A DNA stretch of 64,000 nt from Henricia sp. BOLD:AAB3569 (Eukaryota > Echinodermata > Asteroidea > Spinulosida > Echinasteridae), in assembly GCA_037783545.1 (NCBI GenBank), contig JBBELK010000164.1, forward strand, positions 806,001 through 870,000, read 5' to 3'. The notes beneath the pieces were generated by a model. It was not told the origin of the DNA, ran no database searches, and was given only the letters and a program-made list of their open reading frames with translations. This document shows positions 1 to 64,000 of this stretch, one piece after another. The position numbers and the translations under genes were made by a program. How positions within the stretch are numbered: position 1 is the stretch's first letter; every line of letters begins with the position of its first letter.

Positions 1-133
1 TGTGCATTTGTATACAAGACGCGCATGTTTTGCACCCGAGGGTGGGAATTTGGGTCACCTAAATGTTGCCCCAGGGGTGGGGAGTTTGTCACGCAAAAAG
101 TGACAATCCCCACCTCTTACTAGGTGGGGTAGC

Positions 134-206
134 CCGGGGGGTCGGGGAGGGGGGCGGGGGTGGGGGGGCAATGATGGGGGGACAATGATGGGGGGACAAT
201 GATAGG
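134..206 (+). repeat. G-rich tract with short tandem repeat
   Basis: Runs of four to seven G are followed by three copies of a 14-bp unit (six G then ACAATGAT). At least four G-runs lie within about 35 bases, so a G-quadruplex on the plus strand is possible. No gene context is visible. Confidence 0.7.
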
Positions 207-1390
207 TGCATAAGTTATAGGTCTACATAAAAATGCACTTAAGTCTTATCAATTGTTTAAAATCTTTCCCTCACTCCCCAAATATTTTAAAAAAAGGTAT
301 AAATTAATACCATACACATTCGCCACTAATTATTAATATGACATGATAATGCCCCCAGAAAGTTTAAATTTAGTTAGGAAACATGATTTTACAATGAGAA
401 AAGTTTTCTTTGATTTTTATGTCGTGTTCCATATTATAGACTTATTTATTGAATAAGTGCCAGTGAATGGTATTTTTTCCCAGGAAAAAAGCCTTCACAA
501 CACTTTCTATAGTGTACATACTATGTACTTATGTTGCCCAGGTGGAAATTTCAATTGTGCCTGGAAAAAAAGGTACTTTGCCTTTAAATTTACAGATCTT
601 AGATTTTAGCGGTTCACTGATTTTCCAGTACCAGTTTGCTGTGTGCACTCAACAGCATTGTGCTTTACGCATGAGCCATCAGACCCTACCATACCCTTCT
701 GACAAATTCTTGCAAATGTTATTTTGCACCAATGTCAATGGGCCTACACACTGACACCCTTTGTATTTTTACACCATTGCTGACACTGTCTTTAACCACA
801 CAGTTTCTGCAGTTGTAAATTGTATGGATGGTGTGACCTCTGCAGGCATCCAAGCATTAATTAGGGGAGTGGCTATAGCTGTGCGCTTTGCAAAAATTTG
901 AATTGGGAATTAGGTCTCTAATCAAATCGGCTTTGAATTTTATTATTTTTGACAAAGTTTGAAATCCTCCTCTGGACAATTTTGCCCTTATTATGTCACG
1001 TGTACCAACTATCATAAAGTGCAAATTTGATGTAAAAACTGTATAGCAGGTAAAATACAAGTATGAAGCATTTATGGTACTTTAATAACCTGGAATTTTT
1101 CAAGCCAGCACCATAGGTTCACTACACATCAAGTTATCCCGGGGCTAATTTCATAGCACTGCTTAAATCAGACAAGCCATTTCAAGCGTCACTATCTTAA
1201 GTTTGGCTCTGCAGTCAAGACATGTGAAATTGCTTACTGTTATTACAATGTTCATGAATAAAGCTACCAGTAGGGCTTAGATAAAAAAAATATAATAGGC
1301 TGTGAAGCAGCTCTTTGAAATTAGGCCCAGATCAGGAAAACATTTTCAATACAGTTGGCATGACCAAATCACCTACCAAATCACCTACCA

Positions 1391-1628
1391 TATTGACCCC
1401 CTTCGAACACGTGCAAATACGCCATTTTGGGAGTCCAATAATGCTGAGTCATTGTGGAACCGATGTGCCAGCGCGCTGTGTGTGTCTCTGGTGGGCGTAA
1501 CGCAGTTTAATTCACCAATGGGAGCCTTAGCATTGTGCGTTACGCACGCTATGGACACACACAACGCGCACGCACATTGCTTACACAACGACGCGGCATT
1601 ATTTGACTCCCAAAATGACGTCATTGGC
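1391..1628. mobile_element. foldback (MITE-like) element, copy 1
   Basis: The left arm from about 1421 (CATTTTGGGAGTC) recurs inverted near 1600-1620 (GACTCCCAAAATG). Between them are further inverted GC-rich blocks of about 90 bp per arm. A second copy lies inverted at 2772-3022 and shares the interior and the flanking TTGACCCC block. No transposase is encoded, so this is a non-autonomous palindromic element. Open frames across it are by-products of the repeat. Confidence 0.75.
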
Positions 1629-2179
1629 ACGAGCTCAATAGTACAGTCTATGACAAGGGGTTTGTTTTGTACAATGCTCCGTTATGGTACCTCTTCCATC
1701 AACATCACCCTACCCACTGACTAAAGGCTTGCAAACCACTGGATTTTTTTCAGAGTCATTGTAACTGAGCTCCGGGGAATGGAGAACAGGAAATTGTGGA
1801 TCAGACTATCTCTTGATTGAGACTTGTCAAAAAATTGCATCGTGATTTTCACTTTTTCCCTCCGTCTCCATATCAGATGTCTCTGTTTTCTTTACTGATT
1901 TGATTTCCGAGAACAAGCAGTTTGGACATTTTTCTTCGAGGGTAAAGGAAGCCCAGAATTTACCCCCGGATGCATAACCCAGTTGTAAGGTCTCTTAAGT
2001 CATCCCTCATAAATTAAGACATTTTAATAAATCCCCGATATCACTATAGTTGTCCTTTTAAAAAAAGTGCATTGGCCCATTTTAATTATTAAGTTAGAAT
2101 GGAACATTTTTATTTCCAAAAATCATTCACCAAAGTAATAATAATCGTGATCAAAGGCTACCCTTAAAATACGCACACA

Positions 2180-2301
2180 TCTGGTATGGTGCCTTGAATT
2201 ACCATTGAAATGAAACAACCAAACTTCTAAGGGCCTTATCGGGATTTTAACCCAAGACCTCTGACTCACTAGGCAGACGCTCTACCAGCTGAGCATAAGG
2301 C
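2180..2301 (-). mobile_element. tRNA-derived SINE fragment
   Basis: On the minus strand, 2301-2233 folds as a near-complete tRNA cloverleaf. There is a perfect 7-bp acceptor stem (GCCTTAT with ATAAGGC) and a D-arm GCTC/GAGC with an A-box-like AGCTGGTAGAGC. The T-arm is degraded (GGGTTAAAATCCC). The body continues with the AACAACCAAACTT and ATTTCAATGG blocks also seen at 40975-41075 and 47370-47480. This suggests a dispersed SINE rather than a functional tRNA gene. Confidence 0.65.
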
Positions 2302-2771
2302 ACAGTTGGTATGTACTCCCTCAGGTTTTCCCTCAGCACCCAATTTTTCTCTCAGTGTTGCATGGTGGCGCAACTGGGCAAAGTGATGAAAATACGCAGT
2401 GATTAAAAAAAACGTCTTTAAAAAAAATAAATAACATGCTAATCATCATTGATGAAAATCAATGTATAAAGTTTTTTTAATTTTACAAAAAATCTCCAAA
2501 CTTTGATGCTGAGACGTCGCCCCTTTTCCAAAAAGTGGTATGAGAATGTAGCCCTCTGGACCTCTCTTGAACATTGATCAGTCTCAAATTTCTATTAATC
2601 CAGCTCCACATTTTCTGGTTTTTTTTTCCAGATCCATTTACTTAAGAGTGTGAAACAAGGTCTGCAGAAAGGTAATTTTTGTTTTCATTTTTCCCTAGAT
2701 GTTTACGTTTAGTGCATGGGAGTGCTGTAATACTTAAGTTCATCAAAACTTCTAATGAACTCGACTTGCAC

Positions 2772-3022
2772 CCTATTGACCCCTTTCCAATGACATCATT
2801 TTGGGAGTCAAATAATGCTGCGTCATTGTGGAAGCAATGTGCGTGCGCGTTGTGTGTGTTCATAGCGTGCGTAATGCGCTATACTAAGGCTCCCATTGGT
2901 GAATTGAACCGCGTTATGCCCACCAGAGAGACACACAACGCACACGCACATCGCTTCCACAATGACTCCATTATTTGACTCCCAAAATGGCGTTATTCGC
3001 ACACGTTCGAAAGGGGTCATTA
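2772..3022. mobile_element. foldback (MITE-like) element, copy 2
   Basis: This is the same palindromic element as at 1391-1628, in opposite orientation. It has CATTTTGGGAGTCAAATAAT on the left and its complement on the right, flanked by TTGACCCC-type ends. The divergence between copies suggests an old family. Confidence 0.75.
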
Positions 3023-4127
3023 ACACTGGTACGCTACATAAGACTACATAAGACTTTGTCATTGAAAGGATATCATTTCCAGAAAGTGTTTTCACTGCCA
3101 TGATGTTGATTTTCTTGCTCCTTAGATGTTAAAACATTTCAGGAGTACTACCAAGCAGCGATGCAAACATTTACTATTTAGGCTTAACATGTATACATTT
3201 TTTTCCAGCCAATTACTTTATGTATTGTGATCTAATTATTGCAATGCTCAAATTTGGGATTTTCTAAGGGTTTATTAATTTGGTGTAATTTTTGAAATTT
3301 CTTGTCTAAGACGGGTGCCCTGCGGCAAATTACTCTTTCGCTGTGCAATGTTGGCATCACTGTACAAGTATGATTTTTTAACTTGTGGGATAAGCCACCT
3401 GCATGTACATGCCATTGTATTGACCAGACATTTCTGTCATCAGACAAGATAGCAAGGGACGGGGCAGATGAGCCTCCCTCGTCTTTCTTTTCCTTTGGTG
3501 TCTCTCAAACGAGACGAGGCTCCCCGAGAAAGTGGCCGGGGGACCCTGTGGGATTCTAGCCGGGAGGAAACCCCAATTTGCGGAGTTTCTCCCAGTTGAA
3601 AGGTTCAATTTCAGCTGCTCCGAGTGATTTCCTGTCATCTTTTTACGTCTCGTCTTTCCTGATGGTTCAGGGTTTTCGCCGTTGAGTGCGGCCCTTGATG
3701 TCAAATGTCTTGGTCTGATCTTGTCAGTTTTTTCTTCTTCAAGTCTGTATGGGAAATGGTTGAGTCACTGAGTGTGGTTTTATCTGCCCTGGAGCGACTC
3801 ATCTTCATATCTCTACATGTACACTCATCAAGTGTCTACGTACACTCTTGTACTTATGTGTGTCCTACTGTACGTACACGTAATCACTGCATAACATTTG
3901 TACTGTACTCGTGCAGCAGTTTTGCACATATGCTCAATGTAAATCCCATCATGTCACTTACACGTGAACCTCACGTAGCATGTCAAGTTGTCAACAACAT
4001 TGAAGTGTAGCAGTTACATGTGGAAGGCAGTGTTCTGAGGAATTGCTCAAATCTCTCGTGTTGAAATTGTTTACAACACTACATGTATGTGCCACCTGCT
4101 GTGAAAGGTTAGTGTATACATGTACGT

Positions 4128-4327
4128 ATAGGCCTGTTTACACTCGATTCGCCTTTGCTGAATCGAACACAGCATTTTCCAAAAAGGCGAGTTGAAGCCG
4201 GGTGTAAATGCAAAAGGTGACTTTAAAAAGTTGATCATACCCGGGTCTGATCCGCCTTTTTCAAGTCACCTTTTTGGTAGGGTTGAACCCCGCAATTGTC
4301 AAATTCGCTTGAAGTGTAAACGTTACC
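4128..4327. mobile_element. foldback element
   Basis: The left end GCCTGTTTACACTCGATTCGC is matched inverted by GCGAATTTGACA and GTTTACACTTC near 4300-4325. An inner inverted pair of AAAAGGCGA-like blocks is also present. It has no coding content. Confidence 0.5.
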
Positions 4328-4585
4328 TGAATACAGATTCAGCAATTTGAGCATCCTTGGGGCGGTGTCTCGGTTACGAGCGTATATTGGAAATTTGTAC
4401 ACAGGGTTTTTACCCGGTAGAAGGGCATGTTGTAACCCTTTTTGGGCTTTTAGTTATTTCTTCAGAACAACTTAATATATGAAAATATGATCTGTGTTGC
4501 CAAAATAGTTTGTAGGACATTAATTTCCAACAAGAAGTGAAACCAACCGCAATTGACAAAAGCAACTTGGACTTTGCGCTGGTTT

Positions 4586-4815
4586 CACAAGGCCATGTGA
4601 TTTATCCGACCAGAAATCTGCAGCCGATTTGACGAAAAATCTCGTACATTGTAGCTTGCGCAACTTTTGAAAATGGCATAAACCCCATAGGCTTGCGTGT
4701 AATTATCACAGGAATGTTGCGCAGCTTATGCAATAAAAAGTTGCGCAAGCAGGCTTACGCAGTGCGTAAGAATTCGTGAAATCGGCTGCAGGTCCTGATA
4801 AACACGTGACCTTGA
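4586..4815. mobile_element. foldback element
   Basis: The left arm (ACAAGGCCATGTGATTTATC, then CTGCAGCCGATTT) is repeated inverted on the right (AAATCGGCTGCAG, then GATAAACACGTGACCTTG). It is a typical short palindromic element of this window. Confidence 0.6.
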
Positions 4816-6379
4816 TTTTTTGAAAAAATGCTCAAAAACGGCCAAATTTGATGGTTTCTTTTCAGGATCTATTTAGTTTATTTCGGAAAGACTTTCAGAA
4901 TCATGTATGGGTATATTTCGAGACCAAAATAGCCCAACGAAGCCGGTGTGTTCTTTTGAGTTTCTTCCTAAAAAATCCATACGAGCAAGAACATGTGTCC
5001 GGCTAGACAGGGGTGCCTAATTGGAGGATACTTGCGAAGTCTCAGATCATCCTTTCTGCTTGTTTTTGTCCATTCCCAAGATGACTGTAATCTTAAAGTT
5101 CATAGCCACGCCATCAAGATGTTTTGACTTAAGGGAAATTGGGCGTTATTGAAACAAAGTGCAAGCATGTTTTCGGAGGCAAATATTTTGACGCTTCTTT
5201 TTTTATCTTGTCCTTGACCGCTCATTTCTTAATGGCAACATCTTTTATCTTTAAACATCCGCGTCTGGCATCTATTTTCCAATTTAAGACATGGCTGTTT
5301 ATTTGTGTTATGGTTGTTGGACTTTATTGCTTGATTGCTTGAGAGGCGTACAGTGTGTGGCATAGGGTGTTGGGTTCAGGGGGGCCGGTATGGCTAAAGA
5401 GATGGGCCTAATCTGAATCAGATGTTTGCATGAGCATGGCAAAATTAGCCTTCTAGTTAGAACCGCAGTCTGAAAATCTATTTCATCAATACATGCCTTG
5501 GACTTTTTTATAAAAATGTTGAGAAAATTTTGAAATTATACTGTACCCAAATTGTTGATCATTGTTCATAATAATAAATCAGAATTGCACGTTTTAAAGG
5601 GTTAACCAAGTTGTACATTGACGATCAATTTGTATCTTGTAAAACTAGTGTCATCACCAGTTTTTGAATACGATATGTTCTCACATTTACTGAATTGAAT
5701 GAATAACAACTGGGATCTGGCATAGGGTATGCTGTAAATAATCATTTTCTGTGGCTGAAATTAACCCAAATACGAGCTCAAATAAAGCCAATTGTTTTTC
5801 TGTTCATATTGAGAAATATGTGGAACTCAACTGCTTGGTGCATGTCAACGTAACCCTCTACCATAGCCAGAAATCGAATGATGTACACTTGTAATCGAGT
5901 ACTACTGTAGGATCCTATAGTGTACTTGCATTGGTTACAATTGGCGTACAATTACTGTAGTTTCTACAACACAGCCTCAAGTACATGTATGTAAATCCAC
6001 TCTTTGACCTCTCTGATCCTCCTCCGTGTTTACAATGATTCATTGACAATGCATGCAGTGCGCACACACATCTGAGGTCGTGTTGTTAGGAATATAGACC
6101 TATACACTCTACACTGAAATAATTTTAGTCACAGCTGACCGTTGTTTCATGACATTTGGAGACAGGATGCTCAATTAGATGTGACCAGTGATAGGAGTCA
6201 TCGGATTTAATGTATTAATTGTGTGAGGAATCTGTGAGCACTGTTACTCGGAATTGAAAGTGCTTACTGTTTCAGCTTTTGGAAACCAGTGCTACTTGTA
6301 GGTATGGTAGTGTATGATCATGAAGGTACCCAAAATGAATGTGATGTCTCTTGCACAAATTTTGGTTGCATGTATTGTA

Positions 6380-6630
6380 CTGGGGCCAATTTCATAAAGC
6401 TGTTTACCAGAAAATTTTGCCTAATCAAAAATTTGTTTGCTTTATAAAAACGGGTTAATAGTCAACATTTTATGTCAACTTGTGTTCTTAGCAAGAATAG
6501 CAGATATTCTTGTGAAAAACAAAAATTGACATGCAATTTTGACTATTGACCCATTTTTATAAATCAAACAAATTTTTGATTAAGCAAAAATTTCTGCTAC
6601 CGGTAAACAGCTTTATGAAATTGGCCCCAG
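6380..6630. mobile_element. GGGGCCAATTTCATAAAGC foldback element
   Basis: It begins with GGGGCCAATTTCATAAAGCT and ends with its inverse, AGCTTTATGAAATTGGCCCC. Long inner arms are AT-rich (AAAAATTTGTTTG with CAAACAAATTTTT). Related copies lie at 7164-7450, 8306-8542, 21856-22065 and 60845-60996. This is the dominant short repeat family here. Confidence 0.8.
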
Positions 6631-7163
6631 GTCAGTTGATGCCTCCATGGTTGATGGTAGTTGAACACATGTAAGTCATTGTCAGCATCAGAAAGTCTAC
6701 TGTAATATACATGATCATCAGACATTAATTTATTCCGAATTTGACAGTATACATGTAGGCCTACCCGGTACATATATTTGTGAATATAGTATGTATTTTT
6801 GGCTACATGTCTAGAACTACATTTATGCAAGTGTACATATTTGTACACTATTTAGAACTATGTATGTACGTCTGGTGCGTACTTTCTGCTAGAGATGGCA
6901 TTTCACCTTGTTACGTACATGTAGGCCTACATGTACCTCAGTAAGGTGCAATTACATGTATCACTGTACAATGTACAGTATACGTCACTGCATTAAAGAT
7001 ATATTTGTCCATATTCAACAATTTTGTTGAGTGCCTTGGGATGCCGGTGTGAAGCGCTATATATAACATTATTATTAATAAATTTTTCCATATATTCAGG
7101 GTCAGTTTCACTTTGAAAAAAATTATTTAAACATTGGCAATTTTCTTTGTTCGCACTGTGCAG

Positions 7164-7450
7164 CAGGGCCCAATTTCATAGAGCTGTTTAACAATAACAG
7201 CCCATTTTCCGTTAACCGAGTGTCAGGCTATTTCATAGACACCGTTAACGGTAAGCAACTTAAAACCTGCCTTGACCGCAGAGCCAAATTTTGCTTAAGA
7301 TAGTGACGCAACAATGGCGGTTTCCAAGCGCGCGTATGCTTAAGCACGCCCCGGCCGTGAAATAGCCTTAACGTTAGCACAACTTTTCTGCTATACAGTA
7401 AGCACACGTTTTCAGCTAGCGCTTAAACAGCTCTATAAAATTGGGCCCAG
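7164..7450. mobile_element. GGGCCCAATTTCATAGAGC foldback element
   Basis: Its ends GGGCCCAATTTCATAGAGCTG and CAGCTCTATAAAATTGGGCCC are inverted copies. The interior contains CpG-rich TTCCAAGCGCGC and TTAAGCACGCC blocks shared with the element at 60845-60996, so these two form a subfamily. Confidence 0.8.
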
Positions 7451-8305
7451 GTAAAAAAAAATCTACCCTAGAAAATCATGGATTAAACTGTTCACCTACA
7501 TGTATGGTATGGTCTGTTTTTGTATACTCTATGTGCATGGATATCACTGACATAAATTCCAAGACTGACATTGCCCCATGACTTTTAATAATAAAAAGAC
7601 AATTTCTTTAAGCACATTTATCTTAACTGATTATCTTTTTGATGGATACCGGCGCATTATAAATTTTCATTATTATTAATATTAACTCTGATCCATTGCC
7701 TCCTAATGTATTGTGGCAGAATTAGTGAATAACAACCAGTCAAATTGAACAATCAAGGACCAAACCCTTTAATTACGGTAAATTGAGGGATTACTGAACA
7801 AGCTTGTTTTCTTAGGCTGGCCACTCCCAATGGCTCCGACCAGACTTTGCAATGATTGTATCTTCAGTAATATAATTTATTTCTGTCAAACACGGCCAGA
7901 CTCATCAGATCATTGATATAGAAACAGGAAATCTACTTAGGATGTCCAGTAGCTTACATGATTTGAAGTGGAACTTTGCACCATGGCTGTAATTAAATTA
8001 TTGAGGGTCTTTATGACCATTGGAAATCACAATTATTACGACTTGTACTGTGCAGAATTTGTGTGAGAAAACAGCTGCTGTGGTGCAAAGTGAAAAATAA
8101 TATTCTGTTCTTATCTAAACTCACAGTCCCAATGTGCTTTACCTCTGGGGCCAATTTATAGTCCTCGTTTTAATTTATTATTATGATTTTTAGAATTATT
8201 GTTTTAATTTTGGAGTAATTTGGATGTTTCTTTTTGTTTGTAAAAAAATCGTAATTTGGCCTTTGGGCTACGAGGATTTTTATAATAAAATGAAATGAAA
8301 TGAAA

Positions 8306-8542
8306 ATTGAATGAAATTTCATAAAGCTGTTTAAAAAATTGTTTAGTCCAAATTTGTTTGCTAATATAAAAATGGGTTAGCAGTCAAAATTGTATGTTAA
8401 CTTTTGTGCTTAGCAACAGCAGAACACCAGTGAATTACAATACACATCGCATTAGACTTTGACTGGTAACCCATTTTTATAAAGCAAACAAATTTTGCAT
8501 TAAGCAAATTTTTTTGGTTAACAGCTTCATGAAATTGGCCCG
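8306..8542. mobile_element. foldback element of the AATTTCATAAAGC family
   Basis: The left end TGAAATTTCATAAAGCTGTT is matched by AACAGCTTCATGAAATTGGCC on the right. The interior AAAAATGGGTTA and AACCCATTTTTATAAAGC blocks match the copy at 6380. Confidence 0.75.
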
Positions 8543-8588
8543 TTGTCATTGTGCTCAATATGATATTTCTTATTTGGGGAACATGCAA

Positions 8589-8735
8589 TAGACCGTATCG
8601 AATAGCCGCCATTTCGTGGAGCAGTTTCTTTGTTCCTTAAGGACATGCATGGTTGGACATATTGTGCTTCCATTGTTGAACGGTTTAAGTAACAAAAGGT
8701 GCCCCACGAAATGGCAGCTATTCGATACGGTCTAT
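8589..8735. mobile_element. TAGACCGTATCG foldback element
   Basis: It starts TAGACCGTATCGAATAGCCG and ends with the inverse, ending CGATACGGTCTA. The arms carry CATTTCGTGG-type blocks. A solo half-element resembling one end is present at about 9890-9925. The terminal TAGACC/GGTCTA is shared with elements at 14739 and 57581, so TA target choice is likely. Confidence 0.8.
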
Positions 8736-10309
8736 ATTGTGCAGCTCACACGCACAGGGACTAATCGCAGGTCATGTCGAATTTCCAAGAAAGGTTTCCA
8801 CAAAATACAGCTTTAATGCTTTAGAATGCTTTGGGAAGCGGGTCTGATCACTCCAAAATACTGACATCTGAGATCAATTTGGTAAAAGTAGTTGCTTCCT
8901 TTGGGCCACTTTACAGTAATTTGATAGTGAAACCTATTTTGTGTACACATTTATGTAACCTACATTTGTGTACTTTGTTCGGGGTGTTCATTTTCCTGTG
9001 AAACCACTCTTGGTGAAAGTTTGTTTGTAAGACCAACGTTTGTGTGCATTTGTGTGTAGTTACATTGTACTATTCCTAAATGAATCGTTCAGTGTTCTGC
9101 TTTGTTCAGATTTTTGATGTTGCCAGACAGTCTTTGATGAATTTGTGACATATTATGAAATTGGAAAATTGTACGAGGAGATCTGACACAGGAAATAGTC
9201 TATCATTGCCTCTGACTGTCCTAGGAGCTCCACTCGGTACCCTGGGAGCAACCCCAAGTAACGTTTACAATATTGACACAGCCCAGGCCCAGGCGCTGTT
9301 TGCTTGCCCGCAGTGACTTGGCTGATTGTAAACCCCAGAGGGAGCCCTAGTAGGGTATCACTCGTACCCGGCCCACATCTGTTGAGCATTAACCCTCCCA
9401 ACATGCAGGAAATTGGAGGGTATTTGGATTGGACATTGGCGAGGCGGAAAGTAGAATTTTTATTACTGATTGAAAGCCGAGTCTTTGGATTCTCCAGCGG
9501 GGCTTCCCCAAGGGGCAGTTTGTGTTAGTTTTGAAGTAATTCGTCGTTTTTTCCTAAACATCTGTTTCTGTTCAAGGATAGGAACCAGTGTGGCACGCTT
9601 CTCCTGGTAGGCCTACATGTATATCTTGCATAATGTGTAGCTACGCCGTACCTTTCTTGTAGGAAATCGATCTATCACAGTTTGGTGGTGGAAATCCTGT
9701 TGAATTAGCACTATCTCATTTGTGAATCTACATAGTATAAATCAAAGTTGTCTTCAATCCATTCCAAGATAACTTTATTGGAACTCTTCACTCCAGGCTT
9801 TCCAAGACATCTTGATCCTTTCAATCACCCTGGTTGGCATTTGAACTCTCGACCTTCTTTATGTAAATTTGCTCTAATGCACACAAAAATGGACTGTATC
9901 GAATAAGTGCCATCTTGTAGGGGAACTTTTGTTGTTTAAATTGGTCAACAATGTGTACAAAATGTGCAACCATGTACATGTATGTCCTCACAAAATAACG
10001 GCCATAACGGCCATAGCAGTTGCATGCATTCGTTTTGAACAGCCCTCACACGGCGAACACCGATTCGCTGAGCCGCCCGGACAATTTTTTTTGCAGTGGA
10101 GAACACTGAGGCCATTTGCCTTTGTGGTCTTTGTTAAAGTCAAAGCCTGCTAATAATTAGCGTTATTTTCTTTTTTTTGTGTTTTCCCCTTCCTCCAGGT
10201 AACTGGATCACCAACAGCTAAGCAATGACCATTCCTCCTGAATTCTTCCCAGTGGTCATCCATTCGTCTCTCCTCCTTCCCTACCCAGCCCCACCCTGTC
10301 ACTGCCCCC

Positions 10310-13300
10310 ATGTCGCAGGCATACGGACGCATGCAGTATCCCCCCACTCCCCAACACCATAGTCATCCTTCACACCACCAGCTACCCCACTCATACCAAC
10401 CTAGTGGACCAAGCTACCGCGAGGGGAACCACCATTCCGGTTACCACCAACGTAACTACCATCACCACCAGAATCAATACAACAGCCCGCCACGTCAACC
10501 ATCTCCATCCTACAACAACTCCGTCTCTGTATATTCCGTCCCCAAACCGTCACGTCCTTACAACACTTACGCTAACCGCCGAGCTCGCGGTGGAGGCCCT
10601 GGAATCAACGCTAATCGCGGGAATCGCGGTGGTGGTTACGCAAATCGCGGTAGTGGTCACGCAAATCGCGGTGGTCATCACAACGATTTTAACGGTTATC
10701 CCCACAACGATTACAACGGTTATCACCACAGCGGTTATAATCACAACAACCATCATTACCACACGAACCAAGGCTATACCAACCACGGACATAGCAACTA
10801 CCGGCTGCACCCTCCTGATTTTGACCTCGAGTGGGATCACTACGAATTCACTGACGACGGTCCAAAGACTAAAGGAGTGGTCAAGCAGAAGAACTCATAT
10901 CTTCAGCACAGCGGTGGGCCAATACTGCATGATACAGAGCTGGAATGGGATGACTATGATCTAAGACCCAAGGAAGAAGAGCAGGAAACACCAGATACTT
11001 TTGATTACATCCTAACCGAAGGCTTCCCATTGGTTTGTATAAATTTACCTTTTTAGGGGGGAGGGGAAGGGGAGGGCGGGTGTGGTCGAGAGTGGTGCTC
11101 TTGTGCACTCATCTATGGAAATCGTGGGTACCAGTTGTTGGTAAACATCGCAAGCATTTGCAATGTTTGCATATTTGAAACGCATCCCAGGGGTTGGAAT
11201 TGACTTTTATACATGGCATTTTGAAAAAGAGTATACAAAAACTGTTAACAATTATCCTGCATTTGTAGTTATACATTGAGCAAGAAAATTTGGGTAAACT
11301 GGAATTCGAACACAACCCTTATTATCAGCTCTCCACCAAATACACCTCCCCCGCCCCCCTCCCCGCCCCCCTCCCCCGCCCCCCTCCCCCGCCCCCCTCC
11401 CCCGCCCCCCTCCCCCCATTCGCTCCTGCAAGGGCAGGCAAATGGACAAAGCATTTATCACCTGTTTTTGAAATTACTGTGTTGGTTTTAACACCTATTT
11501 CATTACCATTCTTTTATGTGCCACATGCTGCTTTTACAGGATTGGAAAATAGTTTGTATGCATGTACTTGTGTATCATGCAATGTACATGTATAGTTGTA
11601 GCAGGTGAATAATCGTAACTATTCTATCCATTACATGTACTGTGTATGCCTGCATTGGACAAGTTGTGTGTACTGGTACAATAGTAGTTAGTGGTGGGAT
11701 TTGCTGTACTTGCTTTGTATAGTTTGATTCCTTGGTGTACAGTTGAAGTCAGAAGTATAAATACATGTACACCACTACCATCATCACCCAAAATGGTAAA
11801 CAGGACTACCCGAACCATTGCAAGGTGTACAAGCTATGTTTTAAGTACTGCATGCACGTGAGGAATTTAGTAAAGACTGTTACAAAAATGGTGTAAGCAC
11901 ACCAGTTTTAACACTTGGTTGCATACAGTTGTATTTATACTTCTGACTTCAACTGTATGTGCTGGTATGTCTGGTATTTTATTGGCAAATCAATGTAAGC
12001 ATCAATTTTTTAATAATATAATTCCAGGGCTGGAATTTGACAGAGCCACAACATTTGTACGTAGCCCTTGGTATTGATTTGGCTCGTGTCTTGGTCTGTT
12101 GTCCAGTACAGTAATGGTTTGATTTTCAAATGGAAGTGCCCTTTGTAAATATCAAATGTGCTCCTCACACAGTGTAAATTGTAGGTCTGTTCTTTTGTTA
12201 TTTTTTGTGGATGTTTTGGTGCGGTTTGTGTTGCATGAAATGTTAGTCGGGTTTGCTGTACTCTATAAATCTGTGCATGTACGTGTACATTCCTTGAGAA
12301 GTGATCATTTAAACATCTAAATTATTCTTGTTTTCCAGTTTACTTTACATGTATTTTAAACTACACGCGATGTGCATGTGTGACAATAAAGGATGTGAAA
12401 ATACACCCAGACAAATTCATAAAACTGTCGATTTCCTTTTCCGACAGATTGGTGTCGTCACAAAAGCACCTCTATCCCGTGGTCACATTCCCCTCGGCGC
12501 GATACAAGTCTGTCGCTTCCCTCAAGGCGGTGCAAGGTTTAAGACCCTCACATCTTCCGACCACCTCTCGCGATCTCTGCGTCTCAACAAGGAGCTGTTA
12601 GTCTTGACCAGCGAACTCAACGAGGGCGCCCTATTCTGCAGCAGCCTCGACAGTCCCAGCAACGACAGCAAGGATTTCCTGCTCGCCGATTTAGCACTGA
12701 CAAGGGATAAAGATTCGGAATCGAGCGTCACCGATACGCCGTCTAAAGACGGTGAAAGCGAAGGCGCGTCTAACGACATCTCATCGGAAGACTTTGACGA
12801 AGATTTGCTGAATGACACTTACGAGTCGGGATACCAAGATCGGTTGGGCGATATCGACCTCTACGCGCTCGCACCGCACGATTTGGACTCTCCCGATTCC
12901 ACGTTCAGCCGCTCGCTAGCTGATCTGACCGATATCAGCCTCTGTGAGTTGTGGAATGCTTTGAACTTTTGCCTGATATATGCCTGTGCTGCTTCTGTTG
13001 TGTCATGCAACCTCTTTACGTTTGTTACATGTCCTGTTTGCTGACTTGTTTTCACTTCATCTAGAAAAAAACCTCTAACTCATTGGTGCATGTTAGTGAC
13101 GGGGCTTCTTGGAAAACTTACACAAACAATTAACTTAGCTTAGAAACATTTAGATGAACTACCTGTCTTGAAGTGAGTGTCTTCCCGCATGTTTAAATTC
13201 ATGCGCGGAAGCAGAGTCGTCTTTCATCATAAAATACTAAATTCTCGCAGGGCTGCTTTGCTGACTAACAGTAGAAGGTTAATTAACCCTACTACCATCT

Positions 13301-16300
13301 CTTCATCCATTAATCTGGGCAGACACCTTTCTCTGTTCACAAGAAGCAATGTGATCAAGAAACTTGGTTTAAGCAACCCTAAAAAAAAGACTTGAAAAGT
13401 GGACTCAAAGCTTTAAAGCCCCTAGATTTCTGAAAAGTGGTGAAAGTAACCTGGGTGTGGTAGTGATTGCCAAACAAGAAGGAATTTTACTTCTGGAGAA
13501 GGTTGGGGAGTTAACCGTGAAGCAAGGCACTGATAGCCTAGATTGCTTTCTTGAAAAGTCAAATTATAGCCTCCGTGGCTCAAACACAAGCATGGCTGGC
13601 ATGATTAAGAAACAAGCTTCTAAACGTAAACTGGCAGCCAGTTTTCAAGCTTCCACGGACCCAAATCTACAATGTCAATGGGGAGAGAGTCCCATTGACG
13701 AAGACGGATGTTCCGTAACTCTGGACCCAATAACGGGAACGGCTGTATTTCACTCCAAGATTCGACGTCGCGCTCCTGCATGCGCTTCAGCAACCAGTCA
13801 GGAGAATAACCGCTCCGACACTAACAGCATGCAAATCGAGCCTGCACTAACGTCGTCCGAAACGACCAGCCTTCCTGTAGAGAGTGCTTTGCTAACTTTA
13901 ACCAGCGTAGCGGGTGCGGATCTCTTTGAACCTAACCTGGTGTCTGATGCTTCTATTAATACATTGTCTTCTACCTGCGAGTCTACAACCAAAGAGACGG
14001 AGGGTGAGTCCAATTTTAGCATCATGAGTTGCTCAAAGCATGTCACAAAATTACCATTATCAACTGGCGACAAAGCTTGTTCACCTGACGGACCAAGAGC
14101 CGATTTCACAAAGTGCTGAGATGCATCTAAGAAAGGGTCACTTTTCTTATCATGGGGCATTAGTATGGGAATTAGGATGCATTTAACTCGTCTGAATTTT
14201 TATAAAATTGATCCCAGGTTTCAGTGTCTAGTTGATAATTTGTACTAACTGGCGAGACCAGATACTTTATTTAAATACACGACCAGGGGCTGATATTACA
14301 AATCTTAGGAAGAGTGACTCTTCTTATCTTGGAACGTTGGTATGGGAATTAGGACGCATTGAACTCGTCTTAACTTTTGTGAAATCGATCTCGGGTCTCG
14401 GGGGGGTTGGGGTCTAGTTGATAATTTGTACTAACTGGCGAGACCTGTTACTTGGCTTAAATACACAACCTGGGGCCGATTTCACAAAGCGCTAAGACGT
14501 GTCGCACTAAGGGTCTTTCTTCTTATCTTGGGACATTGTTGAGGGAATTAAGACGCATCGAGCTTTGATATATCTCAGATGAATTTCCTTTTTTCTTGTT
14601 GCCATTTGTATCCCGAACAAGAAAAGAAATGCAAAATATTCTCCACTTTTTTTTATTGAAAAACAGTCGGTCTGAGTGTGGAAATTTTCATCACACAGAA
14701 TCTTGATGCTGTTAAGTGAATATTTTGATGTCAACTTCATAGACCATATCGCAAATCGTTTTTCACCAACAGAGGTCGCCCTTTGCAATGCACTATGGGA
14801 TTGAAAATGGGGCAATCCCATAGTGCATTGCAAAGGGCGCCCTCTGTTGGTGAAGAACGATTTGCGATATGGTCTATTACAAAAGAAATTTCAAAATTTT
14901 GATTGAACCGAAAATTTGCGTAAAACTTCTTTTGTTGCTCGATATATTTTAGATTTCAGAGTTTTATTTGCCAAGAGTTTATATTTTCTAATAGCGCTTC
15001 GGATTTATTTTTGTTGACAGATGAGGAGTTGGGAATTGACCCAAGTTTATTACATCTGGGGCTTGAGAGATCCAAGTCACTTGGAGACACTAGCGGTGAG
15101 TTTTTGCTATATCTACAACAAGTGATTCTATGATGAGCCTGTTAGGCCTATATTTAAGAAATGAAAAAGCAAAAATAGGTTCAGGCAAATAGGTGACACA
15201 CAGTAGGTCTTGGCTTTATGAAAATAAGGGAAAAATTACATACTGCTAACCCATTTTTATAAGCCTAAAGTAAACAAATTTTGGATTAAGGTAGAATACT
15301 GGTTTGGTAAACTGTTAAAAACAGCATGCAGGGACGCCAGTCTTCCGGCTATTGCCGGAATTCCGGCTTTTTCTTATTTTGAAAAAAGAAATCCGCCAAA
15401 GCCTTTTTTCCAGGCCGGAAAATAAACGGCCGGAAATATTATTCAAGTCCAAAAAAACGTGGAAAATTGTCTCACTTACTGATCAACGATGTCCGGATAT
15501 GCCCTATGTCATGTATGTACAGCCTATGTACATGATTTGCACACATTATGTCTGTATCCCGGCCATAATCATTCACGGCTAAAGTACCACAAAACCAGAT
15601 TATTGATCAGAAGTATACATGTAGAGGGCGCTCTATCCATACAACCGTGGTTGCATTGCACAATGTCAATGTACATGTACATACTGTACAGGCAAGCACA
15701 GACACGTACGTATGTACGTACGTATACATACATACATACAGTTATGATAGTGGATTTTATTTTCCGGCCCTGAAGGTAAGAGCCACTGGCATCCGTGGGC
15801 ATGATTTCCACTGGTAATTGAAAGCATACATGAAGGTCAAGAAAACTACCTTGTAGAAATTTCAGCCACATAAATGCAGTAATACTTCAGAAAACCTGAA
15901 AAATCCAAATACGGTTTCTGTGCATGAATGAATGGCTCCGAAGATCGCCTACAGGCGATCTTTGGAGATTCAAATAGTTTTGTCATTGTTCTCATGAATG
16001 GGGGCAATCCAGACAAAATAATTTCACAGGATGATTACTACCATTACCATCTTGATAACAAGTAAGCTTAAGGATAACAAGTAAGCTTAAGGATAATAAT
16101 TTTTTTGTTAGTCTAAATTGTTTCTGCTAAACAGGTTTATGAAATTAGCCCCTAGTTATTAGTGTATACGGCATTTTCTCGAGGCGACATGCACTGAATT
16201 ATGTGCATTAACATATGAAAAAGAGTCAATTTGAATCCATCTGAACTAATTTTAACATCAAGAACTTCTGCTCTATTTCCTTGCAGCCCAATATGGCTCC

Positions 16301-19300
16301 AAAGACAAGACCCTCAAGGGTGCCAAGTTGAAGAAACGCAAGCGCAAGGGATCAGAGAAGGTCGAGGACTCCTCGACTGGTGGCGATGAAGTCTCGGAGA
16401 AGAAGACCAAAAGATTGGCTCCTAACTTCTTTGTGGCTATTCAGGTCTCCAATCCAGTGGTAAGTAGGTCCTCATTCATGTCACGAAGCCCTACGATCCT
16501 CAGAGCTGCCAACCCTCCCGGATTTTGGGGAGGACATCTGGGTTAACAGGTTCATTCCGTGACTCCAAACACATATATAAATCCCTAAGATTGTTAATTG
16601 ACAATCCAGGAGGGTTTTTATCCATGTCAGGACTCAAAAAATTAGTAATTTTTCGAAGAATATGTTGCAAAATCCGGGAGGGTTGGCAGCTCTGAATCCT
16701 TTGTAACTCGAGATGCACGTTAGTCGAGATGCATGTTGATGCAACTGAAGTAGAACTAAATGCCTTGCTCTTTACAAAAAAAAATACAATCCACTTTGTT
16801 CTTGGTGTCGTCAGGATTTTTAGGGTCGCAGATACAAGTCGAAAAGACACCAAGGCAAAATTTATGTGAAGCATTAATTTGCTTATCAGGAGTCGTCCAG
16901 AGTTGTCAACAGTTTCATGGTTCTACAAAGCGTATGAAGGTGGCGGGAGGGGGAGTAAAATGTTGACACTTAATGGTACTGACAGAAACAATTTTGGGGG
17001 TGGGGGGTGTCTTGAAAAATACTACTCTCTGTACTACTGTGAAAATGTTGACAACTGTGGACGGCACCTACGTGATGACATTAATTGAAATGGGCATGCA
17101 GCGCAATTTATTAACTGTTCGTCTGACATTTTTTGTCTTCAAATTCCCTCAATACAGATCCACGAAGCGTTAAAAGATGTCCAACAGACAGTCGTGACTG
17201 GCGATGAAAAATTAAAAGATGCCATGGTTCCCATAGCAACAATGCATCTTACTATCATGGTCATGCACTTAGCAACTGATAAGGATGTGGAAAGGTTAGT
17301 TATTAAGGTTTATTATTAGACACTGTCTTCCAATACCTTAAAATAAATCTTCCACATTGTCCATTTATAATCATTCTATATGTGTCAGACGTTGGGAGAA
17401 TAGAGCCTTTGCACGGCGGTAATGGCAGGGGGCAGTCACATTGTCATCATGTGTCATGCATGAGTAGGTGTTTTGTGGTTCTATTGTTATCTCATTTAAA
17501 TAAGAAAACCTGCCCCCTGTCATGGCCGCCGGTGCAGAAGCTCTATTGGCAGTTCAGTAGCTGTTGGCTTGATGAACACTCGTGCACTTGTAAGGACTTG
17601 CAGGGCCTTGCAAATGTCTTGTAGGGGCCTTATTGATTGCAACACTGGGTGGAATAATATGTCCACAAAATGAGTACTCATGGACTTGTTAAGACTTGTC
17701 AGGCCTTGAAAAAGTCTCGTGGTAGCCGCAATTGCATTACTAGGAACAATAGCATGTCCACAAAATGAACACCTATGGATTTGCAAGGACTTGTAGGGCC
17801 TTGCAATAAACCTTTATCACAGTGCGTCCATCTTTGTCTTGTTCCCCATAGTACGTGTCGGGCACGTTCAGTGCGTCTGCGCTACCGTGCGATAGCGCGT
17901 GCAATCTCGTTTTGAGAATCAATGTCCACGCTGTGCGCTCTCTTGATCGCGCAACGCCTGTGCCATTGTGTTGCACACAACGAACAATTTTAAAACGGGA
18001 CCAAACTATTTTTTCTGCAAGCCTCGCTTTGGTTAGGTTCATTTTAATAGGAGAAAAAGGAAGATGGGCGCACCGTGATGAAGGTCTATAGTCTTGCAGT
18101 GGCCTTGATTGGAACACTGGGAGCGAGACAATTAGTATGTCCATAAAATGAAAACCCGTGGGCTTGTAAAAGAACTTGCTGGGCCTTTTGTACCAGGCTT
18201 GACTACAACACTACATGTAGCCTCTTTGTATTTTGTCTTTTTCCGCCCAGGGCCAAAGTTGCACTCAATGAATGCCATCGAATACTCGGCCCATCTTTCT
18301 CCAAGGACAAACTAAGCATTCTATTTGGCGGCCTGGGACACTTTAACAATCAGGTCATGTTTGCCAAGATTAAAGATCAGGACAGTATCTTGGAGAGTTT
18401 GTATCAGATAGCAGGTGAGGAAAAGCTCAACCAGTTTCTTCTGTAAATGTTTGTTTACAAACATGACAGACATTTTGTTTACAAAAACATCTCTTGTTTT
18501 CAAACCACCAGACACCGTGGAGAAGTGCTTCTCTGAATACCAGCTGGTCTCGACCGGCGAGCGCGGCTTCAAGCCTCACCTGACCGTCATGAAACTCTCG
18601 AGGGCGCCGAGTCTTCGCAAAAAGGGCGTACGCAGGATTAAGTCTGAGCTGTATAAGGCACATAGCAGCCAAGTGTTTGGTATGCAGGTTGTAGACGGCT
18701 TGCAGTTGTGCTCGATTAATAAGCCTAAGACGCCTGATGGGTATTACTACAAGGCGGCTGAGGTCATGTTTGGGGAGCCAAGTGAGTTAAATTTGTAATA
18801 ACTTAATGAAATTAAAATAAATTTATATGGGGTCGTAGTAAAATTTTGACCAGATAAAGGTTCAATGATTATTTTGGGCACCTAGGGGTATTGTGTACAT
18901 TCATTTTGCACATGCATCTATAGACTATAAACACCAGCAATAATCTTTAGTGTCGGCCGAACAATTGGGCTGAGAGTCCAACATTTTTCAAAACTCCTGT
19001 CCCTATGTTAAAAACGTGATATTACCTGGACTACTACCATATACTTCTTCCTTCTCTTTCCCTCCTCCCGCTCCCCCTTTTTTTCAATTTTAGGGGCTCG
19101 CTATACACCAATCCGGTAATAAGGTCTCCTTCCCTGTACATCCGCCATAGCTGGGGGGCTTCCACTGAATGAACTGTATGTTTTTGTTGTTGCTGAAGCT
19201 GCATTTGTTTACTTCGAACAAGTTGCGCGTCTTTGTAGGGTTGTGTGCGCGCGAAGGCGGGCGCGTCGCGTATACGCGAAGGAGGCTCGTTCGTGCATGT

Positions 19301-20515
19301 AATGGATGAGCGCTTTTCGTTATAACAGCACTGGACGCCCCCCAGCTATGGCGGATATGCAGGGAGGAGATCTTAGTTACCGGATTGGTGTATAGCCCCC
19401 TCCTGATCTGCCAAAACCCTGTATCCTTTAATCACTTTGTACTGTTTTTCTGTGTAATTCATACAGCCTGCAGACCAGACAGGGAGATGCACACAATAGC
19501 AGAGACTGAAGAAATGTCTGTGGACTCGGGTAAGTGAAGTTTGCCTCATTTTTTGACTCGCGAATTATTGTCCAATTTTTAGTCCATTGAAGTGTTATGA
19601 TGTGTTATCATACCAACAACGGACTAGGCTTGGGCGACTCCGATTCCAAAAGAGAATCGCGATTCCATTCGAAATCGATTCCACTTTTCACAAGAAAGTT
19701 AATGGTATAATTATTTTGGGCCCTCAGTAGTTAGAAAATAAGTAGCTGTGAGCTTAAACCAAGATCTCTTCACAACACTGTTTTTTTTTATTGCAATATT
19801 AGAAACGCCTCAAACACCGTGTTCGAATAGTGCCCTTGGAAGTGAAAAACAAACGGGTTTAAGTAACGGCGCGTGTGACTCTGAAACGACTGTCAATGGT
19901 TCGGTGGAGTGCAATGTTTCAATGACACTTGGGGGTGTTTCTGAGAACTCCGATTTTAAGCATTCAACACCGATTCACAAAGTGTGTGATAGACCAACAA
20001 ATGATGTTGAAAGCTTGTCGGATAATGCTATGTCTGGTGATGCAACGCTAGACGCGTCGTGTGATACAGCGATAGATAAATCATGTGACACGTCACGTGT
20101 TACAACTCTGAATACGTCGCATGATTTGACCAGAGAACCGTCACGTGACACGGCCCTTGGCACTTCGTGTGAAACTTCCAACGCCAACTTTAGTGACACA
20201 AGCACTGATACATCATGTGGCGCTACCCACGGAAAAAGTAGCAGTGTGATCTTGGATAAATGTATGAACACACCCACGGACAAACCTAGTGACGCGTGCT
20301 ATCCTACACATAGTGGGGAAACTCAGAAACCGTCGAATATCACTGCCAGTGATGTTAGAAGTAACGTCACAGACAGCGAATCTTGCGGTGTTAGCGACAA
20401 CGCATCTTGTGCCTTGACGAAAAGACCATCTCCAAAACTTGTCGAATCGGAAGTCGTGAAACCGTCAACGGAACCACAAAATGGGAGTGTTGAAAATACT
20501 TCTACCAGCGATTGA
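10310..20515 (+). CDS. AKAP7-like: AKAP7-like nuclear 2H phosphoesterase with long low-complexity N-terminus
   Basis: The coding exons I read are 10310-11032, 12448-12943, 15021-15095, 16287-16459, 17158-17294, 18251-18414, 18512-18781, 19467-19529 and 19803-20515. All have GT-AG introns and matching phases, and they close at 937 aa plus TGA. The first exon starts after a strong acceptor at 10199; an in-frame TGA at 10226 supports ATG 10310. Residues about 1-200 are His/Asn/Gly/Tyr-rich with RGG-like repeats and two LEWD-x-Y motifs. A basic KLKKRKRK stretch lies at about 445-452. Residues about 476-680 form the AKAP7 NLS/2H domain, with its paired H-x-T motifs at H519-L-T521 and H612-L-T614. 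In vertebrates this domain binds AMP and can cleave 2',5'-oligoadenylate (family knowledge). The C-terminal exon is Ser/Thr/Asp/Cys-rich. I see no classic PKA-binding amphipathic helix at the C-terminus. LENG9, which shares the domain, is the alternative name. The 2H core is certain; the join to the first two exons is inferred from phase. Confidence 0.8.
11346..11417 (+). repeat. C-rich polypyrimidine minisatellite
   Basis: About six imperfect copies of a CCCCGCCCCCCTC-type unit lie in the first coding intron of the AKAP7-like gene. The complementary strand has many runs of four to six G, so a G-quadruplex or i-motif is plausible. Confidence 0.85.
11738..11957. mobile_element. Tc1/mariner-type MITE with TA duplication
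   Basis: It is bounded by CAGTTGAAGTCAGAAGTATA at 11740 and the inverse, ending CTTCTGACTTCAACTG, at 11955. A TA dinucleotide directly flanks each end. The terminal sequence resembles the ends of vertebrate Tc1-like transposons (CAGTTGAAGTC...). At 216 bp with no frame it is non-autonomous. It sits in an intron of the AKAP7-like gene. Confidence 0.85.
13177..14003 (+). CDS. candidate extra exon of the AKAP7-like gene, frame-disrupted
   Basis: A long open stretch at 13371-14003 ends at a canonical donor (G then GTGAGT at 14004). It leaves phase 1, exactly the phase needed to join the next exon at 15021. Its composition (IDEDGCSVTLDPITG, basic KKQASKRK, Ser/Thr-rich tail) looks coding. Upstream, protein-like sequence continues from about 13217 in another frame, and the two frames meet at a run of eight A at 13381-13388. 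A one-base difference in that run would make them continuous. No convincing acceptor in the right phase is visible; the AGs at 13214, 13250 and 13271 are in the wrong phase and the one ending at 13216 is weak. It could be a cassette exon with a sequencing error, an alternative exon, or a decaying exon. Confidence 0.45.
14098..14575 (+). repeat. tandem repeat, about 185-bp unit, 2.5 copies
   Basis: Each unit carries a TTTCACAAAG-like start, a TCTTATCTTGG block, GGGAATTAGGACGCATTGAACTC and TAGTTGATAATTTGTACTAA. Two full copies and one truncated copy lie in tandem in an intron of the AKAP7-like gene. A dispersed single copy of the core is at 29490-29610. Confidence 0.75.
14739..14877. mobile_element. 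near-perfect hairpin element with TAGACC ends
   Basis: Both arms of about 60 bp are almost identical inverted copies (TAGACCATATCGCAAATCG ... CGATTTGCGATATGGTCTA) around a short GAAAATGGGG centre. The high arm identity suggests relatively recent activity or gene conversion between arms. Confidence 0.85.
16500..16694. mobile_element. foldback element with CAGAGCTGCCAACCCTCC ends
   Basis: It begins CAGAGCTGCCAACCCTCCCG and ends with the inverse, CGGGAGGGTTGGCAGCTCTG. It lies 41 bp inside the intron after the exon ending at 16459. A half copy (AATCCGGGAGG) occurs at about 42520. Confidence 0.75.
17401..17546. mobile_element. TAGAGC...GCACCGGCGGCCATG MITE, copy 1
   Basis: Terminal inverted repeats of about 35 bp (TAGAGCCTTTGCACGGCGG ... 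CCGCCGGTGCAGAAGCTCTA) enclose a CATTTAAAT-containing centre. Related copies are at 30570-30719 (inverted, nested in a SINE) and 57581-57725. Confidence 0.8.
17560..18215 (+). repeat. cluster of degenerate GGACTTGCAGGGCCTTG repeats
   Basis: Blocks such as AAGGACTTGCAGGGCCTTGC and ATGTCCACAAAATGA recur at about 17590, 17690, 17785 and 18165. They are interrupted by a CpG-rich insert at about 17822-18085. Single copies of the core occur at about 28720, 43410 and 61050. All sit in introns. Confidence 0.6.
19093..19400. mobile_element. foldback element with CTATACACCAATCCGG ends
   Basis: The left GGGGCTCGCTATACACCAAT and the right ATTGGTGTATAGCCCCC are inverted copies, followed inside by a CCGCCATAGCTGGGGGGC / GCCCCCCAGCTATGGCGG pair. 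The loop is strikingly CpG-rich compared with its AT-rich surroundings. Confidence 0.8.
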
Positions 20516-20809
20516 TAAACTTCTGTGGATCAACAGATTTGTGGAAATTAAAGTCAAAGAAACACCAAGTGTGTCCAAAATATTGATTTTGTCTCCAGGA
20601 GGATTCGTGAAGAAAGAATCAACGAGTGTTTTCAGTAGCAATATTTAACTTCTATAAATGTTTTATTTAATGGTGAATGTAAATATGAGAAATGTTGGTA
20701 TTTCTGAGGGAATTTTAGTTGCTGAGTATTGAGTCATAGAATCTTGATATAAATTGGAGATATGAGCTAGTTGAGTTGGGTTTCATTTGAAATTGACTTC
20801 TTATAATCA

Positions 20810-21010
20810 GATCGGCGTAGTGGTACTTTCCTTCCATCTCTGTGGCCCTGGTTCCAATCCCGTCCAGGATGTGGATCGGGTTTTCAGTCCCTCCTGATTT
20901 CCTAGGTTTTTCCTTCCACTTCTAAAATGGCATTTCTTCATTGCTTCTCTTCACAGGTTTCTTCAAGCTATTGCTATAGGCACTCTGAGCAATCCTTGGT
21001 TAAAACTACT
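20810..21010 (+). mobile_element. SINE (CTGTGGCCCTGGTTC family)
   Basis: It contains a B-box-like GGTTCCAATCCCG and a body with CTTCTAAAATGGCATTTCTTC and TTCACAGGTTTCTTCAAGC. Copies at 30463-30850 and 36860-37110 share these blocks in the same order, and a partial copy is at about 27950-28030. Confidence 0.7.
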
Positions 21011-21048
21011 GTTAGTTTAAACTTTTTTATTTATACCTACATTATACA

Positions 21049-21543
21049 TAAACTCCTAAAAAAAAGTTTGGAAAGTCAAGTTTGACCGACGATTTCTCTC
21101 TTGTTACTAAATCATTTCCCTTGAATTTGGTATCATTGGAAAGCCCCGTTATTCCTCTTTACAGTGATGTGTCATTTGTTATGATTAATCAATGGGGGAT
21201 GTGCAGTATATATAGCGGAATACAGGGGTGGGTGGAAAGTGAAATGTCACAAAATTCACTGCTATTGTCATGCAGTGCATTCCCCTTTTGCTTGGAGGAT
21301 GAGAATGTGTCAATGCACTTTTTGACAATAGCAATGCATTTTGTGACATTTCACTTTACACCCGCCCTTGTATTCAGCTGTGCTGCACATTCCCCAATTG
21401 CTTAATCATAACAAATGACACATCATCGTAAAGAGGAATAACAGGGCTTTCCAATGATATAAAATTCAAGGAAAATTATTTTGCATCAAGAGAGAAATCG
21501 TCAGTCAAACTTGACTTTCCGAACTTTTTTCGAGGAGTTTATA
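21049..21543. mobile_element. 495-bp foldback element with long arms
   Basis: The left end TAAACTCCTAAAAAAAAGTT and AAAGTCAAGTTTGACC are matched inverted by GGTCAAACTTGACTTT-like and AACTTTTTTCGAGGAGTTTA on the right. Homology extends over about 200 bp per arm, including the AATGACACATCA and GGAAAGCCC blocks. It is the longest palindromic element in the window and has no transposase. Confidence 0.85.
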
Positions 21544-21855
21544 TGTACTGACCAGTATTGAAACTTGAAAACTGCCAGTGTTGGCTTTTTGGTCAAACCC
21601 ATTTTGAAATGTCTGAACGCATCCCATGTGATAGTACATAACTTAGGGCGTGTTTGTTTCGGACGGATTTAGATCTGCGCAGATCCAAGGTGAACTTGTT
21701 CACTTCGCGCATATCGTGATCTGTGGAATCCTTCTAGCTCGAGAGATGGTTCAGCGCTAAATCCAAAATGGCGGCGTAAACATCGCGAAGATTTTTGTGT
21801 GATTAAACCTTGTCGTTTCAGTTTTCAGAGGCAACACACGATGCAAACAAATTTA

Positions 21856-22065
21856 GGCGCTGCTAAGCACAAAATTTATTTGCTTTATAAAATGGATTAC
21901 AAGCCGAAATTATACGCCAACTTGTGTTCTTCGCAAGAGTAGGAGAATACCCATCAATACACATCACTTACGATTTTGGCTGGCAATCCATTTTTGCAAA
22001 ATGAACCAAACAAACCCTGTGCTAAGCAAATTTTTGTGCTTAGCAGCGCCATGAAATTGGCCCCA
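21856..22065. mobile_element. foldback element, GCTAAGCAC...GGCCCC family
   Basis: GCTGCTAAGCACAAAATTTA is matched by AAATTTTTGTGCTTAGCAGC, ending in ATGAAATTGGCCCC. It belongs to the AATTTCATGAAGC superfamily seen at 6380. Confidence 0.75.
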
Positions 22066-23812
22066 GATTGTGCCTAAGCTAGCAGATATAAGTTAGTATG
22101 GTAACTAAGTTTCTCTATATTCTTCCAGCCAATCAGAGTACAGAAGGCTACATTTCACAAGCCAATCAAATTGCAGATTTTACTTGCCAGTACCAGTTTC
22201 TTGTAACACATGGGATTGTACTACATGTAGATTAAACCCAGAAGGTACTTAATTATGGAATCGTGCAGTGAGAGTTGAAGCAAAATGTACACAAGCTGCA
22301 GTCGGCCAGTGATCCTTTTTCTACATTTCCACTTCAAAATGTATAAATTTTAGCCATGGTATTTAGTGTGCTTCATGGTTAAATAGATCCTAATCTTGTT
22401 AAAAACAACCAGATTAAAGGTTTTTGGTATTGTTATATTACACGGTAAAATGTTGCAATATATATTATTTATAACGAAGTTAACAAATGTATCCTTTGAT
22501 ATGGTTTTATTTGCTTTCGTATGTTTATTATGACTTCATAGTGCCTTAATAGCGCTATTAGATTATGAATTATGCCATTAAATACGAAAGGCTTTGAAAA
22601 TAATTGCATTTTTTTTGTATTTTATTGTGTTTTTAAAGTGTTTTGATGTTTTAGGCATCTAAGCAGTGAACCAATTCCAGCTAAAGTACGGTAAGTAAGC
22701 TTCTGTTTTGTCTTTTTTTACAAAGTTGCGGGGTGGGGTTGACCTGTTGGTCGCCCCTGTGCGTCATGGTTGGGGGATGGGTCCGGTGCAGGCCCGATCG
22801 CTATAAGGAGACCGGAGGTGTGGGGGAAGAGGTGAGCTGCCGCACATGCTCCCATACCTGATGCATATTTAGCAGTGTTGGAGTGAAATCACAGGTCTGT
22901 CACAAGAAATGAAGAATGGCAAAACAGGGTCCATGTGAGTGGTCTGGTGTCTTTTTGTTGTGGGGACGATTTCCACCGAAAAATGCGTAGAGCAAAACAC
23001 ACATTGGGATATATGTATGACCCTTTTAAATCAGATTGGGGTAAAATAGTTGTTCCACTGGCAAAAACCACATACTATTTTAATAATGAATATTTCATTA
23101 AAATACAAAACCTGTCTCAGTTCAGAGTGTCTTTATTTTGTCAAATCCAAATAAAGAAAAACACCAAAAAGTTGGTCGATTATAAAAATGTAATTTGTTC
23201 AATTAAAGCACAGAAATTTTGATCCAATACTCCAGGTTTAACATACATATTACAGGGGTGTGATTTGTTCCGGTATAATCTTTGTCACAAGCCAATGAGA
23301 CGAAAGAAAGTTTGGGGAAAAACCGGAATAATCACATCCCTGATATTGCCAGCATTCTACCAATTTAGCCTAGCCACCCCTTTGAGACTAAACCCTGGAT
23401 TACACCCAGCAGTTGGTGAAATCAGGATTTTCAAATTCAGCAACATTTTTTAATTATTAATAGCTAATTTGGTTAAAAAACTAGAAACGCCACACACAAA
23501 ATAGTTCACATAAATAATGTGTATACATGTATATATTAACATACTATAATACAGCTTAAAATCTTTAAAAGAACTAGTTCAGCATACCAAACAGTGCAAC
23601 AAAAACAGCAGTCAAACATTTGTTCTGGAAGAAAATATACAAAATTTGATCTGTTTATTTACAAAAGTAAGATCAGAAAACTTGAAAATCCATATTCATC
23701 CTTTTTGAGGTTCATTTTATATAGCACACGGAATGTATAATACAAAGCTTATACCAACTGAGTTGGTGTTGTCCCAAAAGTCAACTATTAGTCTCGTGAT
23801 GTACATGTACCA

Positions 23813-23930
23813 TTAAAGGCACAGGCTCGTCAGCAATGCACACCCGCCACGAAATACACAGCTCCATAGCATGGAGCTACGAATTTGGCGCTCGCGCATT
23901 GCTGACGAGCCTCTGCACTTAAGTTTAAAA
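23813..23930. mobile_element. AAAGGCACAGGCTCGTC hairpin element, copy 1
   Basis: TAAAGGCACAGGCTCGTCAG pairs with the inverse CTGACGAGCCTCTGCACTTA around a CpG-rich CGAAATACACAGCTCCAT centre. Sister copies lie at 51395-51502 and 52971-53084. Confidence 0.8.
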
Positions 23931-24291
23931 ATTAAAATGTAAAAATACATTGCCACTCAGTTTTAAGCACACTATAATTATAAATCAAACCTAGCAGAGC
24001 TTGAAATATATATCAAGTAGTTTTTTTTGTAATGCAAACATGTTTTTTGTTTTGGTCCAGTAAATTTTGCACCCGTGACAAAGAATGCCTACGCATAACA
24101 GTGGGAAATTTAGACGTAAACAATAGTTACAAGCTGCTAGCTCTCCCATGTTTGTCCTCCAGAAGGGGAGGAGAACAATAGAGCCACATGTAGAAACTAC
24201 AGGAATGTAGCAGGTGATTGTATTGTTCTCTTCCTCCTTCCTCCCACAACTCTATAGACAGCCAAAGTAATTGTCCTTTTTTGTCGGTTGC

Positions 24292-24760
24292 TAAGGCCCG
24301 CTTCAAACATCGCGCTTATGCTGTGTCGAATTAAACTTGTTTTTTTAAATTCGACACGGCACAAGCACGACGTTTGAAGCCATTTAGCTCGACGGGGTCT
24401 GCCGTGCGACACAAGCACGGCTTAGCTTAAAACGTCATGCTTCTGCCATGTCAAATTTAATTCCAGTTCGAAGTTGGTCCACAATTTTGTTCACCACTAG
24501 GAATGCGCATGCTCGCAGCGCGTATGTGAGTAAAGAAATAACTAGCAAAAAAAATGCATCAAAATAATAAATATGGCGATGGACAGAATGGAAAACGCAC
24601 GTGTACGACGTGCACAATACTCATCCGCCATGTTAGATGTATTTAAGCTCGACTGGGAATTTGCAATTAAGTTCGACGTTTGAAGCCACGGCCGTGCTAA
24701 CGTCGTGCCAAGTTAAGTTTAATTCGACACGGCATAAGCGCGCAATTTGAAGCAGCCCTA
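24292..24760. mobile_element. foldback element with CTTCAAAC / TTCGACACGGC arms
   Basis: The left CCGCTTCAAACATCGCGCTT and GTCGAATTAAACTTG are mirrored by AAGTTTAATTCGACACGGCA and CGCGCAATTTGAAGC on the right. Several internal repeats of the same words suggest a compound element. It lies just beyond the RGS22 stop codon, so it may be part of that 3' UTR. Confidence 0.7.
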
Positions 24761-24845
24761 AGAGTAATAACTCTACACTAAAATCACTGAAGCATTTTTA
24801 ATCTCAACTTTCAAAGCTCATTTCTGATTGGTCAGTTACCAATGA

Positions 24846-27800
24846 TTACCTTCTATTTGAGCCATTCACAACAGCTGTTCTTTCCTTCCCTTTCTTCTCT
24901 TGATTCCCATTGGTCAGTTTCCTAGATGACCCTTGACTTTCGACCCTGCTGACCTTTTTCTTGGCTGAGCCATCTACCCTGTTTTTGTTCTTAGACCGTA
25001 ACTTTGGATCTGTATGGGATTAAATCAGTTGAATTTATTTACACTTGGCTTGTTTTGATTCCTAAACATGCTTAGAGTACTCCGACATTTTGAAGGATGT
25101 TACCTTTTTCATCCGATGACAATGCCGCTGTACCCTGTTCACTTGGTAGTGCCCTGTCGGAGCTCTGTTGGGAATTTTGTTCCTCTGTGTAGCTGTCGAT
25201 AGCTGCAATGCAAATCAAGTAAGTAGTTAGAATTATAGGCAGGTGTGTTAATTCAAACCCAAAATTGTACTTAATGAGTTGACTGAAAGTGCTGATAGCA
25301 ATGGTAACAAACATCACATTTTCCTGTGTAAAATGGTACCTTTGTGGGAGAAATTGCCAAATGAATGTGCTTTTTAAAATGTAAATTGTCTGCAGATGTA
25401 TTTTTTTTACCATTCATTAAACACAAAAACATGCATGGATTTCTGATGTATTACTACATATATGCCTGAAATTTCTACAAGGCAGTTTATCAACATTATT
25501 CTGTTCGTGTTTTTAAAAGTTTTCCAATCATGTAATCTGTCTTTAAAACAATTCCAAATGAACTTATTTTGAAGCACTCTCTGCATCCCCTCCACTCACA
25601 CCCCTGATTGAAGGAAAGATGTCTATCACGAAGATGTTTTGTACTAACCAGACAGTATGCTAGAGGCACGGTCATCTCCATTCAGTAGCTGTTGTTCCCT
25701 ATCCAAGGCTGCGACGTAGTCCGAGTATCTCCACTGAACCCTCTCCTGCCCTTCATAGTCGTCGTAATCATCTCCTTCAACCAGGAAATCGGCAAAAGCG
25801 GTGAAGTGCCGAGTTGATGAGCCGGATTTGGAGGTTTGGCTGCTGCGGTCCTACGAGAAAAAAATGGATAAACTCAAACCTGCTATTAAGGCCAGCCATC
25901 TTTGGTCCCAAATGCATAATGTTAACGCAGCCATTATAAAGGGGCCACCTGTTTAGTGGCCAGTTTTTACTGTCCCGAGGGTGGCCACTATTATACAAGT
26001 TTTACTGTACTTGAATGAATGAAATTTAGTGTGAGGGTTGGGTTTGCTGTTGTTTTCTACGCAAACCTTGAAACCTTAATTGACCGATTCAACATGTATT
26101 TTTTACTTTTTCGTTATCCTTTACATGTATTTGCCTTGCCTGCATTTCATTCTGTTGTTGCCTCTCTCATTCCTTTCGTCACCTTTTATCCAAAACCTTG
26201 CTACATTAATTCCTCTTACAAACATTTACTAAACTCTAACACCACATCTAGTTTTCTTTCCAGCGAGTATTCTCACTTTTTCGTCGTCCTCCGGTCGCCT
26301 TGTCTCCATCTCTTTCCGTCGTTGCCTACGTCGCCTTTTATCCAAATCCTGCAACATTCGTTCTTCTGACAGCGAGTTGCGATACTTCTGGAAATCTGCC
26401 CAGTGCTGAAACAGCACTTTGAATACAGTCATCTGGGAGGAATAATTAGTGATAATGTATTCTTGTATAGCGAACATGTCTACCCTATAAGCCTACAGAG
26501 TACTCCTGGCACTGTTGCAGTTATCGCTTCATTTCGGTGGCTACCTGCCCTATCAGCAGTTATTATTATTTCTTTCTGGTATTCATACCAAGGATTCCCC
26601 AATAGTGCTCATTGCACTGTCACTCGTAAGCGTGAGGAAACCCATGAAGAATTAGAATGGCCAGAGACACCGGGGAATCCCCTTGCTCTTCATGAAAGAA
26701 TGCTATGGGATCTTTAGAGTGCGTTACCATTACCTAACACACTGGACCAACGGCTTTACATCCCTTCCGAAGGATGGAGCAAGTGTGGTTGAGTGCCTTG
26801 CCCAAGGGCACAGGTACCGCAGCCGGATTCGAACCCGCAACCCCAAGTTTTCACCCATGATTGCGAGTCAATGGCCCTAACCACTCGGCCACGGTACCCC
26901 ACAGTTAGATTGTGTCATTCCCCCAAACAGCTCCACAAATACCACTCAGGTTGACGAGGCAATTGAGATTCAATGTCTTGCCCACAGACACAAACAGCAC
27001 TAGTGAGATTCGAACCCACAACCTCTCAATCACGACCATGTAACCACAAAAATCACACGTTCTTTTTAATGTGAATGGTCTTCTCTTCACTTTTTAAGAA
27101 TCATTGGTTTCAATTAATGTTACTAATAATACAATGTGATGTGTTCCTTACTTCTGCCATTTTCCCACCCCCAGTTTATTTTAAAGGCAGTATACATGAT
27201 TGGTAATCTCGAAAATCAGAAATGTTCACAGATTTACCCCTAACTTACACAATATAAACATGATGACCGTAGAAAACTTCCCCTGAAATGGTTTTGTCTG
27301 AAGTGCTATAGTCTTTGCGAAATGAGCAAAAGAAATAGTTTTTGTCTCATGAGACAAAAATTCAATTCGCCCCAAACCACCTCGTCCAAATGCTTCTTCG
27401 CGCACAGGCCGTGGTTCATGGCGAAATGGCTGCAAACCCCTTTTTGACTGTTTTCTCAAAAGTTAGACAAAGAACGGAGCTGGTTTCTGCTCAGGTTGGT
27501 TTTAGTCATGCATATCTTTAATCACACGGGGGGATAAAACTATTTGTAACAGTTTACCAATCATGTATACTATCTTTAAGACAAATGGAAGTACCTGAGC
27601 TTCTCTGAATACATAAGGTCCCATCTCCCTGGGTCTTTTATCTACAATCTTTTCCGCTATATCAGGAGTGATATCAATGTGAAGACTTGGTGGTATCTCA
27701 GATGCTACAAAGCACCTTAAGATGGCTTGAATCTTCTGCTGAATCATGGCGTCGCCCGTATGAGAGTGGTACATGTCCTGAAAACAACCAATCAACAACA

Positions 27801-30800
27801 AAACATTCCTAGAATTCCAACATTGTAAAAACAAATAGGTATGGAGAAGTTAACCAATTGCTTTTTTTTTTGGGGTCATTCCTTTAAGATTTTTCTTCAA
27901 AATTTTATCTTAATCTAAATTGACAATATGCATGAAATCAGGTTCACGTAGCAGTACTTACCTTCTACCTCTGTACCTGGTTCGAATCTCGTCCAGGTCA
28001 GTATGTGAATTGGGTTATCCCTCTTGGTTTAGGGGGCTCCTCCCAACTTTAAAACTCTATACATTTTTACAAAAGCTGTGCATGTCTGTTACTTAATAGT
28101 TTGATATTCTAATTCGGACTTAACATTTTGAAAAGAAGGATGTATAAATCTGTCTCAACCAACCTTAAATTTCTGGACCTCTAGCCAGAACAGAACGTTG
28201 TTCTCCAGATTGTCCCCCTTGAGGGCAACAAACTTCCTAAACTGGCTGCAAGTGACGGGGTTCATCAGTGCCTGTCGGAACACGATGATGTCACGTGACG
28301 ATGAAGCCCAACGGCCCTCCAAAATCTAACAAACATGTTGATACAAATGTTTAGGAAAATAAAACAAATCACATTTTCTTGCCTCGAGTCACAAAGTAAA
28401 GACACGCTAAAAAGAATTGTTACAGTTCACCCACTGGATACCACATTTGTCTGGATACCACATTTGTGCACTGTTGTCGCCACCCTGTCTCAGCGGCTCT
28501 TACAGAGGCTGGTACAGTCAACCTTGCCACAAGAGGTGGTCATACACATTACTGACTGATAACAAATGTTACATTTCTCAGCCCCCTCGATCTTTCGGTC
28601 AGTGTATTAATCTGTGTTTCTTTTTTTTAATAAGGGGTCTATGTCATGGAGAAAATGTGTGCTGTGCTTTTTCAGTGTGGCAGTAGCATTTAATGGCTTA
28701 AATAGCGACCACAAACTTGGGAGAACTTGCAGGGCCTTGCGACGGACTTCAGTTCACTATAGTACAACACTGTCAAGACTAACATGTGTTTTTACTCACG
28801 CGATATATCGCCATCGAGCGTAGCTTTTTAGCATTCATCACGTCCGTCACTACGTCCTCCACCTTAACGTTTGGCCGTTGCCTTTCACTAAAGTCCCCCT
28901 TCTGTAGAAACATGGGCAGCCATTTTCGTTCCAAACGCTGCCTGACGTATTTCTGAGACTCTACCAGGATTGGATCTGGAGGTCTGTCAAGAAGTAGCTT
29001 GCCCCAACCACCGCCGGCCTGCATTACCTGTAGTAAATAATAATAAATAGTGTAGTTTCAATATTAAAACAATAATACTGTCGTGACTATTTGACTTGAC
29101 CAACATGCTATGCTTGACTTGGAACTATTTACAGCCCCGTCTTTTTCCCCTTTAGTCAGCATCTCAACTTGACAATTTGTAGACAATTTGTTTAGATACA
29201 CTATTTTTCCATCATTTCTTCTAGTTGAAATCCCCAGTCCTAATATTTTTATAATCCAAAACATGTTCATAATTACTACCATCATTTCAACATTTTTCAT
29301 TCTCAATTTTGAATGTTAATGTTTTTAAACATTATTATATTATATGTGCAATTTGGCTTTGCATCACGATATATGGATATTTTTGTATATTTTTGTTCCC
29401 CCGATTGTCTCTCCACACCAATCCATCTTTTTGCCCGACGGCTTCTCTTTGTGTTCCTCCCAGTATCAATGTGCTGTTTTTTTGCATGTCTTGGGAAAGC
29501 GCTAAGACATGTCTCAGGAAGGGTCACTCTTCTTATCTTGGTACGTTGGTATGGGAATTACATGTAGGACGCATTGAACTCGGCTTAACTTTTGTAAACT
29601 CGATCCCTGGTCATTCTGCCGTTGAAGAAGACCCTTCTAGGGTCAGTGTTTGTTTTCACAGAAATTTTTTATCCGTAGATGTTACCTGGTTTTGTTGGGC
29701 TCTTAGAGCTGGGCTGTTGGGCCCAAAGAAGTACTTCTTATTGAGGTACTTTGTCTTGATTTCCTTGGCCTTTGTGTCTCGCTTGCTGGTGTTAAAATGT
29801 GGAGAGCGACGAAATGATTCAATGTCCAACCAACACATAAGGTCTGCAATGGCGTAATTATCATCTGAGAGTAAAGAAAAAGGCAATAATAGAAGTAGTA
29901 AATACAGGGTTATTACAGCTTAGAGCATCTGCCTGGTGTGTCAGAGGTCTTCGGGAAACCTGAGGGAGTATACCACTGTGCCTCATAGCTCAGCTGGTAG
30001 AGCATCTGCCTGGTGTGTCAGAGGTCTTGGGGAAACCTGAGGGAGTATACCACTGTGCCTCATAGCTCAGCTGGTAGAGCCTCTGCCTGGTGGGTCAGAG
30101 CAGAGGTCTTGGGGAAAATCCGAACGAGTATACCACTGTGCCTCATAGCTTAGCTGGTATTGCATCTGTCTGGTGTGTCAGAGGTCTCGGGTTCGAATCT
30201 CTATAAGGACCATAATATTTTTCCTTATTCTTACCCAAGAACTTGCGGAAGTGTTCCAATTCCAACCTATTGTGGATGAGTTTGTTGAAGTCGTAGTCTC
30301 GGAATTCCTCGGGGATTTTCTCCCGAAGTGACTCGAAGTAAGCCTCCTGCTTCCCGTCTTCGCCATCGTCCGATATAAAGTCAGGAGTGGACACTCGCTG
30401 CGAGCAAAATGAAAAACCACAAGAAATTTTAATTCCATTTAATATTAACATTTAATTTTATGTTGGCGTAGTGGTACTTCCCTTGTCTTCCACCTCTGTG
30501 GCCCTGGTTCGAATCCCGTCTGGGTCGGTCTGAGTTTTCAATCCCTGCTTGATTTTGTGGGTTTTCCCCTATAGAGCTTTTGCACCGACAGCCATGACAG
30601 GGGGCAGGTTTTCATATTTAAATTATACGACAATGGATAAACAAAGTGCCCACTCGTGCATGACGCACTGTGACAATGTGACTGCCCCATGTCATGGCCG
30701 CCGGTGCAAAGGGTCTATACACATGTGTAGGGGTTTTTCTCCCATCTCTAAAACATTATATATTTCTTCATTCTCTGCTTTTCACAGGTTGCTTCAGGAT

Positions 30801-33800
30801 TACAAGCTACAATACCATAGGCAGTTTTAAAGAATCCTTGGTTTCAGTACCAGAACAAATTAATCATAATATTATTTTGCTTCGAAAATTATTGTAGATT
30901 ATTTCTTTAATTCTTTTAATGTAATGACAAAGTTAAGCCAGTTTAAGAAGAATCCTCACTAGTTTCGTAAAAATAAATTGGGGAAAATATTATTTTTTTC
31001 ATTAATTCTCACTTCTTTGATAAATCCTCTTCGAGTCAGGTTCTTCAACTGTCGTGTGTTGACGGCATCTAATTGTCTCTCTTCCGAGATCAACTCAATC
31101 TGATTAAAATCATAATAATTTGTTTAATTACCTCAAATAAATGGGCATGAAGATATCATTTATTAATAATAATAATGGCACTTCACATTATTACTCTGAT
31201 CATAGACAGCCAAAGTGCGACGTGGGTTGTCATGGTAATTGGCTCTAAACATCATGGCCGTCAAAAAAAGTATCATTGCAAAAGCACAGGGACACGGTTC
31301 AGTGATTTTTAGTGTAGAGCCATTGCCTAGGCAATTAACAAAAGATGACGTACATGTACATTGTACATGTATTCACTTTGGCAGTCTATTGGGCCCAACT
31401 CGCTTATTTTAAATTTGAGCAAATTACTGAAAATTCATTGCCGTTTAGATTTGAACAAAAGTCATTCTGAGTCACCTTATAATAATCAAGGAATGCCTTT
31501 GTCACTGTAAATTTAATAAAAGATTAAACTTAAATATTGCAAATCAACTCGAGATAACTTAGACAATGATCGTGAACCCTAGATTAGCCACGAAATGCAA
31601 CAACTGTTCAACGTATCTATACTTATTCATGAATTACATGACCTGCATCACATGACTTGCTAACCTTGTTATACAGCACCGTATCACTACTCTTCATCTC
31701 CATCCATGGCGTAACCAGCATCTCAAGGATGTGTTCCTCCGCCCCATCAAAGAGTTCCTCAAACGGGGGCGACACCTCCCTGTAAATCTGAGCTCCGACA
31801 CTGGCTGGGCACTCGATGTCATAGAAGCAACACTGCACTATGTATTTGGAGTTGATTGCCTGTAAACAGTGAAAAAACCCAACAATTGTTAGGGCCTCTA
31901 ACCTATTATTATTATTATTATTTCTTTGTGGTATTCATACCAAGGATGCACTGTCACTCACAAGTGTGAGGAAACCCATTTAGAATTAGAATTAGAAATG
32001 GCCAGAGACCTCGGGGGTTCCCCTTACTCTTCACGAAAGAATGCTCTGGGATCTTTGGAGTGCGTTACCGTTACCTAACACACTGGACCAACGGCTTTAC
32101 ATCCCTTCCGAAGGATGGAGCAAGTGTGGTTGAGTGCCTCGCCCAAGGGCACAGGTACCGCAGCCGGATTCGAACTCGCAACCCCAAGTTTTCCCCTATG
32201 ATTGCGAGTCAATGACCCATACCACTCGGCCACGGTACCCCAGGATGCCATGAAAACGTTGTAGTAGCAATATTCTGTTCAATCTCACTAACCTGCGATT
32301 TTCTCTGTAAACTGAATGGATCAAACACGTCTGCATAGAAGAGTGCGTGGTAATCCTGCAGCTCATGCCAACAACTCAGGCAGTTTACAAGGACCTGTGA
32401 AACAAACAAGTTTTTATCAATATATAGTTGGTGATTTATTTTTAATTTTGGGTACATATCTACTGGAGCACAGGTCTACAAGTTCAAAAGGTTTACTTCA
32501 AGGAGGCTTTTTTTACATGTGCTTCCTAAAAAGTGACCTAAAGCACACACCACCCCTTTAATTAGTACAGTCTTAGGCTGGATCCGAATTAGTGGCTGCG
32601 GCTGCGGCTGTTGCTATGTCGTTGCTATGGGCGAACAATGACAATCCTTAGCAACAGCCACAGCCAAAGTCACTATTTCGGATCCAGCCTTAGAAAGAAC
32701 TTGACCAATGCTTAAATTACTAATCCAGTATCCAGTATCCGTATGTGTGCATTAAAAGGTTTTTTTTTTTAATTTAAAAAAATTTAAAAATTTTTAAAAA
32801 TAATCTCTGGCTTCTGTTAACATTTATAAACAGGGTTCATACACCAGCACCTTCACAGCATGCATTTCCCAACTTTTCTATATAAATTTCTGAATACTCG
32901 CATTTTAAGACAGTAAGAGAATTCTTCAAGACGTGAAAGCTAACTAAACACCCTTACTGGACTATCTTGCTTCTCCAGGAATGCCATAAAGAATCCTCCA
33001 GCCTTCTTCTCATGATACAGTCCTTCCAACAGGCTCTCCATCCGGCTACCTCCAAGAAACTCACTCTCCTCTGATGCGATGCTACTTGATGTGGATGATG
33101 CCGAATCATGGCGTTGTAATGGCTTCTTGTGAGGTGTGCCTCGCCTGTTGAAAATAGTGAGGTATCGGCGTGCATGGTTAGTGATCATGACTACATTTAG
33201 CCAAACTTTAAGATCTTTACCTTTCGCTATCCGTTGTTTACTGAGGTGTAGACAACAAAACTACATTCTGATAAGTTGTCATGTTTTAATCAAGTCACCA
33301 TTACCCATGCAATATTCCCAAATTTTTGTTTTCATTTTAAGATGGAACTGTCCCTCATAATGGACGATTATTCATATTTTATTGTCTATCTTCAATAAAA
33401 ATAGAAAACAATTTTTGTCTGCTGTAAAAATTACTTTTAAAAAAATGTACATTTTACCAAGCAAATAAATTCTGTGCTACGTAATTTTTGTGTGCTAAAC
33501 AGCACCGTGAAATTGTCCCCAGGAGTTGAATACCTACCTCTTTCCATTTCTGCCATTTTCCTGTATATTTACGTTCTCATCTCGAGTCGTTATTGATCTG
33601 TCATGGCTCATCCCACTTCTGCCACAAAATCCATCACCTCCTTGATTCGGGGAAACCTTGCCGCTCAGATTATTGATTGGCAAGGACTTCAGGAGATTCT
33701 TTCTTGTTCGTCCCGGAGAGGCAACGGGAGATCCCCTAGGAGAACCATGAGGGGGGCTAGGCCTGAGACCGGCTGAGCCGCCGATACTGATTGCGATCTT

Positions 33801-36800
33801 ACGAGGGGTGGAAGGCGAAGCGGTCTTGGAGTGGTGGGCGGGCTGTTTGGGTGTCACGGAGGTCATGAGGCTGGAGATGGGAAGGCTAGGTAGGGTCTTA
33901 CTCCGTAGGGCTTTACGAGATTCGGGAGGGCTTGAGGATTTGTCTTTGTTTGCTAATGCCTGTAAGACAGAATCACAGATCAGGCTGAAAGATGAAATAT
34001 GTTGAGAGTACTACAGTGGACCAAGGCTACAATTACCATGGCTACAAAATTCAATGATTTTTCAGCCATTCTTTGCAACTGGATTCAATGCATCCCCTCA
34101 CATACTACAAGTGGAATATTGCATTTAACAATTCTGACCACACTACCTCATTTGATCGTGCCATGCTGTGCCTGAGTCGCGGCCAGCAAGTTCTTGGTCT
34201 TAGTGGCAGGAGAGTCACGGTCCTTGGGTCTGGGTGAGTGCTGTTGCCGGTGCTATCAGCTTTGTCTTCAAGAAGCTTCTGCCGATTGTAGACGTGATTG
34301 CTTGTCGTGGTGCTGGTGATGCCATACATTTCTCGCATGAGGAATCGAGGTGCCCTTGGTGAATATAAACAGACAAACTCTGAGATAATTTTGAGATGAT
34401 TTGATAAAAATGTCAGAGATACGAAAACCACACTTGCGTTTCTATTGTCACAGATCTACAGTCAACACCAGCAGAACTGCCACCCCATTTGATGAACACT
34501 TTAACTGTACTAATCACTCCATCTCTGACATGTCCATACAGGGTATTGAGGCTCTTGGCCACCACCCAGACACTGTTCAACTTAGCAGAGAGAAACGTCG
34601 GATTAAATGACTCCGCAGCATCCAGCCACATGGACTCAACATCCAGGAGGGAAATGATTCATGTTTTCATTTTCCTCCTACCATTTCCACCAACCTCACT
34701 TTGTTCTCCTGCTTGTTTTAAACAATTTCTTATCCCTGTCTGTCCTCTCATTTCTCCTTTTTCTGCCTTTCCTCCCCTCCCCCAGACCTCTTCCCCTCCT
34801 CATTTCCCCAACCCTCCCCCTTTCTTCACCCTCCCTGGTTCACCCTCAAGCCTCGGACCAGTTCTTTGTTCCCTTACATCAACCCATCTTTCTGCTGTCT
34901 TAGTGTTGTAATGTGCTGTTTTTTCACGCCTTAGTCATTTTGCCTTTGAAGAGTTTTACAGCGAGATTTTACTACAGATCCTGCTGGTTGTTAAGCAGTA
35001 TAACAGTTTTGTGTATTAATTAATATGTTAATTGAAATTTAAAATTCCCAAACCCAGGTGTGCTTAGAAGCTTACTGTCACTACACGTTGTCACTAGGAG
35101 AACACTTACCAGTACAGGAGAATAGGAGCAGCCATATCGGGGTGAAGCTTGGCAAGCTTGTCTATGGATGTCCATTTAGACGGCGCTTCAAGACATAGGG
35201 ATCGCAACACCTCCTTGGGCATCTCACAGACCCCGCCTGTCTTCAGGTACTTGTCCCTCAGCTGGCCCAAGAAACTGAAAAATGTGGTAAACAAACTAAG
35301 AGAATGCTTTTGTTACAAGATGACAAACTGCTGGGAGTTCGCGGATGCTCAGCCTCGCCCATACAGTCCACTCATGAGGAAATCAGACAAGTCACTTTCA
35401 ATTTGTTCACAGATACACTTTTGCTCCTGGGCGGAAAGATGCAATTTATGGGAGAAAGTTTGCTGAAGGTAAGTAGTTTTTAGCCTTACGATATAAAAAA
35501 AATCTAGATAAATGCCAACAAAATATCCACTCCACTTACTGTTGCTGCACCTCTTCATCATCAATCATTCGTCCACGGTCCACATCCAACCAGAGGTTCC
35601 AAATTTTCTCTCCCGCCGTGCCCCACAAAAACCTCTTAAATTCATCCATGCCTTGCTTGTTGCTCAGATCAAAATTTCCCCTCGGTTTGGAGAAAAATGG
35701 GTCCGTTCGTTCATTGGCCTCATTCTCGTTATCACTGTCAAATAAGAAGTCGTCTTCTGCGCTGTCTTGGGTAACAGTTGCCATAGATACGCGACTGTTT
35801 GATCTCAAATCGTCTGTCGCGTCAAGACTGCTTTTTAAGGCCGAGGGTCGTTTTTGATCGATAGGCTGTGAAAGTTCAATAGACTCAATTGCCTCTTTGG
35901 TCAAATCGGAACTGTGTATGTTAAGTGATTTTAGAATGTTCTCATCAATGTATGTGTTGATTTTGTCTTGGGAGTAGTTTGTTGCCAAGGTGATAGCTGT
36001 CTTGATGGCATACGATACGACGACGCTCGCCATGTCTTCTAACGACGCGACACGGATTGGCTTAAGTCCAAGTTCAGATAAGTCATCCTCGTCTTCATCT
36101 TCGCTGTTGTTCAATTGTTGGCTCTCTGCATCAAAACCGCTTTCCAGGCTTCGTTTTTCAATTTCGTCAGCCTCTTCTAACAATTCATCAGGCAGTAATT
36201 TAGGTTTGCTTCCAACCGGCGTGACGTACACCGGACCTCCGTAACTACGGCTACTTGTTACATTCTTCGCAACGACGCAAACGTCATCACCGATGGGAGG
36301 GCGCCAGACAGGCGGCGACCGTAACCTCGGCGGGCTGTGGAACATCCTGTCACTGTTAACGGTAACGTCTTCCAGACTTGCCGGATCAAAGTTGGAATTG
36401 GAGAATGAATCCTGCCTCCACGGACTTCCGATGCCGCTATCGGATGTGCCCTGGTCCCACACACTCATGGAGCTAAGCGGCCTTACGCTCATCGAACTGA
36501 ACGGCCGTACACTAGCTACGCTTGGCGATCGGCCACTTCCAGGCCGTGAACTGCCAAAACCTGTGGAGCTACGCGGATGAACGGAATTGGTCGTGGTTGT
36601 ACCAGACTTTAACTTTACATCACTGAACCATTCCTTTGACTGCGTGGGATGCGCTTCTCCCATGCAGACATACATTTTGCGCATGGCAATACCCTGTTCG
36701 TCTGCTCTGCGTGGTTCGATCGTGGCTGGTTTTACGATGGTGAAGGGTCTGTATGTTGGATCAATGTACAGACGCAAGGGTACGTCACTGTCCTTCGCTG

Positions 36801-39800
36801 CAATCTAAGGAGGAAAAAAATTATCTTTTGATATGAAAATCAAAAATGGTTGGTTTCTGCAGCAGTACTTTCCTCACCTTCCTCTGTGGCCCTGGTTCGA
36901 ATCCCATCTGGGTCAGTATGTGGCTTGGATTGTCACTTTTGTCAGTCACCGTTTGATTTCATTGGTTTCCCCCTTACATGTGTGCAGGGTTTTTCCCTCC
37001 CACCTCTAAAACTAAGCATTTCTTTCATCTTCTCTTCACAGGTTTCTTCAGGCTTACGAGCTACAGTGCCTTGGGCACTTTTGAGGAATCCTTGGATTCA
37101 GTACCAGAAAATGTTCAAATGCTCTTCTTTTTTTTTTAGGCAAGTTTTACTCAAGCATATTTAGTTCTGAGTTACAGATAACATTTGATGTGGTGCTTAA
37201 TCACCCCAAATATACAAAGATTGTACCTTGAGTAAAACCAGAGACAGCAACACTGCTGTGCCTCATAGTGTGGCCGGTAAAGCATCTACATGTAGCTGCT
37301 CAATATACCAGAGGTCTCAGGTTCAAGTCCCAAACAAGACCATACAATATCCATTCTAGTTGGTAATATCAGAATTGGCACATTACCTCAACCTGGGAGA
37401 CCATCTTGGCAAGACGGTATTCCAAGTATGAATCACTCTGCAGGAATGCTGGGAGTCTCTCTTCCTTAATCCATTGGATGCCTTGTTCCTTGTTTAAACA
37501 CTGTCAAGCGAAAAGGTAAAAAACACGAAAACCAATTACTAATTTCCCAGTGTTGTCCAGAAGCGCCGGCTGCCGACGATTTCACCGGCTACTCTGTCAT
37601 TTGCTGCCGGCCACTTTTTTGATTTTACAAAAGAAATCTTGTTTATTCCCTAAAGTACCAGAATTACTTTCAAATCTTGTGTACACAACCGACTACTCAT
37701 TTTTTTTCACTCGTTACTCCAAAATATCTGAACAACACTGATTTCTACTCAAATATATTACATATAATGACACAGCATTTATAAGGCGCACAGTATCTAA
37801 CTGTATCTATCTAATTAAAAGGTGCCGAGGCAATCATTATCGCTGCCCTTATGACTGAAATCACAAGAACCATTTAGCTTCAACTAGGTGGCTGCCTGGT
37901 CAGTGGTGCCGACCCTATCAGCACTTGATTGTGGCATTCCCCAAATATCGCTTGGGTCGACGAGGCAATTGAGATCAAGTGCCTTGCCCAGAGACACAGA
38001 CACGTTGGCCGTAGTGGGGCTTGAACCCACGACCTCCTGATTGCGAGTTCCGCTTCATACCCACTAGACTACACCCGAGCACGCTTTTATGTTTTTCTCA
38101 GTGTCTTTGGGAAGCACTGAGTATGCAGTGCTAATAAATTTATGTTGGGTAAGGCAAAACGAACCCTAATTAATACAATTTTCAAGACGATCATTTTCAA
38201 AAAAATTAAATACCTGGACCATAAAGCTCGTCTTAATATCAAAGTCTTCTTCGGTGTACTGAGGCTCCGTTGTTGGTAATTTGGCTCCCGGTGGTAGCTT
38301 GGACATTATGAACCTCTTGGTGGCGCTGTAGATAGGCTTCGGTTTCTGTTGGGAGCGAAGCAGTGATCTGATCTTCTCCTTCAGGGCTTGTTTGGCCGAT
38401 GACACCACCTCAAATCCTCCCTTCTCACGGTTGAAGAGAAGAGGTTCTGGGAATGTCTGCAAAAATAATTGGTAAAATTGTATTATTAGTTTCAAATTCA
38501 AAACAGTAATGAGCCGCATAGCAAGCCACAGACTGAAAACCACAACAATAAGATGCAGCTTCAAGTCACAGCCACAATCAGCAAGCCGTAAGTCACAAGC
38601 CATGTTATAATTACATCACTGTTAGACGTCACAAATGTATTATGATAAAGGCATTTTGTCATTTCTTATAGTTTGCAACTTTGGTAATTTTTCCCTTTGT
38701 AATATCACTTATTTGCTTACTGGTTTTAAAAAGGCACAACTGTTTAAAGGAAAATACCGAGCTAAAAACTTTCAAAAAGAAACAATTGATGAGAACAAAA
38801 TCAACTTACAGGAAGCTGAAGAAATGAGTTGAAGTAGTCAACAAACATATCGTCAGTTGCCAGAAAATCCTCCTGGGATCAGAAAAATAACAGGAAATTC
38901 AGTTAATAAAATGTCCTTCCATGTACATTAATAGTGATGAAATACCCTTGAGAAAAGAACATTATTTATATTATGTAAATTCTTATAATTGTAGTTCCTA
39001 TTTGATCAACTGGCACCATCATTGTCAATGATTAAACATAATAAATTAAAATAAAATTATCCATACTCCTGGATTATTTTTCGATTTGTTGTAATCCTTT
39101 TCATGTAATTTTTACATTGTCACGGACAGTATTTTTGGTATTTACCAGGAAAAGTCTGAACAACAGATATGGGAAAACGGAGTATTTCAGCCGATTTCTT
39201 CTTTTTTTGCTTGTGCTTTTCCTCTTTTTTCTGTCTCTTTTTAATGCAAAAACTAGGTGGTTTCCTTTTTTCTAATGTGGGTGGCTTCTTATTTCCTTTG
39301 TTTTTTATCATTTACTTCTCATATCCCGGAGTATATTGCCCTCTAATGAGCAATCAAAATTTCTCCGTAATGACAAAATAAGGAATTAGCCTACGGCATT
39401 TTCTACGAAATTTGTACAGAATCAAACCATCGAACGAGAACGTGACCACAAGCTATTACTTCAAGATCGCACCATGCATTACTACGTACTTAGCCGCAGT
39501 CCAAGGCCACGCATTTCCATGAAATATTGATTTTATCGTCATTTCAGCAAAGCCCATTGCACGCACTAATTGCTGCTTTCAGTGTGCATAAATGATGTCC
39601 AAAATTTGCCTGTTGCTGAGAAACTGGATATCTAGTACGTGTATGTAATTATGAGCTAGTATTAAGGCACGCGTATAATTGCTGCATGCTTTTTTAAAGG
39701 ATACTTCCTTTGAACTACGAATGCGCAATAATACATCACAAATTCACTTTATCATATTTAGCACTTAAAATAATCATGATATGGTATTCCACAGACAGTA

Positions 39801-42800
39801 CAGCAATAAAAACAATCAACATTTTAATTGCATTAAAGTGATAAAAAGGCCCTACTTGTAATGAAAGAAAATTATGAAAATTAATTATTGACCAAAGATG
39901 TGTGTTTAGTACAAGTTGAAACAAATGGTTTGCGCAAAAATTACACAACATGCAAACATAGTTGTCATCTTTGATACCAAATGAATTTAATTACTTTTAA
40001 ATTATTTTCCGTTTTAAAACTGTTTTTGAGAGCATTTTTACAGGCCATTTAACTCCTGCTCTTTAACCCTCTAATCGTAATTTTTTTCCCCCCAGTAGGA
40101 ATGAGTGATTTTTATTTATTTGTTTAAATTTAGTTTTTTTTTAATATGGATATTGAAGCAGGGACCACCGGGGTGAGTTAATTCAATACAAATGTGGACA
40201 AATGTCCATGAGTTTCGGAAATCTGAATTTTGTTTTCCCCCGAATGCACAGAGTTTTGTACAATTGACAGTTAAAGGTACCAAACCTTGCCACTAATATT
40301 TACAATTTTAGTCTCATTTAAAAAAACAAAAGAAAAACAAACAAAAAAACCTGACACCTTTTACTTTTCTCACAACACCTTTAATCTTCAACTTTATTAC
40401 TATACCCTGAAAGAATAAACGGTGTAATATTTCAAGTGTCTGTATTACAAATGCAGTTTTGGCAAAATTGGAATCGGATCGGAAATTGGTTCATAAGTAC
40501 ACATCCATCTGAACACATATGTTGTAATTAACACTGGCCAAAGGCTAGCCTGGAATAAACCCACACTTTGCCCTTTCATGTGCTGATTCTTCAAAAATCT
40601 AATTTGTTTTGGACAAGGCCTGCTTTGTCAATGCTCGGATTAAATGACAGTAACTTTATATGCCTCACCATGTTCACAGTTTTTTTATTAAAAGTTGAAT
40701 TCACACCAACCCTGAAATCTGGCTTCACATACAGTGTACACTGTTTTGCCATTTTTCTTTTTTTAACCAGAATACGGAACTGAATTGAAAAGTTATTAAG
40801 TTATTTTATAAAACTACGGGGAACACAATGAACAGATCAATACCGGTAGAGGAATTTCAAATAACCATAAAAAACAGAGCTTCGTCACTGTTTCTAAAAA
40901 GACACGTAACATAATACAATGGCTACCAGTTCTAATTGAAAATTTGTCAATTATCCAGAATTTCTAGAAAAAAATCTGCCTAGTGAGTCAGAGGTCTCGG
41001 GTTCGAATCCCGATAAGGCCCTTACGATTTTTCTCTCATCCCAATGGTGATCAGGCACCATACCATACGTTGTGTTCTTTAGATAAATAATTGTCATTCT
41101 AAATTACTTGTATACCTTTATCCATGGCGCGCCAAGCCAATTTATATTAAATATGTCTGTGTATGTTCCCAGCAGCTGTGAGAAGTATGTATGTTTACAA
41201 CACTTCACTACAAGGCACTAAAAGAGCACAAGTGCTTACTGAGGTTAACGTTCACATTTTAACAGGAAACGGAAACCTTGAACTTCATAAAAACTCTGTC
41301 AATATCATAAAACCCAGAAAAGGCCGTAACTTTGCAAAATGATCTGTGCCTGAAGCTTTTATTTATTGTTAGTCATGGCAACGGAAACTAACTGAGTAAA
41401 TTGACCTTAGTTATTGAGCGAAACGGAGGGATCTAAATTATTCAAATAATTGGTTGCCGATGAGAAGCACATGATTACTGAAAGCTATAATAAAATATTG
41501 AAGAGAAAATTTGTTTTTTTTCAACAGAGGAAATTATTCTTAATATGAAATGCATGATATCGAGTGAAAGCTAATTTACTTTTTAAAAATTATGATTCTT
41601 CTTGCTCTGAGAAATCAACTGATAAGCCAAATCCAAAATGTGAAAAATCCCACTGATAACTTTTGTTCAACTAATAATAATATTTTTTCCCCTCTTTTTA
41701 CAGGCATAAAATGTTGCCAGCATTAGCCTAACATATGGAATGCACAGTCGCAAAAATCCCAACACCATTTTGTTTTGATTAATTGATTAAATGAGTGCAT
41801 AGTCACAAGTGGCCACTGGAAAAATCCCTGGGAACCGTTCTCATTAGTCCAAGGTGTAAAAATGAGTGTAATTTATACTGTATGCTTACAATCCACTCAA
41901 AGATTGTCAAGCCTGGTAGTACTTTTAAAAAGAGTGTGTGAATTTGTTTTTAAATAATTGGATCTTATAGCGCTATTAAATTTATGAAGTGCCTTGCAGT
42001 GCATTTGCCTTTGGATGCAATTGGATATTTCTACAGTAATGGGTACATATGGTAAACCAGACTATATTTTCATAGAAATCGCTTTATCTTGTTTTTAAAA
42101 ATAAACTTTGTTGTTATGATGAGATAACCTAAACCCCAAAAGGGCAGAAAATATTGTGACAATATGCCTTTCTAGAAATCTACCTGTACCTGTACCTGTA
42201 CAAGTTTCCCATGCAACCAGCCAACCCCATTTTTTGAAATAACTGAATCTAGCATAAAATCTAGAAGAATTCTAGAAGAATTCTAGAAGAATTAGAATTC
42301 TAGAAGAATTCTAGAAGAATTCTGTAAAATCGGATATCCCAGCAGAAAAAGAAGCAGAATAGTTATGAACCAGCTTTTGTTTTATTATTTTGCACCAACT
42401 TGAACAATAAGAGTACATGTAGGAACTGGTTGCACACAAGCTGCACTCAATTTGACCCAATAGAAAATAGGTTGATTTGTTGACTTCAGACACATCTGAA
42501 CATTTTTGAGGTTGTTAATTGACAATCCGGGAGGTTTGGCAGTTCTGCAATGGCTTTTAAATATAAATTGCACCCTGGCCTTTATCGTTTTGAGGAGCTC
42601 GTCTCTGAAAAACACCTTTGGCTCCGGGGGGAGGGAGAACGGTGCCTTTAATGGCTTCAAGAAGTTTGATTGGCTGGCGCGCGTGACGTCATTCTCTGTT
42701 GCAAGACCGTTGCGCAACTGCTGGGGTTTCAGTGCGCGCCAAAATCACTTTTCTTGCAGCGTTGCCACCGCTAGTTTGACACCTTTGAATAATTTGTTTA

Positions 42801-45800
42801 TAAGCCCCATCTCCAAGAGACAAAGTCATATCAACAGATAAACACATTAACCATCTCTAATGCATTCAGTTAATCATGCTATGCATTACAGAATTGACAA
42901 CGAACAAAGGGAACCTTTAAATGAACACAATTGATCCGTAAATAGCACTCGCTACCACTGAGTTTATGAGTAACTCATTAAAAACAACATTAGGGGATGT
43001 AGCTAGCGAGGTTTGAGAGCCGGGAGCAACAAGCTTTAGGCATTAATGTTCCGGTGCTGAAGTAAAGGCCCTTAGAAGGCCACTAATAATATTAACAAAT
43101 TAACAAGTCCTTCTAGTATCCTGTCCAGTAACAAGACATGAGCAGGCCTCGAAATTTACAGAGGCAATCGAGGCCAGTGGCTGCTCTGCCCAAACAAACT
43201 GGCCCCTCTTATATGCCGTTTTTGGGGGCCCAGTGTGGCTGCCGTATAATGCACTGGCAAAGTGGCCTCGGTGCCCCAAAATAACAGACAATTTTGAGGC
43301 CAAAGTGGCTCTGCCCAAAAAAGAAATTTTGAGTCCTGCATGAGAATGAACAAAGAACAGCATTGCTGCATTTGACTTTAATAGCTTGTTACATGATTAA
43401 AACCCACAGACTTGTGAGGACTTGTAGGCCCTTGCGGTGGCCTCTATACTACAAAATTAGTCTTTTAGATGAAGTTCTGCATATTTTGATGTCTTATACA
43501 ACAATGTTTTGTGCAAAACTTACGTTTACTGAATTGTCTGATTTTAGTTGTTGTTTGGGTAAGTAAATAGAATAATAAAAAGAATCTTGATACCATGATC
43601 AGGTTACTTAATCCTCTTATTTTAATGTACAGTATTTCTCACAATGGAGGCAGGCTAAAATAAATTGAAATTCAATTGAGAAAAAAATAAGGTTTTATTT
43701 CAGTTTTTAACTTACCAAGTCATCTGAGGTGACTATTGGAGGAGCTGAAAATAAAATGTAAACATTGGTGACTCACTTTTCATACAATACATTGACTTTC
43801 AAAACACTTGTTCTGAATTGAATCTTTCCCTAATATTTGCAGTTTTGCCCAGATCAAATTTTGAACAAACCATTTTCCCCATAGATGTTGAGATTTTGAT
43901 ACTATATCATTTGTCATATTTTCCTTATTACCATTCTGAAATTTCGCATTCTCAATCGGTATCTTTTGAAGGATATTGTCAAAAAAGCACTGATATTTTG
44001 TAAACTAATTTATCCGGTTCTATAAAGCAGTGCATAATTACACCAACCTTTTTGCTTCCACATCCAAATTGGAGATTGCAAATTTCATGTTTTCTTCCCA
44101 TGGATAGTATTTTGGTGAGATACTTTACAAGATTGTTAGATTAAAACGAAATCTATTTTCCGGAAAAAAGCTGAACACGCTCCCTTTAACAGACATGAAG
44201 TGCCAAGTCGTGCTTAGAGCTTAACCCAAAAACCTTAGAACCTAATTTATTAACAGAGAAAAATGTGATAGTCTAATTTTTCCCCTGAATATGACAACAT
44301 AACCGTCTGCCACTCATTTGATCAGGTGTTTAGATTATACTCTTCATATCAACTCGACCGCCACTTAACACAATTTTGTGCAAACAGTGGGTATCATTTG
44401 TTTAGTCACAAAACTTTGGAATTTGTTACTTTTCAAAAAGTACACACTATATGCAAATGAATCCGAATTATGGTTTACAGGACTCAAAATAACCACTGGA
44501 ACAAGTAATTTAAATGTTAGTTTTGTGCTTTCTGTGATGCCCAAGACTAGACTAATATAGTCCAGTATTTTGCCATTTTTTTCCCTCCATAATTTGAGCG
44601 TTTTTATGCGCCAACGTTTTACTTTACTAACATTTTCTTTAACAAGGCGGATCTGGCATTTGGTTAAGGGTGGGGTTGTGGCTCTTACTGTGTGCCGAAA
44701 ACAGGCCCTGCTAGGGGGAGGGGGTGGGGTCCGGAAAATGTTGAAATTTAGGTGCTTTCTCCTGCAATCTACAGCACTTCAGGAGAGGGATTTTTGATGC
44801 AATGTTACATGTTTATTTCTTCATTAAACATTAGTTCACCGCTCAAGGGAGGGGTTGCAACCCCCTCAACTCCCCCCTCGAGATCCGCCACTGTTTAAAA
44901 TTAAATAATAAATGCAATTTGTTTTGTGCCGTGAGACTCGAGGCAAACTAATGCACAACAAACACTAACAAATTTGAGAGTCTAAAATGCTATACCATGC
45001 ATAACATTCTAAATTTTTCATCTCATTTTAAAAATAATGCTTGTTTTGCTCATTATAACTGTTTTTCCCCACAGTGTTTTTACTAAATGTCATTATCTTC
45101 ATGCATGCAGCCAGTTTCCCCATTTTTCATCAACAGAAGAGACCTTAAAGACGTACGCAAACAAGGCTTCAACAGGTTGTGTCAAAAGCCACCACATAAA
45201 GAATACAAAAAGCTGTACCAACGTCAGTGTTTATTTAGTGGCGGTGTCCACAAAAGCTATTATTTAGCAATCAGTGACAAATTATCCTGGCTATTGTGGT
45301 GTCCATCCGTTGCCATGGCAACCGGACAAATGGGTTAAAGTGTGCGTTATTCGCTCTATGCAGAGGAAAATTGCTGTAACGAGCACCGCTACTCTGTCGG
45401 TCGCCACAACGTCACTTCCGGCAGGGCTGGAGTGAAAACAACGGTGTGCCCATTGTGACGAGCGAAGGAACAAAGCTGCTGTCTACGCAACACGTACACG
45501 TATCTAAGCATGAACAAATTTGTTTTCACTCCAGTCACGGTGCTATGCCCGTATACAAAGGCATATGACACCGGGTCACAAAAGTGCCAGGATGTGCGAC
45601 CGACAATAATATTCATTGCAATAGTACACATGACTTCTAATTATTAAATTAAAATAAAAACCTATGTCTTTGTTTACTATAAATAATCTATGCATGGTTT
45701 TTGTGTTGAATAAATGGTAAATAAATTGTCAGCAGACAATGTTTTTGTTTTTTAAAAAGCACCCTCAGTTGGTACCATTTTACACAGGGGAAGAAACAAA

Positions 45801-46049
45801 ATCATGATGTTTATCATTGCTTTCAACACTTTTACTTGTAACTTAGTCAGGTTTTCTTGTCAACTCATTAAGTAAAATTTTGGTTAACTGCAACTGACAT
45901 ATTCGGGCTTCAAATTTACATTAATTACAATTATTTACATTTAACGATGGTGTCAATATGTCATGAGTAAACAATGTTGGATAAATAGCGGGGAACTTTA
46001 GAAGCATCTAAGTTTAATACTTACCAACTGACAGCCTTTTCTCCGTCAT
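24846..46049 (-). CDS. RGS22: RGS22, regulator of G-protein signalling 22 (complete)
   Basis: The 22 coding exons, in gene order, are 46049-46025, 43744-43716, 38872-38810, 38456-38214, 37500-37387, 36804-35540, 35274-35110, 34354-34147, 33959-33538, 33144-32958, 32394-32293, 31859-31665, 31099-31013, 30397-30235, 29864-29686, 29027-28800, 28325-28164, 27777-27595, 26432-26277, 25850-25649, 25202-25104 and 25009-24846. All introns are GT-AG, the phases agree, and the sum is 4641 nt (1546 aa; human is about 1264). It starts MTEKRLSV, like the vertebrate protein. RGS or RGS-like folds lie at about 540-655, 880-1010, 1072-1215 (with KYLNKKYFFGPNSPA) and 1238-1365. The extra length is mainly Ser-rich linker in the 1265-bp exon (a repeated VRPxSSMS unit) and an SP-rich linker at 33538-33959. 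The family acts on G-alpha subunits and is testis and cilia associated (known, not shown here). Confidence 0.95.
26560..26898 (-). mobile_element. class-II tRNA-derived SINE, copy 1
   Basis: On the minus strand the head (26898-26813) folds as a leucine/serine-type tRNA. The acceptor GGTACCG pairs with CGGTACC, the A-box is GTGGCCGAGTGGTTAGGGC, there is a long variable arm, and the B-box is GGTTCGAATCC. The body has GCCCTTGGGCAAGGCAC and ATCCTTCGGAAGGGATGTAA, and the tail is AATAATAATAA. It lies in an RGS22 intron, in gene orientation. A second full copy is at 31904-32239. Confidence 0.85.
27361..27590 (+). repeat. dispersed repeat shared with 60359-60600
   Basis: About 220 bp match the TCEA1 intron at 60359-60600, including ACAGGCCGTGGTTCA, CTGCAAACCC, AGTTAGAC, GGAGCTGGTTT, CATGCATATCTT and TATACTATCTTTAA. 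The repeat ends within about 15 bp of the donor of the RGS22 exon 27777-27595, so it nearly touches coding sequence. Confidence 0.75.
29910..30213 (+). repeat. four tandem tRNA-like units, about 87 bp each
   Basis: Units read CTCATAGCTCAGCTGGTAGA, GCATCTGCCTGGTGTGTCAG and AGGTCTT. The first three replace the T-arm with GGGAAACCTGAGGGAGTATACC. Only the last (ending 30213) carries an intact B-box, GGGTTCGAATCT. The A-boxes are clear. The array is in an RGS22 intron, antisense to the gene, and ends 21 bp from the donor of exon 30397-30235. It is best read as a tandemly duplicated SINE head, not working tRNA genes. Confidence 0.75.
30463..30850 (+). mobile_element. SINE interrupted by a nested MITE
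   Basis: SINE blocks CTGTGGCCCTGGTTCGAATC (left) and TCTCCCATCTCTAAAAC, then TTCACAGGTTGCTTCAGG (right) occur in the order seen in the uninterrupted copy at 36860-37110. They are split at 30570-30719 by a foldback element. Confidence 0.85.
30570..30719. mobile_element. nested TA-flanked MITE (GCACC...CCATGACAGGGGGC family)
   Basis: TATAGAGCTTTTGCACCGAC ... CCGGTGCAAAGGGTCTATA has terminal inverted repeats of about 35 bp. Comparison with the empty site at 36860-37110 shows insertion into CCCCTTACATGTG-like sequence, with TA or TATA at both ends. The core is oriented opposite to copies at 17401 and 57581. Confidence 0.85.
31199..31389. mobile_element. foldback element with ATAGACAGCCAAAGTG ends
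   Basis: The left ATAGACAGCCAAAGTG and the right CACTTTGGCAGTCTAT are inverted copies. The loop includes a TACATGTACATTGTACATGT run. An isolated end-like sequence is at about 24253. Confidence 0.65.
31904..32239 (-). mobile_element. class-II tRNA-derived SINE, copy 2
   Basis: It has the same head, body and AATAATAAT tail as the copy at 26560-26898, including the GGTACCG acceptor and GGTTCGAATCCGG. It lies in an RGS22 intron, in gene orientation. Confidence 0.85.
32572..32693. mobile_element. hairpin element with CTTAGGCTGGATCCGAA ends
   Basis: CTTAGGCTGGATCCGAATTA is mirrored by CGGATCCAGCCTTAG. The inner GGCTGTTGCTA pairs with TAGCAACAGCC. It sits in an RGS22 intron. Confidence 0.75.
36860..37110 (+). 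mobile_element. SINE (CTGTGGCCCTGGTTC family), uninterrupted copy
   Basis: CTCTGTGGCCCTGGTTCGAA is followed by ACCTCTAAAACTAAGCATTT, TTCACAGGTTTCTTCAGGC and GAATCCTTGGATTCAGTACC. It serves as the empty-site reference for the nested insertion at 30570. It lies in an RGS22 intron. Confidence 0.8.
37815..38080 (-). mobile_element. tRNA-derived SINE of another family
   Basis: On the minus strand it starts GCTCGGGTGTAGTCTAGTGG and carries the B-box GGGTTCAAGCCCCAC. The body has GGCAAGGCACTTGATCTCAA and GTCGACCCAAGCGAT. A truncated relative without the first part lies at about 26905-27060. Confidence 0.7.
40975..41075 (+). mobile_element. SINE fragment (GATAAGGCCCTTACG family)
   Basis: The head lacks the A-box but keeps GTCTCGGGTTCGAATCCCG. 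It is followed by ATAAGGCCCTTACGATTTTT and CAATGGTGATCAGGCACCAT, as in the fragments at 2180-2301 and 47370-47480. Confidence 0.65.
42260..42323. repeat. TTCTAGAAGAA tandem array resembling heat-shock elements
   Basis: An 11-bp unit repeats about six times with one interruption at about 42291. Four perfect TTCTAGAA sites occur, each fitting the HSF half-site pair nTTCnnGAAn. It lies in RGS22 intron 2, about 1.4 kb downstream of the 29-bp second exon. It could equally be a chance microsatellite. Confidence 0.7.
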
Positions 46050-46215
46050 CGTGATAATTTCTGAGACTTCAAGTTCATGCATACAGGTTATAATTCATCT
46101 CTGGTGTCAATTGAAGATGCATCTTTATTTAATCCTAGATTTTTGCAAGTAAATTCATACTTTGTAGGCAGATGGTTTTCTCATTCATGTTGAATTTTTC
46201 AGTGAAAACCCATTA

Positions 46216-46750
46216 TCTGCAACAAAAAAGATGGTTTTATGAAATTTAGGATTTAAGCTAAGCAATTAATTTAGAAAGTTGACCATTGACAAAATTTATA
46301 CAAAACATTTACGACAAACATGTACGTACAACCATGTCATGCCATAAAATGGATATGTCACAAAATTATGAAAATACACCGAGAAAGTCTGAACGGACGT
46401 GAGCATGGCGAGTGTTTTTCCTCCATAAAACTAAACTAAGTAAACATGTCAAAACTAGATATTTAGGCCTACCTTGTAAAAATCGCAACTGTCTAGAAAG
46501 GCGAAATATTTCCACGTCTCTCCTCCTCCCATGACCGTCTTGTTTCGATCTATAGCGATCGTGATAAAATCCCCTCCAGTTAAAATCGATCACCGGAACC
46601 CGTGGGCAACGCGGCGTGCAATTACTGTACCGACCGTACGATCGACGCGACGTACCGGGGAAAAAGATGCGATCGCTTGGCCGGTTGCTCCTGGCAATCG
46701 GGTCGGGGTCATGCATTGTGTGCACGTTTATTATCTATCAACCGTGTAGC
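46216..46750 (-). promoter_or_regulatory. RGS22 upstream region with X-box
   Basis: An acceptor (TTGCAG) at 46217 begins the 5'-UTR part of the first coding exon. A donor (CAAG then GTAGGC) ending an upstream non-coding exon lies at 46473. Farther up, the gene strand at 46698-46684 reads ATTGCC-AGG-AGCAAC, a full match to the RFX X-box consensus RYYNYY-N(1-3)-RRNRAC. The surroundings are CpG-rich, as at a TATA-less promoter. The 5' UTR contains short upstream ATGs (for example one ended by TGA after four codons). Confidence 0.6.
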
Positions 46751-48100
46751 GAGTCTGGCGCCCTCTGTTGACCCATAGAGAAAGGAAAACATCACCACAC
46801 GTGCCTATGACATAATTGCTTTTTTTATACAAAATTGTTTTCTTTTGAACAAAGATTTTGTAAAATTCGACCTCAATGCTTCTTAACACCAGCATCAAAA
46901 CGAAGGGATTTTAATATCGAATGACTACTATTTTTCTGTTATATAACCATCAGAAAGTGTGAATCTTTGAGGTCAAATTTAGTTTGAAAAGATCTACTTG
47001 GAAAACAAATAAAAGGCATGTGGGTATCATGAGCCAATTAAAGTGAGAAAGACACAATTAGCTTCTTCAATTTTCTTTGAATCTTCACAAAACGAAAATA
47101 AATCATCTCTTTATTTGGCAAGTATTTACAAATCATTTACAATACATTTTGGACTACTAGTCAAAATGTCAAATCATCTTTAGGACTTAGGTCTCAATGA
47201 CTAATTTTTTTAAGAACACACAAGTTTCCTAAAATTTGAAGTGTCTTATTTCTGCTGATGCATCTTCTAACATTTTCAAGTCATGACAGAGATAAAAAAA
47301 AGATAAAATCCTCCAAAACTTTTAAGAGCACTTGACTCACATAAGTAAAACAAAGGTGACTTTTAACGTTTAAAACAACCAAACTTGGGACGAGAGAAAA
47401 ATCGTAAGGCCCTTTCGATTTGTTTTCTCTTATCTCAAGTTTGGTTGTTTCATTTCAATGGTGATTAGACACCATGGCCGGATGTCGCATTGGTTATAAA
47501 CCTTTGGACATTGTTTTATGACACCTGAGATGCAAAATTACCTCGACCAGTGTTCTTCACTACTGGTTTTGTCCAGGCACGCCGCCCAGACGAAATCATC
47601 AGAGGTACTGTTTGCGCCTGGACAAAAATATTGCCGCCCAGACAAAAAAACTGTCTCCCGAACAAAAAATATTAAATGTTCTCCTCTTAAACGCTTCGAA
47701 AATATGGCCACGTCATTCCAAAATTAGGTGTAAAGTCACCTAACCTAATTCACTGGCCACTGGTGTCATTATCGTTCACTTACCACGCATATCTATCGCA
47801 TCAGCGAACCAATCTATGGTCGATAACTGCCATGGTAGTTGCATGCATTCGTTGTGAACACTGATTCGCCGCATGAGGGCGCTGCTCAGCACGCCTGAAC
47901 GAAATGCTTAGCAGTGGTCACCACTGTTGCACATTGTACAATCTTAGATATCCGGAAGTGAACATAATAAATTATTCGCAATCATCTATTTTCTGCTTCA
48001 GAAAGTTCCAGCCATTAGTGTTTTCCTAGCTTTCCCGCTAAGCGAATTATTTGAGGTTTTTGTCACAGTGCGTATTTTTGCTGACAAAGTTGCGCATACA
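46751..48100. other. intergenic interval between RGS22 and OARD1
   Basis: It holds the OARD1 3' UTR (minus strand), a possible AATAAA on the minus strand at 47115-47110, and a palindromic SINE piece at about 47370-47480 (CAACCAAACTTGGGA mirrored by CAAGTTTGGTTG). No other gene is seen. Confidence 0.5.
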
Positions 48101-49649
48101 TCACAGCGTGTACACAGTCACCGTAATATCAGTCCTTCCCATAGTGTCTTTAATCACGTCCAATACTCGCTCCCATTTCAATCCGTCAAGTCCGCAACCG
48201 ATTCGCGGCATGGATACGCTGTTGACGTTATTCCTCGCGCAGTGGTCGGCCATTGATCGCAGACTTCGTGCAAGGCTGTCGTACGTTGGCTTGTTCCAAT
48301 ATTTCTCTTTGGTAACCTGGGGAAATTGCAACAGAAAATGTTATGGAAACAACTCTTGAATTGAGTGAGTCCCGATTCAAGTCCCAAGTCATAAGGAGCA
48401 AGTCTCGATTCAAGTCCCAAGTCTTTAAGAGCAAGTCCTGATGCAAATCTCAAGTTTCTTAGACCAACTCTCAATTCAAGTCCCAAGTCATAAGGAGCAA
48501 GTCTCGATTCAAGTTCCAAGGCAAACTTACCAGATAGTAGATGAATCGGTTCCCTCTCCTGAGCACAGCAACTCCTCCTGGTTTCACACCTGTCATTACG
48601 AGAATCAAAAGAAGATCAAACTAATGATGGGCTTTCACACTGCAGCTAATAGCCCAATCCCCATCAATTTTTACCTCGCCTCCACCGGACCCTGAGTGCA
48701 TTTGAACTCGAGTCAGTGACTAACTCCCAGAGGTGTATTTTTCCCATTTTCTTGGCAGTGAAAAACATTTAATGACAAAATGCCTTGCCCAAAACCTGGC
48801 ATCTTAAGCAGTGATCTGGAGCTACTTTTATTATCAATGTTTGATAAAATCTGTCAAATTTGTAATTTTATAATGATTGTCGTCAGTAATAATAAAATTA
48901 AAAATAATAAAGACACAAATTTTCTTACCCTGACTCACAAGTTCCTTGACACCTCCAAATTTCTCCTTAAAGATTTTAGCGATGCCTTTTCCCATCCTTA
49001 CGTCTTCGCTGATGCAGTGGGCAAGACACTCGTCAGCTGGGCTGCTAAATATGTCACCCTTCACTTCAGTCAAGTGGAAACTCTGAAAGGTTTTTAGTAA
49101 CAACAAATGTCATTCTACCATTTATACGTTTTGTGGATTCCTTAAAAAAAGAGTACATATTTTGGTACCTGTGCCCTTGAGCAAGGCACTTAACCACAAT
49201 TGCTCCATCCTTCGGATGGGATGTAAAGCCATTGCTCTAGTGTGTTGTTAAAAAATCCAGTGCACTCTTTTGCAAAGATTAAGGGGATTATCCAGTATCC
49301 CTGTCCGTCAGCTGCCAATGGCACCACCCACCTATGTATCTTGATGTTTAAGTAGGCATAGACATTTGTAAGCTTCATGCAGTTTAGCCTTTGTGCTGTG
49401 AATTGAGTTTATAACAAGTTCTAACTTGTTATAAACTCAAAATTAAAATACAAATTAAGCCAAAAAATGTATCACACTTACTACAGTTGATGATGCTCCT
49501 CCCATTTCTTCCTCCCGTTTTTGTGAATCGTCTTCTGAGCTGCAGGCAGCATCCTTCCGCACCCTCTTCGAACTGTCTTCAGTTGACTGCTTCAATGACT
49601 CATCGGTCTTTGGCTTGGTCCGTTTGGTAACGGTAACGTACCGGTCCAT
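48101..49649 (-). CDS. OARD1: OARD1/TARG1 macrodomain ADP-ribosyl-glutamate hydrolase
   Basis: The exons are 49649-49482, 49082-48929, 48589-48531 and 48316-48101, with GT-AG introns and phases 0, 1, 0; they total 597 nt (198 aa). The macrodomain spans about 57-198 ([29 protein letters not shown], terminal VTVYTL) and matches the vertebrate enzyme end to end. The catalytic pair is present: K130 in LVTK (human K84) and D171 in GCGLD (human D125), plus S81 in HCIS. The enzyme removes ADP-ribose from acidic residues and O-acetyl-ADP-ribose (family knowledge). The first exon adds a charged 56-residue N-terminus about 45 residues longer than in human, with KRTKPK and KRVRK clusters that could serve nuclear import. 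A promoter probably lies just above 49650. Confidence 0.95.
48361..48525 (+). repeat. tandem repeat, about 33-bp unit, 5 copies
   Basis: Units read CGATTCAAGTCCCAAGTCAT followed by AAGGAGCAAGTCT, with decay in the middle copies. The array fills most of an OARD1 intron, from the donor side (exon end 48531) to about 45 bp before the acceptor at 48316. Confidence 0.85.
49165..49320 (+). mobile_element. 5'-truncated class-II tRNA SINE body
   Basis: GGTACCTGTGCCCTTGAGCA, ATCCTTCGGATGGGATGTAA and GGGGATTATCC match the body of the SINEs at 26560 and 31904 without the tRNA head. It lies in the first OARD1 intron, antisense to the gene. Confidence 0.75.
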
Positions 49650-50436
49650 GGTGTGTCAAGTACTAAGTACTGAAGAAGGGAAGGTACAAATTTAGACGTT
49701 ATTCACATGACAATACATTACTACTTTTTGTAAGAATTTAGAAGATCATCAATAATTTTATTAAAAATATAATGACTTATCAGGCACCAGCAGCCTAAAT
49801 TAAAACTGAGGAGTGGGAACAATTTACTACTTTTATACTAGATTTTCTTAGAAAACAATTCAGTCAGTCTCATTTAGTTTGTAAATAAAGGCGAAAGCCA
49901 TCATCAACTACTCATTCGATCCCCCACCCCCTAAATTCTAACCCGGCCCCGCCCCTCCCCAGCACGTACAGTGCACTGCCACTGCAGCATGCAGCTGCAG
50001 TAGCGCTAGCTAGCTAGACGATACAGCCTTTTTAAACGCAAAAGGCAACTTGTACCTTTGTAATCGCCTTCCCATAGGTACGTACTGTTATTCTTTTGAA
50101 AGCTCAAAACTGAAGTAAACAGGTAAAGTACCTTTTGAAAACACTTTTGAACGCATCGCATTCCATTGCATGATCCGGCCGTATACCGTACACTTGATCG
50201 CTAGCGCACGTGTTGTATGTAGTCCAAATTGTCTATTTTCCCGGCTGCCGGATACACACGTCAATACTGAACATTAAAAATGTGCCATGCAAAAGACAAA
50301 CTACATGTACAACATTTTCTTTAAACTATTTCCCCTTCTTCTAACCACCCCATTTCATCACTAATTTCAAACCATGAACCTTTGGATTGAATCAAGAACT
50401 ATGACAACAGACCAATTCACTTTTTTTTACAAAGAG

Positions 50437-50442
50437 TTTATT
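50437..50442 (-). terminator. possible PPP1R8 polyadenylation signal
   Basis: AATAAA on the minus strand lies about 1.5 kb beyond the PPP1R8 stop and is followed by an A-rich stretch. It is only a candidate; no transcript evidence. Confidence 0.3.
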
Positions 50443-50572
50443 GATTTATCTTCAAATCAAAGCCTTCACAATCATAAAAAAAGACAACAAAAAAATGACT
50501 GCATGTTGGGCGGACGTTTTTGATATAAAAATTGACATTTATCGTATTTTTATGTGGTATCTGATAGCATTG

Positions 50573-50709
50573 ACAATTAGAGAAAATTTTAGAAACACGA
50601 GAAAATTGCAAGGCCCCGACTGGGATTCGAACCCATGTATGCCAAGGATCTGGGTTCGAATCCCAGTCGGGCCTTGCATTTTCGTGTTTCTAAAATCTTC
50701 TCTAATTTA
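50573..50709. mobile_element. palindrome of two inverted tRNA-like 3' ends
   Basis: Each arm carries a T-arm-like GGGTTCGAATCCCAGTCGGG, one on each strand, extended by GCCTTGCATTTTCGTGTTTC. The arms are nearly identical over about 60 bp. It may be a head-to-head SINE remnant fixed as a hairpin. Confidence 0.75.
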
Positions 50710-51394
50710 TCGTATTATTGGCGTAAGTACAAGTCATAGTTTTCATCTATTCTGGTCTTGTAGTAATTACAATGATGTTCATACAGAAACCCTGTCCAGA
50801 TGTATTCTATTTTTTATTTTTACAGTAAACTCTCGTTATAACACCCCCTGATACAAAGCTCTTCTCGATATAAAGCTCAAATTATTTCGGTCCCTTGAGA
50901 AGCAGCGCTATAGTGAGTTTACTGTATATCTTTGGCATGTGGTGATCAGGATTTGTGAACAAACACAGACATGTTTTGTTATACCCAGCACGATATGTGG
51001 CAAAGGGACTCCCCCCTAACACCCATATACCTCAACACACTCTTCCCTTTTGTTAACACACCAACTGAAAGGAATTCCTTGGATGTTTGAGACACAATGG
51101 GGGAACAATGGTAGGGGGATACCCTCTGCCACATATCGTGCTGCATATGTGTTATGTGGCTCAAACACAACGAATGACACATGTGATGTACATGTGAAAT
51201 ACATGTACAGCAATTAAGAACCTCCTGATTTCATGATCTAGACAACAATTTTCAAATCATTTGTGTGTGCCTCTGAGAAGGAAGACACTCTGCCGTGAAT
51301 TGCTCCTCTGCAAATGAGTAAAATTCATTTGTAGTTGTATGCAGCCACAACTGGGGAAAAAAATACTTCAGCCCAATGACTAGGGGTAAAATTG

Positions 51395-51502
51395 TTAAAG
51401 GCACAGGCTCGTCGGCAATGCACGCGCGCCAAATTTGTGCCACGAAATACGCAGCTCTATAGCAAAGGCGCGCGTGCATTGCGGACGAGCCTGTGCCTTT
51501 AA
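51395..51502. mobile_element. AAAGGCACAGGCTCGTC hairpin element, copy 2
   Basis: TTAAAGGCACAGGCTCGTCG is mirrored by CGAGCCTGTGCCTTTAA, with CGAAATACGCAGCTCTAT in the centre. It is better preserved than the copy at 23813. Confidence 0.8.
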
Positions 51503-51610
51503 GTATAATGAATACTCGTGATGGTTGAAACCAAAAACCGACATTGCTGTTATTTTGCATTGTAAACAGTGTAACAAAAATTGCAGAGTTTTGTTAGAAC
51601 ATAATATTCA

Positions 51611-51710
51611 TTGTTAAGGTTTTTTTTTTTTGCCCTTACCCGACGTAAGAAACGCGACAAAATAATTACGTCGGGTAAGGGCAAAAAAAACAACCTTACT
51701 TAACATTCAA
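51611..51710. mobile_element. hairpin element with TTGCCCTTACCCGACGTAA arms
   Basis: AAGGTT, a T-run and GCCCTTACCCGACGTAA are mirrored exactly by TTACGTCGGGTAAGGGC, an A-run and AACCTT. The loop is only about 20 bp. Confidence 0.8.
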
Positions 51711-51985
51711 TTTCCCCGACGCAAGTCTAAATCAACTTCTGAATAATATTTATTATTGTTACTTTTTTGAACCAAAAGTATGTTGTAATATAAATGTTCT
51801 CATCAGTGCAATTCAGTCTCGTAGATTTCAAACTAAACTGGGGTGTGGTTTTTCTCCAAATGGAAACTGAAGCATGCGACTTGGTCTTTCTATACACGAT
51901 TCCACTGTGGATGCTAATTCAATTCATTTGAATTCAGCAGCACTATCAATTCATCAAGACCGAGCAAAGTTTCGGCCACGCCCAT

Positions 51986-54900
51986 TCAGAGCAACAGCGA
52001 CGGTGTCGGTTTCTTGCCAGGCCACGCCTCCTTTGCGTATTTCTTTTTCTTGGGAATCAAGTCGCCGCCGCCCATGAGCGGTGCAATTTGCGAGGGTATC
52101 ATGGGGGTGGGCAGAGCTTCAGGAGTTACAGTGGGAGGGGCAATATCGACGTCCGGTGCCAGATTGGGCGCATGCATGAGTCCTAAGGTGGAGCTTCCGA
52201 ATATGCCCACGGGGGGCGTGATCGGGGGCGTGGTGGCCAGGCTGGTTGGCGAAAGGGGTTCGTTGCCCGTGTTCGGCAAATCGTCGTAGAGCGAATGGCC
52301 GTAATTTAAATCCTGCAGTCTTCGCACCATGTCGTTAGCAGCAGTGGAGTTGGGAATTTCCTCCGATCTTCGTTTCTGTTGGGGCAAAGATTTCAAATTT
52401 TGATTACCTCTTTGAAAATTTCAAATTGTCATTGAAGAATAATAATAATAATGAATATTTGTAATGCGCCGGTATCCATCAAAAAGATGCTCAGGGCGCA
52501 GAACGATGGTCTCAGTGCTTTCATTTGTGATAAAATTTGCAAACGAAAAGATGCGTGACGTAATACAATGCTCAGCATCTGAAATGAGGCCGAGTGCTTA
52601 TTCAAAATTTGTCAAAATAGCATAAGATATTGACATTATGGGAGAAGTAGGCACAGTGTCTGTAGCAAAAACTAGCAGAGTACCGGTCCAACAGTAAAAC
52701 AGATAACACAAGAGTTTAGCTGGTAACCTGTTTTTGATAAACAATTTTTCTGTGCTAAGCTGTAGTTTTTGCCCAGTCCTGGGCATGGGATGAAATTTCT
52801 GTTCACCCAAAGCTTTTTTTCTCAAAACAAAATAAGAAACATTAAAATAAATCTCTTCTTACCTTTACAGGAACGACGGAGGTCTGAATGAGATTTCTAA
52901 ATCTGCCTACTGAAGGATCAATGTCCTCTGTGGAAGTTAAATGAAAAATGCAAAACATTCAAACAAACTTCACAGGCTCGTCAGCCATGCGCGCCAAATT
53001 CGTGCCACGAAATACGCAGCTCCATGCCTTTGCTATGTAGCTGCGTATTTCATTGCGCGCATTGCTGACGAGCCTGTGCCTTTAACATGAGGCAAAAGAC
53101 CGTATTTAAACAAAAGTAACCAAACAAGTGTAAATACATGATAACAATCTTGTTAAAACAGATGTCTCTCTCGTACGCTTGACAACACTTTTCTTACGTC
53201 GAACGTTACTCTATTTTCAATCTTTGCTGTATTGCCCCCTTCTCCTTACCGGGATTAATAATTTCATCTTCTTCGCTAAACGCCACACCTCCGATGATTT
53301 TTCTTTTCCGCGTCTTTTCTGCTTTTGGAGCGGCCTCGTCAAATCCCGCATTGGCGACCCTCTTGTTGTGGGCAGTGTTGAATTCTGTCAGATTCTGCAG
53401 GAAAAAAAATTTACAATAAATGTCCCTACCACAAAAATTTGCTTAGCACAGAATTTAATTGCTTTAATTTGCTAAAATGGGTTGCCAGCCAAAATGTGTA
53501 TTGACTGGTATTCTGCTATTGCTGCTAAGAACATAAGTTCACATATATACAAAATAAATGTTTGTGCTTATCAGCACCACGTTTGACACAGAATAGTTTT
53601 GCTTAGCAGTTACCGATTAAAAAATTAAAACAGCCTGCAAGTTTGTTTTGACTTCTTATACACCCTGCCTAGTAAGAAATGCACTTAGGTCAAAAAGTAG
53701 CAGCAGTGTTCAGCACTCTTAAGAAATGTTAAAAGTAAAAACAACTTCAAATCGTACATCTAGTTCTGTTTCCTCTTCAGGTAAACCCAGAAGTCCTCCA
53801 ACTGGTTCCTCTTCTTCTTGCTGCGATTTGGCGTCCGTTGCGGCAGCGGGCGCGACAGCCGTGGCTGTCTGTGGCTTCTCGCGAAGCACGTAAGAGCGCG
53901 TCGATGCACCAAAGTGTATCGTGCTGTCTAGGGGAATCTGCTGGGGCTTGTGGCCCTCGAGGCGAATCGAGCCAAGATATGTACCGTGTGCTGTTAATAA
54001 ATTTTCAATAAATTATTTTTATTATTTTTTTAAATTATGAATTAATTGTAATAAATTACATTTGTTTGTGCCAGTGTAAAATGTAGTAAAATCTATATTA
54101 CTTAACAATTCTGTTATAATTTCCTTCTTTTTAGCATAAGCAAAATACCTAATTTTTGCCCACAATAAGATTATAATTATTGTGGGATCCATTCTACTAT
54201 TCTCGGCATACTAAAATCTTATTAAAATTGTTAGAAAATGATTCACAAATACTCTAGATTTTGAAAAATTTTCTGGTGGAAAAGGTTTTGGGTCTTTGAA
54301 TGGAACTTCATCCACTGAAAGAAAAACAAACAAATTAGGATACATATGAACAATTTCTGATTAATTTCTTGAGAAAATACTTACTGCTTCCAAGATCGAT
54401 CAGAAATGAGCGATTGAGATGCTTGTGGTACATCAAAGCAGCATGAACTCTTGAAGCAGAACCATGGTCTAAGATGAAGTCGCAGACGATTGAGTTCCTT
54501 CCAAAGTAATAGACGTTCTTCTCATCAATCATCATTTTCTAAAACAGAGGAAGAAAAGAATGTCTGAACAAACTTCTGTCAGAGATTTTATTTACATATA
54601 GTTTTCTTTACTGGGTAGTTTGGTCAATTGTAAAACTGCTATCATTGAAACTTGAGAGCCCCGTGTTTAAAATCCATAAAAACAATTATTTTAAAAAAAC
54701 ATGCCTGCTTTTTTATTCCGTTTCCATGAAGAGTCCTAAAATATAAAAATCTACTCCGTGTACTTTGAAGAATTTGAGCTAAAAAAATTAAGGAAAATTT
54801 CAGATGAGGACATAACCCAGTCAGTAATCTTAAAATACCGGGCCCAAACAACGAACCCCGAAGGATTCATCACTGTAGCACCCTGTATGATCGCATACCA

Positions 54901-55635
54901 CTGCAGATCATGTGACCTCCCTGTACAGGTCAGACCCTTTGACTTTTAACTGACCTCTATCATCTTGCCGTCCTTGAGAACGTCCAAATGCAATCCTGGT
55001 AAGGGCTTACCAGCCCTGAATGGTTAATAAAAGAGAGGAAAGATTTGACAAATGACAATGATTTTTCGAGTAAGAATTGAGTAGTTGATCATTAATATTT
55101 TATAGCTGATCATAAATAACTTATAACGCATCAGTAAATGTAGATTTGATAGAAAAAAACACAAAATTTTAGAGTGGAAAAATTTAAGATTTTCTAACAA
55201 AAAACTTGAAGCCATTAAACTACTCAAATTCTTGCTATTTTGTGTTTTTATCATCAAACTAAAACAGATCATTAGTGTCCATGTATGGTAATCTTATCGT
55301 TATAATGTTTAACTTGTCCATGTATAAAAGCTGGCAATTTTTGCAGCATTTTTCCAGGGTTGATTTTTCCAGAAATGGCACAAACAGCGCCCTCTTACGT
55401 CGTAAGTTTTAGTAATCAAGTGTTAGTAAAACACCTCTATTTTTAACCTCTACTTCCACGTTTTGGTGACCTGTTCAAAGAAATCGACTAATCCAGTCAT
55501 AATAAGGAGAACGAAATGTATTGTGCTAGATGTTTTTCCGGGGGTTTTTTGCCGTAAATTAACCATAAATATCAGGTATTTTGTGACCTATTTTACTCAC
55601 CACGATGGAACATCATAACCCGAGTCACCCGACAT
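51986..55635 (-). CDS. PPP1R8: PPP1R8/NIPP1, nuclear inhibitor of protein phosphatase 1
   Basis: The exons are 55635-55601, 55015-54955, 54538-54385, 53990-53758, 53394-53250, 52927-52863 and 52375-51986; they total 1083 nt (360 aa; human 351). The FHA domain is at about 33-110, with G45-R46-N47, S61-R62-V63-H64 and HGT as in the family; it binds phosphorylated splicing factors in vertebrates. GLLGLPEEETELDNLTEFNTAH and FSEEDEIINPEDIDPSVGRFRN-type blocks are conserved, as is the C-terminal KKKKYAKEAWPGKKPTPSLL. The PP1-docking RVxF site reads G197-V198-A199-F200, keeping the hydrophobic pair but losing the basic residue. The protein tethers and restrains PP1 in nuclear speckles and takes part in splicing (family knowledge). 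Its start lies 385 bp from the TCEA1 start on the opposite strand. Confidence 0.95.
52971..53084. mobile_element. CACAGGCTCGTC hairpin element, copy 3
   Basis: CACAGGCTCGTCAGCCATGC and GCATTGCTGACGAGCCTGTG form the arms, with the CGAAATACGCAGCTCCAT centre shared with copies at 23813 and 51395. It begins 44 bp upstream, on the gene strand, of the PPP1R8 exon 52927-52863. Confidence 0.8.
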
Positions 55636-56020
55636 CTTGATTTTGGTGACTGGCATATTTCATTTTAGGATTAGGGGAATCAGTTGTTAAAAATATAATG
55701 TGTTTTCTTTTTTTTGCAAACATAAGCGCTTAAAGTTACCGCATGTTAACGACAAATTTTCAAAACAACTTTATAAATAACTTTTCCCTTTTCTAATGAT
55801 ATGTTACTAAAGTTCTTTTTAGAAATATACGAATGTAAATTCTATTCTAATAGTGGAATAATCCAACTGGCTTTGCTGGAGCACTCGCGAGAGGGCGCCA
55901 TTCAGAATCATACACCGAATCAGCAGGATCGGAGGTGAAAAACTGCGCGCTCCGAATTGTTTGGAAGGAAATTCGACCATTATTTTCTCAGAGTTCCTTT
56001 GCTATTTCCCAAACACCACC
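55636..56020. promoter_or_regulatory. bidirectional promoter of PPP1R8 and TCEA1
   Basis: Only 385 bp separate the divergent start codons. There is no TATA box at a suitable place. ACTCGCGAGA at 55883-55892 differs by one base from the TCTCGCGAGA palindrome known at divergent TATA-less promoters, and it sits in a CpG-containing patch (GAGGGCGCC, GCGCGCTCCG). Confidence 0.65.
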
Positions 56021-59000
56021 ATGTCGTCTTGCGAGAAAGATGTGCTAAAAATTGGCAAGCAGATAGATAAACTCCTAAAAGACGATACGGTAGGTAGTCC
56101 AAACCCGATTGTCATTCGTTTGTTTTCTTTTTCCTACGTACCTCCATGCTGTGACGTATGACATGCATGAGAAAGTTCGGGCGGGCTAACCATAGTCGAT
56201 CTAGATGTCACCCGAAAGCTGCGTGGTTTGACTAGCTAGTCTGACTAGCATGACTAGAGGAACCAAGCCCTGGGGGTAGCAGTGAGGACTTAAACTCCTA
56301 AAAGGGATAAATTCTCCCCTTCTGGCGAATTCTCCCAATCGGGAGACAATTGTATCAGAACATATGGCTTCAGAACACATGAGCTCAGTGATGCAGACGC
56401 TTTACAATATACAATCCTGCGACCATAGGAGAAATACAGGCATAAAATCTACAATAATCATCATGAAAACCTTGCCATCTTTAGGCACAGACCACAAATT
56501 ACACCAGAAACGATTGTCTTTGGTGCTAAATTGTCGGCGAAAAGCAAAATATACATAGATTTTCAATGTTTTTTTTGCGAAACTTACCTCGCTTTGCCCA
56601 ATTCCGTTTTAGCTAATTCTATGCATGCTCAAATGAGCAAATACGTGCGCAAATGGTTCAGAAGAATATCATTCTCCCGATCGGGTGAAAATCTCTGCAT
56701 CGAGGGAAAAAAACTTCTCCCGATTGGGAGAATTCCCCAGAAGGGGAGAATTTCTCCATTTCGGGAGTTTGAGTCCTCACTGTGTATAGGGGGACGCAAC
56801 TTTACCGGAAGTTCCGGTTCTGTGACACATTCCATGATGTTTGGCACTTGTTTTGGTTTCTTTAGAATAATGCAGATGCGACGGATCTTCTCAGTAGACT
56901 AAAAGAGCTCCCTATCACCTTGGAAATTCTACAGGTAATTAATTGGTGGTCTAAACTTGAAAGTCTCGATTCTTAATTTATGAAAATTTGAAGTCGCTCT
57001 TATCAGATGTGTTTTCATTTTATGACGTAATGAGGGGTCTCTCTTTGCCAGAGAGTTCATGGAACTGGGTCTTTCCACAGTAAAGGGGGCAGTTTGGCAA
57101 CACAGACCATATTTTCGAGAAAATAATTTCCATTATACGCTCGTAACCGGGACGGACACTTGTGTTACATTTTAGGCCGTCCCGGTTACGAGCGTACATT
57201 GGACATTTTTACACAGGGTTTTTAGAAAGGCATGTTGTCACACTATTTGTAACCCTTTTTTGGCCTAAGTTATCTCTTCAGAACAACTGAAACTTATTTC
57301 TCTTATTTTGAGACCAGACAAGGGTATTTTCTTGAAAATATGGTCTGTGTTGCCGAAATGCCCCTTTACTGTGGAAAGACTCGCCTAAAATTATTGTAAA
57401 TTTTATTCGTTCAAATAATGTAGATTTTATTTGGTTCCTTCTTGCTACTGTAGAAAACCAGGATCGGTATGTCAGTGAATTTCCTCCGTAAACAGAGCAG
57501 CAATGATGAAATCAACACACTGGCCAAGTCACTCATTAAAGCCTGGAAGAAGCTCTTGCCTGCACAAGGTGAACTAGGAATAGACCTTATGCGTAGCGGC
57601 CATGATAGAGGGCAGTCACATTGTCACAGTGCATCAGGCACGAGTAGGCACATTGTGAAGCTATTGTCACATCATTTAAATATGAAAACCTGTCCTCTAT
57701 CATGGCCGCTACGCATAAGGTCTATTTCTTTTTTTAACCTCTTCATGGCAGGAAACTTAAAATTAACTCCTTGTCGTGAATTTATTTTATATATTTACCA
57801 AGGATGTCCCCAAAAAGTGGACTAGAACTGGTTTCCATTGGAGCCTTGTAAACACTCATAAAACAATAAAATAATACCTATATAAATTAAATAACTTTAC
57901 AATCGTATTAACAAGCACAAACTGGAACAAGATACTGCATTAAAAATCGCTAAACGACATTCACGTCGACATGCCACAGTAAGGTTGACAAAAACTAAAG
58001 TTTCACGCCTCGGGGGGTGGTCTGTACTACCAGGACAGAGCTGGTCTCTCAACTTGCTGGCTTGGGCTCAAGTCAGTGTGTATGCCTTGGGGTGGTTATA
58101 CAGAATTAGCTGGGTCAGTACTACCAGGGAAGAGATGGTCTCTCAACTTGCTGGCTTGGGGCTCAAGTCGGTGTGTATGCCTTGGGGGTGGTTATACAGA
58201 ATTAGCTGGGTCAGTACTACCAGGGAAGAGCTGGTCTCTCTACTTGGTGGCTTGGGCTCAAGTCAGTGTGTATGCCTTGGGGTGGTTATACAGAATTAGC
58301 TGGGTCAGTACTACCAGGGCAGAGCTGGGCTCTCAACTTGCTGGCTTGGGCTCTCAACTTGCTGGCTTGGGCTCAAGTCAGTGTGTATGCCTTGGGGTGG
58401 TTATACAGAATTAGCTGGGTCGGTACTACCAGGGCAGAGCTGGTCTCTCAACTTGCTGGCTTGGGCTCAAGTCAGTGTGTATGCCTTGGGGTGGTTATAC
58501 AGAATTAGCTGGGTCAGTACTACCAGGGCAGAGCTGGGCTCTCAACTTGCTGGCTTGGGCTCAAGTCAGTGTGTATGCCTTGAGGGTGGTTATACAGAAT
58601 TAGCTGGGTCAGTAGTACCAGGGCAGAGCTGGTCTCTCAACTTGCTGGCTTGGGCTCAAGTCAGTGTGTATGCCTGTTGGGTTGGTTATACAGAATTAGC
58701 TGGGTCAGTACTACCAGGGCAGAGCTGGTCTCTCAACTTGCTGGCTTGGGCTCAAGTCAGTGTGTATGCCTTGGGGTGGTTATACAGAATTAGCTGGGTC
58801 AGTACTACCAGGGCAGAGCTGGGCTCTCAACTTGCTGGCTTGGGCTCAAGTCAGTGTGTATGCCTTGGGGTAGTTATACAGAATTAGCTGGGTCCGTACT
58901 ACCAGGACAGGGCTGGTCTCTCAACTTGCTGGCTTGGGCTCAAGTCAGTGTGTATGCCTTGGGGTGGTTATACAGAATTAGCTGGGTCAGTACTACCAGG

Positions 59001-62000
59001 GCAGAGCTGGGCTCTCAACTTGCTGGCTTGGGCTCAAGTCGGTGTGTATGCCTTGGGGTGGTTATACAGAATTAGCTGGGTCAGTACTACCAGGGCAGAG
59101 CTGGGCTCTCAACTTGCTGGCTTGGGCTCTCAACTTGCTGGCTTGGGCTCAAGTCAGTGTGTATGCCTTGAGGGTGGTTATACAGAATTAGCTGGGTCAG
59201 TACTACCAGGGCAGAGCTGGTCTCTCAACTTGCTGGCTTGGGCTCAAGTCAGTGTGTATGCCTTGGGGTGGTTATACAGAATTAGCTGGGTCAGTACTAC
59301 CAGGGCAGAGCTGGGCTCTCAACTTGCTGGCTTGGGCTCAAGTCGGTGTGTATGCCTTGGGGTGGTTATACAGAATTAGCTGGGTCAGTACTACCAGGGC
59401 AGAGCTGGGCTCTCAACTTGCTGGCTTGGGCTCTCAACTTGCTGGCTTGGGCTCAAGTCAGTGTGTATGCCTTGGGGTGGTTATACAGAATTAGCTGGGT
59501 CTGTACTACCAGGGCAGAGCTGGGCTCTCAACTTGCTGGCTCGGGCTCAAGTCAGTGTGTATGCCTTGGGGTGGTTATACAGAATTAGCTGGGTCAGTAC
59601 TACCAGGGCAGAGCTGGTCTCTCAACTTGCTTGCTTGGGTTCAAGTCAGTGTGTATGCCTTGGGGGTGGTTATACAGAATTAGCTGGGTCAGTACTACCA
59701 GGGCAGAGCTGGTCTCTCAACTTGCTGGCTTGGGCTCAAGTCAGTGTGTATGCCTTGAGGGTGGTTATACAGAATTAGCTGGGTCAGTAGTACCAGGTCA
59801 GAGCTGGTCTCTCAACTTGCTGGCTTGGGCTCAAGTCAGTGTGTATGCCTTGGGGTGGTTATACAGAATTAGCTGGGTCAGTACTACCAGGGCAGAGCTG
59901 GGCTCTCAACTTGCTGGCTTGGGCTCAAGTCAGTGTGTATGCCTTGGGGTGGTTATACAGAATTAGCTGGGTCAGTACTACCAGGGCAGAGCTGGTCTCT
60001 CAACTTGCTGGCTTGGGCGGAAGTGAGGGTTTTTGTTTTTGACTTGTGAAATAAAACTGATTTACTTCTTGTTATGCAAGTATGTTTTATATTTCTTTGT
60101 TTTTTTTACCAGCACCAAACAAATCTAGCAATTCTCAGAAAGAAAAGAAAGACAGTGGCGACGATTCTCGAGAACCCTCCCCTCCTCTGCCGAATGGTAG
60201 CGGCGATAATGGAAAAAGCACAAATACCGAGAAAACTAAAAGTTCCTCTTCGGTTGTTAGGACAAATGACTCTGTCCGGGAGAAATGTGCGGAGATGATT
60301 GCTGCAGCTCTTAAAGTATCTAGTAAGTAGCAAAAGTGTTACTGAGATCTTAAATTGCCACTTCGCTCCAAAACCACTTCGTACACAGGCCGTGGTTCAG
60401 GGCGAAATGGTTCAGGGCGAAGTGGTTTTGGGGCAAAATGACTGCAAACCCTTTTTTGACTGATTTCTCAAAAGTTAGACGACGTACGGAGCTGGTTTTT
60501 GCTCAGGTTGGTTTTAATCATGCATATCTTCAATCACACAGGGGGATAAAACTATATGTAACAGTTTACCAATTATGTATACTATCTTTAAAGGTCTATG
60601 TATCATTTGCAAGATAAAACTTTTTACAGATTCATGGAATAAGAGTGTAACATATCTAAGGAAGAATGTTTGTAAACTAGCCTGAAGAAATTTTAGCTAC
60701 CTAGAAGCATCAGTGCTTCAGAAAACCTTGAAAACCTATCAAGAGCCTCGGAATAGATTTATCTAGATAGATGGCGCTATACAAGTGTGTATTATTATAT
60801 ATTTCATGGAGACCGTAACTTTAAGCACTGCCAAACGTTTGCTAGCTTCAGTGACGCAACAATGCCAGTTTCCAAGCACGCCCATGCTTAAGCACGCCGC
60901 GGCCGTGAAATAGCCTTAAAGTTAGCACAACTTTTCTGCTACAGTAAGCACACGTTTTCTGCTAGCGCTTAAGCAGCGCCATGAAATTGGCCCCAGGTCT
61001 TGTTTGGTTTAGATGTAGTTTGTTTGAATAGATTGTGCTGTAACAAACACACACGGACTTGTGAGGACTTGCAGGGCCTCGTGGTGGTTTTGCGTCATGG
61101 CCTGAATCTGTCTACTTGAATATTTTACCAACTTTTCTTGTTGTGTTTTATTAACAGTTGAAGGCTGTGATCACTCGGAGCTCGGTGACGCTGCTGGAAT
61201 TTCTGCAGAAATTGAAGATTATATCCTTTGACATTTTCAGATCAAGCTCATCACACCCAAGTTTGATGACTTGTAAACTGACACCATATTAAAAATTAAA
61301 AATCCAGGGTGCCCCAACCGAAAATGTTGACCCCTTTGGACGGCCCCTAAATGATCTATACGATTAGCCTCATGCCATTAAAATCCCACTCATAAATTAA
61401 ATTGTGACCATGCTCCTTAACTCGTAACACGTATCTACAACGAGTTTTCAGGCACAGACTTAAAATACAAGAACCGCGTCCGGAGTCGTGTATCGAATCT
61501 GAAAGACAGCAGCAACCCTGAGCTTAGGAAGAGGGTCCTGACAGGTGAAATAACGCCAGATAAAATCGCTAAGATGACCTCGGAGGTAAGTGACTAAGTC
61601 CTCAAGATTAGCTGCCAAAGGCTTTCGAATTCTAATTGTGCAAGATATTGTGCAAGATATTGTGCGAGATATTGCATGAAATTACCTTGAAAGTGATGTG
61701 TGATCACATGCAAATTGGCATGTAGTGTGACCAGATGTGTTTCCAGTTTATTATTCTTTATGGTAAAAATGTTTTGACAGGAAATGGCCAGTAAAGAACT
61801 AAAAAACATACGGGATAACATCACGAAAGTGGCAATTCAGGAACACCAGATGGCTGTTACTGGGGGAACCAAGACGGATCTACTCCAATGCGGCAAATGC
61901 CACAAGAGGAACTGCTCCTACAACCAGGTATAATTTGAACCCCCCAACCTTATTCTCTTTTTCCGCCTCATGCCCAGGGATGGTCTTGTACTGTATACTC

Positions 62001-63268
62001 GGTGCTTTCCCGAGACACTATAAAAAACTTCATAGCGTGCTCGGGTGGGACTCGAACCCACAACCTTCTGCATACAAGGCAGACGTCTTAACCACTTGAC
62101 CACCGAGCTAGCCGGTGTTGAATGGCCGGTTTGAATCATTTTGCAATGAGGATCGCAATTATATTAATATTCAGAGTGAAACTTGGTGGTTTTTTTTTAA
62201 GCGTATAGTTTTTAGGTTTTAATCAAGTCTTGGATTTTTTTCCTAATTTGTATCAACAGGTGCAAACAAGGAGTGCAGATGAACCAATGACGACGTTCTG
62301 TTACTGCCATGAATGTGGAAAACGGTGGAAGGTGGGTATGAGTTTCGAACTGTACACAAAATACAATGGCAAATTTATAAAGTGGTAAATTGGCAAATAT
62401 ATTGAGTTCAGAAAGGCTTTGAGATAAATATGGTTGAAGACAAATGGCATTATCTCCATGTGTGATTGAAACAAACCTGTGTATAAATCAGCTCAGTACC
62501 TCATCTACGTTCTAAGAAAACAATGAAACTCTCCGTGCTTTCAAGAAATTGTGCAAAGCCACCGTCCTATTTGGGTTGTTTTGCCAGCTATACATACTAC
62601 ACTAAAAAACAGCCAAAATACATCATTAGTCAGGGGCCTAATGCATAGTTCCGACCTGTCAATCAAGCCGAACCCGCGACCAATCACAACAGAGCTAGCA
62701 GACATCGCCCACAAAGGTCAAAGTGATGCAATCATCACAAACAATCCGCGATGTTCTGCCCATACAGTTTGTATGTTGTATGCGCCATTGACCGGGTGAA
62801 TTTTGGTTTCAATGTCGGGGGATTCGCTGTTCAAAGGTAGGAAAGCGCATTTTTATGAAAGATATGTCATCCCTGCAATACTAGCCCTTCGCTCAGTGAG
62901 TGCTACGGTAACTGTCGACCTCAAAACATAAATACCTTTGGGTTTTCTCCAATGAATCTGTGCTTTCCATGCTGAGTCCCGTTGCTTTGTACGTAGTCTC
63001 GCCATTTTTTTGCGATGGCTTGTGAGCACATAGCAACAATATCCAAGGGGGCGGGGTTAACTGGGCAATCTCGGAACTATGCATTCGGGGGCGTCCTTGT
63101 AAACAAAATGTGTGCACATTAAGTTTACCATGTTTACTATTGACAACATTTAAAGATTACTGTGTACAAGAAGGTTTAAAAAAAGTTACCATGAAATCTC
63201 TCTCTCAAAAACAAAAAAGCCTAGTATAATATTATCTGTTTTTTTTCTTCATTCTACAGTTCTGTTGA
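56021..63268 (+). CDS. TCEA1: TCEA1, transcription elongation factor TFIIS
   Basis: The exons are 56021-56089, 56866-56934, 57454-57568, 60113-60322, 61158-61220, 61431-61585, 61781-61927, 62260-62331 and 63260-63268; they total 909 nt (302 aa; human 301). Residues 1-80 are the helical N-terminal domain ([30 protein letters not shown]). A Ser-rich linker follows. Domain II begins about 133 ([13 protein letters not shown]) and runs to about 250. The C-terminal zinc ribbon uses C264, C267, C292 and C295 and carries the acidic hairpin D283-E284 ([10 protein letters not shown]), which inserts into RNA polymerase II to trigger cleavage of backtracked RNA (family knowledge). The intron 61221-61430 is AT-AC; the last exon encodes only FC-stop. 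All key residues are present, so the gene looks functional. Confidence 0.96.
57070..57381. mobile_element. foldback element with TCTTTCCACAGTAAAGG ends
   Basis: GTCTTTCCACAGTAAAGGGG is mirrored by CCCCTTTACTGTGGAAAGAC. The inner pair is GCTCGTAACCGGGACG / CGTCCCGGTTACGAGC. A divergent half-element lies at about 4365-4480. It is in TCEA1 intron 2. Confidence 0.8.
57581..57725. mobile_element. TAGACC...GCGGCCATGATAGAGG MITE, copy 3
   Basis: TAGACCTTATGCGTAGCGGC and GCCGCTACGCATAAGGTCTA are perfect inverted ends, with a CATTTAAAT centre like the copy at 17401. It begins 12 bp inside TCEA1 intron 3, directly after the exon 57568 donor. Confidence 0.85.
58010..60020 (+). repeat. 94-bp minisatellite array, about 20 copies
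   Basis: The unit runs from GGTTATACAGAATTAGCTGG through AGTACTACCAGG and CTCTCAACTTGCTGGCTTGG to GTGTGTATGCCTTGGGGT. Some units are 115 bp because the 21-bp CTCTCAACTTGCTGGCTTGG block is doubled, giving a higher-order pattern. Copies are highly similar. It fills most of TCEA1 intron 3 and ends about 90 bp before exon 60113. The unit length is not a multiple of three, so the apparent frames rotate; it is non-coding. Confidence 0.95.
60359..60600 (+). repeat. dispersed repeat shared with 27361-27590
   Basis: It matches the RGS22 intron copy over ACAGGCCGTGGTTCA, CTGCAAACCC, GGAGCTGGTTTTTGCTCAGG and ACTATCTTTAAAGG. It also has local inverted CAAAACCACTTCG / CGAAGTGGTTTTG blocks at its left end. 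Confidence 0.75.
60845..60996. mobile_element. half of the GGCCCCAATTTCAT foldback element
   Basis: It shares AAGCACGCC, GGCCGTGAAATAGCCTTAA and GTTAGCACAACTTTTCTGCT with the right half of 7164-7450, and ends GCGCCATGAAATTGGCCCC. The left arm is missing. Confidence 0.7.
61221..61430 (+). other. TCEA1: U12-type AT-AC intron of TCEA1
   Basis: The donor is ATATCCTTTG directly after GAAGATT, the U12 AT-AC consensus. The branch site TCCTTAAC is at 61414-61421, 10 nt before the terminal AC at 61429-61430. Joining T to GT-ATC gives [16 protein letters not shown], which fits the family alignment. A decoy GT-AG style acceptor (TTTTCAG at about 61445-61451) would drop seven conserved residues and has no matching donor. 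Confidence 0.95.
62037..62109 (-). tRNA. tRNA-like sequence, Thr (TGT) type
   Basis: On the minus strand, 73 nt fold as a cloverleaf. Acceptor AGCTCGG pairs with CCGAGCA except the first pair, the D-stem is GTC/GAC, and the anticodon stem TCTGC/GCAGA has loop CTTGTAT (anticodon TGT). The T-arm is GTGGG-TTCGAGT-CCCAC. It lies in a TCEA1 intron, antisense. The A-A mismatch at the first pair and the many tRNA-derived SINEs nearby mean it may be a SINE head or pseudogene rather than a working tRNA. Confidence 0.5.
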
Positions 63269-64000
63269 TGTCTCCTTGTCTTCATGTAATATACACACAG
63301 TCTTAGTTTGTATTTAATTTGCGACATGCAAAATGTGGGTTTCTACAAGAAAGGTCATACTGCGCGGTAAAATGATGAACACGTTCAATTGATCACGTTC
63401 ACAGACACCATCTTTGTAGGAAAAAATGCGTATTGAACGCCATTAAGTACGCGCACGCACACGCAAGAAAAAAGTTCCAAATATGCGCGCGTGTTCCTCG
63501 AAATTTGTTTAAAATACGGCGCAACCGATGCGCGTCACAAAAATCATGATGCACGTGGCACCTTTTCAAAACTAAAACACTAAAGTAACGGGTAAACATT
63601 GTGTTGTCAGCGTTAAACTTTAGCATTTAAGGATTTTCACAAAGCAACACTCATTTCTTGTGATGAATAGTGACATTTATGGGTACATATCAGGTAATGC
63701 ACATTTAAAGTTGCACTGTCTGTTTTGGGGTGAAAGGATTAAAATATTAATTTACACAAGCGAACGAATTTAGAAAGCTTACGTGTCTCTGTAACGAAAA
63801 ATATAAAAAACTTAAATTTCCAAAGTCGGGAATTGGAGATACAAGCCTTTTTCTTAAAACGGGCTTCACATGTTGTACATGTGCGCGTACGCTCATGTAC
63901 ATAGTATGTGTACAATGTACACACGTACGCGCACATTTATGTCATAACCCTGTCGATTAATAAAAGACGGGGGTGGTCTTTTATTATTTCTTGTTTTTAA
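63269..64000 (+). other. TCEA1 3' UTR and flank
   Basis: The stop codon is three codons into the last exon, so this is mostly 3' UTR. AATAAA at 63959-63964, followed by G/T-rich GGGGGTGGTC and T-rich sequence, is the best polyadenylation candidate. A palindrome GTGCGCGTACG / CGTACGCGCAC sits at about 63879-63933. No other gene is seen. Confidence 0.5.

What the first reader, a model, noticed from the sequence alone, without database searches (positions are those of the whole stretch)
61221..61430. U12-type AT-AC intron in TCEA1
Seen: donor ATATCCTTT, branch TCCTTAAC, terminal AC, exact phase and correct protein across the junction. Known: TFIIS genes in vertebrates are among the classic AT-AC intron carriers. 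Its presence here shows the minor spliceosome is used in this lineage and that the intron is ancient. A GT-AG-only gene predictor would misannotate this exon pair.
Basis: partly seen in the sequence, partly recalled or inferred. Interest (0 to 1): 0.7.

Follow-up and report, generated by a model that had tools for sequence, protein, structure and literature searches.

The report
Minor-class AT-AC intron in TFIIS gene
One intron of an animal gene for a transcription helper protein carries the uncommon but well-known AT...AC end signals that are cut by the cell's second, minor splicing machine; it is a clear example of a known thing rather than a surprise.

Summary
Window 61221-61430 is a 210-nt phase-1 intron: donor ATATCCTTT, branch site TCCTTAAC, terminal AC. 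It is intron 5 of a nine-exon TFIIS gene (CDS 56021-63268, +) coding for 302 aa with the three TFIIS domains; the other seven introns are GT-AG. Of 447 end pairs tried at this place, this one gives the best protein; the best GT-AG pair costs 19 residues. The strict joint motif occurs once; simulations gave 0.025 per 64 kb.

The same genome (740.7 Mb) holds a full-length U6atac gene (138 bits, E 2.5e-35) whose AAAGGA can pair with intron positions +4 to +9. U12, U11 and U4atac patterns gave no match, but these searches are weak. No RNA evidence was available.

Corrections: one TFIIS locus was found, so 'TCEA1' is better called TFIIS; and neither the intron's age nor the statement about vertebrate TFIIS genes could be tested: no vertebrate gene could be fetched, and passages and listings seen did not mention it.

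Verdict: real, ordinary, new member of a known kind.

The parts
56021..56089 (+). TFIIS coding exon 1 (ATG in ACCACCATG)
   Evidence: exact 3' end is the best of five models that keep the frame, chosen by similarity to human TCEA1
56866..56934 (+). TFIIS coding exon 2
57454..57568 (+). TFIIS coding exon 3
60113..60322 (+). TFIIS coding exon 4
61158..61220 (+). TFIIS coding exon 5, upstream of the AT-AC intron
61221..61430 (+). U12-type AT-AC intron, 210 nt, phase 1
61221..61229 (+). U12-type donor ATATCCTTT; positions +4 to +9 complementary to AAAGGA of this genome's U6atac
61414..61421 (+). U12-type branch site TCCTTAAC; presumed branch A at 61420 (or 61419), 10-11 nt before the intron's last base
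61429..61430 (+). terminal AC (3' splice site)
61431..61585 (+). TFIIS coding exon 6, downstream of the AT-AC intron
61781..61927 (+). TFIIS coding exon 7
62260..62331 (+). TFIIS coding exon 8
63260..63268 (+). TFIIS coding exon 9 (FC, stop TGA)

Best explanation
Window 61221-61430 is intron 5 of a nuclear TFIIS gene and is a minor-class (U12-type) AT-AC intron. Shown here: the donor, branch and 3' end letters, the exact reading frame across the junction, and a U6atac gene in the same genome that can pair with the donor. Inferred from established knowledge: U11 and later U6atac pair with the donor, U12 pairs with TCCTTAAC and bulges the branch A, and the minor spliceosome joins 61220 to 61431, while the other seven introns, all GT-AG, go through the major spliceosome.
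For: Full 302-aa protein with Med26/TFIIS-N, TFIIS_M and zinc-ribbon domains, E 1.7e-94 to human TCEA1. The AT-AC junction is the best of 447 end pairs. Joint motif once against 0.025 expected. Full-length U6atac, 138 bits against a gathering score of 33, found by an exact 25-base match with 0 matches of the reversed control pattern; AAAGGA pairs with intron +4 to +9. The branch A lies 10-11 nt from the intron's end; a review passage gives 11-13 nt as optimum and lack of a polypyrimidine tract as typical (PMC3584512, passages); TCGTAACAC follows the branch site, with no pyrimidine run. Phase 1 fits the bias against phase 0 among U12-type introns (PMC7367187, passages).
Against: No RNA data. 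The second contig with the same locus is letter-identical here (444 of 444), so it is not independent evidence. The -1 base of the donor is T and the branch site has C rather than T two places before CTT (consensus recalled as TTCCTTRAC), a small departure.
Confidence: 0.95

Rival explanations
1. It is an AT-AC intron cut by the major (U2) spliceosome, as some AT-AC introns are.
For: Major AT-AC introns exist (PMC8280824 passages speak of 85 in human), and end letters alone do not tell the class (PMC3584512 passage).
Against: The donor matches ATATCCTTT over nine bases and the branch site matches TCCTTAAC, which define the U12 class; no pyrimidine tract; U6atac present.
Confidence: 0.03
2. A GT-AG or GC-AG pair is used instead, giving a protein with a shorter central domain (best GT-AG 61185-61451, best GC-AG 61205-61444).
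For: Both keep the frame open; TTTTCAG at 61445-61451 looks like an ordinary acceptor.
Against: They remove 19 and 10 residues that align to human TCEA1, and score 370 and 377 against 406; they would leave the perfect U12 donor and branch site unexplained.
Confidence: 0.02
3. The motif match is chance inside an intron whose true ends lie elsewhere, or the locus is a pseudogene or assembly error.
For: Single motifs occur by chance in the window.
Against: Joint motif 0.025 expected, protein open over 302 codons with all domains; same letters on a second contig.
Confidence: 0.01

Closest known systems
U12-type AT-AC (minor) introns of animals
   Same: Donor, branch site, branch-to-end distance, AT-AC ends, non-zero phase, one such intron among GT-AG introns of an information-processing gene.
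   Different: Nothing that was tested differs in kind; splicing itself was not tested.
AT-AC intron of vertebrate TFIIS genes (recalled: Xenopus TFIIS.oA; vertebrate TCEA genes)
   Same: Same gene family and same intron class, if the recollection is right.
   Different: Position and sequence could not be compared; no vertebrate gene sequence was available and the papers that I recall for it are not held.

Membership tests
U12-type (minor) intron, AT-AC subtype | donor [AG]TATCCTT(T) | tested here: met
   ATATCCTTT at 61221-61229
U12-type (minor) intron, AT-AC subtype | branch site TCCTTRAC close to the 3' end (optimum 11-13 nt, PMC3584512) | tested here: met
   TCCTTAAC at 61414-61421, A to last base 10-11 nt
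U12-type (minor) intron, AT-AC subtype | no polypyrimidine tract before the 3' splice site | tested here: met
   TCGTAACAC follows the branch site (read directly)
U12-type (minor) intron, AT-AC subtype | ends at the exact coding junction | tested here: met
   best of 447 pairs, phase 1
U12-type (minor) intron, AT-AC subtype | U6atac gene in the genome | tested here: met
   1 locus, full length, 138 bits, E 2.5e-35
U12-type (minor) intron, AT-AC subtype | U12, U11 and U4atac genes in the genome | tested here: inconclusive
   0 matches of recalled human-based patterns and of an Rfam search without working control; later forms of the U12 and U11 patterns and a CENATAC family search did not complete
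U12-type (minor) intron, AT-AC subtype | excision by the minor spliceosome | not testable with these tools
   needs RNA reads or snRNA block
TFIIS (TCEA) | N-terminal helical bundle, central TFIIS_M domain and C-terminal zinc ribbon | tested here: met
   PF08711 64.9 bits, PF07500 125.4 bits, PF01096 62.7 bits
TCEA1 proper rather than TCEA2 or TCEA3 | groups with vertebrate TCEA1 against TCEA2 and TCEA3 in a tree | not tested
   no full set of vertebrate TFIIS proteins at hand; one TFIIS locus found here points to a gene older than the vertebrate split

The most novel reading that the evidence does not exclude
The AT-AC intron may act as a switch: when the minor spliceosome is limiting, either the intron is kept (stop at codon 179) or the in-frame GT-AG pair 61185-61451 is used, giving a TFIIS that lacks 19 residues of its central domain, so that Pol II rescue would be tied to minor-spliceosome activity.
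Probability: 0.05. Interest if true: 0.45.

Novelty: new member of a known kind. Interest (0 to 1): 0.15.

Why it matters
It gives one well-supported minor intron and a full U6atac gene for this genome, enough to say that the minor spliceosome is probably in use, and a concrete place where a GT-AG-only gene predictor would produce a wrong TFIIS protein. It does not change what is known about minor introns.

Tried and rejected
Rejected: GT-AG and GC-AG choices; alternative terminal AC at 61427-61428, which breaks the frame (61428 does not appear among the 12 best in-frame pairs); a second U12 intron in the window (four other RTATCCTTT matches, none with a strict branch site within 1 kb).

Led nowhere: Rfam U12 family search of the genome; recalled U12, U4atac and U11 (0 matches, 3 of the reversed control) patterns; literature searches for TFIIS or TCEA1 with AT-AC, U12-type or minor spliceosome, which gave 0 papers, a broader one that listed 30 of 100 papers, none with 'TCEA', and one on TCEA1/2/3 with U12. 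The two papers that hold 'TFIIS' have it only in their reference lists (passages). In six papers on minor introns the words TCEA and TFIIS do not occur (passages); TCEA is absent from two more (TFIIS was not asked there). In PMC4506483 TCEA3 did not occur in the main text searched. Five further papers were not held. Pfam on ten open frames from neighbouring genes gave one hit, AKAP7_NLS.

No spliced retrocopy of the gene showed up: none of the 21 matches runs cleanly across the junction; the direct search for the spliced junction did not complete.

Full report
What was checked. The finding places an AT-AC intron at 61221-61430. The sequence there reads as described: ATATCCTTT at 61221-61229, TCCTTAAC at 61414-61421 and AC at 61429-61430.

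The gene. I rebuilt the whole coding region by hand from the window: nine exons, 56021-56089, 56866-56934, 57454-57568, 60113-60322, 61158-61220, 61431-61585, 61781-61927, 62260-62331 and 63260-63268, together 909 nt and 302 aa. Five models that differ only at the first intron keep the frame; I took the one most like human TCEA1. The protein matches human TCEA1 over residues 3-302 at E 1.7e-94 and carries the three Pfam domains of TFIIS. Introns 1-4 and 6-8 are GT-AG; intron 5 alone is AT-AC, phase 1.

Is it more than chance? The single motifs are not impressive in 64 kb: RTATCCTTT occurs five times against 1.43 expected, and the branch pattern followed loosely by AC once against 2.64 expected. 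The strict combination occurs once, here, against a mean of 0.025 in 200 simulated sequences (that script records the first AC after the branch site, 61428, the true end being 61430). The strongest argument is the protein: of 447 end pairs tried between 61165 and 61500, 32 left an open frame, and 61221-61430 gave the highest score to the human segment, 406; the next was another AT-AC pair at 395, the best GC-AG 377 and the best GT-AG (61185-61451) 370, which costs 19 residues. Keeping the intron brings a stop at codon 179; skipping exon 5 keeps the frame (281 aa), skipping exon 6 does not.

The machinery. The window lies in an assembly of 740,731,340 bases in 2,104 contigs, at C164:806001-870000. 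A 25-base U6atac pattern found exactly one place, with no mismatch and no match of the reversed control; Rfam's U6atac model fits it over its full length, 138 bits, E 2.5e-35, ending in a run of T. Its AAAGGA (positions 11-16) is the perfect complement of intron positions +4 to +9. Searches for U12, U4atac and U11 with patterns recalled from the human RNAs gave nothing, and an Rfam U12 search gave nothing either, with only 44 of 89,056 candidates scored and no control genome ringing. I read these as failures of the searches rather than absence, since U6atac has no known use outside the minor spliceosome (recalled), but the point is open.

Copies. The TFIIS protein search gave 21 matches: nine on C164, nine on C1230 and three weak ones elsewhere that fit single TFIIS-like domains by their query range. 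C1230 carries the same locus, 99.4% alike over 6,056 columns and letter-identical (444 of 444) from the start of exon 5 to beyond exon 6; most likely it is the other haplotype, though a recent duplication is not excluded. It adds no independent evidence. So one TFIIS locus was found, which makes the label TCEA1 too narrow.

Known or new. Passages of a review state the class marks used here: donor and branch site, lack of a polypyrimidine tract, a branch-to-end optimum of 11-13 nt (PMC3584512). About 22-24% of human and mouse minor introns are AT-AC (PMC6717393, passage), and phase 0 is under-represented among U12-type introns (PMC7367187, passages). High conservation of minor introns among vertebrates is stated in PMC10639083 (passage). 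The organism was not identified.

Verdict. It is an ordinary member of a known class, with added value from the U6atac gene. Interest 0.15.

Noticed in passing
G000 C164:872367-872755 (L010 about 3367-3755), outside the window, 3.1 kb after the TFIIS stop codon: A 133-bp copy of window 61362-61494 (end of the AT-AC intron with branch site and AC, plus the first 64 nt of exon 6; about 98% alike) is fused to a 265-bp copy of the gene's 3' flank (C164:870164-870428) and runs into about 1.5 kb of a roughly 60-bp tandem repeat; the same arrangement is on C1230. It looks like a local shuffled duplication or a fragment capture by a mobile element.
   Followed up: partly
58019-60018: A 94-bp minisatellite of about 2 kb fills most of TFIIS intron 3; the two contigs align poorly only around it.
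   Followed up: no
62037-62109: A tRNA-Thr (anticodon TGT) gene or tRNA-derived copy, antisense inside TFIIS intron 7; 62.7 bits in Rfam. A weaker tRNA match lies at 2231-2302, minus strand (33.8 bits; not called by ARAGORN).
   Followed up: no
57120-57200 and 57580-57730: Two short foldback (inverted-repeat) sequences in and before TFIIS intron 3, as of small mobile elements (read; inverted matches).
   Followed up: no
18415-18795: Open frame with an AKAP7 2'5' RNA ligase-like domain (E 4e-11).
   Followed up: no
3065-3073 (-), 19421-19429 (+), 22489-22497 (+), 39696-39704 (-): Four further RTATCCTTT sequences, more than shuffles give (5 in all against 1.43), without a strict U12 branch site within 1 kb.
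   Followed up: partly
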